Shown here one piece after another: positions 1-23,527 of a DNA stretch of 23,527 nt. The first letter of the stretch is position 1. Every line of letters starts with the position of its first letter. Under the pieces are notes generated by a model. That model was not told where the DNA came from, did not search any database, and saw nothing but the letters and a program-made list of their open reading frames with translations. A program made the translations under genes and the position numbers. Source of the stretch: a virus; IMG/VR virus record IMGVR_UViG_3300045738_001353, positions 1-23,527 of that record. One strand, given 5' to 3'.

Positions 1-507
1 AGTGCCATATTTTAGAACGGCTGTCCCGGTTGCTCCCGCTGTGGTGGCAAGTTGTGGAGCCGTCAGCGCACCGCTGAATGTAGCTGCTCCTCCTGCGGCT
101 ATAGTAAACTTGTCTCCTACGCCATTTTCGTGGATCGCAAAGCTTCCATTGGTGTAGGCTTTAAAGAACCATTCTGGAGTGCCGCTACGGTATAGACCGA
201 GGATGTAGTCGCCAGTTTCGTTAACGACTAAACCGCAAGTGGAAATCGGAGCCATACCAACACCAAGGTTTGCCGAGAATTGCGAGTCAGAGGTAAACGT
301 AGCACTAGTACCCGTCAGCGCACCTGTCAGCGTTCCCCCCGTCAGAGGGAGGTAGTCTATAGATGCAGATGGATTGAGAAGGACGTTGCCGGAGCCGTTG
401 CCGACCCACAGTTTCTCGTCGGTTATGTTTACGCCTAGCTCACCGGCGGCAAGTGTTGGGGTGTTGCCAGTAGTGGAACTCCGCTTAATCTGGATTGTGT
501 TTGCCAT
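1..507 (-). CDS. Tail-fibre-like protein, N-terminal part (runs off the left edge)
   Basis: An open frame of 169 codons starts at the ATG at 505-507 and continues past base 1, so the C-terminus is missing. The N-terminus MANTIQIKRSS followed by a TLAAGELGVN...KLWVG segment is the small anchor motif seen at the start of many phage fibre and virion-surface proteins. It recurs in the next two genes upstream. Residues about 60-85 have a Gly/Thr-rich GGTLTGALTG stretch typical of fibre shafts, followed by a region rich in short beta-type segments. The start follows the stop of the preceding gene with no gap (TAAATG), implying translational coupling. Function as a virion appendage protein is inferred from motif and position; the receptor-binding end lies outside the window. 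Confidence 0.75.
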   Translation of the reverse strand, partial: MANTIQIKRSSTTGNTPTLAAGELGVNITDEKLWVGNGSGNVLLNPSASIDYLPLTGGTLTGALTGTSATFTSDSQFSANLGVGMAPISTCGLVVNETGDYILGLYRSGTPEWFFKAYTNGSFAIHENGVGDKFTIAAGGAATFSGALTAPQLATTAGATGTAVLKYGT

Positions 508-1539
508 TTAGAATGAACCGCCGTCGATTGTTCCAATAATGGTCAGGAGGTTTGCCCCGGTTAATTCTTCTACCCCACCCGCTGTGGCTGTGATCCTACC
601 AAGAACTCTGCTTGTCGCCATATTGGCCATGTGAGTGCGAGTAACCTTGCCGTTGCCTATCGTTAATGTGGTAGCCCCCGAAACATCCCCTGAGTGGTTT
701 GCGTTATGGTTTATGTCTGAAGTCTTACCATTGTTGACCTCATGCTCATCGAACATGGCATCAGTCATCACACCCCAAGCACTTGTTGAAGCAGCCGTGA
801 GTACCGCATCGGTTCCGTCACTAGATACAACCTTAATCCCGTCCCCATCCGCTGATACACTCAGGTTAGTTGTGACATTATGGTTTATGTCCGAAGTTTT
901 CAGGGTGTTAGCTGTAATTTCCGATGCTTGATCGCCTGTTAGGGCGGCAGCGGTACTTGCCGAGTCAGCATTCCCTGTAAGCGCACCCGTTACATCACCC
1001 GTTACATCACCCGTTAAATCACCAAAAAAAGTAGGCGCATCAAATCGTTTATTGGAAACCCACTTGTCATCGCCAGAAGAATATAAAATAGATTTAACAT
1101 CAGATGACGTCCCGGTGGTGATAATGCCAGACCCACTAACGAGGGCATCGGTTGTGTTAGCAACCTTACCTAACTCAATCGTCTTATCTTCAATCGTGAT
1201 GGTCGCTACATTAGCAGTTATGGTGTCGCCCGATACTGTCAGGTCGCCCGTTACAACAAGATCTTTTCCAATCGTAACATCGTCCGGCAAGCTGATCGTG
1301 AAGGCTTCCGCCGCCTCGACGACTGCTATCTCGTTAGTCGTCCCGGCTACTGTTTTGTTGATTCTCCTTGGGGCTATTACTACTGGGTTTGTGCCGGTTT
1401 GCTGCCCGATCCACAACTCACCGGCATTTACACCGCCGTTGCCGTTGTTCCACGCGAGTTCCCCATACGCTACATTCGAGGCGGACGGATTGCCCGTTCC
1501 CGTGTAAATATTTCGTTTTACTTGAATTACATTTGCCAT
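508..1539 (-). CDS. Tail-fibre-like structural protein
   Basis: A 343-residue protein. Its N-terminus (MANVIQVKRNIYTGTG, then VAYGELAWN...GELWIG) matches the anchor motif of the downstream fibre gene. Residues about 90-120 are a Val/Thr/Ile-rich beta segment, and about 170-195 carry a repetitive GDLTGDVTGDVTG stretch, encoded by near-identical 15-bp DNA repeats around 980-1020. The motif TSDINHN appears twice (about residues 215 and 275), a sign of an internal shaft repeat. Stop TAA (508-510) is immediately followed by the ATG of the next gene. No enzymatic domain is recognised. A trimeric appendage or fibre role is inferred from composition and neighbours; a head-surface fibre is also possible. 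Confidence 0.75.
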   Translation of the reverse strand: MANVIQVKRNIYTGTGNPSASNVAYGELAWNNGNGGVNAGELWIGQQTGTNPVVIAPRRINKTVAGTTNEIAVVEAAEAFTISLPDDVTIGKDLVVTGDLTVSGDTITANVATITIEDKTIELGKVANTTDALVSGSGIITTGTSSDVKSILYSSGDDKWVSNKRFDAPTFFGDLTGDVTGDVTGALTGNADSASTAAALTGDQASEITANTLKTSDINHNVTTNLSVSADGDGIKVVSSDGTDAVLTAASTSAWGVMTDAMFDEHEVNNGKTSDINHNANHSGDVSGATTLTIGNGKVTRTHMANMATSRVLGRITATAGGVEELTGANLLTIIGTIDGGSF

Positions 1540-1545
1540 GATATT

Positions 1546-1791
1546 TTAACCTGTTGCAAAACCTCCACCATCGAAGGATTTATTGTCGAAAATCTGATGT
1601 GTCGCATTGCCAAAACTCTCATTTGTCACTACCTCATCCCACTCGGCTCCGTTGTGCATATAGAAACGATTGCCAGAATAGCAAACCTCGCCTGAAACCC
1701 CAGAGGGCAGACTTGCTTCAGATTCAAGTTGAACACTTTGCAATGTCGCACCTGTTCCGAATTTCTGTTTAACATATATTTCTTTTGCCAT
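1546..1791 (-). CDS. Small fibre-module protein with anchor-like N-terminus
   Basis: An 81-residue protein beginning MAKEIYVKQKFGTG, a divergent version of the MANxIQxKR start of the next two genes. A GEVCYSGNRFYMHNGAEW segment corresponds in place to their GEL...LW.G segment. It looks like the anchor domain alone, with only about 25 residues after it (FGNATHQIF, Gly-rich end). Its ATG overlaps the stop of the upstream gene (TAATG), and six bases separate its stop from the next start. It could be a capping or adaptor module for the appendage, or a shortened paralogue. No specific function is claimed. Confidence 0.65.
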   Translation of the reverse strand: MAKEIYVKQKFGTGATLQSVQLESEASLPSGVSGEVCYSGNRFYMHNGAEWDEVVTNESFGNATHQIFDNKSFDGGGFATG

Positions 1792-2489
1792 TATCCTAAA
1801 ATTAACTTGATGTCTGTTATTGACGGGATCGATCCAATCGATTGGGTGAATTTAACCGTCGTGCTATCCACTCCATTTACAACTTCCGCTTCAATCGGAA
1901 CCACCGCAGAAGAAGTGACCTTGTAGACTTCCGCATTGGGAATGTAGCCCAGGTTATGTGCCACAGTAAACTCGGTGGCAGGGTTTGGCCCTGTGCCATC
2001 CAGGCCGGATACCAGGACTTCCGTTCTTGTGTTTGGATGGGTTTGCTCTGTACGGGTTTGTGTTCCAACTGTGGAGATAAGTTTCCGGCCCGCGACCTGG
2101 GCGCTGCCGGACACGATTTCATCGACCGACTTGCCTCCCAGTTTCCCCGCGTCCAGTAATCCGTCGGAGTCGCGCACCGGGATCGTGCCAGGGCCGCCAG
2201 AACCACTCACCTTGACAAAGGAAGTCCCGCCGTCGGTTGTGCCGACCTTCACCGAGTCTGCCTCGTATGTTTCGGTGGTTGTCGCCGGGGCCGTCGTCAC
2301 GGTCAACGTGCCGTCAGTCGCCAGGGTTCCGTCGCCCGATATGGTCTTGGGCGCGTACTTGCCGTTGGCCTGGGCGATCATCACCTGGGCCGCCGATCCA
2401 GGGGCGAGCTTCGATGGCTTGATCTTGGCCTGGTTACTGATCTTGCCATCAGTAATCGAGAGCGGATCTATATCTGTGCGTCCTCTCAT
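1791..2489 (-). CDS. Fibre-like structural protein with C-terminal beta domain
   Basis: A 232-residue protein. The N-terminal part (DIDPLSITDGKISNQAKIKP) and the Gly/Thr-rich SGDGTLATDGTLTVTT stretch are typical of phage fibre shafts. The last about 65 residues (EFTVAHNLGYIPNAEVYKVT onward) resemble the small beta domain ending in a VTHNLG-type motif found at the tips of many phage fibre proteins. That resemblance is from memory of the family and was not searched. The gene directly abuts its upstream neighbour (TAA then ATG at 2489) and overlaps the next by one base. A likely part of the tail appendage; which end contacts the host is unknown. Confidence 0.7.
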   Translation of the reverse strand: MRGRTDIDPLSITDGKISNQAKIKPSKLAPGSAAQVMIAQANGKYAPKTISGDGTLATDGTLTVTTAPATTTETYEADSVKVGTTDGGTSFVKVSGSGGPGTIPVRDSDGLLDAGKLGGKSVDEIVSGSAQVAGRKLISTVGTQTRTEQTHPNTRTEVLVSGLDGTGPNPATEFTVAHNLGYIPNAEVYKVTSSAVVPIEAEVVNGVDSTTVKFTQSIGSIPSITDIKLILG

Positions 2490-2882
2490 TTATGTTCCCC
2501 AATCCGTCACATTATGCAAATCTACAGGCACGCTGGTTGCGGGGTCTTTCTCCCCGCCCGTGACGTATATTCGATAGAGAATAAAATCCGGCGTTGTCAT
2601 TGATTCAATGGTGTAGGTGGCTACTCCCTTTGAAGTATCGTAAGCATCGCTGTAGCCGGTGGTCAGCAGCGCGGCCACCCATTGATCGCCGGAACCTCCG
2701 GCTGAATTTCTCTGCCATACGACCGTTAAACCACTCAACCCGGTGGTTGGCGCTCTGATAAATACCTTCAAGACCACCCTGCCCGACGGTTCGGCCATGA
2801 CGACGGCCTTGGCATTCTCCAACACCGGATCGTCATCTATCGTATAGATGAGAGCAATCCAGGCTGCGCGTCTTGCAAGCAT
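2490..2882 (-). CDS. Hypothetical structural protein
   Basis: A 130-residue protein of unknown function. It starts MLARRAAWIALIYTIDDD and contains beta-rich segments including VVLKVFIRAP, LSGLTVVWQRN and YTIESMTTPDF. The composition fits a compact virion protein, with no signal peptide and no membrane segment beyond the weakly hydrophobic start. It overlaps the upstream gene stop by one base (TAATG) and its own stop abuts the next start, so it belongs to the tail-fibre operon. A role as an appendage subunit is inferred from position only. Confidence 0.6.
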   Translation of the reverse strand: MLARRAAWIALIYTIDDDPVLENAKAVVMAEPSGRVVLKVFIRAPTTGLSGLTVVWQRNSAGGSGDQWVAALLTTGYSDAYDTSKGVATYTIESMTTPDFILYRIYVTGGEKDPATSVPVDLHNVTDWGT

Positions 2883-3787
2883 TAGGCTTGAGTCACCGCA
2901 TAGGCGGCGATCACGTCGGCGTCGTTCGGGCCAAACGCGGTGACGTTAAGCAGCGCCGTCATGTTGACCGCGATGCTTGGCGGGCCGTCTGTGCCGCCGA
3001 GTTCCGGCCACTTCCAGCCTGTCACCCATTGTTGTGATTCGCCTTCCACACCGTATTGTATCAAGTTGGTGTTTCCCTTTATCCGCACCGATACCGTCTT
3101 GACCGTGGTTCCGGCGGTCGGTGGGTTGCTGATGAAAAACTTGTAGTACAGGCCGTTTGAAAGATCGACCGTCTGGAACGGGCTGCCGTCCATGTCGATG
3201 GTCAGGCTTCGGTTATCACCTGTCGTCGTGACTTCGCTGATGGTGGACACGGCGTACTCGGTCGTTCCCACCTTGTTGACGGAACCCACCTTCGCCTTGA
3301 TGAGCCGCAGATTCTCGTCGGCGTCCGTGTCATGCACCATCACCCAATCATCTGGAGCCGCGACATAGGTGGTGTCCTCGTACAAGCCGGAGATCAAGTT
3401 CTCCACATCCGTAGCGTGCTGCCTGGCGTTCTTGAGTTTCTTGGATGTGATGGTGGAGTCGCTGGGCGTCACCGAGGCCAGGGTGTTGCTGCTCACTTCA
3501 ACCCGCGCATCCCCTTCCGGCTGGAGGCTGGTTATGGCCCCGGTGGAACTGACCACCAGGATCGGCGGCACACTATCGACCAAGGTTTGATTCTTGAGTT
3601 TGCTCAACTCAATGGCGGCGGTTGCGGAGAGGGAAGTGTTCGTGACCGAACCAGCCTCGATGTCCTGTCCTCCAACCGCGCCCGTGATCGCCACACTCGG
3701 CTTGGCCGCCTTCCTCAACTTCGCCAGCGTCACCGACTCGTCATTTGGAAAGCTCTCACTTGCTTCAACTGTTACTGATAATGGCAT
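2882..3787 (-). CDS. Fibre-like structural protein
   Basis: A 301-residue protein rich in Ser, Thr and Val with no enzymatic motif that I recognise. Residues about 10-75 contain repeated short units ending in LAKLRKA / LSKLKNQ, a pattern common in phage fibre N-terminal regions. The segment VTPSDSTITSKKLKNARQ (about 108-125) resembles a third copy. The C-terminal half looks like a globular beta domain (YYKFFISNPP, VKTVSVRIKG, WVTGWKWPELGG). One base separates its ATG from the stop of the upstream nozzle gene. Being first after the nozzle, it is a plausible appendage that attaches to the tail, but this is inference. Confidence 0.65.
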   Translation of the reverse strand: MPLSVTVEASESFPNDESVTLAKLRKAAKPSVAITGAVGGQDIEAGSVTNTSLSATAAIELSKLKNQTLVDSVPPILVVSSTGAITSLQPEGDARVEVSSNTLASVTPSDSTITSKKLKNARQHATDVENLISGLYEDTTYVAAPDDWVMVHDTDADENLRLIKAKVGSVNKVGTTEYAVSTISEVTTTGDNRSLTIDMDGSPFQTVDLSNGLYYKFFISNPPTAGTTVKTVSVRIKGNTNLIQYGVEGESQQWVTGWKWPELGGTDGPPSIAVNMTALLNVTAFGPNDADVIAAYAVTQA

Positions 3788-3788
3788 A

Positions 3789-6254
3789 TTAAGTTTCCTT
3801 TCTTAAAAACTGGTTCCGTGGCAGCCCGTCCACCAGGACGCTCGCCAGGCGCGTACTACCCTCGCTGCTCTCGATCTTCACCTGGGTGTAGCGCCCCTCC
3901 TCGCGCAAGCGCAGCTTGTGACTGCTTTCCTGGTGAAAGTCTGGATTGATTGAAACTGTGGAGGTTGCGCCTACTCCATCCGTCCAGGAACCGCCAACTT
4001 GCTTGGAGAGCCAAAACTGGCCGGCGGCCGCATTCTCGTCTCCACTTAATGTGACGCTGTAGTCCTGGCGGTACGGCACGTTGAAATCGTCATTGACGTT
4101 GGTGGCCACATAGTCAGCCTGGTAGAACGGCTTGTCGTACTTGGTGCGGTCGGTTGAGACGGTGGAGATCACCGTCTTTTCCTCCACGCCATCGACCTGG
4201 GCCGACACGGTGAAGGTGGAGGCCAGCGTTTGCACGTTGATCCGTGCAACGTGCCACTTCTTGCGTTCCGGCGTGCCAAGGTTGTAGCCGCGAGTGGTCA
4301 ACTCATCGGTGATGGCGACCATTGTGACCGCGCCGTCGGCGTCGGTTGTCTCGTCCTTGATGCCACCCAGGGCTTCGTCGTCGTAGAGATTGATTGTGCC
4401 GTCTGTGCTGACAAAGCAAAGGCGCTTGCGGCCCCAGACGGTCGGCTGCACCCATTCCTGGACGCTGATCCCGTCGTCGTACCCCGTCCAAAACTGGTTA
4501 AGGAAGTCAAAAATAAGCACGGCCGAATTTGTTGTGTTATTATCAAGAGCAACCGCAATATAGAAGCGGTTGTTGGCATAGGCGCTCACCGCCTTGTGGG
4601 CGTAATGCCAGTTGATGCGGTCGATCAACGGCTGGATCGGCTCCGAGATGGGCTGATCCACCCCCTGCATCGCGCCGCTCTCGGTGATGCCCAGGCTGCA
4701 CACGCCGCGTTTCTCGGAGAGAAACCACACGTCCCGCCCCACACTCACGATGGACTTGGCCGCCGCGCACCCGTAGCCGCTGGTCATCTCGTCCAGCACC
4801 AGATCGGTCAGGTTGCCGTAGACGTTTCGCACCATGTAAACCGATGCCTGCTTGAAGCAGACAATCGTGGTGGAATCAAACTTGTGCAGCGCCACCAGGG
4901 AGTCGGCGCTGCCCTGGTTGATACGGAAGGAGGACAAGACCGGCAAATACCGGGTTATGTTGAGAAAATCCGAGGCCGAAACCAAATCCCGCGAATGAGG
5001 GATGAGCAGGCGGTTTTGAAAGTAGATCGCGTTGATCGCGTTGGGGATGACCTGTGTGCCGTCGCCCTGGTCGTTCTCATCAAACTCCTCCGTGTTGGCT
5101 TCCTGGGCGATCTCAACAAATCCTACGGCCAGGGATTTCATCAAATAAGGGGCTTTATCCGCGCCCCGAAACATCACCACCTGGTTGAACGCCTGGACGA
5201 ACGTGACCACGCCGCCTGCGTCCACCAGGCCAGGGAGCTTATAGGCCAGGATACCTTCCCGCGCCGCGTAGATGCCGGTGCTGGTGGCCACCAGGATATA
5301 TTCTTCTGTGTTCGGGTTGGAATAGAGGCCCGCACCGTAGACCGTGCTAAACTTGAACACGCGGCTGCCTTTGTCTAACCAGCCCGTGTTCACAGCGCCG
5401 GAGCTATTCAGCGGGGCCACCAACGTCCCGGCCGCATTGTCGTCTCGCTTGAAGTACGGCCCCTTCTCTGGATGGTTACTCAACGGCCCCAGCGCCCCCC
5501 ATGTGTTGTTGGGGGCGGCGGCGGCCTCACACGTCACCTGCTCTGTGTACTGGGCGTTATTCAGACATCTTGGATCGGTCGTCTGCACCTGGGCCGGTTC
5601 CGACACCGTAACATTGTCGATTGTGCCGATGAAGGTATCGTTGGCCTGGAGTTTGATCTTGTTGAAATCGGTTCCCTTGGCCGTGATAACCCTGGTGAAC
5701 TTGCCGATTTTACCCAGACGATGACTGCCTATAGTCTGATCGCTGGAGAGATTGCCCAGGAACGGAGTGACATCGCCGCTTGTCCAGGCGGTGATCTCGA
5801 AGCGAACAACATAATCATGCCCGGCGATGGTTCCGATTGAACTGGCAGAAGTCAGGTTTTCTACGGAATCAGTAGCGCCTTGGTTAGCCACGGAGGCGGC
5901 GTTATCTGACACACTCCAACGCGCCCCACTATCATCCCAGGCGCTTGCATCGGCAAAACCGACATCGGCGACGCCCGTGGCCACCCAACTGGCCGTGATC
6001 GCGCCGTCGGTTATTGTGGCCTTGCGTCCGCTGAATCGGACGATGGCATTTTCCGCGTAGACCTGATGAATGTAGTCGTCCTCGGCCTTGTTGCTCCAGG
6101 GAAGAAGAACCACGCCGGGCCGGGTGCGGGCGACGGCGTTGAGGAAGCGTTTATTGCGAGCGTTGGCTGCCAGCCCAGGCGGAATCTGTCCTGGATCGAG
6201 GCGCATATTGACCCCTCCAAAACCCTGATCGCCGTCTGTCACATAATCTGGCAT
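3789..6254 (-). CDS. Tail nozzle / stabilisation-type protein
   Basis: At 821 residues this is the largest gene in the window. The N-terminus (GGVNMRLDPGQIPPGLAANA, then RNKRFLN..VARTRPGV) matches the conserved start of phage stabilisation/tail-nozzle proteins (T7 gp12-like and P22 gp10-like families), where a beta-propeller forms the distal tail tube of short-tailed phages. The interior has many blade-like repeats (for example YILVATSTGIYAA, VVMFRGADKAPYLM, IVCFKQASVYMVRN, RFYIAVALDNNTTNSAV). Residues about 95-215 look like an inserted beta-sandwich that could bind carbohydrate. The start at 6254 overlaps the end of the lipoprotein gene by one base. Family assignment is by pattern recognition; a large appendage hub is the alternative. 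Confidence 0.65.
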   Translation of the reverse strand: MPDYVTDGDQGFGGVNMRLDPGQIPPGLAANARNKRFLNAVARTRPGVVLLPWSNKAEDDYIHQVYAENAIVRFSGRKATITDGAITASWVATGVADVGFADASAWDDSGARWSVSDNAASVANQGATDSVENLTSASSIGTIAGHDYVVRFEITAWTSGDVTPFLGNLSSDQTIGSHRLGKIGKFTRVITAKGTDFNKIKLQANDTFIGTIDNVTVSEPAQVQTTDPRCLNNAQYTEQVTCEAAAAPNNTWGALGPLSNHPEKGPYFKRDDNAAGTLVAPLNSSGAVNTGWLDKGSRVFKFSTVYGAGLYSNPNTEEYILVATSTGIYAAREGILAYKLPGLVDAGGVVTFVQAFNQVVMFRGADKAPYLMKSLAVGFVEIAQEANTEEFDENDQGDGTQVIPNAINAIYFQNRLLIPHSRDLVSASDFLNITRYLPVLSSFRINQGSADSLVALHKFDSTTIVCFKQASVYMVRNVYGNLTDLVLDEMTSGYGCAAAKSIVSVGRDVWFLSEKRGVCSLGITESGAMQGVDQPISEPIQPLIDRINWHYAHKAVSAYANNRFYIAVALDNNTTNSAVLIFDFLNQFWTGYDDGISVQEWVQPTVWGRKRLCFVSTDGTINLYDDEALGGIKDETTDADGAVTMVAITDELTTRGYNLGTPERKKWHVARINVQTLASTFTVSAQVDGVEEKTVISTVSTDRTKYDKPFYQADYVATNVNDDFNVPYRQDYSVTLSGDENAAAGQFWLSKQVGGSWTDGVGATSTVSINPDFHQESSHKLRLREEGRYTQVKIESSEGSTRLASVLVDGLPRNQFLRKET

Positions 6255-6484
6255 TATCTTCGCTCCAACTCATACTCATATTCAGCCAGTTGCCGGAGGA
6301 CGCTTCTTGTCCAATCGGGCGCTGCGTTTGCGGCGGCCTCGAACTGTGGATGCTCCATCAACTGATCCACCACGTTGTACTCTCTCGTCGTCGCGCACGC
6401 GGCGCAGAGCAACATCAACACGGCTATCAATACGAACCAACTTCGATTCGTACCGCTCCTTGGCCTTGGCCTCTCGCACTCCAT
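6254..6484 (-). CDS. Small lipoprotein, candidate outer-membrane spanin (Rz1-like)
   Basis: A 76-residue protein with a basic N-terminus, a hydrophobic core (WFVLIAVLMLLCAAC, residues 16-30) and a Cys at 30 that could be lipidated. The -3 position is Cys rather than the usual Leu, so the lipobox is imperfect. The mature part is about 46 residues, polar and likely helical at the end. The gene starts inside the upstream 92-residue gene in another frame, the overlap style of Rz/Rz1 lysis genes. The ATG is preceded by AAGGA six bases upstream. With the adjacent holin-like gene this suggests a lysis cassette for a host with an outer membrane. The spanin role is inferred. Confidence 0.55.
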   Translation of the reverse strand: MECERPRPRSGTNRSWFVLIAVLMLLCAACATTREYNVVDQLMEHPQFEAAANAAPDWTRSVLRQLAEYEYELERR

Positions 6485-6560
6485 CGGAAATCCTTATCAG
6501 CAGGCGCTCCAGAATGGGCAGCGCCCGTATCAAAGAAACAATGGCGCTGATAACCCCCAC
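6282..6560 (-). CDS. Candidate inner-membrane spanin-like protein
   Basis: A 92-residue frame with a GTG start directly after the stop of the holin-like gene (TAAGTG). Residues 1-23 are hydrophobic with scattered charged residues (MGVISAIVSLIRALPILERL), better suited to an amphipathic membrane helix than a clean transmembrane segment. Residues about 28-62 are strongly charged and helical, as in the periplasmic coiled coil of an i-spanin. The C-terminal third is Arg/Lys-rich where it overlaps the lipoprotein gene, whose frame probably dominates selection there. The pairing with a nested lipoprotein gene is the main argument. It could instead be a small virion or unrelated protein. Confidence 0.45.
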   Translation of the reverse strand: MGVISAIVSLIRALPILERLLIRISDGVREAKAKERYESKLVRIDSRVDVALRRVRDDERVQRGGSVDGASTVRGRRKRSARLDKKRPPATG

Positions 6561-6731
6561 TTAACTGGCTGCGTCCTCGGTTTTTTTTATGCCGTGCCTC
6601 AAGAAGATCGCCAAAATAGATGTTACAGAAATCTGCAACATTTCTGCCAACGAAATCTCCTCAAGGAAAAAACTCGACAACGATCCCACAATGGCCAAAG
6701 CGGCTGCCCAAACGGTCTTTGATTTTAACAT
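6561..6731 (-). CDS. Candidate holin (56 residues, two membrane segments)
   Basis: A short gene: ATG at 6729-6731, stop TAA at 6561-6563. The product begins MLKSKTVWAAALAIVGSLSS and ends in a basic, polar tail (RHGIKKTEDAAS). Two hydrophobic stretches, about residues 7-23 and 31-45, are separated by a short acidic linker (LEEISLAE), the layout of a class II-type holin. Its stop is followed at once by the GTG of the spanin-like gene, which in turn overlaps a lipoprotein gene, so the three form a compact lysis cassette. No obvious Shine-Dalgarno site lies upstream; the leader is AT-rich (AATAAATAATAAT). Identification rests on topology and context only. No endolysin gene is recognised in the window. 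Confidence 0.6.
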   Translation of the reverse strand: MLKSKTVWAAALAIVGSLSSFFLEEISLAEMLQISVTSILAIFLRHGIKKTEDAAS

Positions 6732-6757
6732 ATTATTATTTATTTATAAGGAAGGGA

Positions 6758-6775
6758 GGGAGCTTCATCGCTCCC
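6758..6775 (-). terminator. Short stem-loop before the lysis cassette
   Basis: GGGAGC and GCTCCC form a 6-bp stem with a 6-base loop, overlapping the stop codon (6765-6767) of the upstream gene. On the minus strand it is followed by a pyrimidine/AT-rich stretch (TCCCTTCCTTATAAATAA), not a clean U-tract, so it may be a weak terminator or an mRNA-stabilising hairpin. Confidence 0.3.
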
Positions 6776-7001
6776 CCGCCTTCGCTGTTTCGGGCTTCTT
6801 GGCCCGGCTGTTGGCAGCGCTGACCGGCATAGCGATTTCCGGCGTCACCGAATCGGAGTTATCGGTTTGCTGTTCCAAATACGTCATCACCTTCTGGGCC
6901 TCTGCGAGACACCGCTCATGTACCTCTGCTGATACTCCAGCCTGACGTGCGATCTGGTACAAGTTTTGTACCGCCTGCTTGATTTCGTTTGCTTGTTCCA
7001 T
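6765..7001 (-). CDS. Hypothetical small protein
   Basis: A 78-residue protein of unknown function. Residues 1-45 are predicted helical and charged (MEQANEIKQAVQNLYQIARQ and following), with an amphipathic pattern suggesting a small coiled-coil or helical bundle. The last about 30 residues are low-complexity (Ala, Lys, Ser, Pro) and probably disordered. It lies nine bases after the stop of the adaptor-like gene and before the lysis cassette. Candidates include a small head-tail or chaperone-like protein, but nothing in the sequence decides this. Confidence 0.55.
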   Translation of the reverse strand: MEQANEIKQAVQNLYQIARQAGVSAEVHERCLAEAQKVMTYLEQQTDNSDSVTPEIAMPVSAANSRAKKPETAKAGER

Positions 7002-7010
7002 GACTAAAAA

Positions 7011-8027
7011 TTATCGGTTGACCACGTTCATCTGCTTGGTCTGCTTCTCCTGGCGCGTCAGCTTGTCGAGCAACTCACGAAGCGCCTGGTCGCCCAGCGA
7101 ATTTTGCACCCCACCCAACTGCTCGCGTTCATCGACCAGAAGTAAATCCGCCGCCGCGCCGTGTCCCAGGAAGGAACGGAAATCTCGCGGGATTTGAATC
7201 AACGTCCAGGGAGCGGCTGCGAAGGTTGGATAGTTTTCATCTGGATCAGTCGCATTGCCCGTGCTGTCTGCGCTTGCCTTGTAGAGATCAAAGTCCGCGC
7301 CGCTGGCCGGGTAACGCACCACGTCGGCAGTCTTGTAGACCCCACCGACGACCCAAGTGCTGTGCAGCAAGTTCGGCACTAGCTGGCGGTACTCGATATG
7401 GACAATGTTCGGGCCGTTGATGACCTGGACACCGTTCTCGCTCTGGTAGAAATTCTGCTGCTTGGCCCTGTTGTCGGTGCGCGGGTTGGTGTTCCAAACA
7501 TCCAGGACATCGGTGATCGCGTTCTCACCGCTCTGCGCCCAGGCAACGTACTTGTCAAATTCAACCAACTGCCCCCAGTTGTTCCCCAGGGTGGCCCCGG
7601 CGGTGTGGGCGGTGTGGCACGCATAATATAATCCGTCCGGCGGATACTCCACCGTGTCGCCCACAATGTAGGCGGTTCCCGTCACCCAATCGGAGGGCGA
7701 ATAGGTCTGCTTGGCCTCGGCCCAGTAGGCCGTGGCGGTGGGCGCGTTGCCGGTGGTTGCCCGCAATGCCTGGTAATACTTTTCCTCGGTCGGATAGTAG
7801 ACTTCCGCCCCGGCCTCGTAGGTGGTGGCGGCGGCGTAGAGCGCCCGGTAATAGCGTTTCTCCACACGCACCAGGTCTGGCCAGGGATAAAACTCCCAGA
7901 TCAACTTGAGCCGTGTGTCCAGGTAAACGCTGATCGCCTCGGCGTCGTCGTTGTTTAGCTCGCTATAAACCCGTTGCGAGTAGGAAACCACATGGCGCAA
8001 AAGATCGCTGTATTTGATTACCTCCAC
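7011..8027 (-). CDS. Head-tail adaptor-like structural protein with two CBM-like inserts
   Basis: A 338-residue protein with a GTG start. The N-terminal about 60 residues (YSDLLRHVVSYSQRVYSELN, then LDTRLKLIWEFYPWPDL) resemble the helical start of podovirus adaptor/tail tubular A proteins. Two similar inserted segments follow: WVTGTAYIVGDTVEYPPDGL (near residue 112) and WVVGGVYKTADVVRYPASGA (near residue 225). Each has the W..G..Y...D.V.Y pattern of chitin/carbohydrate-binding CBM5/12-like modules. The C-terminus (IPRDFRSFLGHGAAADLLLV) is helical again, as expected if the inserts decorate an adaptor core. The position between capsid and nozzle genes supports a connector role. The adaptor assignment is inference. 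Confidence 0.55.
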   Translation of the reverse strand: MEVIKYSDLLRHVVSYSQRVYSELNNDDAEAISVYLDTRLKLIWEFYPWPDLVRVEKRYYRALYAAATTYEAGAEVYYPTEEKYYQALRATTGNAPTATAYWAEAKQTYSPSDWVTGTAYIVGDTVEYPPDGLYYACHTAHTAGATLGNNWGQLVEFDKYVAWAQSGENAITDVLDVWNTNPRTDNRAKQQNFYQSENGVQVINGPNIVHIEYRQLVPNLLHSTWVVGGVYKTADVVRYPASGADFDLYKASADSTGNATDPDENYPTFAAAPWTLIQIPRDFRSFLGHGAAADLLLVDEREQLGGVQNSLGDQALRELLDKLTRQEKQTKQMNVVNR

Positions 8028-8335
8028 GGCGTCACCTCTGGATTGTCCTTTAGATATTTTTTCACGTTGGCGTCGTCGTCCCAGAAATGGGGATCAACCT
8101 CCTGCCACCGCATATAGGTGCGGGCATCGATGACGCCCTCCAGCCTTAACTCGGCCTTCTTGTTGTGCTGATAATTCTTGTAACGACTGAATACACCCTG
8201 GGCGCGTCGTCGGTAGCGATGCTTCTCGGCATCGACATATCTCTTGAACATCCCAGTACCACTAAACGCTGGTTTGGCGGGGCCACAACCCGCCCCGCGC
8301 CCCCCGAACTTGGGGATTAGTATCTGCCCGGCCAC
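8018..8335 (-). CDS. Hypothetical basic protein of the head region
   Basis: A 105-residue protein with a GTG start that overlaps the stop of the upstream gene (TAGTG). It begins with a Gly-rich segment (IPKFGGRGAGCG) and continues with a strongly basic helical region (KRYVDAEKHRYRRRAQGVFS, YKNYQHNKKAELR). The C-terminus is acidic and aromatic (WQEVDPHFWDDDANVKKYLK). No known domain is recognised. It overlaps the adaptor-like gene by ten bases, so both are probably made together. A small head-completion or DNA-contacting virion protein would fit, but this is speculative. Confidence 0.55.
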   Translation of the reverse strand: MAGQILIPKFGGRGAGCGPAKPAFSGTGMFKRYVDAEKHRYRRRAQGVFSRYKNYQHNKKAELRLEGVIDARTYMRWQEVDPHFWDDDANVKKYLKDNPEVTPWR

Positions 8336-8811
8336 TATGATTGGTCGAAACCTAGATCACTCGTAGAAATGACCTTCATAAAGATCGAGATCTTTCCTGT
8401 GTTGGCTTGAGTATTAAGGTCAGGAGCCATCATGCCATCCACAATGAACTTACATTGATAGATATTACTATCCGTAATGCCTACTGACGTTGTGACGTGT
8501 TCGGAGCCGTACAATGTACCACCCGCTAAGCCCGTTCCGGCTGGGCCACCGCCGCCCACCACGGACACGACGATGTGATAGTCAGTATCAGAGGGTACGC
8601 CAACCTCTACGGAGACGTTCTCCGTCGGCCCCCCTATCCTTTCATCGACCCGCACAATAACCACGTTATCAACCGCAGTAGACTCGGTTATTGTAAGCAG
8701 ATCGAACGTCTGGCTTGTGTCAGCATCCGTCAGTTCCTTACCCTCAATCACAAACTGATGGGTAAAGTCCAGCCCGGCCCTCTCTTGATTAGTTAATCGA
8801 TAAACTCTCAT
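8335..8811 (-). CDS. Candidate capsid decoration or head protein
   Basis: A 158-residue, beta-rich protein (VDNVVIVRVDERIGG, VSVEVGVPSDTDYHIVVSVVG) with a Gly-rich loop (GGGGPAGTGLAGG) in the middle. It follows the major capsid gene by 18 bases. AAAAGGAT lies 8-10 bases before its ATG, a reasonable ribosome site and consistent with high expression. Position directly after the major capsid gene and the compact beta composition fit a decoration protein or a head-completion protein. No family is recognised, so the role is inferred from location only. Confidence 0.5.
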   Translation of the reverse strand: MRVYRLTNQERAGLDFTHQFVIEGKELTDADTSQTFDLLTITESTAVDNVVIVRVDERIGGPTENVSVEVGVPSDTDYHIVVSVVGGGGPAGTGLAGGTLYGSEHVTTSVGITDSNIYQCKFIVDGMMAPDLNTQANTGKISIFMKVISTSDLGFDQS

Positions 8812-8829
8812 AATCGTATTATCCTTTTC

Positions 8830-9882
8830 TTATGCGCCGGTTCCTTTGATGTTATCGATAGCCCCTAAACCCTTCGGGTTTTTGCACATCAAGCTATAGA
8901 TAGTTTTGGCGTAGCCGCGAGGCCCGCCACCTTCGTCGTCCAGAGTGACCGCGTGCAACGGCTCCATGTATTGAAGCTGCAACAAGGACAGGTCGAGAAT
9001 CAACCCGGCCTCGGTATTGAACGTGCTTGTTCCCCTGCGATCCAGGAACACCGACGGGATGATATTGACCCGACCAAACGAGGAGTTGAATATTTTCACC
9101 TCCAGGTTGATGGTCTTTTTGGTTATATCATCATTCAGCGTATAACGCTGGGTGTTTGTAGTACCCTCGATCCGCGTGAAGTTGTCGATCACCTCGACCG
9201 CTTCAGGCCCGAACACACCCAAGTAGGTTTTCTTGGCCGAATGAGTCTCAAACAACGACTGCAACACACCGTTAAGTTGTGTTTCAGTCATGTCCGGCGA
9301 ACCTGTCCCGGCCGCGTCTATATCCTGCTCCGCTGGCGTTAGGTATTCCGTCGGAACATTGTCTGGAATCGTGCGATTTTCCAACACCTCGTTACCGAGT
9401 TCCGTCCGCCCGCTGGATGTCCACTTGAACAGTCCACGGGTTTTCCAGGCGTCAGTAGCGTTGCCGGTCTGGCGTTCCTCGTTCGAGCAGATCACACTCT
9501 CAATGTCGCGCTTCATTTCACGAAGCGTTTTCATTTTAGCGTAATCCAATTCATTGGACACCGCTGCGGTATCCACCAACATTTGAACATCCGTCACGCC
9601 AAAATCGCGTGTGGCAATCTGGATATTGTTGCCAAAACGCTGACGCTTGGTTGCTTTGTTAGAAAACGAGTTTATGTCCCTGCCTTCGGGTTGCCCCTGT
9701 ATGCTTGGAACGGCCAACTCATCTGCCAGAACCTCGGTGTAAGTACCCCTTGGCCCTGGCCCTTTACTCATCGCTGAAACCACAGGTGTCTGTTCCGGCT
9801 CCAGGATTGTCAGGATGTCCCTTAAATCCTCGCGGTTGCCACCAGTAGTCCCAGGACTAGCATAACTATTTGCTGCTGCCAT
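8830..9882 (-). CDS. Major capsid protein (SU10 / DUF5309-like)
   Basis: A 350-residue protein. The N-terminal segment NREDLRDILTILEPEQTPVV (residues about 16-35) and the following RGTYTEVLADELAVP are like the SU10 major-capsid family (DUF5309), HK97-fold shell proteins of several podo- and siphoviruses. The C-terminal half (LNGVLQSLFETHSAKKTYLG; KIFNSSFGRVNIIPSVFLDR) has the long strand pattern expected of the A and P domains. It lies 18 bases downstream of the scaffold gene, and AGGAAAG precedes the ATG. Length is normal for the family. The assignment is made by eye from motif and synteny; no alternative fits better. Confidence 0.8.
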   Translation of the reverse strand: MAAANSYASPGTTGGNREDLRDILTILEPEQTPVVSAMSKGPGPRGTYTEVLADELAVPSIQGQPEGRDINSFSNKATKRQRFGNNIQIATRDFGVTDVQMLVDTAAVSNELDYAKMKTLREMKRDIESVICSNEERQTGNATDAWKTRGLFKWTSSGRTELGNEVLENRTIPDNVPTEYLTPAEQDIDAAGTGSPDMTETQLNGVLQSLFETHSAKKTYLGVFGPEAVEVIDNFTRIEGTTNTQRYTLNDDITKKTINLEVKIFNSSFGRVNIIPSVFLDRRGTSTFNTEAGLILDLSLLQLQYMEPLHAVTLDDEGGGPRGYAKTIYSLMCKNPKGLGAIDNIKGTGA

Positions 9883-9900
9883 ATCGTTATATCTTTCCTG

Positions 9901-10986
9901 TTATGCCGCACTTGCGGTGCGACGGGCTTTGAGCAGTTCCATTACCGCATCGGCGCTACCGCCGGAATCGTCCACCCACTTTTCCGCATCAACCACGCTG
10001 GCGCTGGCTCGGCTGCTGGCAGCCGCCAGAGGCGGTGCGCTGGCCGGGCTGGCCACCCTGGTCGGCTCGGTGGGTTTCGCTACCTTCTTGGCCTTTGGTT
10101 TAGGTGCAGAAGCATTCAACGCCCCGTTGTAAGCCTGTAATCCCATGTGAAACACGCCCACCAACTGCTTAAAGTTGGGGAACCGCTTCAATTCCGGCAT
10201 CTCCCGCAGAATATCCTGATATTCCCCGTAGACAGCGCTGGAGGACTTGCCCCAATCAGGAAAATGCTGACCGGCCAACGAATCCATTTGTGAATTGTTT
10301 TCCAGCCACTTCTCCCGTGAGGGGATGTGTTCCTCCAGCATATCGTCAGAGTATTTCAAGATGTTCTCTACTTGCTGCGAGTCGTAGTCCTGAGTCGATC
10401 CGTCAGGGAAATCAAATTCTCCCCCCTCTGGATTCCGAGTGGCCCAGCGCCGCCAATCACGGCATTGCTTGGCCTTCTCTTTTAAGTCCCGCTTGCTCAT
10501 CACGTCCGCCAGCGGATCGCTGGCCATGAGCCGATCGGTTCCCGACTTGTCCAACTGCTCTTGCAGCTTGCGGTTTTCAGCCTGGGACTCGCCCAGCCGT
10601 TCCTCGACATCCTGCCGAGATTCCTCGGCGCGTTTGCGTTGGGCGGTGAGTTTGCCTATCCGTTTGTTGACTGACCCCTGCGTCCTCTCATCCAGCCCGG
10701 CGGATTCCTCGGCTTCATCAGCGTCTTGCGCTTCAGCTTCATCGGTTTCCTCCTCGGCGGGTTGATCCTCTGGCCCTTCCGGTGACTCAACCTCTGGGGT
10801 CGATTCCGTTTTGGGTTCTTCCGTTGCGCCCGCGTCGGTCTGCTCTTGTGTTACCTCGGCGGGTTCATCTTGCTGGGCTTTCTCTCGTTTCTCTTGCAAC
10901 AATTCCCCAAGCCCCTCAAAGGAGATGTTGTCCGCGTCACTTGTGGCCGACGCTTGGCCTACTGGTAGTTCTGCAACTTCACTCAT
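9901..10986 (-). CDS. Scaffolding-type protein
   Basis: A 361-residue protein, very acidic in its first third (residues about 35-100, Glu/Asp/Pro/Thr-rich low complexity). A clear coiled coil follows (about 105-150: RIGKLTAQRKRAEESRQDVE, RKLQEQLDKSG), then a helical central region and an Ala/Pro/Lys-rich linker before a short C-terminal domain. This acidic, helical composition directly upstream of the major capsid gene is the usual signature of a procapsid scaffold. GAGGA lies about nine bases before the ATG. No protease active-site motif is visible, so a protease fusion is unlikely. It is the first gene after the terminator and 10-bp repeats. Confidence 0.75.
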   Translation of the reverse strand: MSEVAELPVGQASATSDADNISFEGLGELLQEKREKAQQDEPAEVTQEQTDAGATEEPKTESTPEVESPEGPEDQPAEEETDEAEAQDADEAEESAGLDERTQGSVNKRIGKLTAQRKRAEESRQDVEERLGESQAENRKLQEQLDKSGTDRLMASDPLADVMSKRDLKEKAKQCRDWRRWATRNPEGGEFDFPDGSTQDYDSQQVENILKYSDDMLEEHIPSREKWLENNSQMDSLAGQHFPDWGKSSSAVYGEYQDILREMPELKRFPNFKQLVGVFHMGLQAYNGALNASAPKPKAKKVAKPTEPTRVASPASAPPLAAASSRASASVVDAEKWVDDSGGSADAVMELLKARRTASAA

Positions 10987-11039
10987 GCTTTTATCCTCGC
11001 AAGTCGGTTAGCAGCGTTTGCTTTGGGCGCACACACAGA

Positions 11040-11075
11040 AAAGCCCGTGTCAATCCGAGGACTAACACGGGCTTT
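11040..11075 (-). terminator. Rho-independent-type terminator
   Basis: AAAGCCCGTGT (11040-11050) pairs perfectly with ACACGGGCTTT (11065-11075): an 11-bp stem with a 14-base loop. On the minus strand the stem ends in GGGCTTTTCT, a short U-run, so it should stop leftward transcription from the terminase block before the scaffold gene. It may act as a partial terminator setting the ratio of early to capsid transcripts. Confidence 0.7.
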
Positions 11076-11095
11076 GCGATTGTCGATAGGGTGAT

Positions 11096-11130
11096 GTACC
11101 TTAAGTACCCTTAAGTACCCTTAAGTACCC
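11096..11130. repeat. Tandem 10-bp repeat, candidate operator
   Basis: Three exact copies of TTAAGTACCC (11101-11130) preceded by a partial copy (GTACC, 11096-11100). The 10-bp period is one helical turn, so a protein could bind all copies on one DNA face. It sits in the only sizeable non-coding gap of the late region, just upstream of the terminator and scaffold gene in the direction of transcription. A regulator site or anti-termination site is plausible. No promoter-like hexamers are clear. Confidence 0.6.
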
Positions 11131-11133
11131 AAA

Positions 11134-11397
11134 TTAGGTAACGTCATCTCTGCTTTCTCCTCCTCTCAAGATGTGTTCCAGGTGGTTTTCCAGGCTCAAA
11201 AGGGCGCTGATGCTGCCCAGGTTGTGCGCGACCAGCCCCGGCTGATCGGCCATAGTCGGGTTGGAGGTGTAGACGATCTGCTCATCCCTCAAGTCACTAA
11301 CGAGCGCCAGCACCGCGTTAAAGCGCGGATCACCCATGAGCGTGCGTAAGTCCTCGTCCCTGGCAACTCTGTCCACCTTGTATTCGTTGATACTCAT
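11134..11397 (-). CDS. Hypothetical phage protein
   Basis: An 87-residue protein of unknown function. It appears mostly helical with a charged N-terminus (MSINEYKVDRVARDEDLRTL) and an amphipathic centre (FNAVLALVSDLRDEQ). The C-terminal part (GLVAHNLGSISALLSLENHL) is hydrophobic but probably too interrupted to be a membrane segment. The ATG shares ATGA with the stop of the upstream zinc-ribbon gene. It is the last gene before the terminator at 11040. Similar-sized helical proteins occur near capsid genes in many phages, but no specific role can be assigned. Confidence 0.55.
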   Translation of the reverse strand: MSINEYKVDRVARDEDLRTLMGDPRFNAVLALVSDLRDEQIVYTSNPTMADQPGLVAHNLGSISALLSLENHLEHILRGGESRDDVT

Positions 11398-11597
11398 AAT
11401 TTCTTGTTGTTTAGTTTTTCCATTCCTGTCCGAAATTCGAGCCAGTTTTCCAAAACCTTTAACTGGCCATTGGCCGCCGCCGACACCTGGCAGCGCTCAC
11501 AACTCATCAACCACAGGGAACCGCGTGGTCGCACCTCAACCACTCCCTTGCAGAACGGGCAGCGGTCAGTCAGGAATTTTTTCTTCTCCTTTGACAT
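11394..11597 (-). CDS. Small zinc-ribbon protein (Lar-like)
   Basis: A 67-residue protein with a CPFC...C..C arrangement (Cys 13, 16, 33, 36). It is followed by a short helix ending VLENWLEFR, comparable to the AIEAWNRR end of the restriction-alleviation Lar-like zinc ribbons often found in phages. The basic start (MSKEKKKFLTDR) is compatible with nucleic-acid contact. It overlaps both neighbours (32 bases with the upstream HTH gene, ATGA with the next). The domain type is clear; a role in blocking restriction is only suggested by the family resemblance, since many members have unknown function. Confidence 0.6.
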   Translation of the reverse strand: MSKEKKKFLTDRCPFCKGVVEVRPRGSLWLMSCERCQVSAAANGQLKVLENWLEFRTGMEKLNNKKL

Positions 11598-11769
11598 TTA
11601 GAAATTTCTTCACGCTCTCGCGTGTGTAATAGCGCCTGCCCGTTTGATTCATGCGAACAACAGCCAGTTGCCCCGAATCCACCATCTCGGAGATTGACCG
11701 TTTGTTAATCCCGGTCAGGCGCTCTACGTCGCCGAGCTTCAACAACAATGGAAGTTCATCAAATATCAT
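11566..11769 (-). CDS. Small helix-turn-helix protein (excisionase/MerR-like)
   Basis: A 67-residue protein. The segment LLKLGDVERLTGINKRSISE (residues about 9-28) is a helix-turn-helix of the excisionase/HTH_17 type, followed by a basic wing-like part (QLAVVRMNQTGRRYYTRESV). Such mini-proteins bind DNA as regulators, recombination directionality factors or terminase-associated factors. It overlaps the upstream gene by 11 bases and the downstream zinc-ribbon gene by 32. No integrase is present in the window, so a regulatory or packaging-related role is more likely than excision. The 10-bp repeats at 11096-11130 are a possible nearby target (inference). Confidence 0.65.
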   Translation of the reverse strand: MIFDELPLLLKLGDVERLTGINKRSISEMVDSGQLAVVRMNQTGRRYYTRESVKKFLNVKGEEKIPD

Positions 11770-11962
11770 TTAATTTGTCCAGGTGTTCCCTTATTTCTTT
11801 TAGCTGCTTATCAACCGATTGTGAGATCCGATCCATCTCCAAGTTCAAGTCAACAGAGTCCGACCACATACTCCGCCAGAATTTGCATTGATCCCGCAAG
11901 GCATCGATCAACTCGTCCTTGGTCTGCATCCGAATCAAAACTGGTTTGCCGTTGTTACTCAC
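11759..11962 (-). CDS. Hypothetical small helical protein
   Basis: A 67-residue protein with a GTG start that shares GTGA with the stop of the upstream gene. The region from about residue 14 to the end (KDELIDALRDQCKFWRSMWS; ISQSVDKQLKEIREHLDKLN) is amphipathic helix and likely coiled coil. There are no cysteine clusters or membrane segments. GGAGGG lies almost against the start codon, too close to act as its ribosome site, so coupled translation from upstream is probable. Unknown function; its placement between terminase and the HTH protein suggests a minor late or regulatory protein. Confidence 0.5.
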   Translation of the reverse strand: MSNNGKPVLIRMQTKDELIDALRDQCKFWRSMWSDSVDLNLEMDRISQSVDKQLKEIREHLDKLNDI

Positions 11963-12693
11963 CCTCCTAGTTCCTCGATTGTTTGTCTAAGCCCCTTGTT
12001 AATATCACACTCCTCCTCCCAGGCTATCTTATACACAACCTGGTGGTCGTGGGTTGTTAAATACTCGATCCTGCTCGCCTGCGAGCGAACCTTCGCCTTC
12101 AACGTCAAGATTCGATCCTCCAGGGAATGTGACAGCCCGATTTTATTCTCCAGCAACTCGTTCCTACATTCCCGTGCCATCACTTTGCGGACGAGTTCAT
12201 CATAATCACCTTGAAGATCACTCAACTTCATCTTGACCTGCCGCGTAGCCTCCCTCGCCCGATCCAGCGCCCCCCAGTTTCGATCCACCTTTGAAAGCTC
12301 ATTGCGGGCCTCGCGGCGCTGCGTCGTCCTCTTTTTCAGTTCCTCCCTTAACTGTTCCCTTTCCGCAGCCCACTTCTCTTTTTCCTCCACCATCTCTCGA
12401 TACTTCCTTTCCCAATGCCGTGCGTCCCGGTTCTTTTTATCCTCCCACCGGCCGCCTTCTCGTTTTTCTGGAACTACAACGCCTCGCCGGGCGGTGCTGG
12501 CAGCACCTCTCAAACCGTTGACGATGTGGTCGTTCACCTTTTCCATTTCATACGCCTTGCCGTCGCCCGCCAACGCCACCCCCATGTGCATGGCGGCACA
12601 TTCAAAACAAAAGTTTCCATCGAGCAAATCCTGGCCCTCTCTCATAGCGTCGGCCCCGCATCCCTCACAAGAAGATAGCGAACACGAGTTCAC
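11959..12693 (-). CDS. Zinc-ribbon and coiled-coil protein next to terminase
   Basis: A 244-residue protein with a GTG start sharing its G with the TAG stop of the large terminase (TAGTG). The N-terminus has Cys at 4, 9, 12, 29 and 32 (CEGCGADAMRE; FCFECAAMH), consistent with a small zinc ribbon. Residues about 80-220 are almost continuously charged and helical (REMVEEKEKWAAEREQLREE and similar), a long coiled coil. The portal gene is expected at this place in most tailed phages, but this protein has neither portal length nor motifs. A DNA-binding packaging accessory or an internal virion protein is conceivable; I do not recognise the family. Confidence 0.6.
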   Translation of the reverse strand: MNSCSLSSCEGCGADAMREGQDLLDGNFCFECAAMHMGVALAGDGKAYEMEKVNDHIVNGLRGAASTARRGVVVPEKREGGRWEDKKNRDARHWERKYREMVEEKEKWAAEREQLREELKKRTTQRREARNELSKVDRNWGALDRAREATRQVKMKLSDLQGDYDELVRKVMARECRNELLENKIGLSHSLEDRILTLKAKVRSQASRIEYLTTHDHQVVYKIAWEEECDINKGLRQTIEELGG

Positions 12694-14351
12694 TACCCAA
12701 ATCTTGACGGCGCGGTGAACCCGCCCGTGGCCATCATGTTCATCTCGTCCACATAATAAATGCCGCGCTTGAACAAGTACCGATCTGGGTCGATGCAGTC
12801 CTTTAGCGCCCCCTTCAAGCCGTCCAGGCCGGTATATTCCGCGTAGGCATAGATGCTCTGCTCACAATCGCTGCTGATAAAAAACTTCGGATGGTTCATG
12901 GCGCTCACCTCTGCGGTTTCCTCATAATCAAACATATCGTTGATGACCGTGATCCCGTCCTCAATGTCGCCCCCCGGCCCGGCGTGCCATATAACACTCT
13001 CACCGATCACGTTCCCATCGGCGTCCCGCTGTTCCTCGTCCATCATAGAGATGATGCTCTGGCCCTGCTTGAGATTGGGAACCTCCGCACCCCCGCCCCT
13101 GGGGTCTATAACGCGCTCAAAGATTTCCTCATCGCCCTCCAACTTCTTGAGCAACTTCTTATAGGAGAGAATGGACATCCCCAGCGGCGTCTGCGCCGGG
13201 CCTGGCTTGCCATCCGGCTTGTCGCTTGGAAACGCCCACTCGCCGTAGGTTTTGCGATCCGGCCACTCCCGGTATAGAAAGACACGATCCAGGTCATCTA
13301 TGATATACCATTTGATGAACCAGTTTTTTGTCCCGCCAGGATCACACGAACAGTAGCGTGTTCCCTTGGTGGGAACGTCCTTCGGCTTGACCACATGGAC
13401 GTTCTCGTTGAATCGCGGGAACGCCTTGCCCTCCAGGCGCTCGGCCCAGCCGTAGGCGCGGATCTTAATTTCCTCGGTGGTCTTGCCGTCGAGCATCTTG
13501 ACGATGTTTTCGTAACCACCAAACGGGTTCCACAAGCTGTGAAAACAGATAATGGCCGCGCTGCGACTGCGAGCCTCCAGGATATAGGGCATCTCGCCCG
13601 GCTTGCAGCCTGGAACATGGATGTTGTCCTGGTCTAGCAACTCGGCCGGGCGACTCTCGACCACGCGGGAGCCAGCCAGATATTCCTTGACCGTCATGGT
13701 ATAGCCCCTGACCGGCGTGAAGGTGATGATGAGTTTTCCGCTGCGCGTCACGATGCGGTAGCGCAACGTCTTAACGAGTTCGTAGCCGATCAACTCGTCG
13801 GCCCAGATCATATCAAGTTCGCCACCCTCAAACACTTTCTCGTCCATGCTATAGTTTAGGAAGCGAGTCCTGGATGAATTTGGCAGGATGAAAACCTGGT
13901 CGGCGAATCCCGCCTTGTCCGTCCACCGGACGTTGGTCGTCTGGCCCTGCTTGCCGATGTTGCGCCATTGCGGCGGCAGATAGCGGCGCACCACCGGCTG
14001 CTGCATTTCTATGGAGGAGGGAAGTGTCGTGTGCAGACACCAGGTATTCGTATATTCATCGCAGGCCATCTTGTTGGCCACGGTGCGAGCGGCGTACTCG
14101 GTCTTGCCGCTCCTGTTACCGCCCAGGATCAGCAACTCGTCGTACTGTTCCAGGAGCCGGTCGGCGTCCGCCCACGGGTCAAGTTTGACGCCGTACTCCA
14201 GCGGATCGTCCTTGGCCAGTTGAATGACGCGCTCGCGCTTCTGGATTTCATGGAGCAGCGCCTCGCTCCCGCGCTGTTCAGCCAGCGCCAACATTTCTTC
14301 CTTGGTATATTCTGCTATGCCGGGATAAGGCGTCTGTTGGAATTCACTCAT
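12693..14351 (-). CDS. terL: Terminase large subunit (packaging ATPase/nuclease)
   Basis: A 552-residue protein. The Walker A motif GGNRSGKT is at 77-84 after LLIL, and the Walker B-like LDMIWADEL at 179-187 has the acidic pair needed for ATP hydrolysis. The C-terminal RNase H-like nuclease domain begins near 333 with YCSCDPGGTKNW (Asp 337 a probable metal ligand). These are the hallmarks of TerL, which docks on the portal, pumps DNA into the procapsid and cuts it. The length is normal. It overlaps the small-subunit gene by eight bases. The portal partner is not encoded in the window. Confidence 0.92.
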   Translation of the reverse strand: MSEFQQTPYPGIAEYTKEEMLALAEQRGSEALLHEIQKRERVIQLAKDDPLEYGVKLDPWADADRLLEQYDELLILGGNRSGKTEYAARTVANKMACDEYTNTWCLHTTLPSSIEMQQPVVRRYLPPQWRNIGKQGQTTNVRWTDKAGFADQVFILPNSSRTRFLNYSMDEKVFEGGELDMIWADELIGYELVKTLRYRIVTRSGKLIITFTPVRGYTMTVKEYLAGSRVVESRPAELLDQDNIHVPGCKPGEMPYILEARSRSAAIICFHSLWNPFGGYENIVKMLDGKTTEEIKIRAYGWAERLEGKAFPRFNENVHVVKPKDVPTKGTRYCSCDPGGTKNWFIKWYIIDDLDRVFLYREWPDRKTYGEWAFPSDKPDGKPGPAQTPLGMSILSYKKLLKKLEGDEEIFERVIDPRGGGAEVPNLKQGQSIISMMDEEQRDADGNVIGESVIWHAGPGGDIEDGITVINDMFDYEETAEVSAMNHPKFFISSDCEQSIYAYAEYTGLDGLKGALKDCIDPDRYLFKRGIYYVDEMNMMATGGFTAPSRFG

Positions 14352-15054
14352 TTGATTCTACCTCGATGGCCTCCGCTTTTTTCTCGGCAAGCTCCTCCTT
14401 GAGCTTGTTTACAAAATCATTCATCTCGTCGGCTGTCGGCTCGACCCTCGCGTTGGCGTGGATCACCGTCGGCATTCCCTCGAACTTGAGCAGATGATCG
14501 GAGGCGATGCCCCAGGCAATCATAATCTTGTCCGGCGAGATTTGCCCTTTTTCCAGCGCCTCAATAAACCGATCCCCAGTCAGGCGGTGGATGTAGCGCG
14601 TTTTTTCGAGCGCACGATGGCGGTAGGAGGACAGGCGGCCGTCCGCGTCGGCGCGGCGCTCCAGCGCGGCCACCGTGTTGCGGCTCACCCGCATCAGGCG
14701 GGCGATGTCGTGGTGCGAGACTTGCGGATCGGCGATGAGATCGAGCATCAACTCAACCTTAACCTTGTCCCGTTCCAGTATCGCGCCGCTGAACTTTGAG
14801 GATTCCCTGACCTTATAGGCCGCCAGGATCGACTTGGTTTGCTCAAGCTGCTGCTCCAACGGGAACATTTCCGCTTGGGATTCTTCCAGCGGGTTCTCGC
14901 TATGCTTGGCCACCGGGGCCAGGCTTTGCTGTTTGTCTGCTATTACTGCCTCCTTACTTAAACTTCTTCTTCTTCTTGTCGCCGTAATTATACGGCGTCT
15001 CCCTGTTGGGATCGCCACCGCGCTTCTCCCAAAAACGCTTGCAACCCGCCTCAA
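14344..15054 (-). CDS. terS: Terminase small subunit-like DNA-binding protein
   Basis: A helical protein with an HTH at VSHHDIARLMRVSRNTVAALERR-like positions (about 113-135), a charged coiled C-terminal part, and placement directly before terL, as expected for the small terminase that recognises phage DNA. The start is uncertain. The longest frame (236 residues) uses TTG at 15052-15054, next to the repeat array, and its first about 37 residues are Arg-rich and unconvincing. A strong AAGGAGG (14949-14955) lies five bases before an in-frame ATA at 14941-14943, with no ATG, GTG or TTG close by. A non-canonical ATA start, giving about 199 residues, is possible. The HTH and position are seen; the function is inferred. 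Confidence 0.72.
   Translation of the reverse strand: MRRVASVFGRSAVAIPTGRRRIITATRRRRSLSKEAVIADKQQSLAPVAKHSENPLEESQAEMFPLEQQLEQTKSILAAYKVRESSKFSGAILERDKVKVELMLDLIADPQVSHHDIARLMRVSRNTVAALERRADADGRLSSYRHRALEKTRYIHRLTGDRFIEALEKGQISPDKIMIAWGIASDHLLKFEGMPTVIHANARVEPTADEMNDFVNKLKEELAEKKAEAIEVESNE
14980..14997 (-). promoter_or_regulatory. Palindrome carrying a TATAAT box before the terminase genes
   Basis: CGCCGTA and TACGGCG form a perfect 7-bp inverted repeat around ATTA. Read on the minus strand it contains TATAAT (14987-14992), the bacterial -10 consensus, about 32 bases before the AAGGAGG at 14949-14955. No good -35 hexamer is found 16-18 bases upstream. A repressor- or activator-controlled late promoter is plausible, with the dyad as operator. 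It could also be just an mRNA hairpin. Confidence 0.45.
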
Positions 15055-15087
15055 TCGACACTTTCAAGCTGCGGGACTCTCGTTCCA

Positions 15088-16353
15088 TGGTCGCTCTGTC
15101 TTTCTGGTTCTCTCTCAACATATGGCTCGCTCGAAGGGAGTGGTTCTCTCTGCTTTACTGGCTCGCTCAATCAATATGGTTCTCACAGGTATTATGACTC
15201 GCTCTAAGGGAATGGTTCTCTCCCTGTGCGTGGCTCGCTCTGGGTTCTTGGTTCTCTCTCAACATATGGCTCGCTCTGCGATCGTGGTTCTCTCGGTGAG
15301 CGTGGCTCGCTCCAGAAGGATGGTTCTCTCTGGCATTATGGCTCGCTCGAGTGATGTGGTTCTCTCCAAGATTATGGCTCGCTCTCGGATGATGGTTCTC
15401 TCCAAGGGCTTGGCTCGTTCGTACTTCTTGGTTCTCTCAGGGTGCATGACTCGCTCGGCGATCATGGTTCTCTCAAGTGTGTTGGCTCGCTCATGCAAAA
15501 TGGTTCTCTCTGATTAGCTGGCTCGCTCTATAGTGTTGGTTCTCTCAAACGTTATGGCTCGCTCTGGGATGGTGGTTCTCTCTGATTAGCTGGCTCGCTC
15601 TATAGTTGTTGGTTCTCTCAAACGTTATGGCTCGCTCTGTGATGGTGGTTCTCTCCTTGAGCTTGGCTCGTTCGGACCTCTTGGTTCTCTCCGGGTGCAT
15701 GACTCGCTCGGCGATCATGGTTCTCTCAAGTGTGTTGGCTCGCTCATGCAAAATGGTTCTCTCTGATTGGATGGCTCGCTTCTGCCTTCTGGTTCTCTCA
15801 AGACCTTTGGCTCGCTCCTTATCTGTGGTTCTCTCTAATTTTCTGGCTCGCTCAGGGTTCATGGTTCTCTCTGAATATATGGCTCGCTCCTTATCTGTGG
15901 TTCTCTCTAATTTTCTGGCTCGCTCAGGGTTCTTGGTTCTCTCTCAACATTTGGCTCGCTCTGCTATCTTGGTTCTCTCGGCTGGTGTGGCTCGCTCCCT
16001 GACTCTGGTTCTCTCATCCATCGTGGCTCGCTCTACGGTCATGGTTCTCTCAACCCGAGTTGGCTCGCTCTCGTTTCATGGTTCTCTCAAATTCCTCGGC
16101 TCGCTCCTTGCTTATGGTTCTCTCGGGTGTTTTGGCTCGCTCATAGTGCGTGGTTCTCTCTGACACGTTGGCTCGCTCACCAGTCATGGTTCTCTCGTAC
16201 TACTTGGCTCGCTCCGACTCATTGGTTCTCTCGGGTATTTTGGCTCGCTCAAGGGCGACGGTTCTCTCGGCAATTATGGCTCGCTCTCGATTCTTGGTTC
16301 TCTCAAAGGGCTTGGCTCGCTCAGGAATAATGGTTCTCTCTCCTTTTATGGCT
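15088..16353. repeat. TIGR-like array: alternating 10-nt repeats with 8-nt spacers, 36-nt period
   Basis: On the plus strand two repeats alternate without exception: type A TGGCTCGCTC and type B TGGTTCTCTC, each followed by an 8-nt variable spacer (10+8+10+8 = 36). I count 35 type B repeats (first 15105, last 16331), 34 full type A repeats (first 15123, last 16313), and degenerate A copies at both ends (15088-15096 and 16349-16353), with 70 spacers. Two spacers are 9 nt (15601-15609, 16052-16060). Variant repeats are few: TGACTCGCTC at 15195, 15447 and 15700; TGGCTCGTTC at 15411 and 15664; single changes at 15177, 15772, 16097 and 16259. The array touches the stop of the tas-like gene. A 36-nt unit with two repeats and two spacers is the design of TIGR arrays, processed into 36-nt dual-spacer guides. 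Transcription on the minus strand, behind tas, is inferred. Confidence 0.88.
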
Positions 16354-17142
16354 TTAAGCGACCGCCACCTTATGCGCGTGTCCCAATATCCCGACGGGAT
16401 AAGGCAGAGGCGGTTCTTTACCGAAATGATTCCTATAAGCCGTCTCATGCCAATGAGACAAAAACAGCTTTACCGCATAACGACTCGCCCTGGCCTTGAT
16501 GTGGCCCGGTGGCAGTTTGCCTGTGGAGTAATGCTTCCACGCCTCGGTCGTTTTTTTAACTCTGGCCGCGCCCTCCTTTGCCTGGGCAGCGAACGCGCCC
16601 GCATCGTTTCTTTGATCCTCCAGCACCCTTCGACTAGCGTAGATCGCACCGTAAATATCCTTCGGGCGAGTTTGTTGCTTGATGAAGCTCTCCCCTATTT
16701 TCCAACAAAGGCATTTCAGCTTCGCGTTCCAGGGCCTCTTTGTTTTTTTCTCCCATTTACGGGTCGGATCAAGCCCTGCAAAGGCCCAGATATGACCCAC
16801 CGTGGGCGCTTTCTCGATGTCGATGTGAGAAAGCAAACCGGAAGCTAACACCGGCCCTATGCCGCAAATCGAGAGCGACCATTGGCCGGTCGACTGCCCT
16901 TTTGCGTATCTGCCGAGGGCCAACTTGATCTTGCCCTCCAACTCCTTGTTCACTTCTCCAATGTACTCAAGTAGGGAGTGAGGCTCCCCGCTGTCCAACG
17001 TACTACGAACCTGGGCGTTCGCCCTGATTCGTTCGTCTTGAATCTGGTAGTATGTGTCTACCAGGAATCGCGCCTGATCCACCGACATAAACTGCGCCGA
17101 TGCGATCAAGTCCTTGTTTATTCTTAACCATGTTTCTTTCAT
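16354..17142 (-). CDS. tas: Tas protein, nuclease-less (TasA-like), IS110/Nop-related RNA-guided protein
   Basis: A 262-residue protein. Residues about 17-80 are a long helical, probably coiled-coil region. GIGPVLASGLLSHID (94-108) and FAGLDP (121-126) are the helix-hairpin-helix signature of the IS110/IS116 transposase C-terminal domain (Transposase_20). A second half follows with KLKCLCWKIGESFI (141-154), IYASRR (167-172) and GHIKARASRYAVKLFLSHWH (213-232). The IS110 N-terminal DEDD nuclease domain is absent, and there is no HNH or RuvC. No inverted repeats or insertion-sequence ends flank it. The gene abuts the alternating-repeat array, matching TIGR-Tas loci, where Tas binds 36-nt guides to find DNA. 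It is expected to bind rather than cut. A 46-bp AT-rich gap upstream may hold its own promoter. The alternative is a domesticated transposase fragment, which the array makes unlikely. Confidence 0.85.
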   Translation of the reverse strand: MKETWLRINKDLIASAQFMSVDQARFLVDTYYQIQDERIRANAQVRSTLDSGEPHSLLEYIGEVNKELEGKIKLALGRYAKGQSTGQWSLSICGIGPVLASGLLSHIDIEKAPTVGHIWAFAGLDPTRKWEKKTKRPWNAKLKCLCWKIGESFIKQQTRPKDIYGAIYASRRVLEDQRNDAGAFAAQAKEGAARVKKTTEAWKHYSTGKLPPGHIKARASRYAVKLFLSHWHETAYRNHFGKEPPLPYPVGILGHAHKVAVA

Positions 17143-17188
17143 TTTTTTATTTAGTTACTAACCCGAACAAAATTCTCATGTTACATAA

Positions 17189-17515
17189 TTATTTACTTCT
17201 TTCGGCGGCCACCATTATCCTCTGTCGCCTCCCGCTTTCGCCTGGGCGTTTTTCGCCCGTGTAGTTAATCAGCCCCTTTGTGTGGAGCGCCTTGTACCTG
17301 GCGGTGATGCTGCTGTAGGAGAAGCCGGGGAACTCGCCCCTCACCTCGTCGCTGATGCAGGGTTGAATTTTCGTAATGACGCCCAGCACCATTCCCTCCA
17401 GGCGCGTGGGATCGATGGATTGAGCCGCCTCGATTGAAGTATCCGGCCCCTCGGCCCGGTGCAGATGCTTTACCGGCGTCTCAAAATCAAACTCTAGCCA
17501 TTCCCTATCCATCAT
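17189..17515 (-). CDS. Small winged-helix phage protein
   Basis: A protein of 107-109 residues; two adjacent ATGs (17515 and 17512) follow the TGA of the upstream gene (TGATG), the first sharing one base. The segment PDTSIEAAQSIDPTRLEGMV, then ISDEVRGEFPGFSYSSITAR, KALHTKGLINYTGEKRPGES and a basic end, is the pattern of a small winged-helix protein common in phage genomes: SIEAA helix, recognition helix near 65-85, wing with GLI.Y.G.RRP. It probably binds DNA as a regulator. It is the last gene of the replication block before the 46-bp gap and the tas gene, so it could influence expression of the TIGR locus (speculation). Confidence 0.65.
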   Translation of the reverse strand: MMDREWLEFDFETPVKHLHRAEGPDTSIEAAQSIDPTRLEGMVLGVITKIQPCISDEVRGEFPGFSYSSITARYKALHTKGLINYTGEKRPGESGRRQRIMVAAERSK

Positions 17516-17811
17516 CAATCAAACCAATCGGTGAACCTGTCCTTCTTGAGTAAGTCCTCTGGGTTCCTCTCCGCCCTTATCTTGGCCACCTCAATCTGCG
17601 CGGCGCTGAACAAATAGGCCGTCTCGTTTTTCCCATCCGAATCTTCTAGGATCGTGAAAACATATTCCTTGTTCGCGCCAAAGACGCGCCCCCTGTTTTC
17701 AACCTTGAACAGTCGTCCGTTTTTTACTTTCCTAATCTTGGGAACCAGGAGGCCGTCGCGCCTAGCTAGACCTGTGTTTGCCCAACCTCTTCTTCTTTTA
17801 GGCCATCTCAT
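17515..17811 (-). CDS. Hypothetical basic protein
   Basis: A 98-residue protein. The ATG at 17811 is chosen because it sits inside the end of the DUF551 gene, with AGAAAG upstream; a longer frame extends to 17874 without better support. The N-terminus is strongly basic (MRWPKRRRGWANTGLARRDG). The middle is a small beta-rich region (GRLFKVENRGRVFGANKEYV, FTILEDSDG), and the C-terminus is helical and charged (AAQIEVAKIRAERNPEDLLK). It may be a nucleic-acid-binding accessory of the replication operon. No family is recognised. It overlaps the upstream gene by 14 bases and the next by one. Confidence 0.55.
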   Translation of the reverse strand: MRWPKRRRGWANTGLARRDGLLVPKIRKVKNGRLFKVENRGRVFGANKEYVFTILEDSDGKNETAYLFSAAQIEVAKIRAERNPEDLLKKDRFTDWFD

Positions 17812-18067
17812 TTTTTTTCTTTCTGTTTTTTGGCGGAGGTGGAATTTCCGCCCAAAAGTCAACGTCCTTAACATTGATGTAGCTCGGCTCTTGATCTACG
17901 CCGTTGTTGAAGATCATAAACAGGTCGAGGCAAAGTGAACCAACCCACACCAGGATCGAATCCGTATTATCCTCTTGAAGAATTTCCATGATGAATACTT
18001 CCTTGTGTTTCTCTGGCAACCGCTCACTCGTTGGTATCCATTTCCACTCGGCGTTTTTTTCGGTCAT
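17798..18067 (-). CDS. DUF551-family protein
   Basis: An 89-residue protein. WKWIPTSERLPEKHKEVFI near the N-terminus and DVDFWAEIPPPP near the C-terminus are the two conserved ends of the DUF551 family, small proteins frequent in phage early regions whose function is unknown. The start chosen is the ATG at 18065-18067, which shares ATGA with the stop of the helicase gene; a longer TTG frame begins at 18079. The tail after the conserved domain is Lys-rich. It belongs to the replication operon and is probably co-translated with the helicase. Confidence 0.75.
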   Translation of the reverse strand: MTEKNAEWKWIPTSERLPEKHKEVFIMEILQEDNTDSILVWVGSLCLDLFMIFNNGVDQEPSYINVKDVDFWAEIPPPPKNRKKKNEMA

Positions 18068-19503
18068 ATTTTGCCCCAATCACCGTCTTTTATGATTTGT
18101 TCCTCCTCGTCCTGCGCTTCCTTGTTTTCAAAGTCATCGGACACAAAGGTCGCGCACCATCTCTCGAAGTCGAAATGAACGACGCCGGTTGGGCCGCTGC
18201 GCTGCTTGGCGATAATCAAATCGGTTTTTTTGGTGTAATATTCCTTCGACCCTGGGCGCGGCGGGTTCGGGTCTTTCTCCTTGCTCACAATCTCATGGAG
18301 TAGCCCGACAAAATCGGCGTCCTGCTCGATCTGGCCGGATTCGCGGAGATCGGCGAGGTTCGGCGCGTCGTACTTGCTCTTGGCCGAGTTGCGGTTGAGT
18401 TGAGCCAGCGCAAGCACCGGCACGTCCAACTCCTTGGCCATCGCCTTGAGTCCCTTGCTGATGTCGGCCACCTCGTCCTGGCGACTGAAGTAGCGTTTTT
18501 TATCCAGGCCAGTTGAGAGTTGAAGGTAGTCCACCACGATCAACTCTATCCCGTGAAGCAGTTTCACCTGGCGGGCCTTGCTCCGCACTTGCTCGATCCC
18601 CAGGCCGGGCCGCTCGTCCACCCAGAGTGGGATGCCCTCAAGCTCCTTCGCCTTCGCTAACAAATTGGGGATGTCCTTGTCATCGACGTAGCCGGTGCGA
18701 AACTTAACCATGTTGGATTTGGTCTGACTGAACAGCACGCGGCTGCCCAGTTCGCGGGCGCTCATTTCCATGCTGAACACCATGACCGGCGAGGGCGGGT
18801 TCCTTATGACTTGGTTCACGGCAATGTTCATCCCTATCACCGTCTTGCCGGAGCCAGGCCGCCCTCCAATCACGATCAGATCGCCCCCGACCAGGCCGCC
18901 CATTTTTCTGTCCAGAAACTTATAGCCTGTGGGCAAGCCTAGTAACTGCGTCTCGCCCCGGCTATAGGCGTTGACCAAATTCAAGGTTGGCTCGAACTCG
19001 GTTGGGAGGCGGATCAGCTTGCTCGATGTCTCGGCGTTTATCGCCATGAGTTGACCCTCGGCTTCTTCGAGCAGCCGTTTCGTTTTGCCACTTTGTGACC
19101 CCAATTTTTCGTACAGTTCGGTCAAAAACCTACCCGCTTTGCGGCGCAACATCGCGTCCCTGGCCGCCGTGAAATAATACGGCATATTTTCGGCGCTCGG
19201 CACGCTATCCTGCAGGACGGTCAATAACCCAATCCAGCCTTCGGGCGGAGTGTCTCCGTATTCGCCCTTCTTGAGCAGCATCGACAGTTTCAATAAATCC
19301 GGCTCTTTGCCGTCGGAAATCACATCGACCAACGCCATCCAAACGGCCCTGTGGTGGGGGTGAGAGAACACCTCCACCGCTTCCGGGCCTAATTCATCGA
19401 AGATTTCTGACACCTTCGTTACGCAATCCAAAAGGCAACATCCCAGGAGGCCGCGCTCGGCTTCCTCGTCCACAACGGTTTCCAGTATTACTTTTCCATT
19501 CAT
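18064..19503 (-). CDS. Replicative DNA helicase, DnaB type
   Basis: A 479-residue protein with the two-domain DnaB layout. The N-terminal helical domain (about 1-110; EEAERGLLGCCLLD) resembles the DnaB N-domain that binds loader and primase, followed by a linker helix near 115-160. The RecA-like ATPase core has GRPGSGKT (Walker A, 214-221), MVFSMEMSARELGSR (motif H2, about 241-255), LIVVDYLQLS (Walker B, 321-330), VLALAQLNR and LRESGQIEQDADFV (about 376-390). It unwinds DNA at the phage fork. It overlaps the initiator gene by four bases (ATGA), so the initiator is the probable loader. No primase gene is recognised nearby. Very secure identification. Confidence 0.92.
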   Translation of the reverse strand: MNGKVILETVVDEEAERGLLGCCLLDCVTKVSEIFDELGPEAVEVFSHPHHRAVWMALVDVISDGKEPDLLKLSMLLKKGEYGDTPPEGWIGLLTVLQDSVPSAENMPYYFTAARDAMLRRKAGRFLTELYEKLGSQSGKTKRLLEEAEGQLMAINAETSSKLIRLPTEFEPTLNLVNAYSRGETQLLGLPTGYKFLDRKMGGLVGGDLIVIGGRPGSGKTVIGMNIAVNQVIRNPPSPVMVFSMEMSARELGSRVLFSQTKSNMVKFRTGYVDDKDIPNLLAKAKELEGIPLWVDERPGLGIEQVRSKARQVKLLHGIELIVVDYLQLSTGLDKKRYFSRQDEVADISKGLKAMAKELDVPVLALAQLNRNSAKSKYDAPNLADLRESGQIEQDADFVGLLHEIVSKEKDPNPPRPGSKEYYTKKTDLIIAKQRSGPTGVVHFDFERWCATFVSDDFENKEAQDEEEQIIKDGDWGKI

Positions 19504-20090
19504 TTTATTAGGTTTTCAAGTTGAGCATCCAATTTTTTCCTTTTATCGAGCAAACTCCACCAATCAGCACGCTCTGATGAGTCCTCATCCGCTTCTGGCG
19601 TTGCGCCGGGATCGCCAGGGTGGTTTTGCATACGCCTCCAAATATGTTTTTGGAGTGACTCAATAGGATAAACGTCCTTGCTAGAAAGTGTGTCCGGCTC
19701 CGTTATATTTCCGTTATTACTGTTTTCTTTATAGGGGCCTGCCAACTTGGCAGGATTAACTGCCAACTTTGTTACCAACTTGGCAGGATTAACTGCCAAC
19801 TTTGTTACCAACTTGGCAGCTATTTGGAACTTGTTAACATCGTCCTGGATCAGAAGCCCCTGTTCCACCAAACATCTAATTTTTCTAAATAGTGTACGCT
19901 CTGAAAGCCCGGTCATTTGCATGAGAGTGTGGCGTTCGGCCCAAACTTTGCCCGTTGTGGTAAGGAAACACATGGCAACCAGGAGCAACTTGGCGCTTGG
20001 GTCGCTTTTCCAAACATCTTCGCCGTCCTTCTTTGGAACCTTTGATTTAACAGGCTGATAGAACGCTAGTTTTACGAGTTGTAGGCTCAT
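19500..20090 (-). CDS. Replication initiator/helicase-loader-like protein (lambda O-like organisation)
   Basis: A 196-residue protein using the ATG at 20088-20090; a TTG frame extending to 20165 is less convincing. Residues about 30-95 form a winged-helix domain (SAKLLLVAMCFLTTTGKVWA; LMQMTGLSERTLFRKIRCLV; EQGLLIQ), the type found in phage replication proteins that bind origin DNA. A 33-bp DNA repeat then encodes two copies of an 11-residue unit (KLVTKLAVNPA). The C-terminal part is polar, Trp-containing and possibly disordered, a plausible helicase-interaction region. It lies immediately before the DnaB gene. The arrangement of an initiator gene with repeats inside it followed by an AT-rich stretch is like lambda O; direct homology is not claimed. 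Confidence 0.65.
   Translation of the reverse strand: MSLQLVKLAFYQPVKSKVPKKDGEDVWKSDPSAKLLLVAMCFLTTTGKVWAERHTLMQMTGLSERTLFRKIRCLVEQGLLIQDDVNKFQIAAKLVTKLAVNPAKLVTKLAVNPAKLAGPYKENSNNGNITEPDTLSSKDVYPIESLQKHIWRRMQNHPGDPGATPEADEDSSERADWWSLLDKRKKLDAQLENLIK
19739..19819. repeat. Iteron cluster, candidate replication origin
   Basis: Two exact 33-bp units (19742-19774 and 19775-19807) and the first 12 bases of a third (19808-19819). Each unit contains TTGGCAG GATTAA CTGCCAA, a perfect 7-bp dyad with a 6-base centre. An extra CTGCCAA at 19739-19745 gives the palindrome CCTGCCAACTTGGCAGG (19738-19754). In all there are five TTGGCAG half-sites in alternating orientation. An AT-rich stretch follows in the gene's direction (about 19695-19733). 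Repeats plus AT-rich DNA inside the initiator gene match the layout of lambda ori. Confidence 0.65.
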
Positions 20091-20289
20091 GCTGTAGCCA
20101 GTACGGTCGTATTTGTAAGCCCTTGGATAATCTGAACTCCCAGAGCCGTCCGCGAGCGTCCACAAGGAAAACTTTGATGCGGCCGCCCTGACGCATCTCC
20201 GCCCAATACCAACGCTGCCGCTTTCGCGGGTGATCGATTAGGCGCTGTAACCGCCTTCGTTGTATCCTTGTCCACTCTACCTTCACCAT
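20047..20289 (-). CDS. Hypothetical small basic protein
   Basis: An 80-residue protein. The start at ATG 20287-20289 overlaps the stop of the HTH gene (ATGGTGA), which is why it is preferred over a frame extending to 20328. The N-terminus is very basic (KVEWTRIQRRRLQRLIDHPR, KRQRWYWAE), followed by a small beta-like region (GGRIKVFLVDARGRLWEFRL). Its end overlaps the initiator start by 44 bases in another frame. The basic, aromatic-rich composition suggests nucleic-acid contact, but no family is recognised. Confidence 0.5.
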   Translation of the reverse strand: MVKVEWTRIQRRRLQRLIDHPRKRQRWYWAEMRQGGRIKVFLVDARGRLWEFRLSKGLQIRPYWLQHEPTTRKTSVLSAC

Positions 20290-20729
20290 TTGCCACGCCA
20301 GCGCGGCAGCGGCCGGGTAAGCACCCAAACACCGCCATCTCGTCGCGCAGGAAACGTCATCGGTTCCCCCCGATGATCGTTTGACGTGAAATTGATACTG
20401 GAACGCACCCTCACCATGACAAGCTCTCCGCTCATGCGCTTTGCCTGGATGATTCGCCGGTTTAGGAAGCCGCCTCTGATAAAGGTCAAGGTTTCCTCGC
20501 TATGCCCATTTGTTGCCGCCACAGGCGATTTTTTTTCGTCGGGAGGGATCACGACCCCCACCAACTTAATCAATCGTTCAGCGCCGATTTTTGTGTACAC
20601 GATCACACGCCCCGCTTTACTCCAATCCTCACCTCTTGTGAGGGATCGCTTGCGATGGCCCGCAACCGAATCGCGGCTGATTCCCAGCCGCTTTGCTAAC
20701 TCCGATTCTGGTATATCTACTTCACTCAT
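20283..20729 (-). CDS. Helix-turn-helix DNA-binding protein, first gene of the leftward operon
   Basis: A 148-residue protein using the ATG at 20727-20729 (a TTG lies one codon upstream). The segment IPESELAKRLGISRDSVAGH (about 6-25) is a classic helix-turn-helix, followed by basic residues (RKRSLTRGEDW) and an IVYTKIGAERLIKLVG segment. The C-terminal half (RRIIQAKRMSGELVMVRVRS) is beta-rich and basic, so it may be a second nucleic-acid-binding part. It has no Shine-Dalgarno site next to its start. A long hairpin ending in TTTTCCTTTT lies just upstream, so its expression is probably controlled at RNA level. Likely an early regulator or replication accessory. Confidence 0.65.
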   Translation of the reverse strand: MSEVDIPESELAKRLGISRDSVAGHRKRSLTRGEDWSKAGRVIVYTKIGAERLIKLVGVVIPPDEKKSPVAATNGHSEETLTFIRGGFLNRRIIQAKRMSGELVMVRVRSSINFTSNDHRGEPMTFPARRDGGVWVLTRPLPRWRGKW

Positions 20730-20740
20730 CAAAAGGAAAA

Positions 20741-20824
20741 GCGAGGCGCAGCCCCTGTTGATGGGACTATGAACACACGATCATTCCATTAGTTACGAAA
20801 CCTCCTTGTGGGTCTGCGCCTCGC
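20741..20824 (-). promoter_or_regulatory. Attenuator-like leader hairpin before the leftward operon
   Basis: GCGAGGCGCAG (20741-20751) and CTGCGCCTCGC (20814-20824) are a perfect 11-bp inverted repeat 62 bases apart. On the minus strand the second arm is followed directly by TTTTCCTTTT and then the ATG of the HTH gene, as in an intrinsic terminator. The loop contains AAGGAGG followed by tiny frames, one encoding MIVCS. This looks like a leader-peptide or ribosome-controlled attenuator, though the long loop is unusual. Confidence 0.5.
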
Positions 20825-21307
20825 ACAAATTTTAGAAATTTTTTTAAGGGAAAGGGGAGGCGATCAAATAGCCGGAGAAAGCTAAAACAACCGGCTCGGC
20901 GCATCTTAATAGCGCTCTGTACCTCATCCCTTACTTTACTCAACCAAACTACCCGCCAGGAAACCACGCCTGGCGGGAATGCTATAACCCTATTTATGAT
21001 ATTTCCTGTGAGTTGTAACCCATAAAGGAGCGACCATGCTCGCGTCAAACTAGTCCCCCCCCCCCGCCTCAAACTACAAGCGGCCCGATCCGGCCCCGAT
21101 CCGGCCGCCTGGCCAGGCCGATCGGCGTGATGTAACCGTGATGCCGGGGCGCATATCGGCCAATTCATTGAGCAAACCCGCCCAAAGCGGCCGCCTTCCC
21201 AAGCCAGCGCCCAATCCCTTTTGGTATTAAGCTCCGGCGCCGGAACCGATACCGCCGGCCGGATCTGCGCCGCGTGCCTGGTCAATGTTGTTTTTAATGG
21301 CTCCATC
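20825..21307. other. Non-coding control region with dyad, mini-ORF and poly-C tract
   Basis: About 480 bases with no convincing gene; long frames here have biased composition. Features seen: a 9-bp perfect dyad CCCGCCAGG / CCTGGCGGG (20952-20960 and 20969-20977, 8-base loop), suitable as an operator or hairpin; TATGAT (20995-21000), a possible rightward -10 without a clear -35; AAAGGAG (21024-21030) five bases before a five-codon frame MLASN ending at 21053; an 11-base C run (21055-21065); and several GGCC/CCGG-rich short inverted repeats near 21090-21120. It separates leftward early genes from the excisionase-like gene. Confidence 0.55.
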
Positions 21308-21544
21308 TTATGCGGCGGCCAGGTCGAGCGCCTCCGGCCGGCGGGTTGGATCGGCCCGCCTGGCTTTAAGCCAAGCCCGGATCGATGAGGCGGAGACGTG
21401 GCTGACGCCCCGATCGAGCCGATAGCCTTCAAGGTCGCCGCGCCGGATTAACTCCCGGACATGACGCGGCGTGACGTCCAGATCGGCGGCCGCCTCCGAT
21501 ATTCGGAGCAACAAGCGGCGGCGCTTTGGCATTGCGTTCGGCAT
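21308..21544 (-). CDS. Small excisionase/HTH_17-like DNA-binding protein
   Basis: About 78 residues from the ATG at 21542-21544; ATGs at 21556 and 21532 are alternatives, and the frame also runs open to 21700, but that extension is low-complexity and overlaps hairpins. The core RISEAAADLDVTPRHVRELI, then RRGDLEGYRLDRGVSHVSAS and SIRAWLKARR, is the HTH_17/excisionase pattern: helix-turn-helix, beta hairpin, and a final helix with SIRAWL. Such proteins act as recombination directionality factors or as transcription regulators. It sits alone in the control region between the divergent operons, so a switch role is plausible. No integrase accompanies it here. Confidence 0.7.
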   Translation of the reverse strand: MPNAMPKRRRLLLRISEAAADLDVTPRHVRELIRRGDLEGYRLDRGVSHVSASSIRAWLKARRADPTRRPEALDLAAA

Positions 21545-21762
21545 TGCGAAGAGCATCCACTTGGCAGAGTCTCCGGCAAGGCAAAAATATTCACCATAAG
21601 CCCAACCAGGACCAAAAAACGAAAAAAGCACCGCCAATACGCCTCCGGGGGAGGCAAAAAAAAACGGAAAAAAAGCGCCGAAAGGCATTGCATTGCCCAA
21701 GCCGCTTGGGCTTTATTGGCCCGGCCGGGCAATGCGCCCGGTCGAAAACATAAAACGAAAAC
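21545..21762. promoter_or_regulatory. Hairpin-rich leader of the rightward operon
   Basis: No gene is supported here. Hairpins: GCCTCC/GGAGGC around 21641-21655 next to a nine-base A run; GCCCAAG-CCG-CTTGGGC (21695-21711) followed by TTTATT, terminator-like on the plus strand; the palindrome GCCCGGCCGGGC (21719-21730); and CCGGGC/GCCCGG (21725-21730 with 21736-21741). The last two share an arm, so they are mutually exclusive folds, as in attenuators. A-rich tracts flank the region (21600-21680 and 21744-21770). A leader controlling the rightward genes is likely, but no promoter is clear. Confidence 0.45.
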
Positions 21763-22002
21763 ATGAAAGCAAATACAAAACTGCACACATACGCGGGGCG
21801 CCTATGGCTGACCCTTGACGGCCGGGCCATCGGGTTTACCGAGGCGCGGCAACGAATCACGCAGGGCGATCCGCTGACGCCGATCCTCCGCGACTACCTG
21901 AACACCGAGCGACGCCGGGCGCGATATGCGCTCGCAACGGAACACAAAATAACGACGAGCCTGCAACGCTACTTCGCAGACGTAACGGAGGGCGCAGCAT
22001 GA
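21763..22002 (+). CDS. Hypothetical protein, first gene of the rightward operon
   Basis: A 79-residue protein of unknown function. It starts MKANTKLHTYAGRLWLTLDG in an A-rich leader with no Shine-Dalgarno match and continues with a basic helical region (EARQRITQGD; LRDYLNTERRRARYALATEH). The stop TGA shares ATGA with the next start. It has no cysteines, signal peptide or membrane segment. Small basic helical proteins at the head of an early phage operon are often host-takeover or anti-defence factors, but nothing here shows that directly. Confidence 0.6.
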   Translation: MKANTKLHTYAGRLWLTLDGRAIGFTEARQRITQGDPLTPILRDYLNTERRRARYALATEHKITTSLQRYFADVTEGAA

Positions 22003-22250
22003 GCGCCACCACCGTCGGGCGCTTCAAGTACGAAGGCGGGCAGATCAGCGGCCCGGCCGAATATATGAACGGCGCGGGAGACGTTAAACTTGAAAAAATA
22101 CTGAGCGGCAATGACCTTGCATATAATACGATGATCGTCGCTTCGCCTGGTACTGATCCCGTGACAATGATCCTCACGGCATTGCAAACCGACTTCGCCG
22201 GCTGGCTTGGGCAGCGCGAATTGATAGCCGGATTGGAGGGCGTGAAATGA
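21999..22250 (+). CDS. Hypothetical protein
   Basis: An 83-residue protein beginning MSATTVGRFKYEGGQISGPA. It shows a short beta-type N-terminus and later mixed helix (DPVTMILTALQTDFAGWLGQ). No motif is recognised. The ATG shares ATGA with the upstream stop and its own stop shares ATGA with the next gene, showing tight translational coupling in the rightward operon. Function unknown. Confidence 0.6.
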   Translation: MSATTVGRFKYEGGQISGPAEYMNGAGDVKLEKILSGNDLAYNTMIVASPGTDPVTMILTALQTDFAGWLGQRELIAGLEGVK

Positions 22251-22519
22251 ACCACCGAATCGCAAAAAAAATTCTTAAAAATATAATACACTCCCAACCG
22301 CTGAAATATTCCGCGCATCAAATTGATACGGCCGAAAGGCGGCGGAGCAAGCACACTCGCTGCGTTGTGACGCGGCGCGACGTGCGCCCGGAATGTGAGA
22401 GCTGCGGCACGTTCATCGATGAGCCTGGCCTTTGCCTGAACTGCACCCGGCCGGAGGACGTAGCGGCCGGGGCATACTTCGCCGAACCCGAACACGATCC
22501 ACGCGAAGGGGGCGAATGA
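22247..22519 (+). CDS. Small zinc-ribbon protein
   Basis: A 90-residue protein with a basic helical N-terminus (MNHRIAKKILKNIIHSQ) and a CESCGTFIDEPGLCLNC zinc ribbon (two CxxC pairs, about residues 50-66). The tail is acidic. The spacing of the two pairs is typical of small treble-clef or ribbon proteins, including DksA/TraR-like and phage regulatory proteins, but the DksA helical features are lacking. It is coupled to both neighbours by ATGA overlaps. It could bind nucleic acid or a host protein; not assigned. Confidence 0.65.
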   Translation: MNHRIAKKILKNIIHSQPLKYSAHQIDTAERRRSKHTRCVVTRRDVRPECESCGTFIDEPGLCLNCTRPEDVAAGAYFAEPEHDPREGGE

Positions 22520-22770
22520 TTACCCACGAACCCCTTGACCTTGAAATGGAAATCACGCAAGACGGGTTGTCCTTTGTAATTAAGGCAAACGGATCAACTT
22601 GGCTGCTCGACAAGGAACAATCCGGCAAGTGGTCACTTCGGCGAATAGGGGCTGGATTTGAAACCACTTTTAGCACCCGCAAGCCAAAGAAGTTTGCTTT
22701 ATTAAAAGCTATCGACCTTGTGCTTGGTCACTTGGCTGATGACCACCTGATGGCGGAGGTGGTGGCATGA
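22516..22770 (+). CDS. Hypothetical protein
   Basis: An 84-residue protein. The start used is the ATG at 22516, sharing ATGA with the preceding stop; a longer frame from 22432 lies inside the zinc-ribbon gene and is discarded. The product has beta-rich segments (LEMEITQDGLSFVIKANGST; WSLRRIGAGFETTFS) and a C-terminal helix (KKFALLKAIDLVLGHLADDH), suggesting a compact alpha/beta fold. No family is recognised. It is coupled to the next gene by ATGA. Confidence 0.6.
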   Translation: MITHEPLDLEMEITQDGLSFVIKANGSTWLLDKEQSGKWSLRRIGAGFETTFSTRKPKKFALLKAIDLVLGHLADDHLMAEVVA

Positions 22771-23057
22771 TCATATACAGCGTCAGACAATCCAATTCAG
22801 ATGACAGTTTACACCATTCAAGTCTAGCCGAAGCGATTAAGGACGCGACCTATCGGTTCACCTGCGACGATTGGTGTTCCACCACGGTGACGAGGATTGA
22901 TTTAGGGAAGGTGAACAAAGCCCAGATCCTGCGATTAGCGAACGGTCGACACTTCGCCTATTCTCAAGTCACGGTTTGGGAAGACGGGAAGAAAATAACA
23001 GCTATCGGCAACGCGCCACACCCACCCACGCCAGGTGGATCGGAGGTCAGGCAATGA
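22767..23057 (+). CDS. Hypothetical protein
   Basis: A 96-residue protein beginning MIIYSVRQSNSDDSLHHSSL, followed by AEAIKDATYRFTCDD, a central STTVTRIDLGKVNKAQIL segment and a basic, proline-rich end. A short alpha/beta pattern is visible. Two cysteines (34 and 38) are spaced CDDWC, possibly a redox or metal pair, but no partner pair is present. The ATG shares ATGA with the upstream stop, and the stop shares ATGA with the last gene of the operon. Function unknown. Confidence 0.6.
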   Translation: MIIYSVRQSNSDDSLHHSSLAEAIKDATYRFTCDDWCSTTVTRIDLGKVNKAQILRLANGRHFAYSQVTVWEDGKKITAIGNAPHPPTPGGSEVRQ

Positions 23058-23473
23058 ACGCGCCCACCTATTGGCGAACGAACGCGCTGCCCCAAGCCGA
23101 TCGGCTGACGTCCGCGCTTAATGCGTTGCGGAGCATCGCCAATTCCGTCGCAGAAGGTCGATCCAGCGCCCCACAGTTAGGGGGGCAATGGAAACACGAG
23201 ACACGGTTGGTGGTGCGCGAGCAAGGCGCGCCACGGCTCCGGGAATCCGGGGCCGCGATCCTGGCCGATTGGAGCGATAGCTCCGACCCGCCGGAAATCT
23301 CTACCAACCTCGACGGCTGGCACGGCGTGATTAAGTGCCAAGGCTTTCGGATCGTTTTGACTGACGCGGCCGACGGCGGCGCGGCGCTTGGTTTATATCT
23401 AGGCGGCGCGTTGGACGATCCGCTTGGCGATCCTATCACCTTTGACGAAATAACTCCCAAATTCACCGACTGA
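23054..23473 (+). CDS. Hypothetical protein, last gene of the rightward operon
   Basis: A 139-residue protein using the ATG at 23054 that shares ATGA with the previous stop; a frame from 22976 is longer but lies within the upstream gene. The N-terminal helix (LPQADRLTSALNALRSIANS) is followed by a Ser/Gly-rich linker and a beta-rich part (WHGVIKCQGFRIVLTDAADG; AALGLYLGGALDD). No known domain is recognised. A GC-rich hairpin directly follows its stop, marking the end of the operon. Confidence 0.6.
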   Translation: MNAPTYWRTNALPQADRLTSALNALRSIANSVAEGRSSAPQLGGQWKHETRLVVREQGAPRLRESGAAILADWSDSSDPPEISTNLDGWHGVIKCQGFRIVLTDAADGGAALGLYLGGALDDPLGDPITFDEITPKFTD

Positions 23474-23474
23474 G

Positions 23475-23514
23475 GCCCGCACAGCGCCCGCGTGACGGCG
23501 GGCGCTGATCGGGC
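23475..23514 (+). terminator. Strong hairpin at the end of the rightward operon
   Basis: AGCGCCCGC (23483-23491) pairs with GCGGGCGCT (23498-23506), a 9-bp stem with a 6-base loop. Outer arms GCCCG (23475-23479) and CGGGC (23510-23514) extend it across a small internal loop. It begins one base after the last stop codon. A U-tract is missing (TTGCAG follows), so it may terminate weakly, block exonucleases or need Rho. Confidence 0.5.
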
Positions 23515-23527
23515 TTGCAGCCCACAA

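What the first reader, a model, noticed from the sequence alone, without database searches (positions are those of the whole stretch)
15088..17142. A phage-borne TIGR-Tas locus: alternating dual-repeat guide array next to an IS110/Nop-like protein
Seen: two distinct 10-nt repeats alternate perfectly for about 1.27 kb with 8-nt variable spacers (36-nt period, about 70 spacers), abutting the stop of a gene with the IS110 C-terminal signature (GIGP...FAGLDP) and no catalytic domain. Known: TIGR-Tas systems consist of arrays processed into 36-nt guides with two spacers, and a Nop-domain Tas protein related to box C/D RNPs and IS110 transposases, some fused to HNH or RuvC. Inference: this is a nuclease-less (TasA-like) example, placed between replication and packaging genes. 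Its biological role in a phage (inter-phage competition, host gene control or self-regulation) is open.
Basis: partly seen in the sequence, partly recalled or inferred. Interest (0 to 1): 0.97.

Follow-up and report, generated by a model that had tools for sequence, protein, structure and literature searches.

The report
Phage TIGR-TasA RNA-guided DNA-binding locus
This stretch of a phage genome encodes a compact RNA-guided DNA-binding system of a recently described family (TIGR-Tas, version without a DNA-cutting part) with an unusually long set of 35 paired guides, carried as an optional module that sister phages lack and perhaps used to interfere with rival mobile elements.

Summary
On the minus strand, tas (16354-17142, 262 aa) runs directly into a dual-repeat array (15088-16353). 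It holds 35 units of edge GAGCGAGCCA, 8-nt spacer A, loop GAGAGAACCA, 8-nt spacer B. Membership was tested: NCBIfam TIGR-Tas model E=3.6e-57 (194 bits, cut-off 100); PDB sequence hits to TasR and TasH; an AlphaFold model matching TasH (Z 19) and TasR (Z 18) over residues 18-262, without their nuclease domains. It is therefore a TasA.

Added here: 41 of 44 viral Tas relatives have a recognisable adjacent array on the same strand. In a close-relative group, spacer pairs across the loop repeat stay together (394/450), pairs across the edge repeat much less often (182/503), so the inherited unit is the tigRNA. Sister phages (terL up to 87% identical) lack the module at the same place, so it is mobile cargo.

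Targets: none for this array. In one isolate (KBS 96) a related prophage's array matches a different, satellite-like prophage: one unit 16/16, another 14/16 910 bp away (joint chance about 1e-4). This suggests non-cutting interference between mobile elements, but it is a single case. New member of a known kind.

The parts
16354..17142 (-). tas gene (TasA type): 262-aa solo Nop-domain protein, no nuclease domain
15088..16353 (-). TIGR dual-repeat array, 35 units (70 spacers): edge GAGCGAGCCA - 8-nt spacer A - loop GAGAGAACCA - 8-nt spacer B
16349..16353 (-). 5' truncated edge repeat AGCCA, directly after the tas stop codon
15088..15096 (-). 3' terminal edge repeat GAGCGACCA; its last A is the first base of the next gene's ATG; no terminator found after it
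14954..15088 (-). 44-aa conserved small gene (FWEKRG...YNYG) after the array; sister phages have its homologue at the same place before terS
14344..15054 (-). putative small terminase (HTH) gene as the longest open frame; right flank of the insertion (true start probably further down)
12693..14351 (-). large terminase subunit; 87% identical in sister phages that lack tas
17189..17518 (-). 109-aa gene before tas (phrog_1123, function unknown); no homologue found in the sister phages
17515..17874 (-). 119-aa gene also present between dnaB and the terminase genes in sister phages; left flank of the insertion
18064..19503 (-). DnaB-type replicative helicase

Best explanation
The locus is a phage-borne TIGR-TasA system. 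Proposed mechanism: the minus-strand transcript that starts at or before tas continues through the array; each edge repeat is cut to give 36-nt tigRNAs (half edge, spacer A, loop, spacer B, half edge). A TasA dimer holds one tigRNA by the shared GA...CCA ends of its two repeats and opens a 16-bp DNA site in which spacer A pairs with one strand and spacer B with the other (site = A followed by the reverse complement of B). With no nuclease, it acts by occupying and bending the DNA, most likely blocking early transcription or replication of competing mobile elements (other phages, prophages, satellites). Shown here: anatomy, Tas family and fold, absence of a nuclease, the A-loop-B unit as the inherited unit, presence/absence among sister phages. 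Inferred from the published TasR/TasH/TasA work: processing and tandem-spacer DNA binding. Inferred from one related prophage: the kind of target.
For: Family and fold. Array grammar; near-identity with SpTIGR repeats. Unit of inheritance: in close relatives, pairs across the loop repeat stay adjacent 394/450, across the edge repeat 182/503. Repeats constrained, spacers free: 22/128 against 1/160 differences in internal duplications (Fisher p 8.5e-8). Geometry A + rc(B): follows from the 8-nt 3' overhang and contiguous 18-bp target in PMC12045711. Mobile cargo: sister phages have dnaB, terS and terL in the same order without tas, and the tas relatives lie in phages with no terminase or capsid match to this one. 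Kind of target: in isolate KBS 96, unit TAAAAGCA/TTCGATTC of a related prophage matches 16/16 in codons of an AlpA-like gene of another integrated element; a second unit matches 14/16 910 bp away. Expected 0.021 exact matches for all six units and 0.005 for the neighbour.
Against: No target was found for this phage's own array. The KBS 96 total of sites with up to 2 mismatches (14) does not exceed the reversed-pattern controls (17), so the case rests on one exact match and one close neighbour. Halomonas NO4 gave none. In E. coli, TasR gave no protection against phage or conjugation (PMC12045711). PADLOC models do not hit the protein.
Confidence: 0.6

Rival explanations
1. TIGR-TasA regulates the phage's own genes: tigRNAs guide TasA to sites in the phage genome as a timing switch.
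For: The array lies in an operon with replication and packaging genes, and TasA cannot cut, so self-binding would not be lethal.
Against: 0 units with a site of at most 1 mismatch in their own contig, across the TIGR phages whose contigs were wholly or largely held; shuffled pairings give about 1. None in the window. Spacers differ strongly between close relatives.
Confidence: 0.12
2. tigRNA-TasA represses host genes (anti-defence or host takeover).
For: Not excluded: the host of this phage is unknown. Published TIGR loci are mostly in mobile elements and the authors list gene regulation and counter-defence as possible roles (PMC12045711).
Against: In the one isolate host tested over its whole genome (KBS 96), the best site lies in another mobile element, not in a housekeeping gene. 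Total near-sites equal controls.
Confidence: 0.2
3. It is an IS110-family transposase remnant beside an unrelated tandem repeat.
For: Pfam Transposase_20 hit and a PHROG named transposase.
Against: NCBIfam IS110 model 20.7 bits against cut-off 140, while the TIGR-Tas model scores 193.8 against 100. No N-terminal DEDD domain. 41 of 44 relatives keep an adjacent array on the same strand.
Confidence: 0.01
4. The array is translated as a repeat protein.
For: The 18-nt step keeps frames open locally (ORFs of up to 227 aa).
Against: 7-21 stop codons in each of the six frames, none significantly depleted (lowest fraction of shuffles with as few: 0.12); two 9-nt spacers shift the frame. In internal duplications the spacers change freely while the repeats do not.
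Confidence: 0.01

Closest known systems
SpTIGR-TasH of Salicola phage CGphi29 (NC_020844; PMC12045711)
   Same: Phage-borne; 36-nt units; 8-nt spacers; repeats AAGCGAGCCA / AAGACAACCA against GAGCGAGCCA / GAGAGAACCA here; same Nop fold (Z 19.3).
   Different: CGphi29 carries an HNH nuclease domain and a shorter array ending in a terminator; here no nuclease, 35 units and no terminator.
TIGR-TasA (e.g. Flavonifractor plautii FpTIGR; PMC12045711)
   Same: Solo Nop protein with a dual-repeat array.
   Different: FpTIGR has 9-nt spacers; typical arrays have 5-15 units. FpTasA sequence was not compared here.
TaTIGR-TasR (PDB 9mty)
   Same: Nop domain, phmmer E 4.9e-13, Z 17.7; both repeats end in CCA.
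   Different: RuvC nuclease fused; repeats start with UG where ours start with GA; 9-nt spacers.
IS110/IS621 bridge-RNA recombinase
   Same: Shares the Nop-like RNA-binding fold (Z 12.9).
   Different: DEDD catalytic domain missing here; a single bridge RNA instead of an array.

Membership tests
TIGR-Tas | Tas protein with a Nop domain recognised by sequence and fold | tested here: met
   NF052498 193.8 bits, cut-off 100; TasR and TasH by phmmer; Z 19.3 and 17.7
TIGR-Tas | Array of two distinct alternating 8-12-nt repeats with short variable spacers, about 36-nt unit, next to tas | tested here: met
TIGR-Tas | Edge and loop repeats share box C / box D-like ends (CCA at the 3' end; exact letters may diverge together) | tested here: met
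   Both repeats GA...CCA; the ends change together in relatives (CCG/CCG, TCA/ACA, TTG/CTG). The UG start of TasR arrays is absent, as in SpTIGR
[quoted passage not shown]
   AGCCA at 16349-16353
TIGR-Tas | Array ends with a truncated edge repeat and a rho-independent terminator (typical, not universal) | tested here: not met
   Last edge overlaps the next gene's ATG; no minus-strand terminator-like site found there. Described as typical only, so membership is not affected
TIGR-Tas | Processing into 36-nt tigRNAs bound by Tas | not testable with these tools
   Needs small-RNA sequencing; indirect support from linkage of spacer pairs
TIGR-Tas | Tandem-spacer dsDNA binding | not testable with these tools
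   Needs biochemistry; candidate natural site only in a relative
TasA subclass | No HNH or RuvC nuclease domain | tested here: met
   Model residue 18-19 aligns with TasH residue 65-66 and TasR residue 109; only 17 residues precede
IS110 transposase | Full IS110 protein with N-terminal DEDD domain | tested here: not met
   NF033542 20.7 bits, cut-off 140; protein starts at the Nop part

The most novel reading that the evidence does not exclude
Phage TIGR-TasA systems are programmable, non-cutting repressors aimed at rival integrated elements. In Acidobacteriaceae isolate KBS 96, a prophage TIGR array matches the early operon (AlpA-like and replication genes) of a separate satellite-like prophage, which would be the first natural TIGR target described, as far as the papers I could search show. 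The window's array would serve the same purpose against unsampled competitors.
Probability: 0.4. Interest if true: 0.85.

Novelty: new member of a known kind. Interest (0 to 1): 0.5.

Why it matters
The natural targets and purpose of TIGR systems, above all those without a nuclease, are stated as open in the founding paper. This locus adds a phage TasA with one of the longer arrays and shows that the module comes and goes between close phage relatives. Comparative data on its relatives give independent, evolutionary support for the paired-spacer unit, and they yield a concrete, testable natural target in a named bacterial isolate (KBS 96).

Tried and rejected
1. Self-targets: none with at most 1 mismatch in the window or in the other TIGR contigs. 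2. Targets in 0.95 Mb of sister and terminase-related phages and in 3.1 Mb of viral and prophage DNA: no excess over shuffled pairings in the expected geometry. A weak early excess (p about 0.05) vanished with more data. In one search the opposite geometry (rcB+A) gave 61 units against 49 +/- 6 in 25 shuffles; it is not the published geometry, one of several comparisons, and was not followed. 3. Cluster scan of all arrays: top scores equal shuffled controls. 4. A unit conserved across L013-L020 searched in all of IMG/VR: 32 exact hits, near the roughly 30 I estimated for chance (collection size assumed), with no companion sites. 5. Spacer A/B similarity or complementarity (palindromic targets): none. 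6. Halomonas NO4 and Propionivibrio: no convincing sites in regions around integrase and capsid genes. 7. Relatives of the KBS 96 replication gene in viral contigs: none. 8. Plasmid-borne relatives: none. 9. Known RNA families at the locus: none. 10. PADLOC defence models: none. 11. L029 and L030: the period-30/36 repeats that the script found (e.g. CGGCTACGGC) are not of the TIGR type and were dropped; L022 and L052 have tas but no array was detected.

Full report
OBSERVATION. The array is real and regular. On the + strand TGGTTCTCTC and TGGCTCGCTC alternate without exception, 69 repeats with 8-nt spacers apart from two of 9 nt. TRF reports the same array. The gene beside it, tas, is on the minus strand, and the array follows its stop codon at once. 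On that strand the repeats are GAGAGAACCA and GAGCGAGCCA. A truncated repeat AGCCA directly follows the tas stop, and a last copy GAGCGACCA overlaps the ATG of a 44-aa gene. This gives 35 units and 70 spacers.

NOT A CODING REPEAT. All six frames of the array contain 7-21 stops, none significantly fewer than with shuffled spacer letters, and the 9-nt spacers shift the frame. Parts of the array have been duplicated since; in these copies the spacers differ at 22 of 128 positions and the repeats at 1 of 160. So the repeats are constrained and the spacers are not.

THE PROTEIN. It passes the curated TIGR-Tas model of NCBIfam (193.8 bits, cut-off 100), while the IS110 model stays far below its cut-off. 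Sequence search of the PDB returns TasR (E 4.9e-13) and TasH (E 5.7e-9) first. The AlphaFold model from 45 sequences (pLDDT 87.7) matches TasH (Z 19.3) and TasR (Z 17.7) above IS621 (12.9). The match begins at model residue 18-19, corresponding to residue 65-66 of TasH and 109 of TasR, that is, after their nuclease domains. It is a TasA.

RELATIVES. IMG/VR gave 44 relatives of 34-64% identity, and the bacterial and archaeal genomes 24. Forty-one of the 44 viral loci have a recognisable dual-repeat array near tas on the same strand. Repeats are mostly of the form GA....CA, CG or TG, and both repeats of a locus share their ends. The SpTIGR array of Salicola phage CGphi29, whose processing was shown experimentally (PMC12045711), has nearly the same repeats.

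THE UNIT. In eight closely related phages I followed spacers from array to array. If two spacers flank a GAGAGAACCA-type repeat they stay neighbours in 394 of 450 cases; across a GAACGAGTCA-type repeat, in 182 of 503. Arrays therefore recombine in the edge repeat, and the pair A-loop-B is inherited as one thing. This is evolutionary evidence, independent of RNA sequencing, for the tigRNA unit and it fixes which repeat is edge and which is loop.

MOBILE CARGO. Phages with terL up to 87% identical to the window (L070-L085) have dnaB, small genes, terS and terL in the same order, but no tas and no array. Their dnaB-terS interval is 0.1-2.5 kb and holds other small genes (single-stranded-DNA-binding protein, thermonuclease-like protein and others, named from sequence). 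The tas relatives lie in phages without detectable terminase or capsid similarity to the window. So tas plus array moves as a module. No terminator follows the array, so it probably shares a transcript with the packaging genes; this is inference.

TARGETS: METHOD. The published cleavage pattern (8-nt 3' overhang, contiguous target, one spacer on each strand) implies a site reading A followed by the reverse complement of B. I searched such 16-mers, with mispaired spacers as control.

TARGETS: RESULTS. No self-targets were found in the window or across the TIGR phage contigs, and no excess in this geometry in 3.1 Mb of viral and prophage DNA. Scanning all IMG/VR with one conserved unit gave a chance-like result.

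ONE CANDIDATE TARGET. The isolate Acidobacteriaceae KBS 96 carries a prophage with a tasA 59% identical to the window's and a six-unit array (L007 = L047). I searched its 6.69-Mb genome with all six units. Unit TAAAAGCA/TTCGATTC matches exactly at 6,329,962-6,329,977. The site lies near the 5' end of an 86-codon ORF, AlpA- or excisionase-like by my reading of the sequence. This ORF is part of a small integrated element with integrase, XRE-type regulator, small terminase, HK97-type capsid and protease, but no large terminase, portal or tail gene that I noticed. Unit CTCCAGGT/ACTTACAA matches 14/16, with both mismatches at the outer edge, 910 bp away inside the next gene. Two further units match 13/16 within 2.4 kb. 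With a Markov model of the genome the expected number of exact matches for all six units is 0.021, and of sites with at most 2 mismatches from the other five within 1 kb, 0.005. None of 265 mispaired sets reached this in the region, though the region was picked because of the exact match. The whole-genome number of near matches (14) is not above reversed-pattern controls (17), so everything hangs on this one cluster. I hold it as a candidate.

READING. The best-supported account is an RNA-guided, non-cutting DNA-binding module carried by the phage as optional cargo, probably aimed at competing mobile elements. Mechanism from homology: strong. Role: moderate, from one related case. It is a new member of a known kind, with an unusually long array and no terminator.

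Noticed in passing
L259+L260, about 6,323,000-6,332,300 of KB906767.1 (KBS 96): Small integrated element with integrase, XRE regulator, AlpA-like gene, replication-like gene, TerS, HK97 capsid and protease, and no portal, large terminase or tail gene noticed: looks like a capsid-forming satellite (PICI-like) in an acidobacterium. Another capsid-integrase pair lies at 6.195-6.198 Mb.
   Followed up: partly
window 19742-19819: Perfect 33-bp tandem repeat (2.4 copies) inside the replication-initiator-like gene, encoding a repeated PAKLVTKLAVN motif.
   Followed up: no
window 11099-11130: Perfect 10-bp tandem repeat CCTTAAGTAC (3.2 copies) between two genes.
   Followed up: no
dnaB-terS interval of L075, L079, L083, L085, L144: Hot spot of variable small genes in sister phages: single-stranded-DNA-binding protein, thermonuclease-like protein, a 335-aa phrog_5931 protein; the TIGR module occupies this spot in the window.
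   Followed up: partly
L022 and L052: Tas homologues without a detectable dual-repeat array nearby; could carry stem-loop arrays or guides elsewhere.
   Followed up: no
L069 and L068: Tas relatives with 36-nt arrays in contigs assigned to archaea (Fervidicoccus, Aenigmatarchaeota), with CGAGCC-type edge repeats like those of the bacterial phages.
   Followed up: no
L032, L040, L056, L060: Arrays with 34-nt period and an 8-nt loop repeat (GAATTTCA, GATTTTCA, GATGTTCA, GACGTGCA): a shorter-loop variant.
   Followed up: no

What the first reader, a model, noticed from the sequence alone, without database searches (positions are those of the whole stretch)
16354..17142. Tas-like protein is an IS110 C-terminal domain without the DEDD catalytic half
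Automatic annotation would call this a transposase. The frame has no N-terminal DEDD domain, no flanking insertion-sequence ends and an intact, conserved-looking second half. A 46-bp AT-rich gap, one of the few untranslated gaps in this operon, precedes it. It is a good case for the evolutionary link between RNA-guided IS110 transposases and snoRNP-like proteins.
Basis: partly seen in the sequence, partly recalled or inferred. Interest (0 to 1): 0.7.

Follow-up and report, generated by a model that had tools for sequence, protein, structure and literature searches.

The report
Phage TIGR-TasA RNA-guided DNA-binding system
The gene is not a broken transposase but the protein half of a recently described RNA-guided DNA-binding system (TIGR-TasA), sitting in a phage genome directly in front of its own array of 35 guide-RNA units; it is a clear new example of a known system whose natural targets are still unknown.

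Summary
The ORF at 16354-17142 (-) is real, intact and 262 aa long, with no hidden N-terminal domain. It is a TasA protein (solo Nop domain) of the TIGR-Tas systems described in 2025, not a truncated IS110 transposase. NCBIfam NF052498 (TIGR-Tas) scores 193.8 bits (cut-off 100); the IS110 model scores 20.7 (cut-off 140). The AlphaFold model matches solved TasH and TasR (Z 18-20) well above IS110 recombinases (Z 13). Directly behind its stop codon, on the same strand, lies a dual-repeat TIGR array, 15091-16355: 35 units, edge repeat GAGCGAGCCA, loop repeat GAGAGAACCA, 8-nt spacers. All 44 viral relatives pass the TIGR-Tas cut-off, none shows a DEDD domain in front, and about 40 carry such arrays. 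Between phages, edge-A-loop-B units are inherited together (8 shared units against 0 for the alternative pairing), which fits the published 36-nt tigRNA. Most likely mechanism: TasA dimers use split 16-nt guides to bind both DNA strands without cutting. Targets of this array were not found. In one related cultured host, one of six guides matches exactly once, inside another integrated phage-like element (0.02-0.065 expected by chance): a lead, not proof. New member of a known kind.

The parts
16354..17142 (-). tasA: solo Nop-domain Tas protein, 262 aa (coiled coil about residues 21-81, C-terminal Nop RNA-binding domain)
   Evidence: NF052498 193.8 bits, cut-off 100; AlphaFold2 pLDDT 89; VIA Z 19.6 to TasH 21kl, 17.9 to TasR 9mty, 13.1 to IS621 8wt6
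15091..16355 (-). TIGR dual-repeat array, 35 units (edge GAGCGAGCCA, 8-nt spacer A, loop GAGAGAACCA, 8-nt spacer B), same strand as tasA and directly downstream
   Evidence: 70 alternating repeats parsed; Tandem Repeats Finder period 36; reading of the sequence
16349..16355 (-). 5'-truncated first edge repeat (AAAGCCA); it overlaps the tasA stop codon TAA (16354-16356)
   Evidence: read from sequence
15091..15096 (-). 3'-truncated last edge repeat (GAGCGA)
   Evidence: read from sequence
15303..15889 (-). 253-bp internal duplication in the array (7 units), with later point changes in repeated spacers
   Evidence: Tandem Repeats Finder period 253, 82% match; near-identical units
17143..17188 (.). 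46-bp AT-rich (76%) gap upstream of tasA, possible leader or promoter region; no sigma-70-like site found in it

Best explanation
A phage-borne TIGR-TasA system. tasA and the array are transcribed together (inferred: same strand, array starts at the tasA stop codon). The precursor is cut in the edge repeats, probably by a host RNase, into 36-nt tigRNAs (edge half, spacer A, loop, spacer B, edge half); this is published for other TasA, TasR and TasH systems and inferred here. A TasA dimer holds one tigRNA by the matching box motifs of the edge and loop repeats. Spacers A and B pair with opposite strands of one 16-bp target that reads 5'-A-revcomp(B)-3' on one strand (geometry deduced from the published cut sites). 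Having no nuclease, TasA most likely acts as an RNA-guided roadblock or DNA-bending protein on target genes, most plausibly of competing mobile elements or the host (purpose inferred, weakly supported). Confidence by layer: identity 0.97, RNA-guided DNA binding without cleavage 0.8, silencing of rival elements 0.4.
For: Family: NF052498 193.8 bits; all 44 viral relatives over its cut-off; sequence matches to solved TasR and TasH; structure matches. No nuclease: ORF starts at the coiled coil, same in the relatives. Array: 70 alternating repeats; at least 35 of 44 relatives have 7 or more alternating repeats on the tas strand, none on the other strand with the same parser; L032 and L037-L040 have 34-37-nt versions. 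Edge and loop box C change together across loci: CCA/CCA, ACA/ACA, CCG/CCG. Units shared between phages: 284 near-identical pairs against 11-22 when A and B are shuffled. Outside the close group, 8 shared A-loop-B units and 0 shared B-edge-A units, so the inherited unit equals the published tigRNA. Target lead: exact gapless match of one KBS 96 guide to the chromosome, once, in an integrated element with integrase, HTH_3, two HTH_17, capsid and prohead protease.
Against: No target was found for the window's own array: no match of 14/16 or better in its own 23.5 kb and no signal clearly above shuffled pairings in 1.16 Mb of related phage DNA. The KBS 96 hit is a single event, with 0.065 exact hits expected for six guides with gaps 0-2 (0.022 gapless), and it was not repeated in a complete Methanosarcinales genome or in 0.99 Mb of Halomonas NO4. 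No intrinsic terminator was found after the array on its strand. Expression, processing and binding were not tested here.
Confidence: 0.8

Rival explanations
1. A truncated IS110 transposase: the C-terminal half left after loss of the DEDD domain, next to an unrelated repeat array.
For: Pfam PF02371 just over cut-off; PHROG label 'transposase'; IS110 recombinases are the next best fold (Z 13).
Against: IS110 model 20.7 bits against cut-off 140, TIGR-Tas 193.8 against 100; no full-length version among 44 viral relatives, which start at about the same place; arrays co-occur; Tas and IS110 separate at 0.998.
Confidence: 0.01
2. TIGR-TasA that helps the phage itself (regulation of its own genes, integration or packaging) by bending or marking its own DNA, rather than acting on rivals.
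For: TasR bends its target by nearly 180 degrees, and Faure et al. suggest help to phage integrases and note ParB-like neighbours (PMC12045711); ParB-like genes follow the array in the L012/L014 group; in the window the array lies two genes before the terminase large subunit.
Against: No self match of 14/16 or better in the window; no self-target signal in the related contigs, though several are fragments; neighbours differ from phage to phage.
Confidence: 0.2
3. TIGR-TasA that represses host chromosomal genes during infection (counter-defence or host take-over).
For: Published speculation; hosts of most of these phages are unknown, so host targets would not have been seen here.
Against: Exact-match scans of six KBS 96 guides in its 6.7 Mb host gave one hit, in another mobile element rather than a host gene; no excess in a complete Methanosarcinales genome.
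Confidence: 0.25

Closest known systems
TIGR-TasA of Flavonifractor plautii (FpTIGR), Faure et al. 2025, PMC12045711
   Same: Solo Nop-domain protein beside an array of two alternating short repeats, 36-nt unit, array bounded by truncated edge repeats
   Different: Spacers here are mostly 8 nt (9 nt in FpTIGR); 35 units here against 5-15 in most published arrays; direct sequence comparison with FpTasA was not done
TIGR-TasH of Salicola phage CGphi29 (SpTIGR; PDB 21kl and 9w04 series)
   Same: Nop domain (26% identity over 137 aa; Z 19.6), phage location, 8-nt spacers (16 nt in all)
   Different: TasH has an N-terminal HNH nuclease and cuts DNA; the window protein has none
TIGR-TasR of a Thermoproteota archaeon (PDB 9mty)
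   Same: Nop domain (E 5e-13; Z 17.9); box C 'CCA' at the end of both repeats
   Different: TasR has a RuvC nuclease and 9-nt spacers, and its repeats start with UG; here they start with GA(G)
IS110-family RNA-guided transposases (IS621, ISCro4)
   Same: Same C-terminal fold (Z 13)
   Different: No DEDD domain, far below the IS110 model cut-off, single-copy gene in a phage operon with a guide array
Box C/D snoRNP proteins Nop5/Nop56/58 and Prp31
   Same: Nop-domain fold and box C/D-like guide motifs, according to the literature (PMC12045711)
   Different: No Pfam Nop (PF01798) match to the window protein; direct structural comparison not made

Membership tests
TIGR-Tas (TasA subtype) | Tas-family Nop protein | tested here: met
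   NF052498 193.8 bits, cut-off 100; solved Tas structures are the top matches
TIGR-Tas (TasA subtype) | Solo Nop domain, no HNH or RuvC domain | tested here: met
   262 aa, open frame 266 aa; no nuclease domain in Pfam; VIA alignment starts at residue 17-19, at the coiled coil
TIGR-Tas (TasA subtype) | Adjacent array of two alternating 8-12-nt repeats with short variable spacers, unit about 36 nt | tested here: met
   Edge GAGCGAGCCA, loop GAGAGAACCA, 8-nt spacers, 35 units
TIGR-Tas (TasA subtype) | Matching box C/D motifs in edge and loop repeats that covary between loci | tested here: met
   GAG....CCA in both repeats here; ACA/ACA and CCG/CCG in relatives
TIGR-Tas (TasA subtype) | Array begins and ends with a truncated edge repeat | tested here: met
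   AAAGCCA at the start, GAGCGA at the end, both of edge type
TIGR-Tas (TasA subtype) | Predicted rho-independent terminator after the array (typical, not defining) | tested here: inconclusive
   No candidate on the array strand just downstream with a simple scan
TIGR-Tas (TasA subtype) | Array processed into 36-nt tigRNAs bound by the protein; RNA-guided DNA binding | not testable with these tools
   Inheritance of edge-A-loop-B units agrees with it, but no RNA or binding data exist
IS110 transposase | N-terminal DEDD (RuvC-like) catalytic domain | tested here: not met
IS110 transposase | Score over the IS110 family model cut-off | tested here: not met
   20.7 bits, cut-off 140
IS110 transposase | C-terminal catalytic serine | not tested
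   Not examined residue by residue
IS110 transposase | Bridge RNA in the element's flank | not tested
   Rfam found no RNA family in the window, which does not exclude a bridge RNA
Box C/D snoRNP protein (Nop5) | Pfam Nop (PF01798) sequence match | tested here: not met
   No PF01798 match at E up to 1
Box C/D snoRNP protein (Nop5) | Fibrillarin and L7Ae partners, K-turn in the guide | not tested
   None noticed in the window, but not searched for

The most novel reading that the evidence does not exclude
TIGR-TasA systems of temperate phages silence rival integrated elements: the guides of a prophage bind early genes of another prophage or satellite in the same cell and block their transcription without cutting. 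In Acidobacteriaceae KBS 96, guide 2 of the prophage's six matches exactly, with the predicted geometry and no gap, once in the chromosome, near the start of an HTH_17 (excisionase-like) gene beside the repressor and integrase of a second phage-like element; guide 5 matches 14/16, with both mismatches at its outer end, in the next gene of that element.
Probability: 0.25. Interest if true: 0.75.

Novelty: new member of a known kind. Interest (0 to 1): 0.38.

Why it matters
TIGR-Tas was described only in 2025, and the natural targets and the purpose of nuclease-free TasA are stated open questions. This locus is a clean TasA example with an unusually long array. The comparison supplies two things that can be tested: evolutionary evidence that edge-A-loop-B is the inherited guide unit, and one concrete candidate target, another phage-like element, in a cultured relative's host. 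For annotation: families such as PHROG 4285 still carry the label 'transposase' for these proteins.

Tried and rejected
Truncated IS110: rejected. Self-targeting: no match of 14/16 or better in the window outside the array. Targeting of related phages: 1.16 Mb scanned with all 655 distinct guides of 37 arrays, A+revcomp(B), gaps 0-2, against shuffled pairings; exact hits in 3 guides against about 0.65 expected and a weak excess at 15/16; the opposite geometry shows none; judged inconclusive. An exact match of an L028 guide to the ParB-like gene behind the arrays of L014, L015 and L017 was noted but is one event. The KBS 96 guide is itself not rare in viral DNA (94 contigs, none with a context like the KBS 96 site), so its uniqueness in the 6.7 Mb host carries the weight. 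No TasA in the plasmid collection. No Nop5 or Prp31 chain is among the listed fold matches; that list does not exclude the fold. No TasR or Nop5 sequence was in the tree.

Full report
What was checked. The ORF at 16354-17142 (-) exists as described: ATG start, 262 aa, with only four further open codons upstream, so no N-terminal domain is hidden in frame. The 46-bp gap before it is 76% AT against 45% for the window. The record is an IMG/VR virus fragment of 23,527 bp with tailed-phage genes: DnaB-like helicase 18064-19503, terminase large subunit 12693-14351, SU10-type major capsid protein 8830-9882.

What the protein is. NCBIfam of 2026 has a model for this family: NF052498 'TIGR-Tas system RNA-guided endonuclease', 193.8 bits with a cut-off of 100; the IS110 model scores 20.7 with a cut-off of 140. 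The model's name says endonuclease, but this protein has no nuclease domain. By sequence, the best Protein Data Bank matches are TasR (9mty, E 5e-13) and TasH (21kl, E 6e-9). An AlphaFold2 model (pLDDT 89) matches TasH at Z 19.6, TasR at 17.9 and the IS110 recombinases ISCro4 and IS621 at 13.2 and 13.1; unrelated helical proteins follow at 10 and below. The alignments begin at residues 17-19, where the coiled coil starts. This is the architecture Faure et al. (2025, PMC12045711) call TasA: a Nop domain alone.

The array. On the same strand, beginning in the tasA stop codon, lies an array of two alternating 10-nt repeats, GAGCGAGCCA (edge) and GAGAGAACCA (loop), separated by 8-nt spacers, with a few 9-nt exceptions: 70 repeats, 35 units, 15091-16355. 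[quoted passage not shown] A 253-bp internal duplication explains part of the length. Most published arrays have 5-15 units, but relatives found here also reach about 40. No intrinsic terminator was found on the array strand.

Relatives. One scan of viral contigs gave 44 relatives at 34-64% identity. All pass the TIGR-Tas cut-off, and the matched regions begin at about the same place with no DEDD domain in front. With locus-specific repeat consensuses, at least 35 of 44 have seven or more alternating repeats on the tas strand; the same parser on the other strand gives one chain of six in all loci. L032 and L037-L040 have 34-37-nt versions. Across loci the end of both repeats changes together (CCA/CCA, ACA/ACA, CCG/CCG), the covariation reported for box C. 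In a tree of the Nop region, Tas proteins (including TasH) separate from five full-length IS110 proteins with 0.998 support, and the window pairs with L002 at 0.905. Sixteen relatives in bacterial and archaeal genomes include prophages of Halomonas sp. NO4 and Acidobacteriaceae KBS 96.

An evolutionary test of the guide unit. Arrays of different phages share guide units: 284 pairs of units differ at three or fewer of 16 positions, against 11-22 when A and B are shuffled. The window shares one unit with L002, whose TasA is 63% identical (AAGGTCTT/GAAGGCAG against TAGGTCTT/GAAGGCAG). Outside the closely related L012-L020 group there are eight shared units with both spacers conserved when A and B are joined across the loop repeat, and none when B and the next A are joined across the edge repeat. 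The inherited unit is therefore edge-A-loop-B, the same as the published 36-nt tigRNA. This is an inference from sequence, independent of the biochemistry.

How it most likely works. From the published TasR work, spacers A and B pair with opposite strands of one site; the reported 8-nt 3' overhangs fit only a site that reads 5'-A-revcomp(B)-3' on one strand (deduction). Applied here, each guide specifies 16 bp. With no nuclease, binding without cleavage is expected: a roadblock to transcription or replication, or a DNA bend. Shown here: protein family, array anatomy, co-occurrence, unit inheritance. Inferred: co-transcription, processing, binding, purpose.

Search for targets. For the window's array nothing was found: no match of 14/16 or better in its own 23.5 kb, and a scan of 655 guides of 37 arrays against 1.16 Mb of own and related phage DNA gave at best a weak excess over shuffled pairings (exact: 3 guides against about 0.65). 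In KBS 96, whose prophage carries a six-unit array, five guides have no exact site in the 6.7 Mb chromosome and one has exactly one, gapless, at 6329962-6329977. A third-order Markov model expects 0.065 exact hits for the six guides with gaps 0-2, and 0.022 gapless. The site lies near the start of an 86-aa HTH_17 gene, beside a second HTH_17 gene and a divergent HTH_3 repressor, in an integrated element with a phage integrase, capsid and prohead protease. A second guide has a gapless 14/16 match in the next gene of that element, both mismatches at the outer end of spacer A; a hand estimate gives about 0.03 such gapless matches for six guides in 9.3 kb. This fits silencing of a rival element, but it is one host, found after several negative searches; a complete Methanosarcinales genome and 0.99 Mb of Halomonas NO4 gave no comparable hit. 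It should be treated as a lead.

Verdict. The locus is a new member of a known kind, TIGR-TasA, with a long and well-formed array.

Noticed in passing
G002:C1:6329962-6329977 (L483:1501-1516), Acidobacteriaceae KBS 96, KB906767.1: Exact gapless site for prophage tigRNA 2 (TAAAAGCA/TTCGATTC) near the start of an HTH_17 gene of a second integrated phage-like element; a second guide matches 14/16 in the next gene. Candidate natural target of a TIGR-TasA system.
   Followed up: partly
L014:3683-3699 (also L015, L017): A tigRNA of another phage (L028, TGATGTCC/CTTACAGC) matches exactly, with a 1-bp gap, inside the ParB-like gene that follows the TIGR array in these phages.
   Followed up: partly
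L012-L020 arrays: Group of related phages, several with three sub-arrays and many shared but slightly varied guide units; useful for studying how TIGR spacers turn over without an adaptation module.
   Followed up: partly
window 15303-15889: 253-bp duplication in the array; the duplicated spacers have since diverged by point changes (TGCACCCG/AGAGGTCC against TGCACCCT/AGAAGTAC).
   Followed up: partly
window 19742-19819: Perfect 33-bp tandem repeat (2.4 copies) inside a replication-initiation-like ORF (19500-20165); possible origin iterons.
   Followed up: no
window 11099-11130: Perfect 10-bp tandem repeat CCTTAAGTAC (3.2 copies) in the gap between ORFs 9901-10986 and 11134-11397.
   Followed up: no
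PHROG 4285: The PHROGs family matching this TasA (E 4e-43) is labelled 'transposase, integration and excision', probably a mislabel for Tas proteins.
   Followed up: no
L061:10840-11420, Methanosarcinales Met33H chromosome: Solo-Nop Tas gene with a UG...CCA dual-repeat array (about 13 units, 9-nt spacers) in a complete archaeal genome; no matching target above shuffled pairings in that genome.
   Followed up: partly
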